A stretch of 63,119 bases of DNA, taken from Bacillota bacterium (lineage in GTDB: Bacteria; Bacillota; Clostridia; Caldicoprobacterales; Xylanivirgaceae). Positions 1-63,119 of the stretch are shown piece by piece. The position numbers and the translations under genes were made by a program. Within the stretch, counting starts at the first letter, position 1. The number at the start of each line of letters is the position of its first letter. The notes under the pieces are model-generated. The model searched no databases, was not told the origin of the DNA, and saw only the letters and a program-made list of their open reading frames with translations. The stretch spans positions 1 through 63,119 of the forward strand of contig JAMOAB010000119.1 of the NCBI GenBank assembly GCA_023621995.1. The letters run 5' to 3'.

Positions 1-179
1 AATTAGCTATAATAATCAAGGATGAAAAGGGAAATAAAATTGGCTATGTACCCAAAGATAAAAATGAAGTATTGGCAAGGCTTATGGATGCAGGGAAATT
101 AATATATGGTATAGTAGAGGATAAAGAATATATAGATAATTGGCTGAAAATAGATATTAGTATATATTTGAAAGATTAA
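1..179 (+). CDS. HIRAN-domain protein, C-terminal fragment (cut by window edge)
   Basis: Open from the left edge (first full codon at base 3) to TAA at 177-179. The visible 58 residues include GYVPKDKNEVLARLMDAGK, the conserved tail of the HIRAN domain, where a Gly-Tyr-[VI]-Pro strand is followed by an E[VI]LA-xL-[LM]DaG helix. HIRAN domains bind DNA ends or 3'-OH termini and occur alone or fused to helicases and nucleases in repair, restriction and mobile-element proteins. Only the domain end is present, so the full architecture cannot be told. It lies just upstream of transposase and recombinase debris and may belong to the same accessory island. Domain assignment is by motif only. Confidence 0.7.
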   Translation, partial: LAIIIKDEKGNKIGYVPKDKNEVLARLMDAGKLIYGIVEDKEYIDNWLKIDISIYLKD

Positions 180-439
180 TATAGATAAGGAGCAATGTTT
201 ATGAGTAGAAATGTATCTAATAATGAAAATGCAATAATAAAAAGAGTATTATGAGATATTGTGGATAATTATTGGAGTAGATATGTCTACTAGGCTAATA
301 ACAAGTTATTTAACTCTAGTTATGCAAAAATAAAAGTGTAATTGGTAAAGTTACCAAAAATTAAACATGGCATAATCTCCATTCCTATGATAATTGTTAA
401 TTATCCCAAAAAAACACTTATCAAAAGGAAGGTGAAATT
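180..439. other. Intergenic remnant before the transposase
   Basis: No convincing gene. An RBS-like AAGGAGC (187-193) precedes a 17-codon frame, 201-254, starting MSRNVSNN, which could be the 5' stub of a gene lost when the island was rearranged. A 7-bp inverted repeat TTGGTAA-AG-TTACCAA lies at 342-357, upstream of the transposase, and might be part of the insertion-sequence left end. I could not pair it with a right end because that end has been deleted. Confidence 0.4.
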
Positions 440-1347
440 ATGCCTACTACCATTGTAAATTACAATGAAGAAATAATCAATTTTTTAGAAGATGTAAATT
501 ATGGGATGAGCAAACCACAATTTAATCATCTTGCTACAATAATAGAAGGCATTATCAATATTGGTGATAAGGTATCTATTTCAAAGATTGCAGAGAATAT
601 TGTTAAGGCCAAAGATAAAAGCTGTATCTCTCGATTTTTAAGTAATTCTCCCTGGGATGATGAATTGCTTAATTACAATCGTTTAGCCTATATAAAACAA
701 CTTTTGAATAATGAATTAGAATCCAATGATATTGGTTTTATTGTGATTGATGATACAGTTAATCAAAAGAATATTAGAACTAAATCAATGGAAGCCTTAG
801 ATTTTCATTATTCACATTCTCTAGGTAGAGCCTGTTGGTCCCATTGTGTAATAACTTCACATTTTATGGCAGGACCTTACTCAATACCACTGCAATTTAA
901 ACCCTATTACAGGGAGAAAAAATGTGAAGAACTTGAGATACCTTTTAAAGTAAAACAGATATTGCCAAAGAATTCATACAGAATTTTGATAAACCATCTA
1001 AACTTGAAATAATATATATCCTTATGGATAGCTGGTATACTAGTAATTCATTAATAGATGAGGCTTTATCAGAGAATTACCATTTGATTGGTGGGGTAAG
1101 ATCTAATCGAAATTTCTACCCCGATGCTAATAAAATTAAAATCTCTGAATTTGCCACTAATCTTGATCCAAATTCCCTAGACTCCGTTACCGTCAGGGGC
1201 AAAGAATACAAAGTATATCGTTATCAAGGTAAGGTTGCCCAAACTAATAATATGGTGCTTTTAATATCATTTGAAGTTAGAAAAGATGGATTTGAAAAAC
1301 CTGTATACATTATAGGCAAAAACCCAAGGATGAATGGATTGTTATAG
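440..1347 (+). pseudogene. DDE transposase (IS4/IS701-like), frameshifted and 3'-truncated
   Basis: Two frames together give most of one transposase. The first (440-1012) carries the first catalytic Asp in IVIDDTVNQK and a block typical of IS701/IS4-superfamily transposases. It then loses frame near 945-962. The second frame reads AKEFIQNFDKPSKLEIIYIL from 964 and continues through LMDSWYTS, with the second catalytic Asp. The apparent ATG at 1024 is internal to the protein, not a start. Similarity stops after VYII near 1311, so the third catalytic residue (Glu) and the right end of the IS are missing. The last codons to 1347 read out of frame into a recombinase fragment. The RBS AAGGAAGG and ATG at 440 look genuine. 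Non-functional. Confidence 0.82.
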
Positions 1348-2117
1348 AAAATGCCCATGAAGCTATTATTTCAGAAGAACTATTTAATATAGCCCAGGAG
1401 ATACTTGATAATAACAAAGAGAAATCTGAATTTAAAATAACAAGACATGATATGAAAAGAGATCCAGTTAATAAATACAAAGGTGTAATTTTTGATGCAA
1501 ATACGAACCTACTTTTAATTAGGAATGGGGTAAGAAGCAATAAGAAGAATGCCAAGTTTTACTATTATAAGTTTACCAATGAAGAAAACAATGGTATTTT
1601 ACTTGAAACTCCTTATATTTCTATAATGGAAAGTGATTTAAACAATCTAGTAATAAAGATGTTGAAAAATGTACTCAGCATTGATGCAAGTGGAGAAGAT
1701 TGTAAAGATAGAATTATTGATATATGCAAAATGAAAATTGAGGTGGTAGAAAAAAATCGCAAGTCTATTTCTCTTAAGATTTCAAAACTTAATTCAGATT
1801 TGAAAAAATTATATGAAGATTATAGTTTGGGAAAGATTGAGAAAGAAGACTATCTTCAAAAAAGAATATTAAATAGAAAAGACCTAGCCATCTATGAAAA
1901 GAACCTAAGTAATCTTGACATTGAAATCCTTTTAATAGAAGCTCAAGCTGAAGAGGAGATAGGATTATTTGATAATCTATTTTCCAATAAAGACATCAAA
2001 CTAGATGAAAATATTATCCAGAAATATATTGAACGTATTGATGTATATGATAATGAAACTATAGAAGTTAGCTTAAAAGGCTTTTTAGGTGGAAGGGAGA
2101 TGAGGTCAAGTGATTAA
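1311..2117 (+). pseudogene. Large serine recombinase, C-terminal fragment fused to IS debris
   Basis: From about 1314 the frame reads RQKPKDEWIVIENAHEAIIS, a hallmark of the recombinase domain of TndX/TnpX-type large serine recombinases, then a coiled-coil (about codons 130-210) and a terminal YIERIDVYDNETIEVSL strand. The N-terminal catalytic domain and first part of the recombinase domain (roughly 280 residues) are absent because the truncated transposase abuts here. The ATG at 1452 is only the first in-frame Met, with no good RBS. The stop overlaps the GTG start of the intact recombinase by 8 nt, so the two were originally a translationally coupled tandem pair, as is common in clostridial integrative elements. 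Confidence 0.8.
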
Positions 2118-3594
2118 TATTGCTATATATCTTAGAATATCTGTACTTGAAAAAGGAAATCTAAGGCATACAGAAGATACTATAAATTCTCAAAGGAATA
2201 TTATAAAGAACTTCATTTTTAATGACCAAGAGCTTAAAAAAGCAAATATAGAAGAGTTTATTGATGAGGGTTATAGCGGTAGCACTACTTCAAGACCAGG
2301 CTTAGATAAACTTCTTTTAAAGGTAAAACAAGGAAAGGTAAACTGTATCATAGTAAAAGATATGTCACGATTTATGAGAAATTATATAGAAATGGGTGAT
2401 TATCTTGAAAACATCTTTCCTTTTATGGGAGTTAGATTTATAGCAATCAATGATGGATATGATAGCAGAAAGGAAGTTCAAAATGGAACTGAACTAGATA
2501 TTCAATTTAAAAATCTTCTTAATGATTATTACAGTAGAGATGTTTCAGAAAAAATGACAACAGCCTTGCTTACAGCTAAGAAACAAGGGAAATATACTTC
2601 TGGAACTCCACCTTATGGATACTTAAAAGATCCTGAAGACAATTACAAGCTTATTGTTGATGAAAAAGTTGCAGATAATATTAGATATATATTTCAGCTT
2701 ATTCTTGAAGGACATACTTTGAATGAAACTGCAAAGATTCTTAATAGCGAAGGTGTTATTACAGCAAGGGCAAGAAGAAAAGAGATAAAAGGCTATGATG
2801 CCTATGCTAACAGGTGGGATTCAACTGTAGAAGAAACAATATGGTCTCATAGTATGGTTAGAAGAATAGTAAAAAATGAAGCGTATACAGGAACTTTTGT
2901 CTTTAATAAATCAACCAAAAGTAAGCTTGATGGTGGTAAGGTTATTTATCATCCTAAAGAAGAATGGATAAGAATTTATGATAATCATGAAGCTCTTATA
3001 AGCAAAGAGACATTTGATGAAGCTAGAAAAATATTAAAATCAAGGCATAGAAATAATTTCAGAGGAAGTAAGAGTAAATACAAAAACAGTCCTCTTGCAA
3101 CTTTTGTAAGATGTAATAAGTGTGGCTATAAGATAAGATTTAACAAAAGTTCTAATGGTAAAGAATTAGTAGGTATAAATCTTTACTGCTATCATTGTAG
3201 AATGCTTGGGCAGGAAGAAAAACTACCTAATTATAAGGAATTAGAAAAGGAAGTATTTGAAATATTGAAAAATAAGTTTCATACAGATAAGGCAGAAAAG
3301 AAAAAACTTCTTGATGAGCAAAAGGAACTTTATGACAGGAATAACCAACTATTAAAAAAGAAAAGGATAGAGTTTGAGAATTATAAGTTTGGTAAGATTT
3401 CAAGAGAAGACTTTGTAGAAATAAAGGACCTGTTACAAGAGTCTAGTGAAGAAAATAAAAGGCGTATAGAAGCTATTGATAAGGAACTTAAGGAAAGTGG
3501 AAGTATAGAAAGTCTTACTGAAGATGTAGTAGGTAAATATATTAAAACAATTTACATTTCTGGAAATGGTATAGAAAGAATAGAATATCAATAG
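2110..3594 (+). CDS. Large serine recombinase (site-specific integrase), complete
   Basis: 494 residues starting GTG at 2110, with GGAAGGGAGATGAGG upstream. Serine recombinases cut both att sites through a Ser-DNA link and rejoin after rotation. The N-terminal resolvase domain (1-150) has catalytic YLRIS (Ser11, Arg9), GYSGSTTSRPG and VKDMSRFMRN. The recombinase domain follows (about 165-290), with PKEEWIRI near 300. A zinc ribbon holds CNKC and CYHC near 335-360, and a coiled coil spans about 385-470. All key elements are present, so the protein could be active. It is followed by a terminator and, about 70 bp downstream, by the broken Res gene, the position expected for an integrase next to its own attachment site. 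It may act alone or may have needed the broken upstream partner. Confidence 0.93.
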   Translation: MINIAIYLRISVLEKGNLRHTEDTINSQRNIIKNFIFNDQELKKANIEEFIDEGYSGSTTSRPGLDKLLLKVKQGKVNCIIVKDMSRFMRNYIEMGDYLENIFPFMGVRFIAINDGYDSRKEVQNGTELDIQFKNLLNDYYSRDVSEKMTTALLTAKKQGKYTSGTPPYGYLKDPEDNYKLIVDEKVADNIRYIFQLILEGHTLNETAKILNSEGVITARARRKEIKGYDAYANRWDSTVEETIWSHSMVRRIVKNEAYTGTFVFNKSTKSKLDGGKVIYHPKEEWIRIYDNHEALISKETFDEARKILKSRHRNNFRGSKSKYKNSPLATFVRCNKCGYKIRFNKSSNGKELVGINLYCYHCRMLGQEEKLPNYKELEKEVFEILKNKFHTDKAEKKKLLDEQKELYDRNNQLLKKKRIEFENYKFGKISREDFVEIKDLLQESSEENKRRIEAIDKELKESGSIESLTEDVVGKYIKTIYISGNGIERIEYQ

Positions 3595-3602
3595 TACAAT
3601 AG

Positions 3603-3633
3603 AAGGAGATCCACTATTAGGGTCTCCTTTTTC
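3603..3633 (+). terminator. Rho-independent terminator after the recombinase
   Basis: Ten-bp stem, 3603-3612 with 3620-3629 (AAGGAGATCC / GGGTCTCCTT, one G-U pair), 7-nt loop, then T-rich TTTTTCC. Confidence 0.8.
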
Positions 3634-3654
3634 CATAAAGCTTCATAAGAAATT

Positions 3655-3690
3655 TGTATCATACCCTTGACACGATAGGGTACAGGGAAG
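3655..3690. other. Candidate recombinase attachment site / element-chromosome junction
   Basis: Inverted arms TACCCT (3662-3667) and AGGGTA (3677-3682) flank TGACACGAT. The right arm runs into GGTACAGGGAAGACT, which encodes the Walker A residues G-T-G-K-T of the downstream Res gene. Coding identity starts abruptly at 3679, directly after an in-frame TAG (3676-3678). An imperfect palindrome at the end of an integrase-bearing segment, inside an interrupted gene, is what an attR/attL hybrid looks like. The core dinucleotide cannot be fixed from one junction. Confidence 0.5.
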
Positions 3691-6426
3691 ACTTATACCT
3701 ATATCAGGACTATGTATGAATTATATAAGACCTATGGCTGGAGCAAATTCATAATAATTGTTCCCTCAATTGCCATTAGGGAAGGAGTACATAAATCCTT
3801 TCAGATGACAGAGTATCACTTTATGAATCTATATGGTACAAAAATTAGATATTTTATATACGATTCTAAGCAGTTACATAAAATAGATCAATTTGCTTCT
3901 AATTCAGGTATTAATGTAATGATTATAAACTCCCAAGCTTTTAACTCAAGGAGTAGAGATGCTCGGAGAATATATATGGAATTAGATGAATTTGGCTCAA
4001 GACGTCCCATAGATGTAATAGCTCAGACCAATCCCATACTCATAATAGATGAACCCCAATCAGTTGAGGGGAAAAAGACCAAAGAAGCACTAAAATCTTT
4101 TAATGCTCTATTGACATTGAGATATTCGGCAACACATAAAGAGGAGTTTAATAAGATTTATAGACTAGATGCCTTGGATGCCTATAATAAAAAACTGGTA
4201 AAAAAGATAAGAGTAAAGGGAGTAACAGTAAAGGGTTCTACGGGAACTAACGAGTATATCTACTTTGAGGGAATAGATTTGAGTAAGAAGGAAAAACCAG
4301 TAGCTAGGATAGAGTTTGAAGTAAAGCAAAAATCGGGCACAATAAAAAGAATTTCTAGAACCGTAGATGAAGGCTTTGATCTCTATACCTACTCTAATTA
4401 TATGGAACAATATAGAGGATATAGGCTGGCTGAAATAAATGGATACAAAAACACTATAAGTTTTACCAATGGAGTGACATTAAGTGCAGGGTATGTCCAA
4501 GGAGATATAGGCGAAATAAATTTTAGAAGGATACAGATACGTGAAGCTATAAAGTCCCATTTTGAAAGAGAGAAGGCTCTATATAATAGAGGTATAAAGG
4601 TATTGTCGTTGTTTTTCATAGATGAAGTGGCAAAATATAGACAATATGATGAGGCAGGCAATCAAGTTGATGGAATATATGGAAGGATCTTTGAAGAAGA
4701 ATATATAAATATCTTAAATGAATATATTACTCTATATGATGATCCTTATGTAAAGTATTTAAAAAGTATCGATGTTAAAGAAACTCATGATGGCTATTTC
4801 TCTATAGACAAGCAGGGGAGACTGATAGATCCAAAGGCTAAGGGGAAGGAAAAAGTATCCGATGATGAGTCAGCATATGGTTTAATAATGAAGGATAAGG
4901 AGAGACTATTGAGTTTTGAAGAACCTATTAGGTTTATCTTTTCCCATTCAGCATTGAGAGAAGGTTGGGATAATCCTAATGTATTTCAAATATGCACATT
5001 GAAACATAGTGATTCTACAATACGAAAAAGGCAGGAGGTTGGGAGAGGTCTCAGACTGTGTGTAGATCAAGATGGAAATAGAATAGACGAAGATACTCCA
5101 GGAATAGATGTACATGATATAAATGTGTTGACTGTCATAGCTAGTGAATCCTATGAGAGCTTTGCCAAGCAACTTCAATCAGAAATTGCTGAAACATTAT
5201 CCGATAGACCTCAAAAAGCTAATGCGGAGTTCTTCCAGAACAATATAATTAAAAACGAAAGTGGTGAGGAACTATTTATAGATAGAGATCTGGCCAATAT
5301 TCTTCATCGTTATTTCATAAGATATGAATATGTAGATAACGAGGATAACCTGACTGAAACATATTATAGGCACCTAGAAGAAGACAAGATAGAGTTACCA
5401 GAAGAATTTAGGGACTTTAAAGCAGGAGTACTCCAGCTGGTAGGAAAAATTTTTACTGGAGATACTACTTCACTTGTGGAGGATGGAAGGGCAGAGAATA
5501 TTAAAAAACTAGAGTTAAATGAAAACTTTAAGAAAAAAGAATTTCAGGAGTTATGGGATAAAATTAATATAAAGACGGCATATTATGTAGACTTTGATAC
5601 AGATGAGCTTATTAAAAATTGCATTACAGCTTTAGATAGAGATTTGAAGGTATCTGATTTAACCTATTATATAAAGGTTGGAGAGATGGAGTCTATATAT
5701 TCCAAAGAGGAGTTAGAAAGTGGGCAATCTTTTAAAATGCAAGAATCGGAAATCGATAAGGATTATTCTAGGATAACGACTACATTGAGATATGATCTTG
5801 TAGGACAATTGGTTGATGAGACTAAGCTTACAAGGAAAGCTATTGTGGAAATATTAAAGGGCATAGATTCTAATACTTTTTATCTATTTAGGAAAAACCC
5901 AGAGGAATTTATAATGAAGGCTTCAAGAATAATAAATGAACAAAAAGCGACTATGATAATAGAGCATATTACCTATAACCCTATAGATGAAATATTTGAT
6001 TCTAATATATTTACAAACAATACTTTGAAAGGAACTTTAGGAGAAGACACCATAGAGGTAAAGAAACATATTTACGACTATGTAGTTACTGATTCAAATT
6101 TAGAGAAGAAATTTGCTGAAGAGCTTGATACTAGCAAAGAAGTCTGTGTATATGCTAAGCTTCCCAGGGGATTTTTTATACCGACGCCTGTGGGTAACTA
6201 CAACCCAGACTGGGCGATTGTGTTTGAAGAAGACAAAGTAAGACATATATATTTTGTAGCAGAAACTAAAGGAGCCCTTGACTCTTTAACACTTCGTACA
6301 GACGGTATTGAAGCAGCTAAAATCCATTGTGCAAAAGAACATTTTAGGAAGATAAGCAACGGCACTGTAAAATATGAGGCAGTGGGAAGTTATGAAATGC
6401 TGATGGAGAAAGTATTAGGGAAATAA
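3679..6426 (+). pseudogene. res: Type III restriction enzyme Res subunit, 5'-truncated at Walker A
   Basis: Reads GTGKTYTYIRTMYELYKTYG from 3679, so the coding sequence begins inside the Walker A motif. The usual 75-100 residues before it are missing and an in-frame TAG precedes the junction. The longest ATG-initiated product would start at 3712 (904 aa) and lack the P-loop. Downstream motifs are intact: motif II LIIDEPQ, motif III YSAT, motif VI QEVGRGLRL, and a C-terminal PD-(D/E)xK nuclease centre NPDW...ETKG near residues 850-875. Res proteins pair with a Mod methylase to translocate on and cut unmodified DNA. No mod gene is in the window. Without a P-loop the protein cannot hydrolyse ATP, so it is inactive unless the upstream element is excised and the N-terminal codons are rejoined. 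Confidence 0.85.
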
Positions 6427-6767
6427 GCTAGATATAGGGTTGTGTAAGAGCTTTTTTGCTTGAGTTTATGTTAATGTAGGTTAACTTAGATTTAACAGTA
6501 TTTGTAGTACAGAGATCCTTTCTGTAAAAGAAGGGCAGCCTCTTTTGTAATGGAACACTTGGGAGGAGAAGGGTATAACTACCAATATTTTAGATCAAAG
6601 CAATATGTTTTCACTAGATAGGTTTGGCGGAGAATTGGTAGTTAGCAGGGCCTAATATTTAACTAATTTTTAAGTACTCTTTCTTGGTAGTCATTGAAAA
6701 CAAGGAAGAGTATTTTTATGTCGAATATTTTTTATATACATGTCAAGTTAAGATAAAGTTTAGAAGA
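6427..6767. other. Gene-free gap with inverted repeats
   Basis: 341 bp between convergent genes, with no coding signal. It contains a perfect 11-bp inverted repeat, TAACTACCAAT (6576-6586) and ATTGGTAGTTA (6634-6644), around a 47-nt loop, and a terminator-like hairpin at 6675-6712. Confidence 0.5.
6675..6716 (+). terminator. Terminator-like hairpin between convergent genes
   Basis: Twelve-bp stem TACTCTTTCTTG (6675-6686) with CAAGGAAGAGTA (6701-6712), one G-U pair, 14-nt loop, followed by TTTTTAT. It probably ends transcription from the Res side. It is less T-rich on the opposite strand. Confidence 0.6.
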
Positions 6768-9026
6768 TTATGGATTGTTACTAGCAGTCTTATAAATTTG
6801 TCGATAGACTCCAGGTGTAATCCCCTCTACCTTTTTAAATACACGGATTAACGTAGCACTGGAATTGAACCCCACCTCTTTCGAGATTTGTTCAAGAGTA
6901 TCGTCTGTAAAAATTAATAGTTCCTTTGCTTTTTCGATCCGCGTATTTGTTAGAAAGTCAAATATGGTAATGCCGGTAAACTCTTTAAATCGCCTAGACA
7001 AGTAAGCAGATGTAAGGTTAAAGTGTCCACCGATGTTTCCAACACTTAAGTTGGGATCAGAATAATTTTGTTTGATGAAAGCCATGATCTCGTCACACAA
7101 TTCTTTTTCTCTCTCATAGTTTTCCCTTTCCCAAATATGCACCATGTAAAGTTCATGAAGCTCGTTTAAGATCTCAACTAACTGTGCATCAAGTTCCTGT
7201 AATGTTTCGCAAAGTGAAAGCTTGTCGAGAAGTTCTTTTCCAAGTCCAATTTCATCAGTTACTTGATGTAGTAAGTTATTCATATCATAGAAATAGCATC
7301 TATACTCTTCTAGTGAATGAATACCACCACTACAGGAATCTTCTTTGATTTGTTGTATAACTTGTACAGGTGAAGGTTCTCCATCTATTATCGACATATA
7401 TACAAGATGTTTGGCAGAACCGCGGGAATCAAAATTATAGCGGAATCTAGAACCATCTTCCAACTCTCTATATGAGAGTATACTTCCTGTACCAAAGATA
7501 GTGCGGTATTCAAGTGCTGCTTCTGCCTCCTTTGATGCCATCTCAAGGCCATTCCAACCACTATGTTCTGCACTGAAAGCGACAGTGCAAGTGATATTCA
7601 TTTCTTTTTGAAGCTTGTTTTGTAGGCTACGGCAGATATCCAAGGTGTTTTCAGGATATTGGTTAGAAAGGTTTAAAACACTTATGCAAGTGCACAAATC
7701 TAGAGTATTGTAAGTTACGAAAGCCTTATGTTTTTCAGCACAAAGATTATCCAAACAATTTCTTATAATAGGTTCTAGCAATAGAGTTTGATTGTATTGA
7801 TAGTCTTTGGGTACAACTGCATAGTCCCAACTATCAACATGAAAAATTATAACTATAAAGCGATCTGACAATAATTGTAATCCGACTGCTTCAAATTCTT
7901 CAAAGAGATCTTTGTCTTTTGGATAAATACCTTGTAGGGCTTGCAAAAGAAGTTCTTCTTGACGAATCTTCATATGTTGTTCTTGTTTGCTAATTGAGGT
8001 ATATATAATATTTCGAATATATTCAATATCATTGCTTGGTGCTGAAGTTAGAGTGTTTTTGCTTTTTTTATTGATATCTTTTATAAGGTTTGAAATAGGT
8101 GCATAATTGTGACGAGAAAGCAAAAAAGAGATTATAAGGCCTACTAAAATGTAGATAAAGGTAACAAATATGCTGTAGGTTCGTAGAGTGTGTAATTTGG
8201 CCCAAAATATACTTGTTGGTACTATGGAAATAAAGCTGCATCCGGAATAATCAGAATTGACAGTTTGAAAAATATATTCCCTTCCATCTATAGTTTGTTT
8301 ATAATAACTAGAAGTTTCATCAATTTGTTCAAGAATGCTAAAGTCATAATTGCTATCTGTAATTGCAACGACCTCACCTTCGCGATTTAGAATAACAATC
8401 ATAGCATCCTCACAATATCGGGCACTATTTAGCATTTCGATGACAGCCGATTTGTCTAGTTTGTATACGGCAATTGCACTAGGACTCTTTAGGTTGTTGA
8501 AAGGTAAAGCATGAAATACTGCTATGTCATATGTATCACCAAAAGACTTTATGGAAGAGATGTTAAGATTATTGAAACAATCACTGAAGGAGCGATAACT
8601 AAAGTTGTTTGAAGCATAATAGACATTGTAATATTTCTTCATATTTAGTGCCGTATTAGTTGATGATACTATTCGATCCGAGTTTATGTAATAAATAAAA
8701 AGATCGCTAGCATCGGGGGATGGCATTGTTTTTAGAATTTTATGAGTTTTATATATGGTAGCTGCATCAATCTGGGCTGTTGAGTCTTGTTGTATAAACT
8801 TTGCTATATTAGGATCCAAGTCTATACGAGAAAAAAAGATGTTAGCATTTTTTATTTTCGCATCAAATTGAAGGTTCAATTGTTTGAGAGACGAAGCATT
8901 GGACATACTAATTTCTTTTTCTAGCATACGGTAAGTATATGAGTGCATAAAAATTCCTGTAATAATCGAAAAACATAGAATGCATACAAATGAAGTGACC
9001 ATTTTCCAATACATGCGTCTTTTCAA
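6768..9026 (-). CDS. Membrane-bound AraC/YesN-type sensor-regulator of the adjacent importer
   Basis: 752 residues. TTG start at 9026 with GGAGGGAG 7 nt upstream; the next Met is at codon 5. A transmembrane helix (about 10-28) is followed by an extracellular cache-like sensor (about 30-280), a second helix (about 280-302, then RHNYAPI), a cytoplasmic linker, and a C-terminal AraC double helix-turn-helix (about 646-745: LSVGNIGGHFNLTSAYLSRR and TLEQISKEVGFNSSATLIRV). This matches single-protein sensors of the YesN/AraC type that sit beside LplABC-like importers in Firmicutes and switch them on when the outer domain detects a carbohydrate signal. It is divergent from the binding-protein gene across a 270-bp region with repeated operator-like sequence, so it is the likely activator of that operon. 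The ligand is unknown. Confidence 0.9.
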   Translation of the reverse strand: MKRRMYWKMVTSFVCILCFSIITGIFMHSYTYRMLEKEISMSNASSLKQLNLQFDAKIKNANIFFSRIDLDPNIAKFIQQDSTAQIDAATIYKTHKILKTMPSPDASDLFIYYINSDRIVSSTNTALNMKKYYNVYYASNNFSYRSFSDCFNNLNISSIKSFGDTYDIAVFHALPFNNLKSPSAIAVYKLDKSAVIEMLNSARYCEDAMIVILNREGEVVAITDSNYDFSILEQIDETSSYYKQTIDGREYIFQTVNSDYSGCSFISIVPTSIFWAKLHTLRTYSIFVTFIYILVGLIISFLLSRHNYAPISNLIKDINKKSKNTLTSAPSNDIEYIRNIIYTSISKQEQHMKIRQEELLLQALQGIYPKDKDLFEEFEAVGLQLLSDRFIVIIFHVDSWDYAVVPKDYQYNQTLLLEPIIRNCLDNLCAEKHKAFVTYNTLDLCTCISVLNLSNQYPENTLDICRSLQNKLQKEMNITCTVAFSAEHSGWNGLEMASKEAEAALEYRTIFGTGSILSYRELEDGSRFRYNFDSRGSAKHLVYMSIIDGEPSPVQVIQQIKEDSCSGGIHSLEEYRCYFYDMNNLLHQVTDEIGLGKELLDKLSLCETLQELDAQLVEILNELHELYMVHIWERENYEREKELCDEIMAFIKQNYSDPNLSVGNIGGHFNLTSAYLSRRFKEFTGITIFDFLTNTRIEKAKELLIFTDDTLEQISKEVGFNSSATLIRVFKKVEGITPGVYRQIYKTASNNP

Positions 9027-9100
9027 ATCGGCTCCCTCCCATAGTGAAGATATTATACTATGGAAATATTATTTTAGTCAATATTTAAGCAGATTTAACA

Positions 9101-9220
9101 TATTCAACATCTGAGTTATAAAACTGAGAATAATTTTACTGTTTTCAATATTCAATTCACAAAAATGTGCATAGACTTACTATATTCAACATTGAATTTA
9201 CAAAACTGGGAATAGATTTT
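9101..9220. promoter_or_regulatory. Direct-repeat operator region between regulator and importer
   Basis: Three related direct repeats start TATTCAA at 9101, 9149 and 9183. The first and third (9101-9137, 9183-9220) are the closest, sharing TATTCAACAT, TTA-AAAACTG and GAATA...TTTT at the same spacing, 82 bp apart. The middle copy (9149-9178) is more diverged. Tandem direct repeats upstream of the regulated gene are typical of AraC-family binding sites. Confidence 0.6.
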
Positions 9221-9303
9221 GAATTATGTATATGTAATAATAATAGTAATATTTCAGAATGTGAGGGTATTGATGAAAAATAATGTGAAAAGGAGAGATG
9301 AGT

Positions 9304-10977
9304 GTGAACAAGAGAGTGAAAAAAATTCTTGCGTTATTGCTAGGGCTCATGTTATGTCTCACAATATTTGCAGGTTGTGGATCAAAAGATAAATCAAGTA
9401 CGCAAGATACATCTGATACATCGAAAGATGAATCTTCAGAAAAAGATGCCCCATCTGATGACGGAGAGAATAAATCAGATCCTCTAGGAGCTGATTTTGC
9501 TGGCTACCCAATTGAATTGCCTGAGGAGGAAGCTACGCTTAGACTTTGGACAACGGGTATGAGTTATCATAGTGATTATACATCTGAGGAAGAATCTCCG
9601 TACCATCAGTATTTGTCAGAGTTTACAGGTGTCAAAATTATCTGGGAGCGTCCTGCTGCCGGCGAAGATTCGAACCAAGCCTATACTCTTTTACTGGCTT
9701 CTGGTGATTTGCCTGACATAATGTATTTTCCAGCAGGCTCTCTAAATGAGAAGGTAGGAGAGTTGTTGGGAGAAGGACATATCATTATACTTGATGACTA
9801 TATAGAGACATATGCGCCAGCTCTCTACTCCCATCTGACGAAAGATTCAGAGACAGAAAAAGCTTTTAAGACAGATGATGGACACTTTTTCACATTTCCA
9901 TTTATGTATGAAGATCCTGTATGGCAGGGATCATATGTAGGCCATGTTGTCAATACAGAGTGCCTTAAAGAGATTGGCCGTGATAAGCCAGTGACATTAC
10001 AAGATTGGAAAGACACATTTTATGATATGAAGGATGTCTGCGACATTGTCTTTGCTACCAATAATATGATTCGGTTAAAGGTTTTATTTGCAAATGCGTT
10101 TGGATTTGGTACAGAGAATTATTATGTAGATAATGGAAAAGTAAAGGCATCGTTTGTAGGTGATGGATACTATGAATTTCTAAAAATGGCCCATGAATTT
10201 TATAAAGATGGGTTAATTGATCCAGATTTTGTCACTGCTACTACATCTAGTTTTTCCGAGACATTTGTTGCATCCAAAGTTGGTGCTGCTACTACTGGTA
10301 CAGTTACATTCGGTTACGTATATGATCAAGTCGTAGAAAGAGACGGAGATTGGAACTATGAACCAGTTCCATATCCAGTGGCAAAAGAAGGTGATCCAAT
10401 TATTCATGTTCAAGGTAGGACATTGTGGAATGGAGCCGGTGCTGTTATTACATCAGCCTGCGAAAATGTAGAATTGGCTTGTCGTTTTCTAGACTATGGT
10501 TACACGGAAGAAGGTGTGATTACCTGGAATTTTGGCAAGGAAGGTGAGTCTTTTGATTTTGTAGATGGCGTTCCCACACTTTCTCCCATAATTACAGAGG
10601 CAGCAGAAGGTATATCTGAAGCTTGTAAAAGGTATACATGTATGACAACCAGTGGACCTTCCATCATGTTACTTGATTTTAATAAGCAAAGGAATCTAGA
10701 TTTTGCAAATGAAGTAACTGATGTCTGTACGGCCAACACAGAAGAAGGAATTAACTATAGGCTACCACCTATCACAGCAACAGATGAAGAAGCAAGGGAA
10801 GTGGCTGATCTACAGACGACTATTGATACGCATGTGGAGGAGATGTACATAGCTTTTATTACTGGAACACAAAGTCTCGACAAATATGATGAATATATTG
10901 CAACTCTAGAAGATATGGGGATAGAACGTCTACTTGCTATTAAACAGGAACAACTTGATAGATATAATGCTCGATAG
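9304..10977 (+). CDS. ABC importer substrate-binding lipoprotein (LplA-like)
   Basis: 557 residues from GTG at 9304, chosen because AAGGAG (9290-9295) is 8 nt away. The in-frame ATG at 9298 is only 2 nt from the RBS. A short basic N-terminus and hydrophobic stretch end in a lipobox FAGC with Cys25, followed by a Ser/Asp/Lys-rich flexible linker (about 26-65) and a family-1 solute-binding fold. Lipoproteins of this size with this operon partner set bind complex sugars or oligosaccharides at the outer face and deliver them to the two permeases encoded next. Substrate cannot be inferred. A stem-loop follows the gene, consistent with higher expression of the binding protein than of the permeases. 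Confidence 0.9.
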   Translation: MNKRVKKILALLLGLMLCLTIFAGCGSKDKSSTQDTSDTSKDESSEKDAPSDDGENKSDPLGADFAGYPIELPEEEATLRLWTTGMSYHSDYTSEEESPYHQYLSEFTGVKIIWERPAAGEDSNQAYTLLLASGDLPDIMYFPAGSLNEKVGELLGEGHIIILDDYIETYAPALYSHLTKDSETEKAFKTDDGHFFTFPFMYEDPVWQGSYVGHVVNTECLKEIGRDKPVTLQDWKDTFYDMKDVCDIVFATNNMIRLKVLFANAFGFGTENYYVDNGKVKASFVGDGYYEFLKMAHEFYKDGLIDPDFVTATTSSFSETFVASKVGAATTGTVTFGYVYDQVVERDGDWNYEPVPYPVAKEGDPIIHVQGRTLWNGAGAVITSACENVELACRFLDYGYTEEGVITWNFGKEGESFDFVDGVPTLSPIITEAAEGISEACKRYTCMTTSGPSIMLLDFNKQRNLDFANEVTDVCTANTEEGINYRLPPITATDEEAREVADLQTTIDTHVEEMYIAFITGTQSLDKYDEYIATLEDMGIERLLAIKQEQLDRYNAR

Positions 10978-11015
10978 TTATATATGCCATATTTAATATA
11001 AAGCACGGTGTGGAC

Positions 11016-11044
11016 GATGAGAGTAGTGTTATGCTGCTCTCATC
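11016..11044 (+). other. Intercistronic stem-loop between binding protein and permeases
   Basis: Eleven-bp stem GATGAGAGTAG (11016-11026) with CTGCTCTCATC (11034-11044) and a 7-nt loop, followed by ATATTTTAAAA rather than a clean U-tract. It probably protects the upstream mRNA end or attenuates read-through into the permease genes. Confidence 0.6.
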
Positions 11045-11095
11045 ACATATTTTAAAAAATGAGTTTGGAATAAAGTGTCATGAAGGGATGATTCG

Positions 11096-12061
11096 ATGAA
11101 AAATTTAACTACTAAGAACTTAAGTACTAACAGTCAAAAGGTCCGCACTCAAACCCTTTCATATAGGATTAAGAAAGATTTTATGCGCAACAAATATCTA
11201 TATCTTATGTTTATTCCAGTTGCGCTGTATTTTATTTTGTTTTGTTATAAACCTATGTATGGTATTGTAATCGCATTTAAACACTTTTCACCAACTAAGG
11301 GGATACATGGCAGTCCATGGGTTGGATTTGACAACTTTAGACGATTTTTTGGCGATTATCATTTTACACGGTTAATTCGGAATACATTCCTAATAAGTTT
11401 GTATTCTATTTTGTGGGGATTTCCTGTGCCTATTATATTTGCATTGATGTTAGATGAACTCAGGAATATCAGATTTAAAAAAGTAGTGCAGACATGTTCT
11501 TATTTACCACATTTTATTTCTTTAGTTGTGGTCTGTAGTATGATTCATCAGTTTTCCATGACAAATGGACTATTTAACGATATTATTGTACTATTTGGAG
11601 GGGAACGTACACCAATACTACAAAATCCAAAAAACTTTCGAACTATCTATGTGGCATCTGGAATATGGCAAGAATTTGGCTGGAATTCTATCATATATTT
11701 GGCAGCATTAGCAGGAGTGGATCAGGAGCTCTATGAGGCAGCACGTATCGACGGTGCTGGGCGCTGGGCACAGGTTTGGCACGTTTCACTGCCAGGTATT
11801 GCTCCTACCATTGTCATGTTATTTATCTTGCGCATGGGTAGAATTTTGAACGTTGGTGCTCAAAAGATTTTACTACTCTATAACCCTGCAACCTATTCTA
11901 CTGCCGATGTTATATCTACATATGTATATAGGAAGGGTATGATAAATGGTGATATGAGTTATTCTACTGCGGTCAATCTATTTAATTCAGTGATAAATGT
12001 TATTTTCCTAGTGGCTACGAATTATATATCTAAAAAAGTTTCGGATATATCCATGTTTTAA
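11096..12061 (+). CDS. ABC sugar importer permease (LplB-like)
   Basis: 321 residues, starting at the ATG at 11096 after GAAGGGATG. The N-terminus is cytoplasmic and followed by about six transmembrane helices, the first being LMFIPVALYFILFCY. The cytoplasmic EAA loop that docks the ATPase reads EAARIDGAGRWAQVWHVSLP, about residues 217-236. It forms the transmembrane channel with the next gene product, 9 nt downstream. No ATPase gene lies in the cluster, as usual for this subfamily, which borrows a shared MsmX-type ATPase. The N-terminal 40 residues are more basic and longer than the minimal family. Confidence 0.92.
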   Translation: MKNLTTKNLSTNSQKVRTQTLSYRIKKDFMRNKYLYLMFIPVALYFILFCYKPMYGIVIAFKHFSPTKGIHGSPWVGFDNFRRFFGDYHFTRLIRNTFLISLYSILWGFPVPIIFALMLDELRNIRFKKVVQTCSYLPHFISLVVVCSMIHQFSMTNGLFNDIIVLFGGERTPILQNPKNFRTIYVASGIWQEFGWNSIIYLAALAGVDQELYEAARIDGAGRWAQVWHVSLPGIAPTIVMLFILRMGRILNVGAQKILLLYNPATYSTADVISTYVYRKGMINGDMSYSTAVNLFNSVINVIFLVATNYISKKVSDISMF

Positions 12062-12070
12062 GGAGGAATC

Positions 12071-12952
12071 ATGATGACTAGAAGAAGTACTGGTGAAAAA
12101 ATATTTGACGCATTTAATATTATATTTATGATTCTTGTGATCTTCATTACAGTCTATCCATTTTATTATGTTATTTGTGCTTCCCTAAGTGAAACAGCCC
12201 AACTACTTACACATAGAGGACTTTTATTTAAGCCCCTCAATACAACTTTTGGTGCATACAAATTGACATTTTCGTATCCCATGGTACGCTCTGGATATAA
12301 AAACACACTCTTTGTTATTGCAGTTGGTGTACCCATTAATATGATATTGACAATTATATGTGCCTATGTAATGGCAGCTGAGGATGTGCTATATAAAAAT
12401 TTTATAATTGCCTTTATAATGTTTACAATGTTTTTCAGTGGAGGGTTAGTTCCAAATTTTTTAAATATCCGGTCCCTTGGTCTATACAATTCTTTGTGGG
12501 CCCTGATACTACCTGGTGCCATAAGTGTATACAATGCCATAATTATTAAAACAGCTATAGAAGGTGTACCGGATAGTCTAAGTGAAGCTGCGTATATCGA
12601 TGGTGCCAACGATATTATCATCTTATTTAAAGTCATAGTGCCACTTATTGTTCCAACACTTGCAGTTATTACGCTCTATTATACTGTTGGTCATTGGAAT
12701 GCATGGTTTTCCGCTGTTCTCTATTTAAAGGATAATACAAAGTTACCTATTCAGGCTGTAATGCGTGCTATTTTGATTGAAAATAAAAGTGTGACCACAA
12801 AGGCGGTGGCAGATGACGGAAGTTTAGATAGGTTTGCAGAGACTATTAAATATGCACTTATTGTAGTTGGAACTGTTCCTATACTAGTTTCCTATCCATT
12901 TATACAGAGATATTTTGTAGAAGGAGTTATGATAGGAGCAGTAAAAGGCTAA
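12071..12952 (+). CDS. ABC sugar importer permease (LplC/YtcP-like)
   Basis: 293 residues. AAGGAGG lies upstream of adjacent ATGs at 12071 and 12074. Six predicted membrane helices; the EAA loop EAAYIDGANDIIILFKVIVP is near residues 175-194. The C-terminus ends PFIQRYFVEGVMIGAVKG, the near-universal tail of this permease family. It is the second half of the heterodimeric channel. The second importer in the window (54.8-58.5 kb) has a homologous permease with the same tail, so these are two paralogous importers. Confidence 0.92.
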   Translation: MMTRRSTGEKIFDAFNIIFMILVIFITVYPFYYVICASLSETAQLLTHRGLLFKPLNTTFGAYKLTFSYPMVRSGYKNTLFVIAVGVPINMILTIICAYVMAAEDVLYKNFIIAFIMFTMFFSGGLVPNFLNIRSLGLYNSLWALILPGAISVYNAIIIKTAIEGVPDSLSEAAYIDGANDIIILFKVIVPLIVPTLAVITLYYTVGHWNAWFSAVLYLKDNTKLPIQAVMRAILIENKSVTTKAVADDGSLDRFAETIKYALIVVGTVPILVSYPFIQRYFVEGVMIGAVKG

Positions 12953-13168
12953 TTATGTCTACCTACCATCATCTTTCAACCTAAAACTTAGTTTTTATAG
13001 GCTAACTGATATGAGTACCAATTTGGCCTTATTGCCGATGTGTTTATCTGTACTAGATTACTATACTTATATAATATTAATTTATAAAGATTTCATACTG
13101 AAATAATTACAGAGAATTTGCTCCTATGGACGACTACAATATTTTGTTGTATAATCTATTACAGAAAA

Positions 13169-13201
13169 GGTATCTGCAAGTCTGCTGCAGGTGCTTTTTT
13201 G
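13169..13201 (+). terminator. Rho-independent terminator
   Basis: Ten-bp stem GGTATCTGCA (13169-13178) with TGCAGGTGCT (13186-13195), including G-U pairs, loop AGTCTGC, then seven Ts. It lies 217 nt after the permease stop and 40 nt before the next start, so it ends the importer operon or acts as an attenuator of the next gene. Confidence 0.7.
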
Positions 13202-13241
13202 TGGTATATACTAAAATTAGTCAGTATTAAGGAGTATGGTT

Positions 13242-13736
13242 GTGGAGGAGCTTACAAAAAGAGAAAACAGAAGAATAAAATTTCTTGGAATGAGGGTTGT
13301 TAAGACAATCATTGCAGTATACATATGTTTTTTAATTAGTCTTCTTACAAAGACATCGCCTTTTTATTCGGCAATTGCTGCAATATTGTGTATGCAAAAC
13401 AGTCCTGAGGACAGCTATGAAGTAGGTAAAAATAGGATGATCGGTACCCTAATTGGTGGACTTTATGGTTTTATAGCTGTGTTGCTGGTTGATTTTTTAA
13501 ATATTGAGGTGTTTACCCACACCCATTATTTAATACTATGTCTATTCTTGATTCCACTTATATACACAAATGTAATGTGTGAGTCTAGGGATTCAACCTA
13601 TATAAGTTGTGTGGTATTTTTGAGTATAACGGTGTCCCATGGTGGAGATGCGTCGCCACTTATGTTTGCCTTAAGCAGGGTTATCAATACTGTAATAGGA
13701 ATAATAGTATCTATTGTGATCAATAGAGCAATATAG
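13242..13736 (+). CDS. FUSC / aromatic-acid-exporter-family membrane protein
   Basis: 164 residues from GTG at 13242, 7 nt after AAGGAG (13229-13234); the in-frame ATG at 13236 is too close to the RBS. Four membrane helices and the typical N-terminal signature: a basic start (R-I-K-F-L-G-M-R-V-V-K-T-I-I-A), SPFYSAIAAILCMQ, and GTLIGGLYG. This is the membrane half of the ArAE/DUF939-like FUSC proteins, which form aromatic-acid or small-molecule efflux channels. The C-terminal soluble domain of longer relatives is absent. The gene appears monocistronic. The substrate is unknown. Confidence 0.75.
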   Translation: MEELTKRENRRIKFLGMRVVKTIIAVYICFLISLLTKTSPFYSAIAAILCMQNSPEDSYEVGKNRMIGTLIGGLYGFIAVLLVDFLNIEVFTHTHYLILCLFLIPLIYTNVMCESRDSTYISCVVFLSITVSHGGDASPLMFALSRVINTVIGIIVSIVINRAI

Positions 13737-13891
13737 ATTAAGGCTTTATAAAATATTGCAAGTTTCAAATGACTATAAATTGGGTAAGTATATAAAAATG
13801 GCTTTTAATAGAAAGTTACCCTTTGCTATTTTATCTCTAATCCAGTATTAATTGTTAACCATCGGTAAAATATTAGTAAGGAGATGAGTTT

Positions 13892-14377
13892 ATGAATTAT
13901 TTGGAATTTGCAATAAAAATGGAGCTGGACGGCGAAAAATATTATAGGGAGCAAGCAGAGAAAAACAAGGATAATAGTCTACATACCGTATTTCTTATGC
14001 TTGCCGAAGATGAAAGATCCCATGCTGAAATTTTGAGGAATAAGGCCAATGAGTTATCATATGAGCTAAAAGATAGTGTTGCATTTCCAGAATATAAAAA
14101 TGTATTTGAAGGAATGGACGATTTTGAAAGTGAAGTTAAAGTATCACCTGATCAGTTAGATGTATATAGAATGGCTTTGAAAAAGGAAGAAGAAAGTATA
14201 GAACTCTATGAGAAGATGCTATCTGAAGCAGTTAACGACGATGATAAAGAATTATTTAAATATCTTATAGAGCAGGAAAAAACCCATTATGCAATATTCG
14301 ATGAGATTATATCACATCTTAGTCGTGCTGAGGAATGGGTAGAATCTGCTGAATTTGGTATCAGAGATGAATATTAA
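13892..14377 (+). CDS. Rubrerythrin-like ferritin-fold diiron protein
   Basis: 161 residues, ATG at 13892 after AAGGAGATGAG. The four-helix ferritin-like fold is suggested by E-x-D-GEKYYREQA, EDERSHAEIL, KKEEESIELYEKM and EQEKTHYAIFDEI, which supply the Glu and ExxH ligands of a diiron centre. There is no C-terminal rubredoxin CxxC domain, so it is the short form. In anaerobes such proteins reduce hydrogen peroxide or store iron, using electrons from a partner. It is a single gene with its own terminator. Confidence 0.88.
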   Translation: MNYLEFAIKMELDGEKYYREQAEKNKDNSLHTVFLMLAEDERSHAEILRNKANELSYELKDSVAFPEYKNVFEGMDDFESEVKVSPDQLDVYRMALKKEEESIELYEKMLSEAVNDDDKELFKYLIEQEKTHYAIFDEIISHLSRAEEWVESAEFGIRDEY

Positions 14378-14401
14378 AACTGGAATAATATATGCCGATC
14401 T

Positions 14402-14444
14402 AAAAAACATCCTATAAACGAAGGATATTTATAGGATGTTTTTT
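14402..14444 (+). terminator. Strong terminator after the rubrerythrin gene
   Basis: Long A-T flanked hairpin: AAAAAACATCCTATAAA (14402-14418) pairs with TTTATAGGATGTTTTTT (14428-14444). Confidence 0.9.
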
Positions 14445-14573
14445 ATTATATGACTAACATACTTCTCAATAGAGATTTTTAGCTGTAGTATACGATATAA
14501 TGATTTTTGTTTTAAGCTGTGGTTTTTGGTATACAATATATTAAAAATATTATATTCTGAAAGGAGTGTCAAT

Positions 14574-15470
14574 ATGAGGATCAAGTCCCACAGATGTATT
14601 TTCAGTATGTCTAAAGATAACGAACCGGTGGCTAAAGTGGATTCAGGTGATACATTGGTCATTGAAACCTGTGACTGTTTTGGCGACCAAATAACTAGTG
14701 AGGATCAGACAATCGGAACTTTGGATTTTGATATTGTAAACCCCGCTACAGGACCTATATATATTGAAGATGCTGAGCCCGGTGATATACTAAAGGTAGA
14801 AATATTAGATATAAAAATAGGGGAAAGGGGCGTATTTTTGACAGGCCCTAATTTGGGTACCCTAGGTCATATAATAAAAGAGGAGCAGATAAAATTAGTT
14901 GAAATTGATAATGATAGGGTAATATTTAATGACAAGATCCATATTCCCATAGAGCCCATGATTGGTGTTATAGGTACGGCGCCTAAAGGACAGGGAATAT
15001 CTACGGGAACGCCTGGAGAGCATGGTGGTAACATGGATTGTAAGCGCATAACAAAGGGCTCTACCCTATATCTTCCAATCAATGTGGAAGGAGCACTATT
15101 GGCAATAGGGGATCTCCATGCTGTAATGGGAGATGGCGAGGTAGCAGTATGTGGAGTGGAAATTGCAGGTGAGGTCACCGTGAAAGTGACAGTAATAAAA
15201 AATTTAGAAATTCCCCTACCACTACTTATAGATGACAAGAGAATAATGGCAATAGCCTCAGCCCAAACATTGGATGAGGCCAGTATCATTGCGACTGAGA
15301 ATATGCATAGATTATTGACACATATTGTTGGACTAGAGGTAAATGAAGCGGTTATGCTACTATCTGCCATAGGGGATTTGAGGATATGTCAGATAGTAGA
15401 TCCTCTTATGACAGTTAGAATGGAACTTCCACTGTGGGTATTGGAGAAGTATGATTATCCAGCACTATAA
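14574..15470 (+). CDS. Acetamidase/formamidase family amidohydrolase
   Basis: 298 residues from ATG at 14574, with GAAAGGAG 7 nt upstream; an earlier in-frame TTG has no RBS. Family signatures include the N-terminal GDTLVIETCDCFGDQ, NPATGPIYIEDAEPGD, the zinc/active-site segment HGGNMD, and a C-terminal LLSAIGDLRICQIVD. FmdA/AmdA enzymes hydrolyse formamide, acetamide or other small amides to ammonia and the acid in the cytoplasm. There are no urease or amide-transport neighbours to narrow the substrate. A long hairpin terminator separates it from the convergent OsmC gene. Confidence 0.9.
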   Translation: MRIKSHRCIFSMSKDNEPVAKVDSGDTLVIETCDCFGDQITSEDQTIGTLDFDIVNPATGPIYIEDAEPGDILKVEILDIKIGERGVFLTGPNLGTLGHIIKEEQIKLVEIDNDRVIFNDKIHIPIEPMIGVIGTAPKGQGISTGTPGEHGGNMDCKRITKGSTLYLPINVEGALLAIGDLHAVMGDGEVAVCGVEIAGEVTVKVTVIKNLEIPLPLLIDDKRIMAIASAQTLDEASIIATENMHRLLTHIVGLEVNEAVMLLSAIGDLRICQIVDPLMTVRMELPLWVLEKYDYPAL

Positions 15471-15488
15471 TAGCTTATTAGATTATAT

Positions 15489-15521
15489 AAAGAGATGATA
15501 ATGGGAAGTTATCATCTCTTT
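15489..15521. terminator. Bidirectional terminator between convergent genes
   Basis: Perfect 13-bp stem AAAGAGATGATAA (15489-15501) / TTATCATCTCTTT (15509-15521), 7-nt loop, serving the amidase gene and the OsmC gene on the other strand. Confidence 0.85.
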
Positions 15522-15535
15522 ATGATTTAATACTT

Positions 15536-15955
15536 CTATTCTTCTATTTGTATTTCGTATGTGATTAGTGCAGCCTTACCGAGCATTGCAGAAACACCAC
15601 AGTACTTTTCTTGAGAGAGGGATACAGCCCTTTCTATTTTGTCTTTGGGAAGTGCCTTTCCCTTAAAAATGTATGTTAGGTGAATTTTTGTATAGACCTT
15701 TGGATGGTCTTCAGCCTCTTCGGCTTCTACTTCAATACTAAAATCATCAGGTTCTACCTTCATTTTATTTAAAATAGATACTACATCAATTCCCGTACAT
15801 CCAATTAATCCGACTAGTAATAGTGCCTTTGGACGCGGCCCTAAATCTTCTCCACCCACTTCTGGGGAGGCATCGGTGATGAGAGTATGGCCATTAAGGT
15901 CCATTTCAAAAGCCATGTTTCCTTTTAGGTGAGCTTTTATTTTTTTTGTACTCAT
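15536..15955 (-). CDS. OsmC-family protein
   Basis: 139 residues from ATG at 15955 (MSTKKIKAH), 11 nt after GAGGAG; the in-frame GTG at 15967 overlaps the RBS. OsmC/Ohr proteins are homodimeric thiol peroxidases that detoxify organic hydroperoxides. The fold is clear from GPRPKALLLVGLIGCTGIDV with the first reactive Cys and EKYCGVSAMLG with the second. The Ohr-specific residues are not evident, so the YhfA-like subgroup is more likely. Monocistronic. Confidence 0.88.
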   Translation of the reverse strand: MSTKKIKAHLKGNMAFEMDLNGHTLITDASPEVGGEDLGPRPKALLLVGLIGCTGIDVVSILNKMKVEPDDFSIEVEAEEAEDHPKVYTKIHLTYIFKGKALPKDKIERAVSLSQEKYCGVSAMLGKAALITYEIQIEE

Positions 15956-16153
15956 AATAAGATACACTCCTCATAACTTTATATAGTATATAACATTAAT
16001 AACCTTTTTATTGGGATATAAACATATTCATATATAGGGGTTTATATAATAGATTGTTATATATAGAAAAATATATATAATGAAAATTTTTTATGCAGGG
16101 GGATAGTGGGAAATATGGAATAAATAGCTTAAACTATGGAGGAGGGAGTAAAA

Positions 16154-17617
16154 ATGTTTATATTATATTTATTGGTTGTATTAATTTTGATATTTGTGAT
16201 CAGAACTGCTCTATTTAGGTCAAAACAGGTGAGTATAGAAAGCTTGTCTAATATTTGTATTGACACTGATAAAGCCGCAACACATTTAGCTGAAGCTGTA
16301 AAATTTAAAACAATTTCATATCGGGACAAGGATAAAATAGACTATGATGAATTTATAAAATTTCATGACTATTTATACAAAACATATCCTAATGTTCATA
16401 AAAGCTTACAAAGAGAAGTAATAAAAGACTATAGCCTACTTTATAAATGGGAAGGAAGTGACGACCAGCTAAAACCTATTTTATTAATGGCACATATGGA
16501 TGTAGTACCTGTTGAACCAGGTACAGAGAAGGATTGGAAATATGCAGCGTTTGATGGAATTATAGATGATGAATACATATGGGGCAGAGGGACTATGGAT
16601 TTTAAAGTAGGAGTTATAGGTATACTAGATGCAGTTGAAACATTGCTTGAAGAAGGGTATGAGCCAAAGAGAACTATTTACTTATCATTTGGACATGATG
16701 AAGAGCTAGGTGGAGGTGACGGGGCATATCAAATTGCTAAATTATTTGAACAGAAGAAAATAGAATTTGAATGTATATTAGATGAGGGAGGCCTTATAAC
16801 GGAAGGAATGATGCCGGGTGTAGATAAGCCTGTTGCCCTTATAGGAATTGTTGAGAAAGGTCACGTCAATGTTGAAATAAGTGCTAAATGTTCAGGTGGA
16901 CACTCATCTATGCCACCAAAGCATACTGCTGTTGGAATTTTAAGCACAGCCATACATAAACTTGAGAGAAACCAAATGCCTGCAAGATTCAGTGGTCCTA
17001 TAAGGGAAACATTTGAATATATAGGACCAGAGATGTCTTTTTTTATGAAGATGATATTTGCCAATATATGGTTTTTCAATCCGATTATTAAGAAGATTTT
17101 TTCCAGCAATCCTTCAACAAATGCATTGATCAGAACAACCACTGCTACCACTATGTTTTCAGGAAGTATAAAAGAAAACGTATTGCCACTAAAGGCTACT
17201 GCAGTGGTGAATTTTAGAATTGCACCTGGAGATAGTATATCAGAAGTGGTCCAGCATGTAGAAAGGATAGTGAAAAGTGAAGGAATAAGCGTACAGGCAT
17301 TGGAACAGCCTACGATAAAGACTGAACCATCCAATATATCAGACACCCAATCAGGTAGTTTTAAAGCAATAGAAAAGGCAATAGGGCAAGTATTTCCAAA
17401 TGTATTGGTGGCACCTTATGTAGTTGTTGGTGGAACGGATGCTAGGCATTTCAAAAATTTAAGTAAGAACATATTTAGATTTATACCCATGATATGTAAT
17501 AAAGATGATATAGAACGTACACATGGGACCAATGAACGAATAGGTATAGAAAATTTTGGTGAATGCGTTAAGTTTTATGCTCAATTTATAATTAATATGG
17601 ATAATATTTATTTATAA
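16154..17617 (+). CDS. M20-family metallopeptidase with N-terminal membrane anchor
   Basis: 487 residues from ATG at 16154, with GGAGGAGGGAG just upstream; an ORF start at 16136 would place the RBS inside the coding region. Residues 1-20 form a hydrophobic helix that should anchor the enzyme in the membrane. Metal-site motifs are LMAHMDVVPV (His and catalytic Asp), GRGTMDFKVG (bridging Asp), HDEELGGGDG (catalytic Glu) and a C-terminal RTHGTNERIG. The lid domain begins around GHVNVEISAKCSGGHSS. This is the carboxypeptidase S / PM20D1-like branch of M20, which hydrolyses or forms N-acyl amino acids or dipeptides. Solitary gene. Confidence 0.9.
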   Translation: MFILYLLVVLILIFVIRTALFRSKQVSIESLSNICIDTDKAATHLAEAVKFKTISYRDKDKIDYDEFIKFHDYLYKTYPNVHKSLQREVIKDYSLLYKWEGSDDQLKPILLMAHMDVVPVEPGTEKDWKYAAFDGIIDDEYIWGRGTMDFKVGVIGILDAVETLLEEGYEPKRTIYLSFGHDEELGGGDGAYQIAKLFEQKKIEFECILDEGGLITEGMMPGVDKPVALIGIVEKGHVNVEISAKCSGGHSSMPPKHTAVGILSTAIHKLERNQMPARFSGPIRETFEYIGPEMSFFMKMIFANIWFFNPIIKKIFSSNPSTNALIRTTTATTMFSGSIKENVLPLKATAVVNFRIAPGDSISEVVQHVERIVKSEGISVQALEQPTIKTEPSNISDTQSGSFKAIEKAIGQVFPNVLVAPYVVVGGTDARHFKNLSKNIFRFIPMICNKDDIERTHGTNERIGIENFGECVKFYAQFIINMDNIYL

Positions 17618-17639
17618 ATAAGCAAGTATACCTTTAAAT

Positions 17640-17667
17640 TTGCAACAATTTATAGCTATGGTATAAT
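17640..17667 (+). promoter_or_regulatory. Candidate sigma-A promoter in the gap before the MATE gene
   Basis: TTGCAA (17640-17645), 16 nt, TATAAT (17662-17667). It lies in a 317-bp gene-free gap, about 265 bp upstream of the MATE start, implying a long leader. I see no known riboswitch fold in that leader. Confidence 0.4.
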
Positions 17668-17934
17668 CATACTATGAAAATTGTATAAGGATACATTATT
17701 TGTATACATTCAATTCATATGGATATATCATTTGTAGTATTCAGTTTGGTTGGCACTTGAAAAATAATAAAAAACGTGATTAAATAACTATCATGTAAGT
17801 GTATGGTACTAAAGATATTTATCATTATATGAGAAACATGGATGGCCAGTAGCTAAGCAAAGATAAAAGAAAGATATATATATAAGATGTGAAGTTGTGT
17901 ACAAGTATGAGATTAAGGATGTGAGGGGCCAAAG

Positions 17935-19407
17935 GTGAGGACAAAAATAAGAGAATTTTTCAATGGTTATGGAAACAAGGATGGAATGGCACTCGATTTA
18001 GTAGAGCCAGGTGATGATGAAAACAGTCATGGTAGAGATGAGAGAGTAAGTAGACACTTACCCCGTGAAGTAAATTCTGGTATGCTCTATCACGATATAG
18101 TACAAATAGCATGGCCATCTTTAGTAGAGCTTACACTAACGCAGTTGGCGTCGATGGTAGATATGATGATGGTAGGTAGGTTAGGACCATGGGCGATTTC
18201 AGCTGTAGGGCTAACTATGCAACCAAAATTTCTTATGATGACAATGTTTATGGCAATGAATGTAGGGGCAACGGCATTAGTTGCCAGGTACAAGGGTGAA
18301 GGAGATCAAAGAAAGGCAAATATTGTTTTAAATCAAGCAATGCTTTTAACTTTTGTTCTATCCTTCGTAGCTTCAGTAATGGGCTTTATATTTGCAGAGC
18401 CCATGATTCGATTTATGGGTGCACCTGACAGTCAAACATTAAAGGCAGGGGTTATTTATCTACAGATTCAAATGGCTGGATTTGTAGTCATGGCACTTAC
18501 TAGCACTATAACTGCTACATTACGTGGAATAGGGAATTCTAGAACTGCCATGGTATATAATTTAATTGCTAATGGAGTAAATGTGTTATTTAACTATTTA
18601 TTGATCTATGGTCACTGGGGATTGCCCAGGATGGAAGTTGCTGGTGCATCATTAGCTACCGTAATCGGTCAATGTGTTGCCTTTGTATTGGCAATGGTAG
18701 CCATAATGCGGGGTAACCATTATCTCCATTTAAATATAAAAGAAGTCTTTAAACCCCATTGGGACTATTTGAAAAATATATTTAATATAGGTATTCCTGC
18801 AATGATAGAACAACTGGTTATGCGAATAGGTATAATAACTTACGTAAAAACTGTTGCTTCCCTTGGAACTGTGGCATTTGCTACCCATCAGATATGCATG
18901 AACATACAGGCTATGTCATTTATGAATGGCCAGGCCTTTTCAGTATCTGCAACATCGCTTATGGGGCAGAGCTTAGGTAAGAGACGGCCTGATATGGCAC
19001 AGGCATATAGCAGCCGTACAAGGCGGATAGGGACTATAATTTCAATCATATTGGGTTTTATGTTCTTTTTCTTCGGAGAACCCATTATGACTTTATATAC
19101 AGATGATCCTTCGGTTATAAGTCAAGGTGCACAAATTCTTAAATTAGTAGCTCTCATACAGCCATTTCAATCTACCCAGTTTATATTGGCCGGTGCTTTG
19201 AGAGGTGCAGGAGATACAAGGGCTACTGCGATCATTACATTTATAACCATACTACTGTTGAGGCCAGGACTTGCTAAATTTACTATCAATGTATTGGATT
19301 GGGGATTGGAAGGTGCTTGGATAGCTCTAGCTGCCGATCAGGTAGTTCGCTCAGTATTAGTAGTGTTTAGATATAGGTCGGGAAAGTGGAAGAGTATAGA
19401 AGTTTGA
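17935..19407 (+). CDS. MATE-family multidrug/cation antiporter
   Basis: 490 residues, GTG start at 17935 with GAGGGG 6 nt upstream. After a hydrophilic N-terminal extension of about 50 residues come twelve predicted helices in two MatE repeats. DIVQIAWPSLVELTLTQLAS and MVGRLGPWAISAVGL are typical of the NorM/DinF class, as are the repeated GMNVGATALVARYKGE-like and HQICMNIQ segments. These proteins export drugs or metabolites using Na+ or H+ gradients. The extension is longer than normal. The following oxidoreductase starts 29 nt after the stop, so the two are likely co-transcribed. Confidence 0.92.
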   Translation: MRTKIREFFNGYGNKDGMALDLVEPGDDENSHGRDERVSRHLPREVNSGMLYHDIVQIAWPSLVELTLTQLASMVDMMMVGRLGPWAISAVGLTMQPKFLMMTMFMAMNVGATALVARYKGEGDQRKANIVLNQAMLLTFVLSFVASVMGFIFAEPMIRFMGAPDSQTLKAGVIYLQIQMAGFVVMALTSTITATLRGIGNSRTAMVYNLIANGVNVLFNYLLIYGHWGLPRMEVAGASLATVIGQCVAFVLAMVAIMRGNHYLHLNIKEVFKPHWDYLKNIFNIGIPAMIEQLVMRIGIITYVKTVASLGTVAFATHQICMNIQAMSFMNGQAFSVSATSLMGQSLGKRRPDMAQAYSSRTRRIGTIISIILGFMFFFFGEPIMTLYTDDPSVISQGAQILKLVALIQPFQSTQFILAGALRGAGDTRATAIITFITILLLRPGLAKFTINVLDWGLEGAWIALAADQVVRSVLVVFRYRSGKWKSIEV

Positions 19408-19436
19408 TGTATTAAAAATACAGGGAGGAAATTAAA

Positions 19437-20516
19437 TTGAATAAGGTTCGTTTTGGCATAATATCAACTGGAATGATAGCAGATTTCCATGCTAAAGCTA
19501 TCCTCAGCGATGAAAGAGCTGAATTAATAGCAGTATGCGGGCATACTAATGTAGAAAAGACAAGGACATTTGCCCAAAAATATGATATTGAAAAAGTATA
19601 TACAGATTATAGGGAACTTGCAGCCGATAAAGATATAGATGCAGTATGTGTATGCTCACCTAGTGGATTACATGGACTCCATGGAATTCAATGTCTAAGA
19701 AATGGAAAGCATGTATTGTGCGAGAAACCCCTTGATATCAAAGGCGAAACAATGACTGAAATGATCAAAGTTGCCGAAAAAAATAATCGAAAATTGGGAT
19801 GTGTTTTTCCAAATAGAACGAGGCATGGTCTTAGGAAAGCTAAAGAAATTATTGATAGTGGCCAACTTGGCAAAATGACCATTGTGGAGTGTGAATATAG
19901 GGGCTATAGATCACCTGAATACTATACAAGTTCCAATTGGAAGGGGACAAAAGAGCTTGATGGTGGTGGATGTCTTATGAACCAAGGAATTCATGCAATT
20001 GACACCATGTGCTGGCTTGCAGGAGACGTGAAAACTGTATATGGTGTTATAGATACAATGCTTAGGGATATTGAAGTTGAAGATACTGCCATGGCTATAC
20101 TTGAATTTGAGAATGGGGCAAGGGGTATGCTCATGGGCACTACTATTTCAAATGTTCCCGAAGAAGCTCCTGAAGGTGATAGATTGCGAATAGAGTTTGA
20201 AAGAGGAACGATAGTATACGAAAAGGGAAAGACAAGTCTATACAAAAGGGAGATCAAGGAAGGTCCTGATGGGTTTTTATTAGGTGATGAAGTGCATAGG
20301 ATCCCCTTAGATGATGAGGATAAGGCCGTTATATCTTCTACATCTGATCCTGCTAATCTGGATATGGAGAGTCATTTTGCAATTGTTTCAAATTTTATTT
20401 CTGCAGTAATTGATGATACTGATCCCTATATAACAGGTAGTTCAGCAAGAAAATCGGTAGACCTGGTGTTAGCCCTATATAAATCGTCAAAAAGTGGCAT
20501 GAAGGTGACTCTATAA
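19437..20516 (+). CDS. Gfo/Idh/MocA-family NAD(P)-dependent oxidoreductase
   Basis: 359 residues, starting at TTG 19437 with GGGAGG 9 nt upstream; no ATG is available. The N-terminal Rossmann fold has FGIISTGMIADFHAKAI. The conserved EKP segment is CEKPLDIKG near residue 96, and the C-terminal domain contains GGGCLMNQGIHAIDTMCWL with the usual catalytic-region His. Members oxidise or reduce sugars, inositols or biliverdin-like substrates. The substrate is not evident from the context (MATE upstream, azoreductase-like gene downstream behind a terminator). Confidence 0.92.
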   Translation: MNKVRFGIISTGMIADFHAKAILSDERAELIAVCGHTNVEKTRTFAQKYDIEKVYTDYRELAADKDIDAVCVCSPSGLHGLHGIQCLRNGKHVLCEKPLDIKGETMTEMIKVAEKNNRKLGCVFPNRTRHGLRKAKEIIDSGQLGKMTIVECEYRGYRSPEYYTSSNWKGTKELDGGGCLMNQGIHAIDTMCWLAGDVKTVYGVIDTMLRDIEVEDTAMAILEFENGARGMLMGTTISNVPEEAPEGDRLRIEFERGTIVYEKGKTSLYKREIKEGPDGFLLGDEVHRIPLDDEDKAVISSTSDPANLDMESHFAIVSNFISAVIDDTDPYITGSSARKSVDLVLALYKSSKSGMKVTL

Positions 20517-20553
20517 ATTCACAGATAAGAGATACCCCTACATAAGATGGAAT

Positions 20554-20588
20554 AATCCCTAATCAAAAAGGTTAGGGATTGTTTTTTG
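20554..20588 (+). terminator. Terminator of the MATE-oxidoreductase unit
   Basis: Eleven-bp stem (20554-20564 with 20570-20580; one G-U), AAAAA loop, followed by GTTTTTTGTT. Confidence 0.88.
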
Positions 20589-20690
20589 TTTAAAACCATG
20601 TGTATAGGTTACAATTAATTAAGATCAATACTAAAATTTATAAATTTGACCTATAGGTTAATCATATATCTGATCGTAGGAGGAATAAAA

Positions 20691-21296
20691 ATGGATACTT
20701 TGTTATATGTAAAGGGCAACCCCAAATCTGATGAAGAATCTAGCACCTTTAGGGTCTCCGAAAGTTTTATAGAGACATATAGGGAGTATCACCCTGAGGA
20801 TGAGATAGTCATATTAGATTTGTATAGGGAAGGGATAAAACCGTTAGATGAAAATGACATTAAAGATATATTTAGACCAGAGATAAAAAAACAAAGGGAC
20901 CATCATATAGTAAAATATGCATATCAATTTAAAGACTCAGATAAGTATGTTTTTGCTGCACCTATGTGGAACTTTAGTATACCATCCATATTAAAAGCAT
21001 ACATAGATTATATTGCTATGGCTGGCATCACGTTTAGATACACTGCAAATGGATCTGTTGGGCTATGTCAAGGCAAAAAAGCAATCCATATTACCGCAAG
21101 GGGTGGCGTATATACAGAATCTCCATTTGTAGAGAAAGAAATGGGAGATAGCTATTTAAGAAATATTCTAAGTTTTATGGGTATTGAAGACGTAGACACT
21201 ATAGCAATACAAGGACTTAACATGACAGGTGTGGATAGGGAGGGAATTATAAATAAAGCAATAGAAGAAGCTAGGGAGAGGGCAAAGTTTTTTTAA
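20691..21296 (+). CDS. FMN-dependent NADH-azoreductase-like flavodoxin-fold protein
   Basis: 201 residues from ATG 20691, 6 nt after TAGGAGGA; the frame is open upstream but has no RBS. Flavodoxin-like fold: an N-terminal strand VKGNPKSDEESSTFRVSESF (FMN phosphate loop), APMWNFSIPSILKAYIDYIA, and the ring-binding segment ITARGGVY. AzoR-type enzymes reduce quinones or azo compounds with NADH, probably as a redox detoxification reaction in the cytoplasm. It ends 1 nt before the stop of the convergent NhaC gene, with no terminator between them. Confidence 0.88.
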   Translation: MDTLLYVKGNPKSDEESSTFRVSESFIETYREYHPEDEIVILDLYREGIKPLDENDIKDIFRPEIKKQRDHHIVKYAYQFKDSDKYVFAAPMWNFSIPSILKAYIDYIAMAGITFRYTANGSVGLCQGKKAIHITARGGVYTESPFVEKEMGDSYLRNILSFMGIEDVDTIAIQGLNMTGVDREGIINKAIEEARERAKFF

Positions 21297-21297
21297 C

Positions 21298-22680
21298 TTA
21301 GGCCCTCTCTCTGATTGTCCAGCCTGTCCAACCATATAATATAGTAAGTAGTGGACATAATAGACAGAAGAATGCAAACGGAGCATACTGTATAGTTGGA
21401 ACACCTAGAACATTGGTGAGGAAAGTACCACATACCCCCCAAGGAACTAAGGGGTTTACTACGGTACCAGCGTCTTCCAATACCCTAGATAGATTCCTAT
21501 TAGATAGCCCTGCTTTAGAAAATTGAGAGGCATACGTCTCTCCTGTAAGAATTATGGAGAGATATTGTTCACCTGTTAAAAAGTTAATCATGATCCCAGT
21601 TATGGCAGTAGCAGTGACTATTGAACCAGTACTATTTAATCTAGATTCAATCTGTGAAAGTAGCCTTGGGATAATGCCCAGTTTAAAAAGTAGACCTCCC
21701 ATACTTAAGGCTAGTAGAATAAGGGATACTGTAAACATCATGCTTTCAATTCCGCCTCGAGTTAAAAGGGCATCTATTTCTTGATTGCCTGTTTGGGAGA
21801 CATATCCACTATACAGCACATTAAAAAGAGAACCTAATGTCAGATTTTTCGTATGAAAAAACGACAGTCCAATGGCTGAGACAGAGCTAGTTGCCAGAGC
21901 AATGATGGCAGGTACTTTTTTTATGGACAAAAATATCAGTATTATAAGTGGAATAATACTGTACCAATGGACCATCCCTGTTTCATTAAGGGCATATCGG
22001 AATTTTGCTAGCTGTCCGATATTGGTTTGAGCTTCTGCTGGAGATAGAAGGGCAAATAGGACTACAGTGATAATAAAAGCGGGGATAGTAGTCCAACCCA
22101 TGTCCTTTATATGTTCAAAGAGGTCTACGCCTGCAATGGATGATGCCAAGTTTGTTGTATCAGATAGTGGTGACATCTTATCTCCGAAGAAGGCTCCTGA
22201 GATAACAGCGCCGGCAGTAATTGAAAGCGAAAGATCAAGGGCAGAACTTATCCCAATAAAAGTTGCACCAATAGTTGCTGCAGTGGTCAATGAACTTCCA
22301 ATGCACAGCCCTGTAATAGAGGTGATTATAAAAATTACCCCATAGTAGAAGTGGGGTATCACAAGCCTTAGGCCTATATCCATTAGGGTAGGGATGGTAC
22401 CACCAATTATCCAGCTACTTATTAAAATTCCAATAAAAAAGAATAAAAATATTGCTCCGATGGCAGCTTGGGCTCCTTCCACCATTCCGTCTTGCAGCTC
22501 TTTAAAGGATAGTCCATTCAGCATTCCATATATTATAAGCACCATTATGGAAATTATAATTGGAATATGTGGTGCAGAGTCAAATCCTATTATGGATACA
22601 CCGATTATAAACAATATAGATATTGTAAGTATAATAGCTTCCCATCTAGATGGTTTATGTTTTGGTTCAATACGAAACAT
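21298..22680 (-). CDS. NhaC-family Na+/H+ antiporter
   Basis: 460 residues, ATG at 22680 after GGAGG. About eleven hydrophobic segments. The diagnostic NhaC motif GDKMSPLSDTTNLA lies near residue 167, and GTVVNPLVPWGVCGTF toward the C-terminus. NhaC proteins exchange Na+ (or malate/lactate in MleN-type members) for protons, controlling pH and sodium. The convergent downstream gene abuts it. The regulator gene upstream on the same strand (22754-23626) is about 70 bp away and could form an operon, but it belongs more naturally to the divergent YeiH gene. Confidence 0.92.
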   Translation of the reverse strand: MFRIEPKHKPSRWEAIILTISILFIIGVSIIGFDSAPHIPIIISIMVLIIYGMLNGLSFKELQDGMVEGAQAAIGAIFLFFFIGILISSWIIGGTIPTLMDIGLRLVIPHFYYGVIFIITSITGLCIGSSLTTAATIGATFIGISSALDLSLSITAGAVISGAFFGDKMSPLSDTTNLASSIAGVDLFEHIKDMGWTTIPAFIITVVLFALLSPAEAQTNIGQLAKFRYALNETGMVHWYSIIPLIILIFLSIKKVPAIIALATSSVSAIGLSFFHTKNLTLGSLFNVLYSGYVSQTGNQEIDALLTRGGIESMMFTVSLILLALSMGGLLFKLGIIPRLLSQIESRLNSTGSIVTATAITGIMINFLTGEQYLSIILTGETYASQFSKAGLSNRNLSRVLEDAGTVVNPLVPWGVCGTFLTNVLGVPTIQYAPFAFFCLLCPLLTILYGWTGWTIRERA

Positions 22681-22753
22681 TTAAAAATCCTCCATAGAAA
22701 TATTCACAAAAAATAGTTACAAGAGATACTATATACTAGCTACTAACTATACG

Positions 22754-23626
22754 TCAAGGAGAATAGCATAGTTTCCAAAAATCTTTGATGGGCTTTGATA
22801 TATATTTGTTCTTGTGATAGATTATATTGAATTGTCTTTTAAATTCGGTATCGTCTATCTCTATGTGAAATAGCTTACCCATCTTTAGTTCATCTTTTAC
22901 AATCATTTTAGAGATAACCGATACTCCCATATTGGCTATAACAGCATTTTTTATAGTCTCTGAATTATTACATACTCCTTTGATATTCATATCTATTCCC
23001 CTAGCCAACATGGTGTTTTCAAACAGCTCCCTTGTTCCACTACCACTTTCCCTGAGTATCAGATTTTCACCTTCTAAATCCCTCAAGACAATATGCCCCT
23101 TCTCTTTAAATGGATGGCTATCCCCACATATGAGAATTAGCTCATCATCCATGAAGGGTCTAGATACAATGTCCCTGCTATGTACAGGTCCTTCTACAAG
23201 GGCAAAATCTATTTCACTTTTGAGTACCATGGCTTCAACCACTGTTGTATTGTCTACAATCGTATCTATGTCGACATTGGGATAGGCCATATGATAGCGA
23301 CTGTATATTTCACTAAGTATACATGTGCCAATGGTTACAGATGCTCCTATTTTGAGTTTGCTATTTTCTGCCGATTGTCTCATCTTTTGTTCCATTTCGT
23401 CAAATAGAGAGACTATATAACGTGCATAGCTTAAAAGTTGCCTCCCCTCCTCTGTAATATATAACTTTTTTGACAATCTCTCAAATAGTCTTATATTATA
23501 ATAATCTTCAAGTTCCTTTATAGTTTGGCTTACAGAAGGTTGGGCTATAAATAGCTTGTTGGCTGCTTTGGTCATACTTCCTAAATCTGCTACCATTATA
23601 AATACTCTCAAATGTCTTATGGTCAT
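22754..23626 (-). CDS. LysR-family transcriptional regulator (CysL/YeiE-like)
   Basis: 290 residues from ATG 23626 (MTIRHLRVF), with GAGGAGG about 12 nt upstream; an earlier in-frame start would add 10 residues upstream of the conserved family start. N-terminal winged HTH (1-60): LGSMTKAANKLFIAQPSVSQ. A periplasmic-binding-like effector domain follows (about 88-290). It is divergent from a YeiH-family exporter gene, the classic LysR arrangement. CysL/YeiE relatives sense sulfite or sulfur status and activate that neighbour. Effector assignment is inferred from context only. Confidence 0.9.
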   Translation of the reverse strand: MTIRHLRVFIMVADLGSMTKAANKLFIAQPSVSQTIKELEDYYNIRLFERLSKKLYITEEGRQLLSYARYIVSLFDEMEQKMRQSAENSKLKIGASVTIGTCILSEIYSRYHMAYPNVDIDTIVDNTTVVEAMVLKSEIDFALVEGPVHSRDIVSRPFMDDELILICGDSHPFKEKGHIVLRDLEGENLILRESGSGTRELFENTMLARGIDMNIKGVCNNSETIKNAVIANMGVSVISKMIVKDELKMGKLFHIEIDDTEFKRQFNIIYHKNKYISKPIKDFWKLCYSP

Positions 23627-23648
23627 AAAATAAATATCCTCCTCATAT

Positions 23649-23664
23649 ATAGGCAAACGCCTAT
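23649..23664. promoter_or_regulatory. Palindrome at the LysR-YeiH divergent promoter region
   Basis: ATAGGC-AAAC-GCCTAT, a 6-bp perfect inverted repeat 23 bp upstream of the LysR ATG. It could be the LysR autoregulatory site. The rest of the 190-bp divergent region is AT-rich. Confidence 0.4.
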
Positions 23665-23815
23665 CAATTATATAAGATTATAGTATTTTACAGATACAAA
23701 GGCAACTGATAGACTATATAACCAGAATGAAATTATATATTATTTTTATTTTATAAGTATGGGAATATCTTTATGATGACCGATTATGAAGCGAGAAAAA
23801 TTGGAGGAGATGTAT

Positions 23816-24844
23816 ATGAAAAAAACAGAAAAAGTTCTACCTGGAATCTTAGTATGTGTAGTCATTGCAATGATTTCTTTTTATCTAGGTGAGCAGATTC
23901 CCCTTGTAGGAGGTCCTGTATTTGCCCTCTTTTTAGGTATGGTAATGAATATAATTATAGGAATCGATGGAAAGTTTAATGCAGGGCTTGATTTTACATC
24001 AAAAAAACTATTAAAGCTTGCCATAATACTCTTAGGATTCAGCCTGAGTATTGGACAAATATTAGAAGTAGGCAAGATATCACTTACAGTTATGGTATTT
24101 ACATTGGCAGCTGCATTTGGATTTGGTTATTTATTCGGGAAGCTATTTAATATGGATTGGAAGCTTTCGTCCCTCATATCAGCAGGTACTGGCATATGTG
24201 GAGGTTCTGCAGTTGCTGCACTATCACCAGTTATTGAGGCCGATGATAGTGATGTAGCCTATGCAATATCTGCTACATTCATATTTGATATAATAATGGT
24301 TATATTGTTTCCCATAATGGGGAGGAAACTTGGACTTTCTGACTTGGCATATGGTCTTTGGACAGGAACTGCCGTCAATGATACGTCATCTGTAGTTGCT
24401 GCAGGATATGCCTATTCAAATGAGGCTGGTAGCTTTGCCACTATAGTAAAATTGACACGGACATTGTCTATTATTCCTACAGTTATAATATTTTCCTACA
24501 TATCACAGCGGGTAAAAGCTAAGGAACTTGCTATGGAGGAAGGAAGTAGTCATGTTGCTGAGCGAAAGAAGATACCTTTTAGAGATATATTTCCCTACTT
24601 TATAATATTTTTTATATTAGCTGCCGTGGTAAATAGTATTGGTTTGATTCCTGCAAATTTAGGTATGAATATAACTTATATAAGCAAATTTCTCATGATA
24701 ATGGCACTTGGCGCCATAGGACTTAAGACAGATCTAAGGGATATCAAAAATTCAGGCTTAGCTCCAATGCTACATGGATTTATTATATCGGCTTTGGTTG
24801 TAGTTGTATCACTAGGTGTTCAAATGTTTTTAGGTCAAGTATAA
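23816..24844 (+). CDS. yeiH: YeiH-family (UPF0324) putative sulfate/sulfite exporter
   Basis: 342 residues from ATG 23816, 6 nt after GGAGGAG; the upstream in-frame ATG at 23810 overlaps the RBS. About ten membrane helices, with the signature GTGICGGSAVAALSPVIEAD and GLWTGTAVNDTSSVVAAGYAYS. The family is linked to sulfonate/taurine metabolism, where it is thought to export sulfate or sulfite. It is divergent from a LysR regulator of the CysL/YeiE type. No sulfonate-degrading genes are seen here, so the transported anion is open. Confidence 0.88.
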   Translation: MKKTEKVLPGILVCVVIAMISFYLGEQIPLVGGPVFALFLGMVMNIIIGIDGKFNAGLDFTSKKLLKLAIILLGFSLSIGQILEVGKISLTVMVFTLAAAFGFGYLFGKLFNMDWKLSSLISAGTGICGGSAVAALSPVIEADDSDVAYAISATFIFDIIMVILFPIMGRKLGLSDLAYGLWTGTAVNDTSSVVAAGYAYSNEAGSFATIVKLTRTLSIIPTVIIFSYISQRVKAKELAMEEGSSHVAERKKIPFRDIFPYFIIFFILAAVVNSIGLIPANLGMNITYISKFLMIMALGAIGLKTDLRDIKNSGLAPMLHGFIISALVVVVSLGVQMFLGQV

Positions 24845-24860
24845 GTTATAGATTAAAATA

Positions 24861-24906
24861 CAAAGCCCCAAGGGTATATCATGCTACCTCTGGGGTTTTG
24901 TGTTTT
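24861..24906 (+). terminator. Terminator after yeiH
   Basis: CAAAGCCCCA...AGGGTA (24861-24876) pairs with TACCTC-TGGGGTTTTG (24885-24900), followed by TGTTTT. Confidence 0.85.
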
Positions 24907-24983
24907 ATTTGCTATTATTGTCTGTAAAAACTGTTATGCCATCTCGCATAAATTTTACCAATCTTTATTATTTAGATAGCAAA

Positions 24984-25153
24984 AGAGGAGGAAAAAGACT
25001 AAGACTAACATTAGTAGGGAACACATATTGTTGATTGAAACGGAGATGTCGAATTTATCTTTTCAATTACTAAGTTGTAGTGAAGAGGAAAAAGAAAGCT
25101 TTGAGAGGGAATACTTTGAATTGGCATCTAAACTGAAAAGATACAGAGATTGA
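24984..25153 (+). other. Small coding-like frame with an RBS but no ordinary start codon
   Basis: AGAGGAGG at 24984-24991 is an excellent RBS. The frame that follows is open for about 56 codons and coding-like (ISREHILLIETEMSNLSFQL, then SEEEKESFEREYFELASKLK), ending TGA at 25151-25153. At the expected start distance there are only AAG/ACT codons; usable starts are TTG at 25028 or ATG at 25046, neither with its own RBS. Either the start codon has been lost in a small conserved gene, or initiation is unusual. An inverted repeat follows directly. I do not recognise the protein; it is helical and acidic. Confidence 0.35.
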
Positions 25154-25160
25154 TATTTGA

Positions 25161-25194
25161 GTAAGGTATGATTATAATTATAGTCATATCTTAC
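25161..25194. repeat. Long inverted repeat, hairpin between small frame and yfcE
   Basis: Sixteen-bp stem with two G-U wobbles, 25161-25176 against 25179-25194. It lacks a following T-run but would fold strongly in RNA. It may end the preceding small transcript. Confidence 0.55.
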
Positions 25195-25227
25195 TTATAA
25201 TCATAAATGCGTGGGAGGAGTATTAAT

Positions 25228-25776
25228 ATGAAGATTTTTTTCGTATCAGATATACACGGCTCTATATACTATGCAAAAAAGGCGATAGAGTGCTTTGACT
25301 ATGAAGAGGCCGACTACATGGTCATACTAGGAGATATCTTATATCATGGTGCCAGAAACCCTCTTCCTTTAAAGCATAATCCTAAGGAAGTAATAGCTCT
25401 GCTGAATGGATTCAAAGATAGGATAATAGCTGTAAGGGGGAATTGTGATAGTGAAGTAGATGAAATGGTGTTGGAATTTCCCATAATGGCAACCTATTCT
25501 AACATTCTCTATAAGAATAGACGTATATTTTTGACTCATGGTCATATATATAACGAAGAGAACTTGCCAAGATTGGGTGTGGGTGATGTATTTATATATG
25601 GACATACTCACATACCCGTAGCAAAGAAGGAAGAGGATATATACATAGTCAATCCTGGCTCTATTACCTTTCCTAAGGAGAATAACCCGAACTCATATTG
25701 CATCTTAGAAGATAATATCTTTAGAATAAAGGATTTAGAAGGTAATATGCTGAAATACATAGATATATCTCAATGA
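25228..25776 (+). CDS. yfcE: YfcE-family metallophosphoesterase
   Basis: 182 residues from ATG 25228, 8 nt after GGGAGGAG; the upstream ATG at 25207 precedes the RBS. The calcineurin-like dimetal motifs are in order: SDIHGS, GDILYHG, GNCDSEVD, THGH, and GHTHIPV. Members are small cytoplasmic Mn-dependent phosphodiesterases of uncertain natural substrate. The length is normal for the family. Monocistronic. Confidence 0.93.
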   Translation: MKIFFVSDIHGSIYYAKKAIECFDYEEADYMVILGDILYHGARNPLPLKHNPKEVIALLNGFKDRIIAVRGNCDSEVDEMVLEFPIMATYSNILYKNRRIFLTHGHIYNEENLPRLGVGDVFIYGHTHIPVAKKEEDIYIVNPGSITFPKENNPNSYCILEDNIFRIKDLEGNMLKYIDISQ

Positions 25777-25948
25777 GCTTCATAAGAAAGGATAGCTCAC
25801 TAGATGGACAGATTTCAATTCGTCTAGCTAAGATCTGTCATGCCATTATATAAATGAGAAAGCCTATCTATCGTATGTAATGTTGTTATAGTAAATTGAA
25901 AAGTAAAAAAGTGACAAATATGGTCGTATATAGTTGGGAGATTTGTCT

Positions 25949-26740
25949 ATGGAAATTGATAAGAGAAACTACAATGAAATAAATGAATTACTTAAAATTG
26001 CTTCCTTTGCTGGGCGTCTTATACTAGAGAATGGTGGAGAGACTTATAGAAGTGAGGATACAATTGTAAGGATGCTAGAAAACAAAGTAGAAAATGTGGA
26101 GACATATGTAACTCCTACAGGAATATTTGTGTCCATAGAACAGGATGGAAAGACATATACTAAGATAAGTAGAATTACGAGGCGAGGTACCGACCTTAAT
26201 AAGATTGCCCTTGTGAATGATCTTTCAAGGCGTTTTTCTAAAGAGGAATGGGACACATTAGATATTAATATATATTTAAGGGAGCTTAAGTCTATAAATT
26301 CTAAGGGTAAATATAATGACTTTTTGAAGATCTTAGCTGCAGGCGTAGCAGGGGCTTCTGCCATGATGATACTTGGAGGAAGTAATGCAGATTTTATTCC
26401 TACATTTATAACGGCAATGCTGCTCCAGGTATTTGTCATGTTTCTTGAGAGGATAGGCTTTCCAACCTTCATAGTAAATTGTGTTGGTGGCGGGTTTGTT
26501 ACTATTTTTAGTATGTTGTTTTCCCATTTTGGTATGGGATCTTCAGATATGATTATAATTGGCTCTATTATGATATTGGTGCCAGGAGTGGCCATAACAA
26601 ACTCCCTACGGGATATTATCTGGGGTGATCTTGTCTCTGGAATATCAAGAGGTGTAGATGCCTTTATTGCAGCTATAGGTATAGCCACAGGGGTCGGTGT
26701 AGTCTTAAAGATATGGAATATGATAGGAGGCATTATATGA
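25949..26740 (+). CDS. ThrE-like exporter, large subunit (DUF1212)
   Basis: 263 residues from ATG 25949. The N-terminal cytoplasmic domain carries the conserved GRLILENGGETYRSEDTIVR and VTPTGIFVSIE, followed by five membrane helices. This is the DUF1212 half of the two-component threonine/serine exporter family, homologous to the N-terminal half of ThrE/YjjP. Its partner starts at an overlapping ATGA, indicating translational coupling. The complex probably exports an amino acid or, as in YjjPB, succinate. No regulator is adjacent. Confidence 0.88.
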   Translation: MEIDKRNYNEINELLKIASFAGRLILENGGETYRSEDTIVRMLENKVENVETYVTPTGIFVSIEQDGKTYTKISRITRRGTDLNKIALVNDLSRRFSKEEWDTLDINIYLRELKSINSKGKYNDFLKILAAGVAGASAMMILGGSNADFIPTFITAMLLQVFVMFLERIGFPTFIVNCVGGGFVTIFSMLFSHFGMGSSDMIIIGSIMILVPGVAITNSLRDIIWGDLVSGISRGVDAFIAAIGIATGVGVVLKIWNMIGGII

Positions 26741-27165
26741 TACTTCAGATTTTATACGGATTTCTGGCAACTGCAGGGTTTGGTATTTTATTTAATATAC
26801 CTAAGGATCATATATTAGAAGCAGGTATATCTGGAGCCATAGGCTGGGCAGGTTATCTGTTTGTAATGCAACTATATGAATCTCCTATATTCGCAAGCTT
26901 TATTGCATCTGTATTCATAGGTATAATAGGTGAATTTTTCGCAAAGAATACAAAGAACCCTGCTACTATATTCATAATTCCTGCCATTGTGCCACTAGTA
27001 CCTGGTGTTACATCATACAAGACTATAAAAGCTCTCATAGATGGAAGAAATAGAGAGGCTTTGAGCTTAGGAATTTTAACAGGAGGGCTGGCCCTTGCTA
27101 TTGCCTCAGGGCTTATACTAGTCATTTCTTTCTTCCGGATTAAAAGACAAAGGGCTAAACACTGA
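26737..27165 (+). CDS. ThrE-like exporter, small subunit (DUF3815)
   Basis: 142 residues from ATG 26737, which overlaps the TGA of the large-subunit gene (ATGA) and follows ATAGGAGG. The ORF beginning at 26713 is inside the upstream gene and has no RBS. Four to five membrane helices; GFGILFNIPKDHILEAGISG and PGVTSYKTIKALIDG match YjjB-type partners. It works as the second half of the exporter. The gene ends 13 nt before the -35 box of the RND promoter. Confidence 0.88.
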   Translation: MILQILYGFLATAGFGILFNIPKDHILEAGISGAIGWAGYLFVMQLYESPIFASFIASVFIGIIGEFFAKNTKNPATIFIIPAIVPLVPGVTSYKTIKALIDGRNREALSLGILTGGLALAIASGLILVISFFRIKRQRAKH

Positions 27166-27177
27166 GGTTAAAACCGA

Positions 27178-27206
27178 TTGACAAGTAGAACAAAATCATT
27201 TAGAAT
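27178..27206 (+). promoter_or_regulatory. Strong sigma-A promoter of the RND-TetR operon
   Basis: TTGACA (27178-27183), exactly 17 nt, TAGAAT (27201-27206). The TTG that opens the long frame at 27178 is this -35 box, so it is not a start codon. The predicted transcript starts near 27213. Confidence 0.85.
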
Positions 27207-27225
27207 TAATACCAAATCCATGCAT

Positions 27226-27241
27226 GACCGACTAGTCGGTC
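27226..27241. promoter_or_regulatory. TetR-type operator
   Basis: Perfect 16-bp palindrome GACCGACTAGTCGGTC, about 13 nt downstream of the predicted +1. GACCGAC/GTCGGTC half-sites are typical of TetR-family operators. A TetR gene is at the end of the same operon (31138), giving an autoregulated circuit in which the repressor blocks initiation or clearance. Confidence 0.82.
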
Positions 27242-27276
27242 GGAAAGTAATAGTAACTAAGAATAGGGGTAAGAGA

Positions 27277-30200
27277 ATGCTATCTAAATTTAGTGTAAAA
27301 AAGCCATATACTGTGGTTGTATCAGTAATTATAGTGTTGATTTTAGGTATTATATCATTTATGCATTTGAGAACTGACTTGCTTCCTAGTATCGACCTAC
27401 CTTATGTAGTTATAATGACAAACTACTCTGGAGCAAGCCCTGAGGAAGTAGAAATGGTAGTGACGAAACCTATCGAGCAAGCAGTTGCTACAACCAATAA
27501 TATAAAAAATGTAAGCTCTATATCTAGGGAGAATACATCTATTGTAATATTGGAGTTTAACACTGGAACCAATATGGATTCGGCAACAATAGAGATTAAT
27601 GGACTGTTAGATCTGATCAAACCAGCGTGGGATGACTATTCTATAAGCTCCCCCATGGTTATGAGATTGAATCCAGATATGCTGCCAGTCATGATATCTG
27701 CAGTAGATGTGAAAGATATGGATTTAATCGAGATTTCCCAACTGGTCAATGAAAAAATAGTCCCTGAATTGGAGAGTATAAATGGGGTGGCCTCTGTAAC
27801 AGGGATAGGACTGTTAGAAGAGAGGATAGAAGTCTCAATTGATGCTGATAAGATAGACGATCTAAATAAGAAAATTTTAGAGGCAGTAGATTCGGAGCTT
27901 TCAGAGGCAGAGGATCAGCTTATGGATGCAAAGCGAGAAATTGAAACAGGACGGGCAAAATTAGATTCTGAACAGAATGCACAGAGTGCAAAATTGTCTG
28001 AGGGCGAAAAGGCAATAGCCCAGGCTAAGGACCAATTTGTTGAGGCAGAATCTAAGATATCTGCTGGTGAGTTAGAATTAGAAAAGGCACAAGCTGATCT
28101 ACAGTCTAAGTTAGAGGAGGCAAATCAGAAAGAGCAAGAATTACTCTCTGTACAAGGATCGTTGTTAACTTTGCAGGAAAAACTACCTTTTATGGGTGAC
28201 TTAGAGCTTAGAGAGGCATTGTTGGGTTTAAGCGAAAGTTTGCCTCATGAGATGAAGGTTAAAGGAGGTCCTGAATTATCGGAGCTAGAGAGAAAGTTAC
28301 AGGCTAATGAGGAAATAAGACAAGAAGAGGCAATGCAAGCTCTAGCTAAACTTTCCCAAGAACTGGAAAGTGGTTTAGCTTTTATTTCTAAAGGCAAAGC
28401 TGAAATTGAGGGTGGACTTGAGGAGATATCTAATAAAAAGTCAGAACTTGCACAGCAAAAAGCGGCACTTCAACTGAAAAAGGATGAGCTAAGCTCAAAA
28501 GAGCAGGAAATAATGTCGGGAAAACTCTTGCTTACCATGGAGATGGATAAGGCGAGAACTAAGTTGGAGGACGGAGAGCAGGAGTTAAATGAAAAGATGG
28601 CTGAGTTTGAGAAAGCCAAGGAAGAAGCATTTAAGAAGGCCTCTTTAGACGGTGTTATATCTAAAGAGATGATTTCAGGAATATTGGCGGCGCAAAATTT
28701 TTCTATGCCCACTGGCTATGTGTCTGAAGAAGGTACAGAACACCTTGTAAAAGTAGGAGACAAAATTAAAGACATAAGTGAGATGGAAGATTTATTACTA
28801 TTTGATACTGGCGATGACGTTGTTGGGAAGATATTCTTAAAAGATATTGCAGATGTAGAACTTAAAGATAATTCTGAAAAGATATATGCAAAAGTAAACG
28901 GCAATGACGCTGTAATGCTGTCTTTTCAAAAACAGAGTACTTTCTCAACTGCAGATGTATCTAAGCGAATCAGAGAGCGGATGGAAGAGCTATCGTCAGA
29001 ATACCAGGGTCTTAGCTTTACAAACTTAATGGACCAGGGTATGTATATTGATATAGTAATAGAGTCGGTACTAAAGAATATTCTTTATGGTGGATTACTA
29101 GCTATATTGGTACTCATACTATTCCTTAGGGATGCAAAGCCTACATTTGTAATAGCAGTATCCATACCCATAAGTATAATATTTGCAATTGCCATGATGT
29201 ATTTTACAGGGGTTACAATTAATATTATATCCTTAGCAGGCTTGGCCCTTGGGGTAGGTATGTTAGTGGATAACTCTATAGTTGTAATTGAAAATATTTA
29301 TCGTCTAAGGCAGGAAGGAAAACCTTCAGTGGAAGCTGCCATAGATGGAGCAAAGGAAGTCTCAGGTGCAATTCTTGCATCTACGCTTACCACTGCCTGC
29401 GTGTTTTTGCCCATAGTATTTGTGGAGGGTATATCTCGACAATTATTTGTAGATATGGGTTTAACAATTGCCTATTCATTGTTCGCAAGTCTTATAGTGG
29501 CCCTTAGTTTGGTGCCTACTATGGCTTCTAATATACTGAAAAATACCAGTGGTAAACAGTATAAGACATTTGACAAATTTCTAAATGTCTATGAGAAAAT
29601 ATTGAGGGGATCGCTAAATCACAGAGCCCTTGTAATGATTGTTGTTATAGTACTGTTTGGACTTAGTATATTTGGTGGTTGGTCAATGGGAACAGCTTTT
29701 ATACCTGAGATGGAAGCTCCCCAGATGTCTGTATCTATTCAGATGCCTAAGGAAGCTACGTTTAAAGATACAACTGACATGTCCAATGCAGTGATTGATC
29801 GTATTCTTGGAATAGAAGGTATTGAAACCATAGGAGCTTTTCAAAGTGAGGCTATGGGAGCGATAGGAGGAAGTTCCAGTGCCAATTCCATGTCACTATA
29901 TATACTACTAGATGAAAATAGGAATATAAGCAATGACGAAATTAAGAGACAGATAGATGAGCTGACAAAAGATCTTGACTGTACAGTTGTTGTAAGCACA
30001 TCCACGGTAGATATGTCTGCAATAGGAGGCTCTGGTTTAGAGGTTGTAATTAAAGGTAGAGAGATAGATACATTGCGTGATATATCTGATGATATAGTAA
30101 AATTGCTTGAAGATACAGAGGGTGTAGCAGAGATTTCAGATGGAATAGAGGAGAATGTAGCAGAGCTTAGGATTATAGTCGATAAAGAGAAGGCTATGGA

Positions 30201-31134
30201 GCATGGCCTGACTGTGGCACAGGTATATTCCACTATAAATTCTGTTGTAGGAAAAGGTAAATCGGCCACTATATTGTCTATGGAAAACAAAGATTATCCA
30301 GTAATTGTCATTGATAAGGGTCATCAAGAGCTCACCAAAGATGATATAAAGGATCTCACTATAAAAGGAAACAAACAAGAAGAAGAGATAGAACTTCCAA
30401 TAGAAGATATTGCCACAATTACAGAGGCACAAGGTCTATCTTCCATCAAAAGGGATTCACAAGAGCGATATATGGCTGTCACTGCTGGCATTGATGTGGA
30501 CCATAATATAGGACTTGTGAGTCGTGAGTTTGAAAAGAAGCTTAAGGACTATGAAGTTCCAGATGGATATAGGATTGAACTGTCTGGTGAAATCGAGATG
30601 ATTGATAAATCTCTGCGGGATTTAGGTAATATGATATTACTTGCCATTGTGCTTATCTATCTAATAATGGTAGCACAATTTCAATCTCTCCTGTCACCTT
30701 TTATAATTATGTTTACCATACCACTTGCTTTTACTGGTGGCTTAATAGCCCTAGTGATTACGGGAAATGAGATAAGTCTAATAGCAATGCTCGGATTTCT
30801 AGTCTTAAGTGGTATTGTGGTAAACAATGGAATAGTATTTGTAGATTTTACTAATCAGCTAAGAAAGAACGGTCTTAGCAAAACTGAAGCACTAGTATTA
30901 GCAGGACGGACTCGTATGAAACCTATACTTATGACAGCTATAACTACTATATTAGGCCTATCTACATTATCAGTGGGCGTTGGCACAGGTGCAGAAATGC
31001 TGCAACCACTTGCTATAGTAGCTATTGGAGGATTAACCTATGCAACAATACTCACCCTCTTGGTGGTGCCAGTAATGTATCATCTACTCCATACAGATAC
31101 TACAAGGGATACTTTGGTTGGGGAGAGTGAATAA
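27277..31134 (+). CDS. RND-family efflux pump with large coiled-coil insertion
   Basis: 1285 residues from ATG 27277 (MLSKFSVKKPYTVVV), preceded by AGGGGTAAGAG. The frame is open to 27178, but that region is the promoter and operator. RND architecture: helix 1 near 10-28, porter subdomains, central helices near 590-760 with LALGVGMLVDNSIVVIENI (proton-relay region, DN instead of AcrB's DD), and a second half ending in helices near 1110-1270. Unusually, residues about 203-455 are an uninterrupted Glu/Lys/Ala-rich antiparallel coiled coil with a short tip near LPFMGDLELREALL, inserted in the first porter domain. No membrane-fusion adaptor gene is adjacent, so the coiled coil may do that job. 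It exports hydrophobic compounds with proton influx. Confidence 0.9.
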   Translation: MLSKFSVKKPYTVVVSVIIVLILGIISFMHLRTDLLPSIDLPYVVIMTNYSGASPEEVEMVVTKPIEQAVATTNNIKNVSSISRENTSIVILEFNTGTNMDSATIEINGLLDLIKPAWDDYSISSPMVMRLNPDMLPVMISAVDVKDMDLIEISQLVNEKIVPELESINGVASVTGIGLLEERIEVSIDADKIDDLNKKILEAVDSELSEAEDQLMDAKREIETGRAKLDSEQNAQSAKLSEGEKAIAQAKDQFVEAESKISAGELELEKAQADLQSKLEEANQKEQELLSVQGSLLTLQEKLPFMGDLELREALLGLSESLPHEMKVKGGPELSELERKLQANEEIRQEEAMQALAKLSQELESGLAFISKGKAEIEGGLEEISNKKSELAQQKAALQLKKDELSSKEQEIMSGKLLLTMEMDKARTKLEDGEQELNEKMAEFEKAKEEAFKKASLDGVISKEMISGILAAQNFSMPTGYVSEEGTEHLVKVGDKIKDISEMEDLLLFDTGDDVVGKIFLKDIADVELKDNSEKIYAKVNGNDAVMLSFQKQSTFSTADVSKRIRERMEELSSEYQGLSFTNLMDQGMYIDIVIESVLKNILYGGLLAILVLILFLRDAKPTFVIAVSIPISIIFAIAMMYFTGVTINIISLAGLALGVGMLVDNSIVVIENIYRLRQEGKPSVEAAIDGAKEVSGAILASTLTTACVFLPIVFVEGISRQLFVDMGLTIAYSLFASLIVALSLVPTMASNILKNTSGKQYKTFDKFLNVYEKILRGSLNHRALVMIVVIVLFGLSIFGGWSMGTAFIPEMEAPQMSVSIQMPKEATFKDTTDMSNAVIDRILGIEGIETIGAFQSEAMGAIGGSSSANSMSLYILLDENRNISNDEIKRQIDELTKDLDCTVVVSTSTVDMSAIGGSGLEVVIKGREIDTLRDISDDIVKLLEDTEGVAEISDGIEENVAELRIIVDKEKAMEHGLTVAQVYSTINSVVGKGKSATILSMENKDYPVIVIDKGHQELTKDDIKDLTIKGNKQEEEIELPIEDIATITEAQGLSSIKRDSQERYMAVTAGIDVDHNIGLVSREFEKKLKDYEVPDGYRIELSGEIEMIDKSLRDLGNMILLAIVLIYLIMVAQFQSLLSPFIIMFTIPLAFTGGLIALVITGNEISLIAMLGFLVLSGIVVNNGIVFVDFTNQLRKNGLSKTEALVLAGRTRMKPILMTAITTILGLSTLSVGVGTGAEMLQPLAIVAIGGLTYATILTLLVVPVMYHLLHTDTTRDTLVGESE

Positions 31135-31137
31135 TAA

Positions 31138-31746
31138 GTGGATGATATTGTATATTCGGAGAAGCAAATAGCTATATTCAATGCAGTAATAGAGTTGATG
31201 AGAGATGGCATTAATCCCTATTCCATAAAGGTCTCAGATATTGCTCAAGTGGCAAATATAGGAAAGGGAACAATCTATGATTATTTTGACTCAAAGGAGG
31301 AGGCAATATCAGAGGCTATTTTATATAGTATAAGTAATGAAATAGACGTTGTATATTCTAGAGTAGAGGGAAAAAACTCTTTTAAGGAGAAATTTTATGA
31401 GCTTTTATATACAATAGTTGAGAATACTACAAACAATATATCTACTTTTAATATGCTATTGTCAGTTGGTGGAATTGCAAAATTTTATGAATACTTATTA
31501 GACGATAAATATGATCTGTCTAAGTATGTATCTATGGTTAACCATACAATTGAACATATACTAGATGCTGGGATAGATGAGGGTATTATTAGGACAGATG
31601 AAAGTCGATATTATCAGATTATGGTTGTAAATAGTGCCATAATGGGGTTCTCACAACATGTAAGACAAAAAGAGCTGTATCCTCAAATTAGTAATGAAGA
31701 GGCAATGAAACTGTGTTACAAGTCGATAGTAAAGATATTAGGCTAA
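31138..31746 (+). CDS. TetR-family repressor of the RND operon
   Basis: 202 residues from GTG 31138, 3 nt after the RND stop (TAATAA then GTG). The N-terminal helix-turn-helix reads IKVSDIAQVANIGKGTIYDY, followed by FDSKEEAI, the common TetR pattern. The C-terminal helical domain would bind the inducing drug. Co-transcribed with the pump and followed by a strong terminator. The 16-bp palindrome upstream of the pump is the likely operator. Confidence 0.92.
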   Translation: MDDIVYSEKQIAIFNAVIELMRDGINPYSIKVSDIAQVANIGKGTIYDYFDSKEEAISEAILYSISNEIDVVYSRVEGKNSFKEKFYELLYTIVENTTNNISTFNMLLSVGGIAKFYEYLLDDKYDLSKYVSMVNHTIEHILDAGIDEGIIRTDESRYYQIMVVNSAIMGFSQHVRQKELYPQISNEEAMKLCYKSIVKILG

Positions 31747-31760
31747 ATTAAACTTAGATA

Positions 31761-31803
31761 AAAAATCAACCTATGAAGTCAACCATTAGGTTGATTTTTT
31801 TAT
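31761..31803 (+). terminator. Terminator of the RND-TetR operon
   Basis: AAAAATCAACCTA (31761-31773) pairs with TAGGTTGATTTTT (31787-31799), 13-nt loop, T-tract. Confidence 0.92.
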
Positions 31804-31844
31804 GCATAGAATAAGTAGAATTAAGATGGAAGGAGCTGATTAAT

Positions 31845-32783
31845 ATGAAGTCGATTATACAAGTTAAAGATTTAGAAAAGTATTATAGAGATAGAAAGGC
31901 CTTAGATAGCATTTCTTTTGACGTGAGAGAAGGGGAAATATTATGTCTTCTAGGGCCTAATGGAGCAGGAAAAAGTACTTTAATCAACATACTCTCTACA
32001 GTATTGGAATATGATGGTGGAGAAATATATTTTCATGGTGACAGAGTAGAGGATGTGAAAAAAGAATACAAAGGTATTCTTGGCATTGTACCACAGGATA
32101 TGGCTATCTATGAAGATATATCTGCAGAGGATAATGTGAAGTTTTTTGCATCACTATATGGCATCAGAGGTAGAGCTCTGAATAGTCATGTAGAGATGGC
32201 TCTAAATTCGGTTGGACTATTAGAGAGAAAAAGGGATAAGCCCAAGACTTTCTCTGGAGGGATGAAGAGAAGGTTAAATATAGCCTGTGCCATTGCTCAT
32301 AGTCCTAGTATTATTATCATGGATGAACCGACAGTGGGGGTAGATCCTCAGTCGAGAAATCATATATTAGGGAATATAAAGAGTATGGGAGAAGCTGGGA
32401 CCACCATAATATATAGCACCCATTATATGGAGGAGGTTGAAGAGATATCTACGAGAATTATCATTATGGATCACGGTAAGATAATAGCAGAGGGAACTAA
32501 AGAAGAATTAAAAGAGATACTAGGAGAAAAGAAGGTCTATTATATAGAGTTAGATGATACGGAAAAATTACAAAAAGATGAACTCTATATGGTTGAAGGG
32601 GTGACCGATGTAGAGATAATAGATCATAAAATTCAGGTTTCCGTCTTAAGGGGAATAGAAAATCTAGATAAACTCATCTCTATTATTATGCATAGGGGTT
32701 TAAAGATAAATAATATTTCAAGCACCACAATGAATTTAGATACGGTATTTTTAAAGCTTACAGGGCGCAATTTAAGGGATTAA
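31845..32783 (+). CDS. ABC transporter ATP-binding protein (drug/ABC-2 type), orphan
   Basis: 312 residues from ATG 31845 after GGAAGGAG. Walker A GPNGAGKST, Q-loop VPQDMAIYED, signature FSGGMKRRLNIA, Walker B IIIMDEP and the switch His in IIYSTHYMEE are all intact. The C-terminal 80 residues form the DUF4162-like extension typical of CcmA-type exporters. These ATPases need an ABC-2 permease encoded immediately downstream. Here the permease is gone: after AAGGAGGA comes ATAAAATCATTTTAC, which looks like a mutated permease start (M-K-S-F-Y), and it reaches a stop within nine codons. The ATPase is probably non-functional in isolation unless it pairs in trans. Confidence 0.9.
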   Translation: MKSIIQVKDLEKYYRDRKALDSISFDVREGEILCLLGPNGAGKSTLINILSTVLEYDGGEIYFHGDRVEDVKKEYKGILGIVPQDMAIYEDISAEDNVKFFASLYGIRGRALNSHVEMALNSVGLLERKRDKPKTFSGGMKRRLNIACAIAHSPSIIIMDEPTVGVDPQSRNHILGNIKSMGEAGTTIIYSTHYMEEVEEISTRIIIMDHGKIIAEGTKEELKEILGEKKVYYIELDDTEKLQKDELYMVEGVTDVEIIDHKIQVSVLRGIENLDKLISIIMHRGLKINNISSTTMNLDTVFLKLTGRNLRD

Positions 32784-32800
32784 AGGAGGAACAAAATAAA

Positions 32801-33142
32801 ATCATTTTACCCTTTATATTAGAAGGTGATATAGTAAAACCTCTTATTGGAATTATACAGAACGAAAACTATGGAGAGCTGGGTGTAAAAGAGAGGCAGT
32901 TTTTAATTGAATTGCAGGTTTTACTCAACGCAGATAAGAAAAATTTGCTTTTAACAGATAGAGAGATGGAAGTACTTGAGGCTTTGGCTATAGGCGCAAC
33001 TAATAGGGAGATCGGGAATCTTTTGTGCATATCGACTTCAACGGTTAAGACACACCTTATAAACATATATTCCAAGCTACATGTATCTAACCGCGTGGAG
33101 GCTATAGAAAGAGCTAGGCAAAAAGGGATTATAGATACTTAA
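32801..33142 (+). pseudogene. LuxR/MalT-type regulator, C-terminal DNA-binding fragment
   Basis: The C-terminal 60 residues are a complete LuxR helix-turn-helix: LTDREMEVLEALAIGATNRE, then IGNLLCISTSTVKTHLINIY and SKLHVSNRVEAIERA. Open upstream to about 32801 with IIQNENYGELGVKERQFLIE, resembling the end of the MalT-like ATPase/TPR region. The frame has no ATG or GTG near the available RBS; the first conventional start is a TTG at 32912 without an RBS. It appears to be the tail of a large MalT-like regulator left by a deletion that also removed the ABC permease. It could be expressed as a stand-alone GerE-like domain, but I favour debris. Confidence 0.7.
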
Positions 33143-33512
33143 TTACGTGTAGGAAAAGTAATATCGTTGCATTCGAGCCCCAATATAGCCAAAAAAATAG
33201 GGGTATGGTAGACTGATATTTAAATATGATTTTTCTTGTATAGACGAGGAAGCTACCATGAATAGGTTTATGATAATGGGGGACTCAATATAATTCCACC
33301 CTGCTAATTCTAAATACGAACCGATTCAAATTAGTGGGATAGATGTAATAAGCAACGGCAAAATTATTGGAGCTATGAAATGGGGTTAATGTCAAATAGA
33401 AGTTACGGAAATAAAAGGGAATTGCAAGGATTTGTAGAATAATATGAGTATATATAGTTTTTACACTTTTTATATTATAAGTTCGTAAAACTTGAAGGGA
33501 TGGAAACATTAG
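33143..33512. other. Degraded intergenic region
   Basis: No intact gene. The bases just after the LuxR stop (33127-33215) resemble those at 34984-35056 downstream of csx1: both encode KGIIDT-stop followed by ATTA-CG and then TAGGGG(C/T)ATGG. This is a degenerate direct repeat, so a longer LuxR array probably once stood here. Confidence 0.4.
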
Positions 33513-33710
33513 CTACCGTATATCGGAGATGACGAGGGAGTTCCGACATATAGAATAAGCGACCATGTAGTCATTGGGACAGGTGCTTTATATAGTGTAT
33601 TTAGAGGGAGAGATATGGATTTATATACAATATCAACCTATTCTGTGATAAAGATGTTATACGAGGAGGGATATAATGGCAAAAAAGTTTCTCAGTTGTT
33701 TAGGGATTAA
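33513..33710 (+). pseudogene. Unrecognised ORF fragment overlapping the csx1 start
   Basis: Between TAG (33510-33512) and TAA (33708-33710) the frame encodes 65 residues with protein-like composition, including GDDEGVPTYRISDHVVIGTG and RGRDMDLYTIS. It has no start codon with an RBS and runs 35 nt into csx1 in another frame. It looks like the 3' end of a deleted gene whose end coincides with the csx1 RBS. I do not recognise the family. Confidence 0.35.
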
Positions 33711-34962
33711 CGATTACAAAGAAGAGGTCTATGAGTTTTCTCAGGTGGAAAGTGGAAGATATAGGACAAAATTTGTACAAGAGGCTCTTATAAATACTGC
33801 ATGTAAGGATTGGCAAGAGGGGGATAAAGCAATAATATTTTTAACAGATCTTGCTAGAAAAGAGAATTGGAACAATGAAGAGGATGAAACCAGAAGGCTC
33901 GAATCAATTTCGAAAGAGAATTGGCATATAGAGACAATACCTATTTCTATACCAGAAGGAAAATCGGAGAAAGAAATATGGGACATATTTGATATAATAA
34001 TAGATCAGATTGATGAAGACGATGAAATTATATTTGACATCACCCATGGGCTTAGATCCATTCCCATGGTGGCATTGGTAATTATAAATTATGCAAAAGC
34101 GGTGAAGAACGCCAAAATATTGGGAATTTATTACGGAGCTTTGGAAGCAAAAAACAAAGATAATATAGTACCTATATTCGATTTAACGCCCCTTGACCAG
34201 ATGCTAGAGTGGTCTCAGGCGGTAAATACTTTTCTAAGGTATGGAAACAGCGGCCATTTAAGAGATCTTTCAAATGATATATTAAGGCCAAAACTTCCTA
34301 CAGAGCAATGGGCTAGGGATACTAGGGATTTAATAGATAAATTAAATGATTTTACAATGGGGTTATATACCTGTAGAGGTATGGCAGTCAAGGGAAGCAA
34401 GGCGAGTAAGAAATCAATTGCTGTAGCTTCAAAGGAAGTTGAGGAGAAAGTTCAAAAACTAAAAGAAGACGAGATTCAATTAAAACCCCTCATGCCGCTT
34501 ATATGTAAAATAGAGGATAGCATAGACGGTTTTGATGAGAAAGATAGTCTAAGGACCGGTGTATCTACCATAAAGTGGTGTATAGATAATAATCTTATTC
34601 AACAGGGATATACAGCATTAGACGAAACTATGAAGAGCTATATTTGTGTCAAATTCAATTTAGATCCAACAGACTATAATAATAGAGAAGATATTGTTCA
34701 AACGGCACTAAAAGTACGTGGTTTGGATATACCAGAGGATAAGTGGAGAGTTAAGGATAAATACAAAGCACAAGTTAAGGAAATAGCCTATTCCCTTGAT
34801 GAAGACTTGATTAAGCTTTCGAATAAGATAACGGACAAGAGAAATGATATAAATCATTTTGGGTTTAACGAGAATGTAGTAGCGTCAGATGATTTTGTAA
34901 GGGATATAAAAGAATATTATGATGAGTTTGTTGGTTATTTAGAAAAAGATAATCTTTTATAA
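33676..34962 (+). CDS. csx1: Csx1/TM1812-family CARF-HEPN ribonuclease, orphan
   Basis: 428 residues, ATG 33676 after GAGGAGGG. The N-terminal half (about 1-190) is a CARF-like Rossmann domain of the TIGR02221/TM1812 type: MAKKFLSCLGINDYKE, KAIIFLTDLARKENW, and the signature DEIIFDITHGLRSIPMVAL. The C-terminal half is helical and ends in a HEPN RNase motif R-x4-H within KRNDINHFGF (Arg389, His394). In type III CRISPR systems such proteins bind cyclic oligoadenylate from Cas10 and then degrade RNA. No cas10, csm/cmr genes or repeat array occur in the window. It is alone among degraded LuxR remnants. It either answers a Cas10 encoded elsewhere or serves another nucleotide signal. Confidence 0.88.
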   Translation: MAKKFLSCLGINDYKEEVYEFSQVESGRYRTKFVQEALINTACKDWQEGDKAIIFLTDLARKENWNNEEDETRRLESISKENWHIETIPISIPEGKSEKEIWDIFDIIIDQIDEDDEIIFDITHGLRSIPMVALVIINYAKAVKNAKILGIYYGALEAKNKDNIVPIFDLTPLDQMLEWSQAVNTFLRYGNSGHLRDLSNDILRPKLPTEQWARDTRDLIDKLNDFTMGLYTCRGMAVKGSKASKKSIAVASKEVEEKVQKLKEDEIQLKPLMPLICKIEDSIDGFDEKDSLRTGVSTIKWCIDNNLIQQGYTALDETMKSYICVKFNLDPTDYNNREDIVQTALKVRGLDIPEDKWRVKDKYKAQVKEIAYSLDEDLIKLSNKITDKRNDINHFGFNENVVASDDFVRDIKEYYDEFVGYLEKDNLL

Positions 34963-35239
34963 CATTGGAAGAATGAATAGAGATGTTAAAGGAATCATAG
35001 ACACTTGATTAACGGGAAGCGGAATTTAGATAGGGGCATGGGACAGACCACATAGATGAATTAGGAAGGTTCAATCTAAATGGCAAAGCTGTTAAAACCG
35101 TTTAAGGGTCTAATTTTTTAAAATGACAATATTGGTAGTGTTTATTACTCATATATGATAAATTATATCTATTTACTAATATAGCATATAATGACATAAT
35201 ATATATAATCATAAAAATCTAAAGCTATATTAGGAGGCT
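34963..35239. other. Gap after csx1 with a second LuxR-tail remnant
   Basis: At 34988-35008 the codons read KGIIDT-stop, the same as the end of the LuxR fragment at 33142. The following 50 bp also resemble the sequence after that fragment. Otherwise no gene or RNA is evident; the AT-rich end just before 35240 probably holds the promoter of the LysM gene. Confidence 0.4.
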
Positions 35240-36349
35240 ATGAACTTGGTTAGTGATGGCAATATTAAAATATTCATAAGTCAAGATAATATATATTCTA
35301 TCCTACGTCATAAAAAGAAACTCTTTAGGAGAAGAGATTTTGGTTTTTTGCTTGGAAGAGTTGAAGAGAAGGGAGAAAGGGTCTTTGTAAATGTAGAGGA
35401 AATATTCCCAATTGGAAAGCTTAGGGATATAGACGAATTTTTTACAGGGACAAGGTGGCTGGGGCTTAAATCTAAGGTGGCAGATAAGTATCCTGGCAAA
35501 GAGATTATAGGATGGTATGGGGTACGCACAGGCTGGGATGCCATGATGATGGAGAAAGATCAGTCTATTCATCAGAGTTTTTTCAATAAAAAGTGGCATG
35601 TAATGTATCTATTCGATGATAGGAGTGGACTTGGAAACTTCTATACTTGGGAAGGAAGCAATCTAAAGAGATATAGCGGTGAATATAGATATGGTGATTT
35701 TGAGGGACAGGGTGGACACTATGGCGATAAAAATTATGCAAGGTGGTCCATGGCAATTGCTATAGGTGCTATATTATTGTTTCTTGTATACCCTAGATAC
35801 ATAGGCCCCAGATATAACAGCCTAAGTAGAGGGCAAGATAATGGATCGATGGGGGATGGCAGAACTGTACTAAAGATGAATTCACAAGAGCGAGAGAACA
35901 AGCCCGATAAGACAGAGGAAGATGCTAGAAAAGGGCAAGGGGTAAATCTAGAAGATGTGCATGATGGGTCAGAAAATATGCATGATAAGGCAGAAGGTAT
36001 ACACTATGAGCTAGAAAATACGTATGCACAATCACAAAGAGAGATTGAGAAGCTAAAGAAGACCATTGATGTGTTAGAACATGAACTAGAGATCAAAGAT
36101 ATTGGGGCTGAATCTACAGAACAAGGAGCGCTTACAAATGCCGAGGGAATAGTATATCGAGTTCAAGCAGGAGATACACTATCAGGGATTAGTAAGCAGT
36201 TTTATGGCCATTCTAAATATAGTAAGGCATTGGGTAAGCTCAATAGAATATCAGATCATAAGACCTTGCAGGTAGGGAGTTATTTGGTTATTCCGCCGGA
36301 GCAGGAGATAGAGAGGGTACATGCTAGCATGGAAGGGGATAATGACTAA
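35240..36349 (+). CDS. Membrane protein: MPN/JAB-like cytosolic domain + TM + LysM
   Basis: 369 residues, ATG 35240 after AGGAGG. Residues about 1-160 look like an MPN/JAB fold: FGFLLGRVEEKGERVFVNVE followed by EIIGWYGVRTGWDAMM...KDQSIHQSFF, which aligns with the GWYHSHP...S..D..xH stretch of JAMM proteases. The metal-binding His-x-His and Ser are replaced (GWYGVRTGW), so no protease activity is expected. A transmembrane helix follows (about 172-192), then a charged linker with a coiled coil (about 250-290) and a C-terminal LysM (about 305-352, YRVQAGDTLSGISKQFYG) that binds peptidoglycan. It would therefore link a cytosolic binding domain to the wall. The MPN call is inference from motif spacing. 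Confidence 0.72.
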   Translation: MNLVSDGNIKIFISQDNIYSILRHKKKLFRRRDFGFLLGRVEEKGERVFVNVEEIFPIGKLRDIDEFFTGTRWLGLKSKVADKYPGKEIIGWYGVRTGWDAMMMEKDQSIHQSFFNKKWHVMYLFDDRSGLGNFYTWEGSNLKRYSGEYRYGDFEGQGGHYGDKNYARWSMAIAIGAILLFLVYPRYIGPRYNSLSRGQDNGSMGDGRTVLKMNSQERENKPDKTEEDARKGQGVNLEDVHDGSENMHDKAEGIHYELENTYAQSQREIEKLKKTIDVLEHELEIKDIGAESTEQGALTNAEGIVYRVQAGDTLSGISKQFYGHSKYSKALGKLNRISDHKTLQVGSYLVIPPEQEIERVHASMEGDND

Positions 36350-36419
36350 TAATTAGTAATAATATGCGGAAATAGAATTGATAAGAGTAGATGAAAAATT
36401 GATTTTAAGAGGTGGTCAT

Positions 36420-37319
36420 ATGTTATTTTGTACATACATATATGAAGGCCAGGAATGTGTAGGCATAATAGATGATAACAAACAGAAGGTTTTTGATATG
36501 AAAGAGTTATTTGTTAAGCTAGGTATAGCTCCACCAAAGGATATGATAGAGCTAATAGCTATGAAGAGTGACGATCTTATAGAGGATATGGAGCAGCTCT
36601 GCGATATAGCTTCTGGAATACCTATGGAGGAGGTAAGGTTAACCTCCCCCATACCCCATCCAATAAGGAATGTATTTTGTCTGGGTAAAAATTATCATGA
36701 TCATATAAAGGAGTTAGCAGGTAAGCGTATAGATAGCACTGGAGATATACCAGAGTATCCCATTTACTTTACCAAGGCAGTTTCTACTATAACTGGACCT
36801 ATGGATGATGTAGTAATGGATAGATCTGTAACGACTAAGGTTGATTATGAGGTAGAGTTGGTGATAATCATAGGTAAGGATGGAAAAGATATAGAAGTAG
36901 AGGATGTATATGACCATATATTCGGCTATAGTATAGGCAATGATTTTTCTGCGAGGGACTTGCAGGCTAATCACAGACAATGGCTTAAGGGTAAGTCGTT
37001 AGATACTTTCTGTGCAATGGGACCATGGATTGTCCACAAATGCGCAATAAAAGATCCCCATACATTGGACATAAGGTGTAAGGTAAATGGAGAAGTTAGG
37101 CAAAGTTCAAACACTCAATATATGATATTTGATATTCCATATATAGTGAGTGATCTATCAAAGGGGCTGGAACTTAGGGCTGGAGATATAATATTTACAG
37201 GGACTCCTTCAGGTGTGGGCCTGGGATTCGATCCACCACGATTTTTAAAAGATGGTGATGTAGTAGAGTGTGAAATAGAAGGCATAGGTAGTTTTATAAA
37301 TACTATAAAGGAAGTATAG
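36420..37319 (+). CDS. Fumarylacetoacetate hydrolase (FAH) family protein
   Basis: 299 residues from ATG 36420, 5-6 nt after AGAGGTGG; the in-frame upstream start has no RBS. Family motifs: FCLGKNYHDHIKE, metal ligands in DYEVELVIIIGK, GYSIGNDFSARDLQ, and FTGTPSGVGLGFDPP. FAH-fold enzymes hydrolyse or decarboxylate beta-diketones and 2-oxo acids using a divalent metal (acylpyruvases, oxaloacetate decarboxylases, HpcE-like hydratases). No aromatic catabolic genes are nearby, so an acylpyruvate or oxaloacetate role is more likely. Solitary gene. Confidence 0.9.
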   Translation: MLFCTYIYEGQECVGIIDDNKQKVFDMKELFVKLGIAPPKDMIELIAMKSDDLIEDMEQLCDIASGIPMEEVRLTSPIPHPIRNVFCLGKNYHDHIKELAGKRIDSTGDIPEYPIYFTKAVSTITGPMDDVVMDRSVTTKVDYEVELVIIIGKDGKDIEVEDVYDHIFGYSIGNDFSARDLQANHRQWLKGKSLDTFCAMGPWIVHKCAIKDPHTLDIRCKVNGEVRQSSNTQYMIFDIPYIVSDLSKGLELRAGDIIFTGTPSGVGLGFDPPRFLKDGDVVECEIEGIGSFINTIKEV

Positions 37320-37446
37320 CTCTATTAATCGGTAATAAATGCCTGTGGGATTTTGTTCCTAATTATAAAATATATATTGCTATCGGTAAATATATCCTGT
37401 ATAATCATTAACATTAATTGCAAAAAAGGCGAAAGGAGGGCTAGTC

Positions 37447-37595
37447 ATGATCAATAGAATGTCAGTAACATCTACAAAAATAGCATCTATAAAGGTGATG
37501 GCCCATTAACTGAATATGACACAAAAGACTTTAGAAGTTTTACCATGTCTTTTGCAATCAATTGGATAAAACCTTTCGGCCTAAATAGAAAATAA
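37447..37595 (+). other. Small ORF pair, possible frameshifted small protein
   Basis: AAAGGAGGG precedes ATG 37447, which gives only 20 codons (MINRMSVTSTKIASIKVMAH) and stops at 37507-37509. From about 37480 the -1 frame is open and protein-like (SIYKGDGPLTEYDTKDFRSF, then MSFAINWIKPFG), ending at 37593-37595. Joined at the AAAAA run near 37481, the two would make one peptide of about 50 residues. It could be a frameshift mutation in a small gene. Family not recognised. Confidence 0.3.
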
Positions 37596-37606
37596 GGATA
37601 AAGTGT

Positions 37607-37636
37607 GGCACGGTAAGAGTTATCGTGCTATTTTTA
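37607..37636 (+). terminator. Terminator downstream of the small ORF
   Basis: GGCACGGTAA (37607-37616) / TTATCGTGCT (37620-37629) with two G-U pairs, GAG loop, then ATTTTTATG. Its presence supports 37447-37595 being a real transcribed unit. Confidence 0.7.
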
Positions 37637-37748
37637 TGTCTAAAATGCCGCAAGAGGTTATTCCTTTGTGGTATTTTTGTACCTGTTTTGGTCAATATGC
37701 AAAAGGTTATGGAATTAAATGAGGAATGAATGTAGGGGATTTAAAATC

Positions 37749-37985
37749 ATGCATAGAATATTCCACAAATTCTGCAAGTCCAAACCTATTAAGCCTGATG
37801 GCATGGAAATTTATTGTAGATTAGAGGGAATTAAAGATCCAGTTAGAGGTTATCACATAGAGCAAAAGAAAAATAGAAAGACTAAAAAAGCAAAAGCTCT
37901 AAAGAGAGAAGGGTGCCCTTGTTATGGGGATAAGCAGTTCAAAGATATTTTGATAGATAGGGATAAAACAGGGTATTTATTATAA
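37749..37985 (+). CDS. Hypothetical basic small protein
   Basis: 78 residues from ATG 37749, with TAGGGGA upstream; an in-frame ATG at 37719 has no RBS. Very Lys/Arg-rich, with four cysteines (CKSK, IYCRLEG, EGCPCYGD) that could bind metal or nucleic acid. A fairly ordinary coding composition and position between a terminator and the DUF2721 gene support a real gene, but I recognise no family. Confidence 0.4.
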   Translation: MHRIFHKFCKSKPIKPDGMEIYCRLEGIKDPVRGYHIEQKKNRKTKKAKALKREGCPCYGDKQFKDILIDRDKTGYLL

Positions 37986-38034
37986 AACAGATAATATTAT
38001 TTAGGTATAATAGATAGTAAAGGAGTGATAGAGC

Positions 38035-38439
38035 ATGGAACTAGAACTTACGACGCCGGCGCTACTCTTTACTGCTATATCTCTTTTAATATCTGCATAT
38101 ACGAGTAGATTTTTAACATTGGCTCAGCTACTTAGACAGTTAGATGCTGTATATAGGGAAAAGGCAGATGAAGGAATACTAGAGCAGATGAAGAATTTAA
38201 GCAGAAGAATACAGCTTATAAGGTGGATGCAGATAATGGGCGTGTTTAGCTTTATATTATGTGTGTTGTCTATGTTTTTATTATTTATGAATCATCAGCT
38301 AGGTGGTCAGATAAGCTTTGGAATAAGCTTACTTTCCCTTATGATATCGCTAATAATCCTCATATATGAGGTGCAGATATCAGTAAATGCAATAGCATAC
38401 CAGTTACAAGACTATGAAGATGAAAAGCTGAAACTCTGA
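38035..38439 (+). CDS. DUF2721 membrane protein
   Basis: 134 residues, ATG 38035 after AAAGGAGTGATAGAGC. Signature start TTPALLFTAISLLISAYTSR, then LAQLLRQL, two further membrane helices near 66-85 and 92-112, and a charged C-terminus. This matches DUF2721 in length and layout. Function unknown; the family is widespread in bacteria. Monocistronic by spacing. Confidence 0.85.
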   Translation: MELELTTPALLFTAISLLISAYTSRFLTLAQLLRQLDAVYREKADEGILEQMKNLSRRIQLIRWMQIMGVFSFILCVLSMFLLFMNHQLGGQISFGISLLSLMISLIILIYEVQISVNAIAYQLQDYEDEKLKL

Positions 38440-38584
38440 TATTATATATAATATGCAAATGGCAATACGTCTTGTTTAATAACTTTACCTATACACCTAA
38501 ATTTAATTCCATTTTATATGAACTATTGTGTTATAATAGGGCAGAAGCGTCAAAAATAATGTACGATAAAGGAGAATTTGAATT

Positions 38585-39334
38585 ATGAATAAAAACAGAG
38601 TATTAGCACAGGTCAATGACAGGGAAATAACCCAGCAAGATGTATATGCATTTTTAAACAATCTAGGACCACAGGTGGCAATGCAATTTCAATCATCAGA
38701 GGGAATAAAGAAGTTGGTAGATGAGCTAGTAAATCAGGAGGTACTCTATTTGAACGCAGTAGAGGCGGAGCTCGATCAAGAAGAGGCTTTTAAAGCAGAA
38801 ATGGAAAAAGTCAGGGAAAATGTCTTAAAACAATATGCCCTTCAAAAACTCTTATCAGGTATATCAGCAACAGAGGATGAGATAAAGAGCTATTACGATG
38901 AGCATAAGGAATATTTCGTAAAGCCCGAATCTATCCGAGCTAGTCATATCTTAGTCGAAGAAGAGGAGGAGGCAGATGAAATCTTCAAGGAGATAGAGGA
39001 AGGGTTATCCTTTGAGGAGGCGGCAAGTAAATATTCTCTATGTCCTTCAAAGGAAATGGGTGGCGATTTAGGAGAGTTTAATAGAGGAAGTATGGTGCCA
39101 GAGTTTGAAGAAGTTGCCTTTAGTATTGAAGAGGGTAAAATCAGTGCCCCTGTAAAGACTCAATTTGGTTATCACCTAATAAAGGTAGTGCATAAAAACG
39201 AAGAGGGCATTAGTACACTGGAAGAGGTTAAAGACCAGGTCATGGAGCAGGTAATTGGACTTAAGCAACAAGCCAAATATCTAGATACGACTAAAGAGTT
39301 GAAATCAAAATATAATATAAAGACATATTATTAA
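38585..39334 (+). CDS. PpiC/parvulin-type peptidyl-prolyl isomerase, cytosolic form
   Basis: 249 residues, ATG 38585 after AAAGGAG. A SurA/PrsA-like N-terminal chaperone helix bundle (1-110) precedes a rotamase domain (about 117-210): IRASHILVEEEEEADEIFKE, FEEAASKYSLCPSK, GGDLGEFNRGSMVPEFEEVA, and FGYHLIKV. Unlike PrsA it has no signal peptide or lipobox, so it should act in the cytoplasm, perhaps folding nascent proteins. A short hairpin follows. Confidence 0.9.
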   Translation: MNKNRVLAQVNDREITQQDVYAFLNNLGPQVAMQFQSSEGIKKLVDELVNQEVLYLNAVEAELDQEEAFKAEMEKVRENVLKQYALQKLLSGISATEDEIKSYYDEHKEYFVKPESIRASHILVEEEEEADEIFKEIEEGLSFEEAASKYSLCPSKEMGGDLGEFNRGSMVPEFEEVAFSIEEGKISAPVKTQFGYHLIKVVHKNEEGISTLEEVKDQVMEQVIGLKQQAKYLDTTKELKSKYNIKTYY

Positions 39335-39354
39335 TAGCTACTTTAAGTAGAAAG

Positions 39355-39380
39355 GCGAGGGCTGGCTAGTCCTCGCTATA
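39355..39380. terminator. Short hairpin between convergent genes
   Basis: GCGAGG (39355-39360) / CCTCGC (39371-39376), no good T-run on either strand; it overlaps the stop codon of the minus-strand gene. A weak terminator at best. Confidence 0.45.
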
Positions 39381-40074
39381 TTATATTGTGTAAGACATCG
39401 GCTAAGGAGATGTTTCTAGGATCCCAATGTCTATGTTTAAAGTCAAAGGTCTTATATGGCCTATTGAATGAGTCTATTAGTTCAAAGAATACATGATCTA
39501 GCCAAGGTGGTGTCCATGCCCCTGATCGGGCAATGTGTATATAGGATATGTTAGGCATATTATAAACCGCATCGGTTTTTAAATATTTTATATCAAATGT
39601 GCCATTTATCTCTTCAAAGTGTATACTCTCTTCATGAGAAAATGGGCTTAAAAAAATATATGCCGTGTCTATAATGGAATCGTTTAAGAGTTTACCTAGC
39701 CAATTGGAGCAGTTTACTTCAAATTCAAGGGAAGAGAGACCTCCATATCCCAGATCTGTATGGGCATCAAAAGAATAGACATTTTTACATTCATACTGTC
39801 TTGCTATATAGTAGCTTAGCCTGTGTGAATCTGATACATATAGCTTGGCGTTTTTATCTATATTAAATCGAGCTTGTAGCGTGGTTGTAAATGTTTCTAA
39901 GAGTTCAGTATCAACTTCTATATTTGATTCTATATCTTCTCCCTGTATTTTTGCCTCTAAATATCGTTTATACCAAATGGAAATTATATTTTTCTCATTT
40001 TCAAGATATGATCCAGACCATTCTTGCCTTAGAGGTATAAAATAATCCCAGTCAATGCTAAGAAGATTAGACAT
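39376..40074 (-). CDS. Arginase-fold protein (UPF0489 / peptide-arginase-like)
   Basis: 232 residues from ATG 40074 (MSNLLSIDWDYF), 10 nt after AAAGGAGG; the longer ORF includes the RBS. Motifs suit the ureohydrolase fold: an N-terminal SIDWDYF strand, LYVSDSHRLSYYI, VYSFDAHTDLGYGG (metal-ligand region D-A-H-T-D), and FDFKHRHWDPRN near the C-terminus. UPF0489 and the related peptide arginases (which turn peptidyl-arginine into ornithine in some RiPPs) share this pattern. No RiPP precursor or maturase is adjacent, so a housekeeping or orphan role is possible. Metal binding is likely but the substrate is unknown. Confidence 0.68.
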   Translation of the reverse strand: MSNLLSIDWDYFIPLRQEWSGSYLENEKNIISIWYKRYLEAKIQGEDIESNIEVDTELLETFTTTLQARFNIDKNAKLYVSDSHRLSYYIARQYECKNVYSFDAHTDLGYGGLSSLEFEVNCSNWLGKLLNDSIIDTAYIFLSPFSHEESIHFEEINGTFDIKYLKTDAVYNMPNISYIHIARSGAWTPPWLDHVFFELIDSFNRPYKTFDFKHRHWDPRNISLADVLHNII

Positions 40075-40188
40075 GCCAAGGACACCTCCTTTGTGCATAT
40101 ATTATACACCTATGTAAGTATCGTGTCCATCTATTGGGTTTTTAACTATCCTAATCAATATATAATTGACTTTTAAGCTCCATATTTG

Positions 40189-40518
40189 TTATTTTCTATG
40201 ATATTTATAATATGCAATTATAAGCATATTTTGTTCAGTGGTTTCCTCTTTATATCTAAATGTAACCCCATTTAAACTCATAAGTTCACTGCATTTAAGA
40301 TCTTTCAATGGATGAGAGAAGACTATTTCGTTGCTACACACAATTGTAAGTCTATTATTGTATACGTTTATTATTCCATCTTTGCCGATAATAGTCTCTT
40401 GATATGTGCCAGGATTTTTTTTGATTACATATCTTATATGTCTGCCATCTAGACTGTGGAGCAGTTCTTCGTTTTCAATGTGTTTTTTCTGCCTTTTTGA
40501 TATTCCCTTGAAGAACAT
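40189..40518 (-). CDS. Hypothetical small protein, PH-like beta-rich
   Basis: 109 residues, ATG 40518 with AAAGGTGAG at the right distance. A basic N-terminus (KGISKRQKKHIENEELLHSL) precedes a predicted series of beta strands with alternating hydrophobics (GKDGIINVYNNRLTIVCSNE, GVTFRYKEETT), suggestive of a small beta-barrel or PH-like domain. I do not recognise a family. It lies upstream of the arginase-fold gene on the same strand, about 110 bp away, and might share its promoter. Confidence 0.6.
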   Translation of the reverse strand: MFFKGISKRQKKHIENEELLHSLDGRHIRYVIKKNPGTYQETIIGKDGIINVYNNRLTIVCSNEIVFSHPLKDLKCSELMSLNGVTFRYKEETTEQNMLIIAYYKYHRK

Positions 40519-40737
40519 AGTTTCTCACCTTTTCATATTATCATACTGTCTATATTATACAGAGATTTTTTGTATATGTCTATCGTGCTTGTCATGTCAC
40601 TGTAATTTACAATGATGCCATATTTAAAGAGATAGAGACCCAAATATATGATGTATTAGTTTGTTTGCTTTTCATTTTATGATAATATATCTTATAAAAG
40701 AATGGAATTTTATTTAACCTAGTAAGGAGGAGTACCT

Positions 40738-41742
40738 ATGGATTACAAATTACTTGGGAATACTTGTATGAAAGTGTCTCGAGTAGGCTTTGGAGGCATA
40801 CCAATACAACAGCTTAAACAGGATGATGTAAATAAAATAATAGATAAGTGTTTAGAAATGGGTATTAATTTTTACGATACAGCTCGTGGGTATACAGTTA
40901 GTGAAGAGCTCTTAGGCAATGCCCTATATGGTCAGAGGGATAGAGTATATATAGCAACTAAATCCATGGCTAGGGATAAGGATGGCATGCTTGAGGAGGT
41001 TGAAACATCCCTTTCCAATCTAAGGACAGATTATATAGATCTATATCAACTCCATAATGTGGGTTCTATAGAAGAATTGGCTAGAACAATGGAAGACGAT
41101 GGAGCGTATGCAACGTTAAAGAAGTTAAAGTCAGAAGGCGTGGTGAGGCACATAGGCATTACCAGTCATAAGGAAGATGTTATCGAGGAGGCACTTGAGA
41201 CCGACTTATTTGAGACAATTCAATTTCCCTTTAATGTGGTGGAAAGGCAAGGAGAGCGACTATTTAAGATGGCATATGATAAGGGAATAGGGACTATAGC
41301 CATGAAGCCCATGGCAGGGGGTGCCATTCGAAATGGCAGAGATGCACTTAAGTTTATATTGGAAAATCCTAATTTGACTGTTGCCATACCTGGCATGGAT
41401 AGTGTCGAGCAGGTTGTGGAAAATGTCCAGGCTGCAGATGGGGTTTGCCTCACAGAGGAGGAGCGGGAACATCTAATAAAGTTGGCAAAGGAGCTTGGCG
41501 ATACATTCTGTAGAAGATGTGGCTATTGTCTACCATGTCCTGAAGGAATAAATATTCCCATGATGTTTCTTGTAGAGGGCTATTACACCCGTTATGGTCT
41601 CGAGGACTGGGCCATACAGCGATATAACTCCCAAGAAAAAAAAGCAGGAGATTGTATAAAATGTGGTACATGTGAGACAAAGTGTCCCTATGAGTTACCT
41701 ATAAGAGATATGCTCGATAATGTGAAAGAGATATTAGGATAG
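40738..41742 (+). CDS. Aldo/keto reductase with C-terminal 4Fe-4S domain
   Basis: 334 residues, ATG 40738 after AAGGAGGAG. An aldo/keto reductase (beta/alpha)8 barrel (1-255) has VGFGGIPIQQL, the catalytic Asp/Tyr segment INFYDTARGYTVSEELLG, and IGTIAMKPMAGG. The last 80 residues carry CRRCGYCLPCPEGINIPMM and CIKCGTCETKCPYELPI, ligands for one or two 4Fe-4S clusters. This is a common clostridial AKR subclass that probably couples ferredoxin-type electrons to carbonyl reduction. The carbonyl substrate is unknown. Monocistronic. Confidence 0.93.
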   Translation: MDYKLLGNTCMKVSRVGFGGIPIQQLKQDDVNKIIDKCLEMGINFYDTARGYTVSEELLGNALYGQRDRVYIATKSMARDKDGMLEEVETSLSNLRTDYIDLYQLHNVGSIEELARTMEDDGAYATLKKLKSEGVVRHIGITSHKEDVIEEALETDLFETIQFPFNVVERQGERLFKMAYDKGIGTIAMKPMAGGAIRNGRDALKFILENPNLTVAIPGMDSVEQVVENVQAADGVCLTEEEREHLIKLAKELGDTFCRRCGYCLPCPEGINIPMMFLVEGYYTRYGLEDWAIQRYNSQEKKAGDCIKCGTCETKCPYELPIRDMLDNVKEILG

Positions 41743-41776
41743 GACAGAGTTGGTCTTCACAAAAATTTGTATAAAT

Positions 41777-41818
41777 TTGATTTAGATCAAAGCTTTTATG
41801 TCATGATGCAGTTATACT
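41777..41818 (+). promoter_or_regulatory. FNR-box-controlled promoter of the metal-ATPase operon
   Basis: A perfect FNR consensus TTGAT-TTAG-ATCAA (41777-41790) precedes a -10 box TATACT (41813-41818). Taking +1 at about 41825, the box centre sits at -41.5, the position for class II activation. No good -35 box is present, which suits an activator-dependent promoter. The operon's last gene encodes an FNR/CRP-type regulator. Confidence 0.85.
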
Positions 41819-41876
41819 AAAAACACAGACAATGCTTATACTATAAGCAAATAAAAGCTTTGAAGGAGGAATAATT

Positions 41877-42092
41877 GTGAAGACAAAGACTTATCAATTA
41901 GAGACATTGACATGTCCAAGTTGTGTAACACGAATAGAGAAAGTAGTAGGCAAGACAGAAGGAGTGATACAGGTAGAAGTCTTATTTAACTCCAGTAGGG
42001 TCAAGGTAGAATATGAGGAAGATGTAGTTGACAGCAAGAGAATAGAAGATACAATTGAAGCCCTAGGCTATAGCATATTAGGTGGTAAATAA
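41877..42092 (+). CDS. HMA-domain metallochaperone (CopZ-like)
   Basis: 71 residues, GTG start at 41877 after GAAGGAGGA. One ferredoxin-like heavy-metal-associated domain with the soft-metal site TCPSC (Cys13, Cys16). It binds Cu(I) or another thiophilic ion and hands it to the P-type ATPase next door, whose own N-terminus lacks an HMA domain, so this protein substitutes for it. First gene of an FNR-box operon. Confidence 0.9.
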   Translation: MKTKTYQLETLTCPSCVTRIEKVVGKTEGVIQVEVLFNSSRVKVEYEEDVVDSKRIEDTIEALGYSILGGK

Positions 42093-42115
42093 TATGTTCC
42101 TAAGGGGAAATGGCC

Positions 42116-43978
42116 ATGTTTAAAATAAGTAAAGGTAAGAGGATCGTTTTTTCAGGAACTTTGATTGTAATAGCCTTATTAGGGAATTTTTTCAATGCAT
42201 CCATAGGCATATCCAATTTCCTAATGATTATCGCTGCAGTGATTGCCGGCTACCCAATAGCTGTAAATGCAATGAGAGGGCTGAGATTCCGAATAGTTGG
42301 AATCGATGCCCTTGTAACTCTTGCAGTAGTGGGAGCACTTTTAATAGGAGAGTATTGGGAAGCAGCAGCTGTTACATTTCTTTTTATGCTAGGAGACTAT
42401 CTGGAAGCTAAGACACTGGAGAAAACAAGATCATCTATAAAGATACTTCTTGAACTTGCTCCTGATACTGCTAGGGTAATACGCAATGATAAAGAGATAG
42501 AAATAGAAGCAGAAAATGTAGTGAAAGGAGATATAGCTGTAGTTAGGCCAGGAGAAAAGATACCAATAGACGGGGAAGTAATAGAGGGTGAGGCATACGT
42601 AAACCAATCAGCTATAACAGGAGAATCAATTCCCGTCCACAAAGAGATATCTGCCAAAGTATTTTCTGGTGCTGTAATTGAATCTGGATATATAAAGGTA
42701 AGAGCAGAGAAGGTAGGGGAGGATACTACATTTTCAAGAATTTTACAGATGGTAGAAGATGCACAGGATAAGAAGGCAAAGACTCAGAAGTTTCTAGAAG
42801 AATTCTCAAAATACTATACCCCTGGCATAATCATCCTTACTTTTATTATATATTTGATTACTAGGGACATTACTCTAGCTTTGACCCTTTTAGTGATCGC
42901 ATGTCCAGGTGCACTTGTGATTTCTGCTCCCGTATCCATAGTTGCAGGGATAGGAAATGGTGCAAAGAACGGTGTTCTCATAAAAGGTGGGGACATTATA
43001 GAAAGACTAGGTAAGGCTAAGGTAATTGCATTTGACAAAACAGGTACCCTTACTGTAGGAAAACCTAGAGTTACCAAAGTAAAAGGGTTTGGCATGTCGG
43101 AAGATGAAATTTTAGAGCTAGCAGGCAGAGCTGAGGTCTATTCAGAACACCCTCTAGGCAGAGCTATCATGGCAGAGGCTGTGGAGCGTTTTGGAGATAT
43201 AATAGATCCACCAGAAAAGTCAGAAATTATTGTTGGTCAAGGAATTAACGTAATTTTAGATGGCAGAACAGTACTAGTGGGAAATAGGCGACTTATGGAA
43301 CAAAATTATGTAGACATAACCGATGAGATAGAAGAATATATAAGGCGGGAAGAATTGGAGGGGCAGACAGCAGTAATTGTTTCAGATTCACAAGAGGTGT
43401 TAGGTGTCATATCTATTGCAGATGTTCTCAGGGAAGATGCAAGAGATACAGTAAGTAAATTAAAGACTTTAGGTATAAAGAAAGTAGTAATGCTGACCGG
43501 AGATAATAACAGAACTGCTGCTTCCATAGCAAGTCAAGTTGGCGTAGACGAGTTTTATGGAGAACTGTTGCCCCAAGATAAGGTTGCCATATTAGATAAT
43601 TTACAGGGACAGGTGGGGCCTACTGTGATGGTAGGTGATGGAGTCAATGATGCACCTGCCCTTGCATCGGCTGATCTGGGAATTGCCCTGGGAGGGGCAG
43701 GAACAGATGTTGCCATGGAGACTGCCGACGTCGTGCTTATGTCTGATCAGCTGTACAAGATTTTATATGCCATTGGACTTAGTAGGGCTACAGTAATGAA
43801 TCTTAAGCAAAATATATACTTTTCAATCATAGTTGCAGGTTTGCTTTTAGCAGGAGTTTTGGCAAAAAAGATAGATTTATCATCTGGCATGCTCATACAT
43901 GAACTTAGTGTATTGTTGGTCACAATAAATGCCATAAGGTTATTAGGTTATGGGAAAAAGACTGATGGGAAGCATTAA
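42116..43978 (+). CDS. P1B-type heavy-metal ATPase with CPG motif
   Basis: 620 residues from ATG 42116, 8 nt after AAGGGG; ATG 42110 is too near the RBS. No N-terminal HMA domain; membrane helices near 8-55, 65-100, 235-280 and 560-600. The actuator loop carries TGES (TGESIPVHKE). The transmembrane metal motif reads ACPGALVISAPV, CPG rather than the usual CPC, SPC or TPC. The phosphorylation site is DKTGTLT, and the hinge GDGVNDAPAL. Such pumps expel divalent or monovalent transition metals; CPG does not match a standard subgroup, so the metal cannot be predicted. Organised with its chaperone and FNR-type regulator. Confidence 0.93.
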   Translation: MFKISKGKRIVFSGTLIVIALLGNFFNASIGISNFLMIIAAVIAGYPIAVNAMRGLRFRIVGIDALVTLAVVGALLIGEYWEAAAVTFLFMLGDYLEAKTLEKTRSSIKILLELAPDTARVIRNDKEIEIEAENVVKGDIAVVRPGEKIPIDGEVIEGEAYVNQSAITGESIPVHKEISAKVFSGAVIESGYIKVRAEKVGEDTTFSRILQMVEDAQDKKAKTQKFLEEFSKYYTPGIIILTFIIYLITRDITLALTLLVIACPGALVISAPVSIVAGIGNGAKNGVLIKGGDIIERLGKAKVIAFDKTGTLTVGKPRVTKVKGFGMSEDEILELAGRAEVYSEHPLGRAIMAEAVERFGDIIDPPEKSEIIVGQGINVILDGRTVLVGNRRLMEQNYVDITDEIEEYIRREELEGQTAVIVSDSQEVLGVISIADVLREDARDTVSKLKTLGIKKVVMLTGDNNRTAASIASQVGVDEFYGELLPQDKVAILDNLQGQVGPTVMVGDGVNDAPALASADLGIALGGAGTDVAMETADVVLMSDQLYKILYAIGLSRATVMNLKQNIYFSIIVAGLLLAGVLAKKIDLSSGMLIHELSVLLVTINAIRLLGYGKKTDGKH

Positions 43979-44013
43979 TAATTGGCAAGTACAAGTATAC
44001 GGAGGCCGTCCAA

Positions 44014-44718
44014 ATGAAATTAAGTAATGATTTAAATTGTACATGTTGTCTAGAGCACAAAACTTGTATTCAAAAGGTGCCGATATTTAGCAATTTAAAT
44101 TCTAAAGAGAAGATGGAGATTCAAAGAATAATAAAGGGTATCCACTATAGAAAAGGTGAGGTAGTATTCTTACCAGGTGAGAGATGCGAAAAGTTATACA
44201 TTGTAAATGATGGAAAAGTAAAAATATCGCGCTTATCGGATTCGGGTAAGGAACAGATTATAAGAATTTTAGGGCCAGGTGACTTTATTGGTGAGATAGC
44301 CCTATTTACCCACTCTACTATCAAAAACTATGCTGAGACATTGGAAGATACGTCTATATGTACCATAGAAGGAGAGAAGCTCAGAGATATAATGGGCACA
44401 TATCCCCAAATCGCTATAAAAATTCTTGAAGAGATCAGTAAGAGGCTAGAGGGAACTGAAGACTTGATAGAACAGCTTGGGCTATATGACGCTGAACATC
44501 GTATTGCCCAGATGCTTCTAATGATGTCAGATGGCAAAGATAGCATTTCGTTATCTATGAGTAAAAGAGATTTTGCTTCCTATATGGGAATGACTCAGGA
44601 GACTTTGAGCAGAAAATTATCTGATTTTCAGAGTATGGGATGGATAGAACTTATAGGACAACGCAGAATAAATATATTAGATAGGGAGGGCCTTCAGAAA
44701 TTAATTGGATCTATATAG
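44014..44718 (+). CDS. CRP/FNR-family regulator of the metal-ATPase operon
   Basis: 234 residues, ATG 44014 with GGAGG upstream. The N-terminus has CTCCLEHKTC, four cysteines (10, 12, 13, 18) in a compact cluster that could bind Fe-S or metal. A cyclic-nucleotide-binding-like beta roll (about 25-140, GEVVFLPGERCEKLYIVNDG) is followed by a dimer helix and a winged HTH (about 185-215) with recognition helix MTQETLSRKLSDF. The glutamate, serine and arginine in this helix (ETLSR) are the residues that read TTGAT boxes. It is the probable activator acting on the perfect box upstream of the operon. The ligand may be oxygen/redox or the exported metal itself. Confidence 0.92.
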   Translation: MKLSNDLNCTCCLEHKTCIQKVPIFSNLNSKEKMEIQRIIKGIHYRKGEVVFLPGERCEKLYIVNDGKVKISRLSDSGKEQIIRILGPGDFIGEIALFTHSTIKNYAETLEDTSICTIEGEKLRDIMGTYPQIAIKILEEISKRLEGTEDLIEQLGLYDAEHRIAQMLLMMSDGKDSISLSMSKRDFASYMGMTQETLSRKLSDFQSMGWIELIGQRRINILDREGLQKLIGSI

Positions 44719-44724
44719 TGAGAT

Positions 44725-44765
44725 GAGCTCATAAAAGTTTTTTATTTTGAATCTTTTATGAGCTC
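44725..44765. terminator. Bidirectional terminator
   Basis: Perfect 13-bp stem GAGCTCATAAAAG (44725-44737) / CTTTTATGAGCTC (44753-44765). The loop is T-rich, and the structure overlaps the 3' end of the convergent GIY-YIG gene. Confidence 0.8.
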
Positions 44766-44987
44766 TAGTTTTTCTCCCCGTGTCATCTGCTTGATGGCAT
44801 ATTCTCTTTTTTGGGCAGAGATTTTATCGGTGTATTCTTCCACATATACAAGCTCTACTGGCAATCTGCTTCTTGTGTATTTAGCACCCTTGCCTTCTAA
44901 ATGGGCTTTGATCCTCTTTTCAATATTATTAGTCCAACCAGTATACAGCGTATTGTCAGAACATTTTAAGATATATACATAACACAT
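44742..44987 (-). CDS. GIY-YIG nuclease-domain protein (UPF0213)
   Basis: 81 residues. GIY-YIG variant YVYILKCSDNTLYTGWTNNI with the conserved Arg in EKRIKAHLEGKGAKYTR and Glu in EEYTDKISAQKREYAIK. Single-domain UPF0213 members are small cytoplasmic proteins of the UvrC/homing-nuclease fold; their physiological role is uncertain but the catalytic residues are present. Normal size. Its last codons are inside the shared terminator hairpin. Confidence 0.92.
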   Translation of the reverse strand: MCYVYILKCSDNTLYTGWTNNIEKRIKAHLEGKGAKYTRSRLPVELVYVEEYTDKISAQKREYAIKQMTRGEKLELIKDSK

Positions 44988-45185
44988 ATCATATCACCAC
45001 TTAGTCATTATATCATATATAAATTGGATATTGAGATATTTCCGAAAAAGGTGTATTATTGTAAAGATACTTTGAAAAAGATGCAGTATTTCGGTTAAAT
45101 GTTCCAAAGGTGAGTATTCGACCTATTTGATAGTGAGAAGATGAGAAAAAATACACTATACAATAGTAATCTCTTTTTAAGGAAT

Positions 45186-45236
45186 TTGACACCATATATA
45201 GTGTTTGCTATTATATCTTATAACTAGATATAGTAA
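45186..45236 (+). promoter_or_regulatory. nrdD promoter with tandem NrdR boxes
   Basis: TTGACA (45186-45191), 17 nt, TATTAT (45209-45214) form a near-consensus promoter. An NrdR box ACACCATATATAGTGT (45189-45204) covers the -35 and spacer. A second, weaker box with core ACTAGATATAGT (45223-45234) lies exactly 32 bp (three helical turns) downstream, across +1. This is the standard NrdR repression layout for ribonucleotide reductase genes. The rest of the 416-bp gap has no gene. Confidence 0.85.
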
Positions 45237-45403
45237 ATGGACATATTGTGCGTTTAGGACTTTATAAACTTTCTATTTTTTAGCTATCATTTAAATGGGA
45301 AATTTGGAATTTGATGCAGGATGATCAAGTCTAATTTAGAAATTTTGAATAAATAGGATTTGGTCTATTATATAAGCTTTAATGAAGGGGATGTTATATT
45401 AAT

Positions 45404-47728
45404 ATGATAATGAAGATCAGGAAGAGAGACGGAAGGGAAGTACCCTTTAATATTGAAAAGATAGCAAATGCCATCTTTAAGGCGGCAGTGGCTGTAGGAG
45501 GTAGTGACTATGATACTGCAATGAACCTCGCTGAACAGGTGGTAGAGTACATAGAAGAAAATCTAGACACTGATGTGCCAACAGTTGAACAGGTGCAAGA
45601 CGTAGTAGAGAAGGTCTTGATAGAGAACGGACATGCCAATACTGCCAAGGCGTACATACTTTATAGGGCTGAACGGACCAGGGTTAGGGAGATGAATACC
45701 CGTCTTATGAAAGTATATGAAGATCTTACTTTCAAGGAGGCCCAAGATAACGATTTAAAGCGAGAGAATGCCAACATAAATGGGGACACTGCCATGGGTG
45801 TAATGCTAAAATATGGATCAGAAGGTGCAAAGCAGTTTTATGAGATGTTTGTGCTGAATCCCAAGCATTCACAGGCTCATAAAGAAGGGGACATGCATAT
45901 CCATGATTTGGACTTTTTAACCCTAACAACTACCTGTTGCCAGATAGACATAGAAAAACTATTTGCCGGTGGCTTTAGTACGGGGCACGGTCATTTAAGG
46001 GAGCCAAACGATATACAAAGTTATGCAGCGTTGGCTTGTATAGCAATACAATCGAATCAAAATGATCAGCATGGAGGGCAAAGTATTCCTAACTTTGATT
46101 ATGGTATGTCAAAGGGCGTGGCTAAGACCTATGCACGTCTATATAGGGAGAATATTACAAAGGCCCTAGAATTACTACTAGGTGATTTAGATGCACAGGA
46201 AAAGGTAGAGGCTATTTCAAAAAAGATAGAAGAAGATTATAATATTATACCAAGGCTAGAAGATGGTGGTCAATATGCTGTGCATGAGAGTGCACTCTTA
46301 CGGACATATTACGCAGATAGGGATACGATAGAGAGGGCACAGGCATTCGCAAAGGAAAGGGCAGATAGGGAGATAGAGAGGCGAACCTATCAGGCTATGG
46401 AAGCACTGATACATAACTTAAATACAATGCACAGCCGAGCCGGAGCACAGATCCCCTTCAGCTCTATAAACTATGGTACTGATACTTCGCCAGAGGGTCG
46501 ATTGGTTACAAAGAATGTGCTATTGGCAACAGAAGCAGGGCTAGGACATGGTGAGACTCCCATATTCCCTATACAGATATTTAAAATAAAAGAAGGTATA
46601 AACTATAATCCTAAAGATCCTAACTACGATCTATTTAAACTTGCATGTAGGGTGAGTGCAAAGAGGTTATTTCCTAATTTCTCTTTCATAGATGCACCGT
46701 TTAATCTTCAATACTATAAGCCTGGGCGTCCAGAGACAGAAATTGCATACATGGGTTGCAGAACTAGGGTTATAGGGAATGTATATGATCCATCAAATGA
46801 AATAGTTCATGGTAGGGGCAACTTGAGCTTTACCACTGTAAATCTTCCTAGGCTTGGTATAACTAGTAATGGTGATTTAGACGTATTTTACCACAATCTT
46901 GACAATGTTATTGATCTAGTAATAGAGCAACTACTGGAGCGATTTGAGATACAGGCTAGTAAAAAAGTAAAAAATTATCCTTTTTTGATGGGGCAAGGTA
47001 TATGGCTTGATTCGGATAAGTTGGGTATAGAAGATGAAGTGCGAGAAGTATTGAAACATGGTACACTGTCTATGGGCTTTATAGGTTTAGCTGAGTGCTT
47101 AAAGGCTCTTACAGGTTATCATCATGGCGAATCGAAGGAATCTCAAAAATTAGGTCTTGAGATAATAGGTCATATGCGAAAGCGAATGGATGAGGCTAGC
47201 CAGAAATACAATTTAAATTTTACTCTCTTAGCTACTCCTGCTGAAGGTACTGCTGGTCGGTTTGTAAAGATGGATAGGGAGCGATATGGAAAGATAGAAG
47301 GGGTAACAGATAGGGAATACTATACAAATAGCTTTCATATACCTGTATATTATCCTATAAACGCCTTTGATAAGATAAGCTTAGAAGCTCCATACCATGA
47401 ATATACCAATGCAGGGCACATTACCTATGTGGAATTAGATGGTGACCCGACTCAAAACCTTGAGGCATTTGAGAAGATAGTGAGAACCATGAAGGAAGCA
47501 GGAGTAGGATATGGTTCGGTCAATCATCCGGTAGATAGGGATCCTGTATGTGGCTATACTGGAATAATAGGCGATACTTGCCCATATTGTGGGAGAGAAG
47601 AGGGAGACATTAAATTTGAACGAATAAGGAGAATAACAGGTTATCTAGTGGGGACATTAGACAGATTTAATGATGCCAAGAGGGCGGAAGAACGAGATAG
47701 AGTTAAGCACTTTTCTTGCGGTCATTAA
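45404..47728 (+). CDS. nrdD: Anaerobic (class III) ribonucleoside-triphosphate reductase
   Basis: 774 residues, ATG 45404. It reduces NTPs to dNTPs under anoxia with a glycyl radical. An N-terminal ATP cone (about 1-95, KIRKRDGREVPFNIEKIANA) gives allosteric control. The core has the NTTCCQ-like TTTCCQIDIEKLF and YMGCRTRVIGN segments. The C-terminal zinc site is CGYTGIIGDTCPYCG, and the radical site is RRITGYLVG (Gly about 746). It must be activated by NrdG, encoded 24 nt downstream. Two NrdR boxes overlap its promoter. Its presence implies growth without oxygen. Confidence 0.97.
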   Translation: MIMKIRKRDGREVPFNIEKIANAIFKAAVAVGGSDYDTAMNLAEQVVEYIEENLDTDVPTVEQVQDVVEKVLIENGHANTAKAYILYRAERTRVREMNTRLMKVYEDLTFKEAQDNDLKRENANINGDTAMGVMLKYGSEGAKQFYEMFVLNPKHSQAHKEGDMHIHDLDFLTLTTTCCQIDIEKLFAGGFSTGHGHLREPNDIQSYAALACIAIQSNQNDQHGGQSIPNFDYGMSKGVAKTYARLYRENITKALELLLGDLDAQEKVEAISKKIEEDYNIIPRLEDGGQYAVHESALLRTYYADRDTIERAQAFAKERADREIERRTYQAMEALIHNLNTMHSRAGAQIPFSSINYGTDTSPEGRLVTKNVLLATEAGLGHGETPIFPIQIFKIKEGINYNPKDPNYDLFKLACRVSAKRLFPNFSFIDAPFNLQYYKPGRPETEIAYMGCRTRVIGNVYDPSNEIVHGRGNLSFTTVNLPRLGITSNGDLDVFYHNLDNVIDLVIEQLLERFEIQASKKVKNYPFLMGQGIWLDSDKLGIEDEVREVLKHGTLSMGFIGLAECLKALTGYHHGESKESQKLGLEIIGHMRKRMDEASQKYNLNFTLLATPAEGTAGRFVKMDRERYGKIEGVTDREYYTNSFHIPVYYPINAFDKISLEAPYHEYTNAGHITYVELDGDPTQNLEAFEKIVRTMKEAGVGYGSVNHPVDRDPVCGYTGIIGDTCPYCGREEGDIKFERIRRITGYLVGTLDRFNDAKRAEERDRVKHFSCGH

Positions 47729-47752
47729 TTAGACTATTTAGGATGTGGTTTT

Positions 47753-48262
47753 ATGGAGCCAATGCTTAGAATAGCAGGTATAGAAGAGGAATCAATAGTA
47801 GATGGTCCAGGGATTAGATTTGTAATATTTGCACAAGGTTGCAATCATAGATGTAGAGGGTGTCATAATCCCCAGACCCACCCATTCGATGGCGGTACGC
47901 TTATAGGAATAGATGAGATAATGAATAAAGTATGTAAAAATCCATTATTAGATGGGCTTACTTTTAGTGGGGGCGAACCCTTTGAGCAGGCAAGTGTCTT
48001 TGCTAAACTGGCAGAGAAAGCAAAAGCTCAAAATTTAAACATCATTACGTACACTGGCTATACCTATGAAGAGATTTTAGAGGGTATACCCTCTAGAGAT
48101 GGGTGGAAGGACCTCCTTGATCTAACAGATATATTAGTAGATGGTAGGTTCGATATAGAACAAAAGAGTTTACTGTTAAAATTTAGAGGTTCAAAAAATC
48201 AGCGAATTATAGATATTAAAGAGTCAAGGGAAAAGGGAAAATTAATATTATCTGATATTTAA
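47753..48262 (+). CDS. nrdG: Anaerobic RNR-activating radical SAM protein
   Basis: 169 residues, ATG 47753. The CX3CX2C cluster site is CNHRCRGC near 30-37, with upstream GPGIRFVIFAQG and SAM-binding TFSGGEPFEQ. It uses a 4Fe-4S cluster and SAM to place the radical on NrdD glycine. Co-transcribed with nrdD. The tyrS promoter follows almost at once, with no clear terminator between. Confidence 0.96.
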   Translation: MEPMLRIAGIEEESIVDGPGIRFVIFAQGCNHRCRGCHNPQTHPFDGGTLIGIDEIMNKVCKNPLLDGLTFSGGEPFEQASVFAKLAEKAKAQNLNIITYTGYTYEEILEGIPSRDGWKDLLDLTDILVDGRFDIEQKSLLLKFRGSKNQRIIDIKESREKGKLILSDI

Positions 48263-48271
48263 TTTTATCTA

Positions 48272-48301
48272 TTGACTTTATATTAAAAGTATGGTTATAA
48301 T
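48272..48301 (+). promoter_or_regulatory. tyrS promoter
   Basis: TTGACT (48272-48277), 18 nt, TATAAT (48296-48301), about 100 nt upstream of the T-box stem I. Confidence 0.75.
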
Positions 48302-48401
48302 TAATAAAGTTTAGAAATAAGAATCTAAACTCTATGAACTTGATTAGTTATATGGACAAACTCATTGAGTTATATCCATAATAGATATAATTTAAAACTA
48401 A

Positions 48402-48687
48402 AGGCGTTGACGAGAAAGAGTAGGAACACTAAAGGGTCCTTACAGAGAGTTCCCGGTTGGTGAGAGGGGCAAGGGTAGGTGTTCTGAATACCTCTCTGAG
48501 CTGGGCACCGAAAGGCTATAAAGCCGATTAGGCTGTTTCCGGGAACCTGTACCCGTTATAGTACTAGAGTATAAATGTTATTATAATGTACTCGATAAGG
48601 TTAGCGTTGCGAAGCGCTGATAAATTGGGGTGGTACCACGAGATATACGCTCTCGTCCTCTAAACAATAGAGGACGGGGGCTTTTTT
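48402..48687 (+). ncRNA. T-box leader (tyrosine) with terminator
   Basis: Leader that senses uncharged tRNA-Tyr. The T-box bulge sequence GGGGTGGTACCACG lies near 48628-48640. A GAA-TAC context at 48486-48491 supplies the probable Tyr specifier codon (48489-48491). The AGTA-like and GGCACC elements of stem I are visible at 48418-48510. The terminator is an 11-bp stem (48650-48660 with 48670-48680), then six Ts. Uncharged tRNA stabilises the antiterminator and lets tyrS be read. The specifier assignment rests on the downstream gene as well as on sequence. Confidence 0.93.
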
Positions 48688-48715
48688 AATACTAAGATAA
48701 AGGAGAGAATGTCAT

Positions 48716-49936
48716 ATGGTATCTGTTGATGAACAAATTAAGATAATAGCCAAAGGAGCGGAAGAAATAATCGAAGTTGAAGAGCTAAGGAAAAAGCTTG
48801 AAAAGTCAGAAAAGGAGGGAAAACCACTTACAGTCAAGTTAGGACTTGATCCATCGGCTCCAGATATCCACTTAGGTCATGCAGTTGTACTTAGAAAGAT
48901 AAGGCAGATGCAAGATTTGGGGCATAGGGCTGTTATAATAATAGGAGATTTTACTGGAATGATAGGCGATCCCACAGGGCGCTCAAAGGCAAGGAAGCCA
49001 CTATCTAGAGAACAGGTTCTTCAAAATGCCAAGACATATGAAGAGCAGATATTTAAGATATTAGATAAGGATAAGACAGAAGTCAAATTTAATAGTGAAT
49101 GGCTTAGCAAGCTAAATTTTGCTGATATAATAGAACTTGCATCAAAATGTACAGTAGCTAGGATGCTAGAGAGGGAAGATTTTCAGAAAAGATTTGAAGC
49201 CCATCAAAGCATAAGTCTCCACGAGTTTTTCTATCCACTTATGCAAGGTTATGACTCAATAGTACTGGAATCTGATATAGAGCTTGGAGGGACAGAACAG
49301 CGTTTTAATATACTCATGGGCAGAAGTCTTCAAAAAGACTATGGGCAGGAAAGCCAGGTTGCCATATTTATGCCCTTGTTGGAAGGCACCGATGGCGTAG
49401 ATAAGATGAGTAAAAGCCTCGGTAACTATATTGGTATCTACGAGCCTGCAGAGGATATGTATGGCAAAGTAATGTCTATTCCCGATGATTTAATAATTAA
49501 GTATTTTGAGCTTGCAACCGATATACATCCTGATGAGCTCACATTTAAAAGGGAGCAACTGGAGAAGGACAATGTAAATCCAAGGGATATGAAGATGGAG
49601 CTTGCAAGGGAGATTACAACGCTATATCATGGACGAGACAAGGCAATGAAGGCTGAGGAATACTTTAAATCTGTAGTTCAAAGGAAGGAAATCCCAGAGG
49701 ATATTTCCGAATTTGTTGTATCGCCTGATATGATTGTGAATGGAGTAGTAGATATGCCACCGCTCATGGTAGCAGCAGGACTTACTAGCAGTAATAGTGA
49801 AGGAAGGCGACTCATTGAGCAAGGTGGTGTAAAGATAAACTCTATTCCAGTTAGGGACCATAAGGATGTATTCATAAAACACAATGATATCTTACAGGTA
49901 GGAAAGAGAAAGTTTGTAAGACTTGTTATAGAGTAA
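48716..49936 (+). CDS. tyrS: Tyrosyl-tRNA synthetase
   Basis: 406 residues, ATG 48716 after AAAGGAGAG. Class I synthetase: the HIGH-like [10 protein letters not shown], the KMSKS loop, and a C-terminal S4 RNA-binding domain (about 345-405, [15 protein letters not shown]). [13 protein letters not shown] is diagnostic for TyrRS of the TyrZ-like group. Controlled by the T-box leader. Essential for charging tRNA-Tyr unless a second tyrS exists. Confidence 0.97.
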
Positions 49937-49945
49937 GCAAATAAC

Positions 49946-49977
49946 AAGCCCCTAGAGGTAGCTACCTCCAGGGGCTT
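49946..49977. terminator. Hairpin between tyrS and the FliK-like gene
   Basis: AAGCCCCT-A-GAGGTAG (49946-49961) with CTACCTC-C-AGGGGCTT (49962-49977), 15 of 16 pairs. It serves both convergent genes; the T-run is better on the minus strand. Confidence 0.75.
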
Positions 49978-49987
49978 CCATAGTTCT

Positions 49988-51427
49988 TTAAATTTTAATA
50001 TCTAGATTTTTATGCGTGTTTATTGAATTTGCCAATGTATGTATTAATATAGATTCGTTATCCTTCAATTCTAAAAGCTCAAAGTCCCCTACTATAAACC
50101 CATGTACTTTTAAAATATCAGTCATTTGATCTTTATATTTTCTAATAATATCTATAGAGTTGGCAGGAGATAACATATACATATTTATATTCTTAGCAAT
50201 ACCATTTATACCTATTTCTATATGTCCAAGGTTGGGAAATTCCCACCAAACAAAGAGGTTATAGGGAGACGCTTTTTCCTCATTTTTGGAAGTCCTCTTC
50301 TTTACCCATAATTCTCCAAGCAGAAACTTATCATTATATATAGTAAATATGGGAATTAACCAAAATGGGAAATTATCTTTCAGTTGTAGTGAGAGGGCAT
50401 AAGATATATCTTCTTCAATACGGTTATAGAGAACTGCTTTTATGTTACTTTGCCTTATAAAATCCATCTCTGTTTTGAAGAATTCCAGTATTTTCTCTTT
50501 GGATGCGGCATCCAATCCAGGTAATACTTGGTCACTATTACTGGGGTCTAATAGTGCATTTTTGAAAAAGATAAAAATATTCTTTCGAGACTCTATAGGA
50601 AATAACTTAATGTATCGATTCACATATCCTATAAATTCATCTGCCTTTTCATATATATCTTGTGCTGTACTATTGTCTATAATGTGTTCATTATTGTGGA
50701 TAACCTCATTAAATTTTAAAAAGATTTCAGGTTGATCCATTATATTTTCTATATCTATTGTGGATTTATTTTGCTGTAGAGTCTTTAAAAGATTCAATAT
50801 ATGGGATGTATTGTCCTCGAATACAAATATGAATTTATCCACAAGTTCTATGTTCTCAGGGGTTATCTCCATATTGAGTTCCACGAGAATTTCTACAATG
50901 TGTTCTAAATGCTGTTTAGTATATTCATCACTACCTATATCTAATGACAACCTAGTATGTATATCTACATATTCACCATCATAATAGCGTATGATAGCCA
51001 TAAGCGTGTCTGCAATATCTGCTATATTTAGTATATCTTCATCAGATAATTTCTCTAGGGAATTTTGAATCTGTGTTGGCGATGGTAAAATTTTATCTAG
51101 TTTCTCATATATGAGAGTTTTATTATCTTTATTTATAAGTTCTATTAATCTCTTAAGATTAACTACCATGGAAAATCCAAGCCGCTGTATGTAAGCAAGA
51201 TTTTGCTCAGTAGATTCAATATTGAGGGCAGTTGCAATTATAGGAGCGTTGTTTTTTATATCTATAGTTTTTCCATCAATTATATTTATATTGGTATTTT
51301 TTGTATCAACTATTGTCGAAGACATATTTCCTTCAAGTTCTAGTTTGTTCATGGAGACGTTATCTATATTGACCTCATCATGGGGATAGAGTTGCCTTAA
51401 TATATAGTTTATAGATGAAATTTTCAT
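49988..51427 (-). CDS. Hypothetical protein, FliK-like C-terminal domain
   Basis: 479 residues, ATG 51427 after AAGGTGGG. No signal peptide or membrane helix. The first 350 residues are Asn/Ile/Asp-rich and helical. The last 100 (WWEFPNLGHIEIGINGIAKN, then LSPANSIDIIRKYKDQMTDI and LKVHGFIVGDFELLELKD) resemble the flagellar hook-length control C-terminal fold, in which a Leu-Gly-x-[IV]-x-[IV] strand pair precedes two helices. FliK-like domains also occur in non-flagellar clostridial proteins. No flagellar gene is in the window, so I treat the similarity as tentative. Confidence 0.6.
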   Translation of the reverse strand: MKISSINYILRQLYPHDEVNIDNVSMNKLELEGNMSSTIVDTKNTNINIIDGKTIDIKNNAPIIATALNIESTEQNLAYIQRLGFSMVVNLKRLIELINKDNKTLIYEKLDKILPSPTQIQNSLEKLSDEDILNIADIADTLMAIIRYYDGEYVDIHTRLSLDIGSDEYTKQHLEHIVEILVELNMEITPENIELVDKFIFVFEDNTSHILNLLKTLQQNKSTIDIENIMDQPEIFLKFNEVIHNNEHIIDNSTAQDIYEKADEFIGYVNRYIKLFPIESRKNIFIFFKNALLDPSNSDQVLPGLDAASKEKILEFFKTEMDFIRQSNIKAVLYNRIEEDISYALSLQLKDNFPFWLIPIFTIYNDKFLLGELWVKKRTSKNEEKASPYNLFVWWEFPNLGHIEIGINGIAKNINMYMLSPANSIDIIRKYKDQMTDILKVHGFIVGDFELLELKDNESILIHTLANSINTHKNLDIKI

Positions 51428-51511
51428 ATATGTCCCACCTTATATATATGTGTTAAAATAGAGTATAAAGTATATTTGCATAAAAATCAATGAGAAGGAG
51501 AGTTCTTTTAT

Positions 51512-51772
51512 ATGGCCAGGAAAGTAATCTTAGAACTAGATTGCCTAGGAGATATGTGTCCTATACTCTTAATCCGACTTCAAACAGCACTAAAATCCAT
51601 AGATGTATAACACCCCATAAAACTTATAACAAATCATAGTTGTGCACAGACATCTATATCTGATTATTGTCTAAAATCAAACTTAGACATGGATGTAACT
51701 GAGGTAATTTTGGGTATATGGGAAATAATAATTACAAAACTTTTAGCTCCTATTTCTTTATTATTTGTATAA
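51512..51772 (+). pseudogene. TusA/YedF-family sulfur carrier, interrupted by an in-frame stop
   Basis: ATG 51512 after GAAGGAG. The start ILELDCLGDMCPILLIRLQT has the conserved Cys-Pro of TusA-like persulfide carriers. An in-frame TAA at 51608-51610 ends it after 32 codons. The same frame then continues with KLITNHSCAQTSISDYCLKS, the second half of the family, to TAA at 51770-51772. A single nonsense change thus breaks an otherwise complete 86-codon gene (family length about 75-80). TusA-like genes usually neighbour YeeE/YedE sulfur importers; none is here. It may yield a short useless peptide. Confidence 0.82.
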
Positions 51773-51905
51773 ATTCTTTTATGTTTTTATTTTCTAAGTT
51801 TTCTCGTTTGTATATCATATATATCATAGTCTAAATTAAAATCTACGATTTCAATTTGTTTTAGCTCATTTAGATATAGCTATTTTTTATAGCCATATAG
51901 GGTAA

Positions 51906-52502
51906 GAAGGAAATTCCATATTATATATTACTACTGCAATAGGGGCTAGCAAGAAATGCGCCAAAGACATAGAGTTGGATATAGTAGAGAAATATCTAGA
52001 TTATATAAACGTCATGACATATGACATGTGGGGCAGTTCCCAAAAGCTTACAGGTCATCATACTAGTTTATATGCATCAATGGGAAAACCTAATAATGCA
52101 AGCTGCTATAGATCAGTTCAGATTCTCAAATCGTATAATGTACCATTATATAAAATTGTAATTGGAGCTGCTTTTTATGGTCATATGTGGAATCAAGTAG
52201 AGAATAAAGATAATGGTTTATATCAAAAATATTCTTCAACAGGAAGTAAGACAATAGCATATACAGAGCTCCATGAAAAATATATAGATAGAGGGCAATT
52301 TAAAAGATATTGGGATGAAAGTGCCAAAGCACCATATTTGTTTGATGGTACGACATTTATTTCTTACGATGACGAAGAGTCTTTATTATATAAATCCAAA
52401 TATATTAAAGTAAATTCGTTAGGAGGTATTATGTTTTGGGAGTATAGCTTAGATAGAAGTTATACTTTACTTGATGCACTGCATAGAGGAATACAGGATT
52501 AA
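51906..52502 (+). pseudogene. GH18 chitinase-like/YaaH-like glycosidase, 5'-truncated
   Basis: The frame from 51906, just after TAA, reads GNSILYITTAIGASKKCAKD and continues into YLDYINVMTYDMWG, SLGGIMFWEYSLD and a final LLDALHRGIQD. These are the second half of the GH18 TIM barrel, after the catalytic DxxDxDxE strand, which is missing along with the first half. No RBS or start precedes it; the ORF start at 51975 (TTG) is not real. GH18 enzymes hydrolyse chitin or cortex glycans. This copy cannot be active. Confidence 0.82.
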
Positions 52503-52536
52503 TATAATATATATTTTTAAAACCATTTGACAATAA

Positions 52537-54423
52537 TACTTTTTATCTGCTAAACTGTGGATAGATAAGTCATCTTTATCTAAATATCATTTTAACACTT
52601 ATTTGCCGGCTAGACAGTTAAATGCCTATGGATCTGAAAAATATCAAGTGATCACATATATTCAATCAATTCCTGTAAATATGCAAAGTGAGATACTTGG
52701 GCAGGCAGTCATACTCATAGATCAATCTAAGATAAATAGGAGTATAGATAAAATAAGCTGGGCTACAGAGGGGCACATATATGTCATCGATAAGAGAGGT
52801 AATATAGTGATTACTTCAAAGGATGCTCCTATTTTATCTAATGATCTTCTAGATAGGATGACCTTATCTGATAGTATACTTGATTACAAAACAGACGAAG
52901 GCGATTCTGTTGTTCTATATCAGACTTCACAGGATACTAATTGGAAATATGTAATTGTCATGCCTGAAAGTGCATTCTTAGCTGAGATCAATCGTACAAA
53001 GACATTTACGTTTGTGCTGTTGATGTCTTTTTTAGTTATCGGTATTATACTTGCCTATATATTTGCTTATCATAATTATCAACCTATAAAAGAGATTAAG
53101 GAAATGGTTACAAGAAAGACAAATATGGGTGTACCCCAATATAAAAATGAATTTGAGTATATAAAATCGTCTATAGTAAATATTTTTGAAAATCAGAATA
53201 AGTTAAATGAGGTTATTAGTAGCCAATTGCCAATAATGCGTTCTGACTATCTAACTAAATTATTGAAGGGCTATATGGGTTCTATAGATACAGATAGTGA
53301 TACACTTGAGTTTATGCAAATAGAATTTATGTCGAGCAGTTTTATGGTCATGCTAGTCGAGATAAGTGATGTTAGCAGTTTTTTTGCAAACCATACAGAG
53401 AAGGAGTGGGCCTTAGCCAGATTTGTAATTGAAAACGTAGGAACAGAAATTGTAGAAGATGCTTTTACACAATACTTTGTTGAGTTAGATAGAAATAGGA
53501 CAGCTTTTATAGTAAACTTGCCTCCAGATGTGGAAAGTACAAATTTTATAGAAGAGCTTAAGGGTTATATTGATAAATTTGATAATGTATTGTCGGATGT
53601 ATGCGGAATATCAGCTTGTTTTGGTGTAAGTGAAATCCATAATAACATAGTTGAGTTGAGGGAGTGCTATGATGAGGCTTTAAAGTCCTTAGATTATAGC
53701 ATATTGATTGGAGAAGACAACATTGTATTCTTTAATGAGCTGACGTTTAGAGACATATATTATTATTATCCTATAGAGATGGAAGTGCAGCTTATGAACA
53801 TGCTTCGTGCAGGAGACTATGAGGGTGTAGAGGAGACAATTGATACACTATTTGAAATAAATTTTAAATCTCGTAATATAGGATTAGAAGCTAGTCGTTA
53901 TTTTGTAATAGATATATTGACTACCCTGATGAAAGTAATGAATACCCTTCAGGCTCAGAATGACGAAGCTTTTCTATCAATGGATTCATTAATGGATATT
54001 ACTACTAGGTATGATAATGTTGACGTTATAAGACAACAGGTGCAAAAAGTGGCCTATGACATCTGCAATCTTGTACACGAGAGCTATATGAATCCAAGTG
54101 AAAGACTGATAATGGCCGTGGAAGAATATATAGAAGAACACTATTGTGAAAACTGGCTTAGTCTTACTGCTATTGCAGATAATTTTGACGTTACTCCCCA
54201 ATATCTATCTAGTCTTTTTAAGAAGCATAGGGGTGAAAACATAACAGATTTTATATCCAAACTTAAGGTGGAGAAGGCAAAACAGCTTTTGGTTACTACT
54301 GACCTCACCATTTCGGAAATTGGTTGTCAATTAGGCTATGCAAATGACATGGGTATTACGAGAGTATTTAAAAAGTATGAGGGAATAACACCTGGCGTAT
54401 ACAGGGAACAGCAGCGATCGTAG
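52537..54423 (+). pseudogene. AraC/YesN-type regulator lacking its N-terminal membrane segment
   Basis: The frame opens just after TAA at 52534-52536 and encodes about 628 residues: a partial cache-like sensor domain (YGSEKYQVITYIQSIPVN onward), a transmembrane helix (FVLLMSFLVIGIILAYIFAY, then HNYQPIKE), and a C-terminal AraC HTH (WLSLTAIADNFDVTPQYLSS, TISEIGCQLGYANDM). Compared with the 752-aa homologue at 6768-9026, the first transmembrane helix and about 100 residues of the sensor are gone. The only start codon before the cache is TTG 52603 with no RBS. It lies directly upstream of the second importer operon and would have been its activator. The HTH could still be made if translation starts internally. 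Confidence 0.75.
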
Positions 54424-54454
54424 TGTTAATTTAAAAAATATATGACCATGTTAA

Positions 54455-54506
54455 AAAATGATGGGCATAGATACTTGAGTATATGTGCCCATCATTTTAT
54501 TTTTTA
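54455..54506 (+). terminator. Terminator after the truncated regulator
   Basis: AAAATGATGGGCA (54455-54467) / TGCCCATCATTTT (54486-54498), then ATTTTTTAG. Confidence 0.9.
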
Positions 54507-54838
54507 GTTGTTCTTAAAAAGGGACTGAATATTTTAAAAAATGATGTATATATCATATTGTGGTGTGAACTGTCTTATTATACAAATCTTAACTACAGAT
54601 TAATAATTGTGGGATTGGATTAAAACTTTGGGGTTTACTATTTCTGACTATTTTAGTATGCTCGAATCAAAGGTTACTACATTTAATTAGAGTGTAAATT
54701 GCTTCATAATGATGCTATTTACATATATATTGATTATTATTGACAAATGATAATACATCGCCTAAGTAAAGTTAGATATGACAAAGATGTAGTATCGTTA
54801 TAAGTAAGAAGCTTTTAGCAGGATTTGTAAGGAGGGTT
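54507..54838. other. Gene-free upstream region of the second importer
   Basis: 332 bp, AT-rich, no ORF. A possible -35 TTGACA at 54740-54745 has only a poor -10 (TAAGTA, 54763-54768) at 17 nt, consistent with a promoter needing an activator. Confidence 0.45.
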
Positions 54839-55816
54839 ATGATGGAGGCAAAATACCAGTTAAATCAAAGCTCAGATCTAGCAAAAGGAGAAATGAAAAA
54901 GGTAAAGATTAAAAAGGGAAAAACGTGGAAATCAGTTGCAAAAAATTGGCAACTATATATACTACTGTTACCAGCACTCTTATATTTTATTATCTTCCAC
55001 TATGTGCCCATGTATGGAGTTCAAATAGCATTTAAAGATTTTATAGCAACCAAGGGTATTTGGGGGAGTCCGTGGGTAGGATTGAAACATTTTAGAAACT
55101 TTTTTGGGACTTACTCATCTAGGATTGTCATAAAAAATACCATATCAATTTCATTATATTCTCTATTAGCAGGATTCCCTATTCCAATTATTCTTGCACT
55201 ACTATTAAATGAAGTAAAAAATGAGCGGTTTAAGAAACTAGTACAGAATGTAACATATGCTCCTCATTTTATATCGACTGTTGTAATGGTTGGTATGATT
55301 TTAATTTTTTTGAGTCCAAATGGGATAATAAACAAACTTAGAGAACTTGTAGGCTTAGAAGCAGTTCCATATCTCACAAAGGACTATCTATTTAGTGATA
55401 TATATGTATGGTCAGGGATTTGGCAGAATATGGGGTGGGGTTCTATCATATATCTAGCCGCCCTTTCGGGCATTGATCCACAGCTTCATGAAGCCGCAAT
55501 TGTCGATGGTGCAAGTAGGATGCAGAGGATATTCTATATAAACATTCCTGGTATACTTCCCACTATAATAATAATGCTCATACTAAATGTCGGAAGTATT
55601 ATGAATGTAGGGTTTGAGAAGATATATCTTATGCAGAACCCTTTTAATCTGAAATATTCAGAAGTAATCTCTACCTATGTATATAAGGTAGGGTTGTTAG
55701 ATGCTAAATATAGCTTTTCAGCAGCGGTCAATTTATTTAATACTATAATAAATCTTGCTCTCTTAGTGACAGTGAATAAGATTTCGAAAAAGGTGAGTGA
55801 CGTATATCTATGGTAA
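54839..55816 (+). CDS. ABC sugar importer permease (LplB-like), second system
   Basis: 325 residues; ATGs at 54839 and 54842 follow AAGGAGGG. Six membrane helices after a Lys-rich N-terminus (KKVKIKKGKTWKSV). The EAA loop is EAAIVDGASRMQRIFYINIP. Closely parallel to the permease at 11096-12061, which also shares the ...DIYVWSGIWQNMGWGSIIYL-type segment, so the two importers are paralogues. First gene of the permease-permease-lipoprotein operon, an order opposite to the first importer. Confidence 0.92.
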   Translation: MMEAKYQLNQSSDLAKGEMKKVKIKKGKTWKSVAKNWQLYILLLPALLYFIIFHYVPMYGVQIAFKDFIATKGIWGSPWVGLKHFRNFFGTYSSRIVIKNTISISLYSLLAGFPIPIILALLLNEVKNERFKKLVQNVTYAPHFISTVVMVGMILIFLSPNGIINKLRELVGLEAVPYLTKDYLFSDIYVWSGIWQNMGWGSIIYLAALSGIDPQLHEAAIVDGASRMQRIFYINIPGILPTIIIMLILNVGSIMNVGFEKIYLMQNPFNLKYSEVISTYVYKVGLLDAKYSFSAAVNLFNTIINLALLVTVNKISKKVSDVYLW

Positions 55817-55853
55817 TTCGGTTACAATATTGTAAGGTTGGGAGGAATATAAT

Positions 55854-56756
55854 ATGGCTGTAATAAAAGAGGCAAAGGGAGATAAGATATTCAATATAAT
55901 AAACTATACACTATTGACCATCATATTAATTATAACTTTTTATCCACTTTTATTTGTTGTAATTGCGTCCATAAGTAACCCAGATTTGATAAATTCAGGG
56001 GAAGTAATTTTATTGCCTAAAGATGTATCTTTTGATGGGTACAGACGTATTTTTCAAGATCCTCGTATTTTAAATGGATATAAGAACACTATTATATATA
56101 CTGTCTTTGGCACTTTAATCAATCTAGGTGTCACTATACCAGCAGCATATGCACTATCTAGGAAGGATCTTGTAGGTAGAAATGTTTTTACATTGATATT
56201 TGCTTTTACAATGTTCTTTAGTGGTGGATTAATACCAACATTTTTACTTATGAAAAATCTTCATCTTTTAAATACCAGATGGGCCATACTATTACTTGGA
56301 GCAACTAATATGTGGAACATTGTAATAACCCGTACTTTTTTTGAAAGTAATATTCCATTAGAGCTACAAGAAGCAGCAGAACTAGATGGATGTTCTGATT
56401 TTAAATTGTTTTTCTCCATAGTGTTACCTTTAGCTTCTCCAATTATTGCAGTTATGGCATTGTTTTTTGGAGTAGCCCATTGGAACAATTATTTTAAAGC
56501 TTTGATATATTTATCAGATAAAAAACTATTCCCATTGCAGTTAATCTTAAGGGAGATATTGGTGAAAAGTGAATTTGACGCTCAAATGTTGCTTATAGGT
56601 TCACATGATACAGGCACACTTATGGAAGAACTTAGAGCCGCTGAGCAGATAAAATACGCCCTTATCATTGTTGCAACTCTACCTGTTATGTTAGCCTATC
56701 CTTTTGTACAAAAATATTTTGTAAAAGGTGTAATGGTAGGGGCTATAAAAGGATAA
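55854..56756 (+). CDS. ABC sugar importer permease (LplC/YtcP-like), second system
   Basis: 300 residues, ATG 55854 after GGGAGG. EAA loop EAAELDGCSDFKLFFSIVLP; tail PFVQKYFVKGVMVGAIKG, as in the paralogue at 12071. It forms the channel with the gene 37 nt upstream. The ATPase must come from elsewhere. Confidence 0.92.
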   Translation: MAVIKEAKGDKIFNIINYTLLTIILIITFYPLLFVVIASISNPDLINSGEVILLPKDVSFDGYRRIFQDPRILNGYKNTIIYTVFGTLINLGVTIPAAYALSRKDLVGRNVFTLIFAFTMFFSGGLIPTFLLMKNLHLLNTRWAILLLGATNMWNIVITRTFFESNIPLELQEAAELDGCSDFKLFFSIVLPLASPIIAVMALFFGVAHWNNYFKALIYLSDKKLFPLQLILREILVKSEFDAQMLLIGSHDTGTLMEELRAAEQIKYALIIVATLPVMLAYPFVQKYFVKGVMVGAIKG

Positions 56757-56866
56757 TTATCTATTGCCAGTAGGAAAGGAGGAATTACAGTACTTTCTGT
56801 AAAATATCAATACCTTTAGAATTAACTAATTTGGGGAATGAATACCTAAAAGGAGGAAATGGAGAA

Positions 56867-58543
56867 ATGAAGAAAAAGGTAATTAGCTTTTTGTTAATTA
56901 TTGTTATGATCTCATCTCTTTTTATAGGTTGTGGAAAGCAGGAAGATAAGGAAACATCAAAGGATACACAAGATGAGACAGAAGCAGTAGACAAGGATAA
57001 AGATGATGATAGAGGAGAAGATGAAGAAAAACCTGATGTTCCAGATTATATGAATGCCACTGGATATCCCATAACTAAAGAGAAGATAACGATAAAAGCT
57101 ATGGGGCTTAAGAACCCTGGTGCAGTAGACTGGAGCGAGCTTGAGATATTTAAGAGGGCCGAAGAGCTTACTAATATACATTTTGAATTTGAACTAGCTG
57201 AAGCGAGCACATATCCTGAGAAAAAGAATATAGCTCTTGCAGGTGGAGAATACCCAGATGTATTCCTACGCGATATGTCCATAAGTGATGAAGAGACCTA
57301 TGGAAAACAGGGAATATTTATAAATCTACAACCTCTTATCGATGATTATGCACCAAACCTAAAGAAACGTTTGGAAGAACACCCTGAGATGGAGTCAGCA
57401 ATAACAGCACTTGATGGTAATATATATGGATTACCTGCATATATAAGGACTAGTACTATGAATCCATGGCTTTGTTTTTTTGATACTTCATGGATGGAGA
57501 GGGTAGGCAAGGATATGCCAGAGACTGTAGATGATCTTTATGATCTTCTTAAGGCATATAAAGAAGAGGATGCTAATGGAAATGGGGATCCCAATGACGA
57601 GATACCGTGGGGTGGTGTAGGAGTAGGTAATTTAAATTTCATACTTGCTGCTTTTACAGGGTTAGCAGGTGGAGTAGATTTCGATGTACAAGAAGATGGA
57701 ACTGTAGTATATACCCCTGCACTTCCAGTATTTGAAGAATTTTTAAAGTATACAAACAAATTATATAAAGAGGGACTTATAGATTCTGAGATGTTTACTC
57801 AAACCATGCAGCAGCATATGGCTAAGGTAAAGAATGGAATAGTAGGTATTTATAATGTAAGTCCTACTAACTTGCCACCGGAGACTGAAGCCCTTCAAGA
57901 TGGACTAGAGCCACTTGTATCAGAGTTTAATGACAAAAAGGTTGCACCTCTATATGAAACAGTTAGAACAGGTAAAGGAATTATCACAGATAAATGCCAA
58001 TATCCAGAAGCTATGATGCGGTGGTTTGATATATGGTATGCCACTAGTGAAGAAGAAGATGGAGCTGTAAATGGATTAAATGGTGACAGCTTGTTCCTCG
58101 GATTTGAAGGAGAACATTGGGAGTATGGAGATACCAATAAAGAGACATACAGATGGATAGAGCCAGTGACAGATTTCCAGACATTACGCGATGAAGTAAA
58201 GGTAACACTAGATACGGGTCTACCGGGTTATCTGCACTTTATGCCATATCCCGCAGATTTTCCCCTCATGGAAATGAAGGTAAAGGCTGTACAAACTCGG
58301 CACGAGCCCTATATGGTTCAGCGTTTCCCAACTACAGTTAGATATACTGACGAGGAATTAGAACGGGTGACACTATTAGAGACAGATATAAGTAACTATG
58401 TTGAACAGATGGTTGTTAAATTCATAACAGGAGATGAGCCAATAGAAAACTTTGGAAGGTTTGTCAAGACATTAGAAGAAATTGGACTAGAAGAACTTCT
58501 AGATATAAAACAAAAAGCATATGACAGATGGGCTGGAAAATAG
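56867..58543 (+). CDS. ABC importer substrate-binding lipoprotein (LplA-like), second system
   Basis: 558 residues from ATG 56867 (MKKKVISFLL), 10 nt after AAGGAGG; the longer ORF runs back through the RBS. Lipobox LFIGC with Cys22, then an acidic linker (about 23-55), then a family-1 binding fold of the same length class as the lipoprotein at 9304. It captures an oligosaccharide at the cell surface for the two permeases upstream. Its sequence differs considerably from the first lipoprotein, so the two importers likely have different ligands. Ends with a strong terminator. Confidence 0.92.
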   Translation: MKKKVISFLLIIVMISSLFIGCGKQEDKETSKDTQDETEAVDKDKDDDRGEDEEKPDVPDYMNATGYPITKEKITIKAMGLKNPGAVDWSELEIFKRAEELTNIHFEFELAEASTYPEKKNIALAGGEYPDVFLRDMSISDEETYGKQGIFINLQPLIDDYAPNLKKRLEEHPEMESAITALDGNIYGLPAYIRTSTMNPWLCFFDTSWMERVGKDMPETVDDLYDLLKAYKEEDANGNGDPNDEIPWGGVGVGNLNFILAAFTGLAGGVDFDVQEDGTVVYTPALPVFEEFLKYTNKLYKEGLIDSEMFTQTMQQHMAKVKNGIVGIYNVSPTNLPPETEALQDGLEPLVSEFNDKKVAPLYETVRTGKGIITDKCQYPEAMMRWFDIWYATSEEEDGAVNGLNGDSLFLGFEGEHWEYGDTNKETYRWIEPVTDFQTLRDEVKVTLDTGLPGYLHFMPYPADFPLMEMKVKAVQTRHEPYMVQRFPTTVRYTDEELERVTLLETDISNYVEQMVVKFITGDEPIENFGRFVKTLEEIGLEELLDIKQKAYDRWAGK

Positions 58544-58555
58544 TATAGAATACTT

Positions 58556-58593
58556 AAGACCGTCTGAACTTTGAAGGTTCAGATGGTCTTTTT
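58556..58593 (+). terminator. Terminator of the second importer operon
   Basis: AAGACCGTCTGAAC (58556-58569) / GTTCAGATGGTCTT (58577-58590), 7-nt loop, TTTTTC. Confidence 0.92.
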
Positions 58594-58746
58594 CTAAATT
58601 CATTTAATATAGTGGCAATCATTATATATATTTACAATATAGATATAAAATTCTATTAGACAGTGACGTACAGTTATAGATATGATAGAATAAATAATAT
58701 AATATACTGTAAGATATAAGAAAAACTCTAGAAAGGAGATGGTAAT

Positions 58747-59319
58747 ATGAATTATTGTTCTAATTGCGGCTCTGAATTAGGAGAAAATGATAGGTTTTGC
58801 TCAAACTGTGGCATGCAAATAGTCCCATATAAAGAAGAACGATTTAAATATGCAGGATTTTGGAGGCGATTTGTAGCTGCCCTCATTGACGGTATTATAA
58901 TATCAGGTGCTGGATCTATTATTGCAAAAATACTAGATATACCAACATCTATTGATCCTACTTCGTTGTACCTTTATGAGGTTGATTCTAGGTTAGCTGT
59001 ATGGCGTCTAGTAGCCGCACTGGCAACCTGGTTATATTATGCTCTGTTTGAAAGTTCGTCTAAGCAGGCTACACCTGGGAAGATGGCTCTTGGCATTGTG
59101 GTTACAGATTACGAAGGTGGAAGGATATCATTTGGAAAGGCAACAGGGCGATATTTTTCTAAAATTATCTCGGCAATAATATTGCTAGTAGGTTATATAA
59201 TGGCTGCCTTCACTGAGCAAAAACAAGCACTTCATGACATAATAGCAGGTACGTTAGTAATTCAAAAAGAAAGATATGAAGAAAAATATATAGATTCTAC
59301 AGGGTATGATAACTTATGA
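58747..59319 (+). CDS. RDD-family membrane protein with zinc-ribbon N-terminus
   Basis: 190 residues, ATG 58747 after GAAAGGAG. A zinc ribbon CSNCGSELGENDRFCSNCG (residues 4-22) precedes an RDD domain (about 35-175) with R-R-F-V-A-A-L-I-D in its first helix, three or four membrane helices and the conserved ATPGKMALGI. RDD proteins may act in Na+/H+ exchange or as membrane scaffolds; the zinc ribbon fusion is frequent in Firmicutes. It is the first of three closely spaced membrane-protein genes, but the 66-bp gap to the next gene may hold another promoter. Confidence 0.9.
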   Translation: MNYCSNCGSELGENDRFCSNCGMQIVPYKEERFKYAGFWRRFVAALIDGIIISGAGSIIAKILDIPTSIDPTSLYLYEVDSRLAVWRLVAALATWLYYALFESSSKQATPGKMALGIVVTDYEGGRISFGKATGRYFSKIISAIILLVGYIMAAFTEQKQALHDIIAGTLVIQKERYEEKYIDSTGYDNL

Positions 59320-59394
59320 TTATAGATGTTCTATATAAAAGAATATGCAAATAATAGTATTATATAAATACTGAAATGTAAGAGGGTGATTTGT

Positions 59395-59826
59395 TTGTTA
59401 AAATGGTGGATATTCATATCTATAATAGCCCTCGTCATCGATGCTTTGACAAGCAATTTTTTCTTTATATGCTTTACTATAGGAGGTTTAGCTGCCATTT
59501 TGGTCAATTTTTTAGGCCTTCCTCCAATATCCCAATCTATAATGTTCTGTATAGTAAGTATAGCATCTCTTATATTTATAATACCCTATGTAAAAAGAGT
59601 GCATAAAAGAGATATGGGACAGACAGCACCCCTAGAGGATAAGTATATAGGAAAAACAATAGTATTAGACCAGGATATGTCCCATAATACTATTATGATG
59701 CAAGTCAATGGCATCTATTGGACCTTGAAAGGTACTGGAGAGCCTATGGCAAAAGGGGACAGAGTTGTGATTATAGGAGTGGAGGGCAATAAGCTTTTAG
59801 TTAGAAAAGAAGAAAAGGAGGAATAA
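59395..59826 (+). CDS. NfeD-like membrane protein (short form)
   Basis: 143 residues from TTG 59395, 8 nt after AGAGGG; the in-frame GTG 59386 overlaps the RBS. Three or four membrane helices (about 3-66) precede a C-terminal OB fold (about 80-143, GKTIVLDQDMSHNTIMMQVN). This is the short NfeD type without a ClpP-like protease. NfeD and stomatin genes are typically paired, as here: the SPFH gene starts 3 nt after the stop. The pair is thought to organise membrane microdomains. Confidence 0.9.
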   Translation: MLKWWIFISIIALVIDALTSNFFFICFTIGGLAAILVNFLGLPPISQSIMFCIVSIASLIFIIPYVKRVHKRDMGQTAPLEDKYIGKTIVLDQDMSHNTIMMQVNGIYWTLKGTGEPMAKGDRVVIIGVEGNKLLVRKEEKEE

Positions 59827-59829
59827 GAC

Positions 59830-60792
59830 ATGTTTTGGCTAATACTTGGAATTATAGTTATTATTACACTTTTACTTTCTGTTAAGGTTGTCAATACAGG
59901 ATATGTATATGTAGTAGAGCGGTTTGGTCAATTTTACAAGGTGTTAGAACCAGGTTGGCACATAGTTATCCCGTACGTAGATTATGTACGTGCGAAGGTA
60001 TCTACTAAACAACAAATATTGGATATTGAGCCCCAAAGTGTAATTACGAAAGATAATGTTAATATAAGTATAGACAATGTAATATTTTATAGAGTTATGA
60101 ATGCCCGCGATGCCATATACAATATAGATAATTACAAATCAGGTATCATATATAGTACCATAACAAATGTAAGAAATGTCGTAGGTTCTATGACCCTTGA
60201 CGAGGTTTTAACAGGAAGGGATAAGATCAACAAAGAACTTCTCAAAATTGTAGATGAGATCACCGATTCATATGGTATAAAGATTCTATCCGTAGAGATA
60301 AAGAATATAGTACCTCCTGCAGAGATTCAAGAGGCTATGGAAAAACAGATGAAGGCAGAGAGGAATAAGCGTGCGGCAATACTTGAGGCAGAAGGCAAAA
60401 GGCAGAGTGCTATTTCTATAGCAGAAGGTGAAAAACAATCTAAGATATTGCAAGCGGAGGCAGAGAAAGAAGCTAACATAAGAAGGGCAGAAGGTCAACG
60501 GGAGGCACAGCTTTTAGAGGCAGAGGGCAGAGCAAAGGCATTGATGGAGATTGCAAATGCTGAGTCTCAAGCAATACAGCTTGTAAATAGAGCTATACTA
60601 GAATCGGGTACTAATGAGACGGTTATTGCACTCAAGCAAGTGGAAGCCCTCACCAAAATGGCAGAGAGTCCATCTAGTAAGCTGATAATTCCCAATGAGA
60701 GCATATCGTCACTTGGTAGTATAGCCGCTGTATCGGAGATGCTCAAGTTAAATGCAGAATCTAGCGAAAAGACAAAAAATAGTGTAGAATAA
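59830..60792 (+). CDS. SPFH/stomatin-family protein (QmcA-like)
   Basis: 320 residues, ATG 59830 after AAGGAGGAATAAGAC. One N-terminal transmembrane helix (2-20), a PHB/SPFH domain (about 21-190) with VERFGQFYKVLEPGWHIVIP and LDIEPQSVITKDNVNISIDN, then a long Ala/Glu/Arg coiled coil (about 180-250) and a short C-terminal stretch. It oligomerises in the membrane and interacts with NfeD encoded just upstream. A terminator overlaps its last codons. Confidence 0.94.
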   Translation: MFWLILGIIVIITLLLSVKVVNTGYVYVVERFGQFYKVLEPGWHIVIPYVDYVRAKVSTKQQILDIEPQSVITKDNVNISIDNVIFYRVMNARDAIYNIDNYKSGIIYSTITNVRNVVGSMTLDEVLTGRDKINKELLKIVDEITDSYGIKILSVEIKNIVPPAEIQEAMEKQMKAERNKRAAILEAEGKRQSAISIAEGEKQSKILQAEAEKEANIRRAEGQREAQLLEAEGRAKALMEIANAESQAIQLVNRAILESGTNETVIALKQVEALTKMAESPSSKLIIPNESISSLGSIAAVSEMLKLNAESSEKTKNSVE

Positions 60793-60808
60793 TTCTACAC
60801 TATTTTTT
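60774..60808. terminator. Bidirectional terminator overlapping two gene ends
   Basis: AAAAAATAGTGTAGAAT (60774-60790) / ATTCTACACTATTTTTT (60792-60808). It spans the last five codons of the SPFH gene and the stop of the convergent gene on the other strand. Confidence 0.88.
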
Positions 60809-62038
60809 CTGCCATACAACTAGATATTCTTCTATACATAATTCTTCCTTTAAAGAATCATAACTCAGGCTAGTTTTACATATCTCTTTAAAGAGTTTTT
60901 GATATTCTGGTGGAGGTTTAGAGGCAAAGCCAACTAGATACATAAGTTCTAATTGGGCAATGTCGCCTGATGATATTATTTCAGGCTTAGATAGACAACG
61001 TATAGGATATTTTATATTTTCATCAAAAGTGCCTATGGAAAAGTTGCCCTTAAATATGTGATGGATCCTTTCAATGAAGAGAGAATTATATATATTTGCG
61101 ACAATGAGTCCATGGGAATTCAGAATCGATCTCCCATCTTCGAGTAATTTTATTATACCTTGTTCATGGGTTATGTTGTCAAACAATATTATAATATCGT
61201 AATGCTTTCTTTTATCTGATATAATATTATATCCAGCTGAGCGAGGCAGCCAGTTGACGTTATATCCTCGCTTCATAAGTGTATTAGGTATTATTGGTAT
61301 ATCACCTAGGAACAAAATATCGCCTCTACCTTCCATAGGAAGTTTTTTTAATATTTCTGAGATGAGATCATTTTTTACAGGTAAAAACTTTTTCCATTTA
61401 TCTATGAACTTATTTCTATCATCGTGGTAGATGTTTAAATAATCAATATTGTCTGAACTATAGCCATCATATTTTTTTTCTACGTAAAACTCATTACAAT
61501 GGAGGAGTTCAAAACCAGCAAAACGCGCTCTAAGAAAAAAATCATTAAAAATAAAATTAGTAGAGCTAAATTTACTATCGAAAATACCTATACTATCTAT
61601 GAGCTCCCTTTTGATGAGCAGATAGTTTTCATCGAGATTTTCTACCACATGAAATTCTGAGCTTGCCGTAGAGGAAGGTGTGGTTCCATTTTTTGATTGT
61701 CCCACTATACCTATGTTTTCAAACAAGCGAGAAAAGTCTACCATGGTTGTATCCCAACCAGGTCGAACATTGATCTTTGGCGATAAAATTATTATATGGT
61801 TAGCCTTAGAATGTTTAATTCCATAATTATAAGCTGAGCCAAGATCCATATAATGGTATGATACGTATTCAACTTGGGGTATATTTCCTATAGTATTTGT
61901 GTCTTCACTGCCAGATCCAATATCTACTACTATAATTTCATATGACAATGTAGTAGATTTTTGAATATTATCTATACAATGCTCTAGATATTTGGATACT
62001 TCTTCAGTAATAATTATTATGCTGATATCTGGTTTCAT
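60800..62038 (-). CDS. Glycosyltransferase family 2 fused to a methyltransferase-like domain
   Basis: 412 residues, ATG 62038 after AGGAGA. The GT-A fold (1-215) begins ISIIIITEEVSKYLEHCIDN and contains YEIIVVDIGSGSED, the nucleotide-sugar binding Asp region, and AYNYGIKHSKANHIIILSP. Residues about 230-345 look like a class I SAM-dependent methyltransferase without the full GxGxG (DILFLGDIPIIPNTLMKRGY, YDIIILFDNITHEQG, LEDGRSILNSHGLIVANIYN). This layout occurs in cell-surface glycan biosynthesis proteins. The acceptor is unknown. Single gene. Confidence 0.82.
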   Translation of the reverse strand: MKPDISIIIITEEVSKYLEHCIDNIQKSTTLSYEIIVVDIGSGSEDTNTIGNIPQVEYVSYHYMDLGSAYNYGIKHSKANHIIILSPKINVRPGWDTTMVDFSRLFENIGIVGQSKNGTTPSSTASSEFHVVENLDENYLLIKRELIDSIGIFDSKFSSTNFIFNDFFLRARFAGFELLHCNEFYVEKKYDGYSSDNIDYLNIYHDDRNKFIDKWKKFLPVKNDLISEILKKLPMEGRGDILFLGDIPIIPNTLMKRGYNVNWLPRSAGYNIISDKRKHYDIIILFDNITHEQGIIKLLEDGRSILNSHGLIVANIYNSLFIERIHHIFKGNFSIGTFDENIKYPIRCLSKPEIISSGDIAQLELMYLVGFASKPPPEYQKLFKEICKTSLSYDSLKEELCIEEYLVVWQKK

Positions 62039-62178
62039 TCCATCAGTCTCCTATCATATAGGTGATAAGTAAGAATAACTAGCGTAAAAATACTAGTAAG
62101 ATTATATATTTATCATATGAGGGGAATACCATATGTGTTCATTTGATGAGATTTAGAAGACTTATATATTTTCAAACT

Positions 62179-62278
62179 GCAATTTGATATACGCGTATTA
62201 TAAATTATCAATTGGAGTTTTATGTTGGATGAATTGACTCTATAAAAGCTATGCATTAAGATAAGAGTATCAAATTGC
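62179..62278. repeat. Long-range inverted repeat in the gap before the cyclo-ligase gene
   Basis: Perfect 11-bp inverted repeat, GCAATTTGATA (62179-62189) and TATCAAATTGC (62268-62278), 78-nt interior. It could close a structured leader upstream of the cyclo-ligase gene; otherwise the 296-bp gap holds no gene. Confidence 0.4.
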
Positions 62279-62334
62279 GAAATGTAGAAATGTTTTGCTA
62301 GCATTAAATCTTAGTCCATTGAGGTGATTAAAAT

Positions 62335-62919
62335 ATGAATAATTCTAAAAGGGAAATAAGAAAGTATATAGAGAGGCAGAGAGGGGAATTAGTTTTGGAA
62401 GACAAGCGCATAAAGGATGACAAAATTTTTAAATTCCTCATAGATAGTAATTTATTTAAAGAAGCTAAAGTAATATTTATATATGTAAGCTTCGATGGTG
62501 AGGTAGATACCCATAAGATCATTGCATATGCTTTGGAGCAGGGTAAGCAGGTTTGTGTTCCTAAGATATTAAAAAAATCTGAAGGAATACAGATAATGAA
62601 GATAGATGAAATGTCTTCTCTAACTCCTGGATACTACGGCATACTAGAGCCATCTGAAGACTCAGAAAGGATAAATATTGATGATGTGGATATAATTATA
62701 ATGCCGGGCTTGGCATTCGATAGATATGGAGGACGGATAGGATATGGTGGTGGCTTCTACGATAGATTATTAGCTGATAGCACTATACAAGATAATAGGA
62801 TAGCCCTTGCCTATGGGTTCCAAGTCTTTGATAGGATACCAACAGATGAGCAGGATGAAAAGGTAGATATGATTATAACAGAAGATGGAATTTTTACCTG
62901 TAAAACAAAAAGTTTTTAA
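62335..62919 (+). CDS. 5-formyltetrahydrofolate cyclo-ligase
   Basis: 194 residues, ATG 62335 after GAGGTG. The MTHFS family converts 5-formyl-THF to 5,10-methenyl-THF with ATP. Seen: KREIRKYIERQRGELVLEDK at the N-terminus, IFIYVSFDGEVDTHKII, and the phosphate/folate loop FDRYGGRIGYGGGFYDRLL. Normal length. It is the last gene before the rRNA-type promoter. Confidence 0.94.
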   Translation: MNNSKREIRKYIERQRGELVLEDKRIKDDKIFKFLIDSNLFKEAKVIFIYVSFDGEVDTHKIIAYALEQGKQVCVPKILKKSEGIQIMKIDEMSSLTPGYYGILEPSEDSERINIDDVDIIIMPGLAFDRYGGRIGYGGGFYDRLLADSTIQDNRIALAYGFQVFDRIPTDEQDEKVDMIITEDGIFTCKTKSF

Positions 62920-62948
62920 AATCCAGGCGAAAAAATGTCGAAAACAGG

Positions 62949-63119
62949 TTGACAAAGTAGTAGCAATTTGTTAATATATAAAAGTCGTCCGGGAGGGCGA
63001 TTGGTTTTGAACCTTGAAAATTAAACAGTGTATATATAGATACGATACCCGAATGTTTCAATGAGTTTTGTATTTATTTAAGAGCCAAGACAAACTTAGC
63101 CTAAAATAAGGCTTTAGTT
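62949..63119 (+). promoter_or_regulatory. Strong promoter and leader, probable start of an rRNA operon
   Basis: TTGACA (62949-62954), exactly 17 nt, TAATAT (62972-62977). It is followed by a leader with AACCTTGAAAATTAAACAGTG (63009-63029) and an AGAGCCAAGACAAAC segment (63080-63094), sequences typical of the stretch before 16S rRNA in clostridia (boxA and 16S processing region). 16S is expected to begin within tens of bases after the window end; none of its mature sequence is present here. Confidence 0.8.

Follow-up and report, generated by a model that had tools for sequence, protein, structure and literature searches.

The window analysed here, a stretch of 63,119 nucleotides, is the entire contig C50 of the draft assembly G000 (3.08 Mb, 175 contigs, 98.5% complete), of which our genome-wide searches covered a part. 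It carries a type III restriction subunit gene, res, without its beginning (Table 1). The 915-codon frame opens at 3679 with GTGKTYTYIRTMYEL, in mid-frame at the codons GGT-ACA-GGG-AAG-ACT, directly abutted by an in-frame TAG at 3676–3678, and ends with a stop at 6424–6426; the initial annotation, which had placed the start of Res coding identity at the G-T-G-K-T codons immediately after a stop codon, was right on this point. The product is helicase from Walker A on, and its ResIII and type III endonuclease (RE_endonuc) domains are present. The N-terminal roughly 100 residues that complete a type III Res are absent: EcoP15I Res can be aligned to it only from EcoP15I residue 87 on, the NCBIfam type III endonuclease model matches from profile position 69, and intact Res relatives have about 100 extra residues ending in ...NLTVEMET, followed by G(T/V)GKT.

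Table 1. Features at the left end of the window, with coordinates on the window and the basis of each assignment.
Feature	Coordinates	Strand	Basis
HIRAN-domain protein, C-terminal piece at contig end	3..179	+	PF08797, E = 7.6e-9; no match to compared intact ICE DNA
Broken IS transposase (DDE_5), two ORFs in different frames	440..1347	+	ORFs 440-1012 and 1024-1347; PF13546 on the first
SR2, middle serine recombinase of the triplet, C-terminal remnant	1308..2117	+	blastn to relatives
SR3, intact serine recombinase, third (external) of the triplet, 494 aa	2110..3594	+	PF00239 and PF07508; the external recombinases of 13 further elements are 78-93% identical
attR P arm TTGACACGATAG, holding TGACACG (3668-3674) and the in-frame TAG (3676-3678)	3667..3678	+	Relatives have this arm in front of HsdR, Res and further genes
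GG crossover core, first two bases of the Walker A glycine codon	3679..3680	+	Deduced from attL/attR pairs of relatives
Type III restriction subunit Res, C-terminal ~90%, beginning in Walker A, first ~100 residues missing	3679..6426	+	ORF, domains and homologue alignments

An intact serine recombinase had been reported upstream of res, and it is there, with 84 bp between its end and the res frame, not 120 bp. With Resolvase catalytic and Recombinase domains in an uninterrupted reading frame, SR3 has the predicted make-up of a large serine recombinase. It is the only whole member of its triplet in the window: SR1 is gone, and SR2 is cut mid-gene at 1308, from which point the DNA is 81–94% identical (blastn) to the recombinase region of six related loci (L022, L184, L185, L318, L325 and L333; an intact SR2 copy lies at 4763–6436 of L022). 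The IS pseudogene, a broken DDE_5 transposase, adjoins this truncation point, where matches to the DNA of relatives start. Positions 1–1307 gave no blastn match to the compared ICE ends of intact relatives.

Searching the window genome for an attL or a P′ arm at up to two mismatches returned none, and the ICE coupling protein of G301 and Tissierella creatinophila has no match there, so that no conjugation module was recognised. The element in the window is thus a remnant derived from a triple-serine-recombinase ICE rather than an intact member of that group; relatives whose SR3 is 80–93% identical do have three serine recombinases in tandem at one end. Only the right end of the window's element survives in this genome, which most likely leaves res as a stranded fragment that is broken beyond repair, although the left end is missing from the assembly and a draft of this quality (98.5% complete, 175 contigs) could hide its attL.

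The TAG in front of res comes from the element itself, as the end of its att arm (CACGA-TAG), and is also found in relatives that split other genes. From the junctions, attP would read TGACACG-ATAG-GG-GGAA-CGTGTCA, with the central GG flanked by a 7-bp inverted repeat without mismatches. The window, with its GG-cored attR, holds one arm of this repeat (TGACACG), and the other half, CGTGTCA, occurs in the attL sites of relatives. An imperfect palindrome previously pointed out at the junction, TACCCT-N9-AGGGTA, is indeed present, but it is not conserved (relatives have TACCCT...AGGGCT, TTCCCT...AGGGGA and TACACT...AGGGAA); we rejected it as the att repeat, and it straddles the crossover by chance.

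The same split of res is found in relatives. Tissierella creatinophila DSM 6911 has the closest homologue of the window's res, cut at the same codon and preceded by TTGACACGATAG and three tandem serine recombinases, and its res N-half lies on another contig, after mod, where it ends in GAAATGGAAACAGG, followed by GGAACGTGTCATAATAGTG, DUF3801/PcfB and further ICE genes. G580 has both res halves on a single contig, together with an intact mod: the N-half with its attL is at 2027253, and the attR that precedes the C-half is at 2122872, 95.6 kb away. The initial annotation had suggested looking for an N-terminal Res stub with a matching core at the other end of the element; such a stub is present in T. 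creatinophila and G580. Its proposal that an element had been integrated exactly in the P-loop by a serine recombinase is supported by the attR arm and by the shared cut codon in these two relatives. The recombinase nearest to the window's SR3 sits in an HsdR gene (93% identical), whereas that of T. creatinophila is nearest to that of G580, so res has been hit at least twice at the same position.

Both gene halves were seen in ten relatives in total. On the same contig, attL/attR pairs flank elements in one gene in G301 (type I R, 70.6 kb), G143 (Mod, 11.7 kb), G242 (HsdM, 84 kb), G365 (HsdM, 67.6 kb), G403 (Res-type, 69 kb), G579 (HsdR, about 68.6 kb) and G213 (HsdR, 30.8 kb), as they do in G580, and the halves are on separate contigs in G299 and T. 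creatinophila. Joined in silico, the HsdR halves of G299 are in frame and share 286 of 329 and 200 of 214 residues with an intact paralogue that this genome also encodes. Separately, inside the G580 element interval, an ORF at about 10397–11998 of L339 (G580:C2:2050396-2051997) resembles, by eye, a TetM-type ribosomal protection protein.

To see how widely such junctions occur, we searched SR3 in 391 genomes of the class and the arm pattern CTTGACAYNANAGGG in 249 genomes of another order. The pattern occurs at 62 sites in the latter, more than chance would give, compared to 16 for its reversed control (tallied from the hit table), and nearly all of those with a serine recombinase upstream sit on a glycine codon; sites that had short frames and no recombinase were set aside as chance. 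Altogether, 39 arm sites have a serine recombinase upstream in the fetched DNA, and in 35 of them the GG starts a glycine codon in an open frame with a recognisable glycine loop. Targets were named with NCBIfam and PADLOC, plus the loop motif where no model matched. By these names, 25 of the 35 are restriction–modification (R-M) or CRISPR genes: type III Res (5), type I R (6), Cas3 (1), HsdM (8), Mod (3; L187, L328 and L329, called by motif and context) and type IIG (2); the call at L251 comes from near identity to L250. The other ten are SF2 helicases with weak restriction matches (2), unnamed methylase-like loops (2), ArsM (1), GspE/PilB (2) and ABC ATPases (3).

Within the window's own subgroup (14 elements with recombinases at least 78% identical), 12 targets are R-M genes; the relatives, with recombinases 78–93% identical, occupy either the Walker A of further restriction helicases or the loop that binds SAM in Mod and in a type IIG enzyme, and more distant ones occupy glycine loops that include those of HsdM and Cas3. 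When 34 recombinases are placed in a tree, they sort by loop type, with 4 label changes compared to 14.6 in shuffles, a contrast that near-copies inflate. Identical or near-identical recombinases occupy different genes (L187/L321 and L267/L271), which points to multi-targeting around a shared coding motif.

Several further sites were observed along the way. At L188:15795 (G166:C35), a related recombinase triplet lies in the Walker A of a Cas3 helicase and should disable a type I CRISPR system. An attL-type junction in L204 (G143:C4:4131-4148) follows ..IADLGEG in what looks like a dicarboxylate-type symporter, and in L264 (G560:C120, at a contig end) the same arm precedes the Walker A of KdpD, a potassium sensor, on a contig that ends before any recombinase. 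On plasmids, all SR3 relatives are below 60% identity, the best being a streptococcal plasmid record with such recombinases at 39%. IMG/VR held no SR3 relative by protein; its five exact arm matches, with neither an upstream recombinase nor a glycine-loop gene, look like chance and were rejected.

The junction in the window is very probably the attR scar of a triple-serine-recombinase ICE in a type III res, of which this copy is a stranded remnant. The ICE would enter res with a crossover at the GG of the first glycine codon in G-x-G-K-T, the family recognising DNA that codes for glycine-rich nucleotide-binding loops: mostly the Walker A of restriction helicases (Res, HsdR) in the window's subgroup, and the SAM loops of HsdM and other methylases, Cas3 and the loops of other ATPases in sister subgroups. 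Integration would cut the motor and nuclease off from the roughly 100 N-terminal residues, which presumably must inactivate restriction. Where relatives have an intact element, its precise excision would mend the reading frame, judging by the one HsdR joined in silico, whereas the res in the window is probably off for good.

A more mundane origin would be a simple deletion or an IS-mediated rearrangement, in which the 5′ end of res was lost by chance and the recombinase is an unrelated neighbour, as the IS pseudogene and other damage within 3 kb might suggest. However, the relatives refute the deletion reading, to which we give practically no credence: T. creatinophila and G580 have res cut at the identical base, and many other genes are preceded by this arm at the same loop codon. 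The initial annotation had instead cast the element as a reversible off-switch, comparable to skin-type elements or active lysogeny; on this reading it would still leave the gene, and res would be rebuilt whenever restriction is of use. In favour of this, SR3 is intact, attL and attR match each other in relatives, with one pair rejoining cleanly in silico, excision of this kind has been suggested by Ambroset et al. for ICEs inserted in hsdM (PMC4701971), and a Tn1806-like ICE has been observed as a circle (PMC12942858); against it, another had no detectable circle (PMC13006639). In the window genome, however, no intact pair of attL and attR around the gene halves, as in a skin-like element, was found. 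SR1 is missing and SR2 cut short, searches turned up neither an attL nor the coupling protein, and the one res N-half found sits on a different contig, joined to another helicase. Nothing, moreover, ties excision to a need for restriction. The off-switch is thus very improbable for this locus, and the accompanying claim that precise excision restores the gene holds, in silico, for the HsdR of G299 and is not supported for the window copy.

That res N-half, the sole one found in the window genome, lies on contig C147 as an in-frame fusion at the P-loop to a different SF2 helicase. Residues 1–104 of the ORF match type III Res (61%), the rest matches the other helicase, and the join lies at the P-loop, a few bases from the GG. 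The ORF itself (L167:12844-15438; C147 30843-33437) is intact over 864 aa, with a degenerate mod fragment before it, a DUF499 gene after it and an intact mod without res 5.5 kb upstream. We rejected C147 as the window's attL, as helicase coding sequence follows the core and there is no P′ arm; a natural family for the fusion was also rejected, as the one helicase homologue found has a different N-terminus and there was no viral match. The N-half on C147 may be the partner of the window's Res C-half, in which case simple excision cannot restore the window's res. The chimera may have arisen either by a recombinase pairing the attL of res with the attR of a helicase gene or by chance recombination through P-loop homology.

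The former origin would fit a broader possibility, that the recombinase triplet acts as a P-loop shuffling machine, pairing the attL of one gene with the attR of another to make chimeras of N-half and C-half. As different nucleotide-binding enzymes are cut at the same codon and frame, such cross-pairing would join halves of two enzymes. We consider this rather unlikely; if it were true, the C147 ORF (Res residues 1 to about 100 plus an SF2 helicase) would be a product, and the attL arrays of G580 and G213 the raw material. These arrays consist, in G580 (L338/L339; G580:C2:2027253, 2038163, 2040754 and 2044896), of four attL-type junctions with different P-loop gene stubs, the same arm and one attR downstream, and, in G213:C3, of three attL-type stubs of different P-loop genes upstream of a single attR.

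Why R-M genes dominate is a separate matter. The family may have been selected for landing in them, in that the loss of restriction or CRISPR would help its transfer or subsequent gene flow, rather than simply tolerating dispensable genes that have a loop motif in common; this is a tentative reading that we hold possible but short of probable. The subgroup's 12 R-M targets out of 14 compare to about 5 of 30 inspected genes with a loose attB motif (Fisher p = 2e-5), a motif that occurs 48 times in six genomes versus once in the control and is shorter than the true attB; those 30 genes are mostly UvrB, ClpX, ABC and RNA helicase genes, with about five R-M/CRISPR or possible defence genes. The clearly identified R-M targets, moreover, are all type I, III, IIG or CRISPR Cas3 genes, and loss of such a subunit should not cause self-cutting. 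Purging of insertions from housekeeping genes would, however, yield the same bias, sister subgroups enter ABC, GspE/PilB and ArsM genes, and site-specific recombinases were without defence enrichment in the survey of Durrant et al., a test that excluded the multi-targeting clade (PMC10083194). The Fisher comparison does not tell which of three causes lies behind the bias: a preference for certain sequences, the loss of harmful insertions by purging, or selection for knocking out restriction.

If it holds, the scheme offers a simple landing rule for this ICE family: it enters at codons for glycine-rich loops that bind nucleotides, and the genes concerned are mostly those for restriction and methylation. 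Such a rule would account for the varied targets listed in published work and tie integration to loss of host defence. The family is also a source of natural serine integrases whose att sites can be deduced, and restriction motors could be recombined at the P-loop by this route.

Among known systems, the closest are Tn1806 and related streptococcal ICEs, which have three serine recombinases and insert in hsdM with a GGG duplication (PMC3055811). Triple-serine streptococcal ICEs target hsdM, traG or mutT (PMC4701971), and Tn1806-like ICEs target snf2 or methyltransferase genes with short G-run repeats (PMC12942858). Shared with the elements described here are the three tandem serine recombinases at one end, the G-run core (GGG/GGGG) and the split R-M or methylase targets (PMC3055811, PMC4701971, PMC12942858, PMC13006639). 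Unlike them, the window's subgroup is found in Clostridia and mainly in the Walker A of Res and HsdR helicases; in the open-licence literature we found no description of the Walker A of Res, HsdR or Cas3 as a target of Tn1806-like ICEs, and nothing relevant on Walker A or hsdR targeting at large.

The intact relatives share with Tn1549-type conjugation modules the DUF3801/PcfB, RepA_N and T4SS coupling protein genes after the left junction, whereas none of the conjugation genes is left in the window copy; the integrase of Tn1549 itself is of the tyrosine type. Gene-intervening elements such as skin, the gerE gin element and the comK prophage are likewise site-specific insertions in coding genes that precise excision would mend. 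They differ from the present elements in that no sign of programmed excision was seen here, the element family conjugates and the window copy is without its left end. As in the multi-targeting, TndX-like clade described by Durrant et al. 2022 and excluded from their target-gene enrichment tests (PMC10083194), near-identical recombinases have several target genes; the DUF4368 typical of that clade is present in SR1 of T. creatinophila, and SR3 is without a DUF4368 match. Unlike in that clade, the sites here share a coding motif, the glycine loop, and R-M genes dominate. Thus, multi-target triple-serine ICEs (Tn1806, in hsdM and snf2) are already known, whereas the glycine-loop rule, the Walker A targets and a possible recombinase-made chimera look new.
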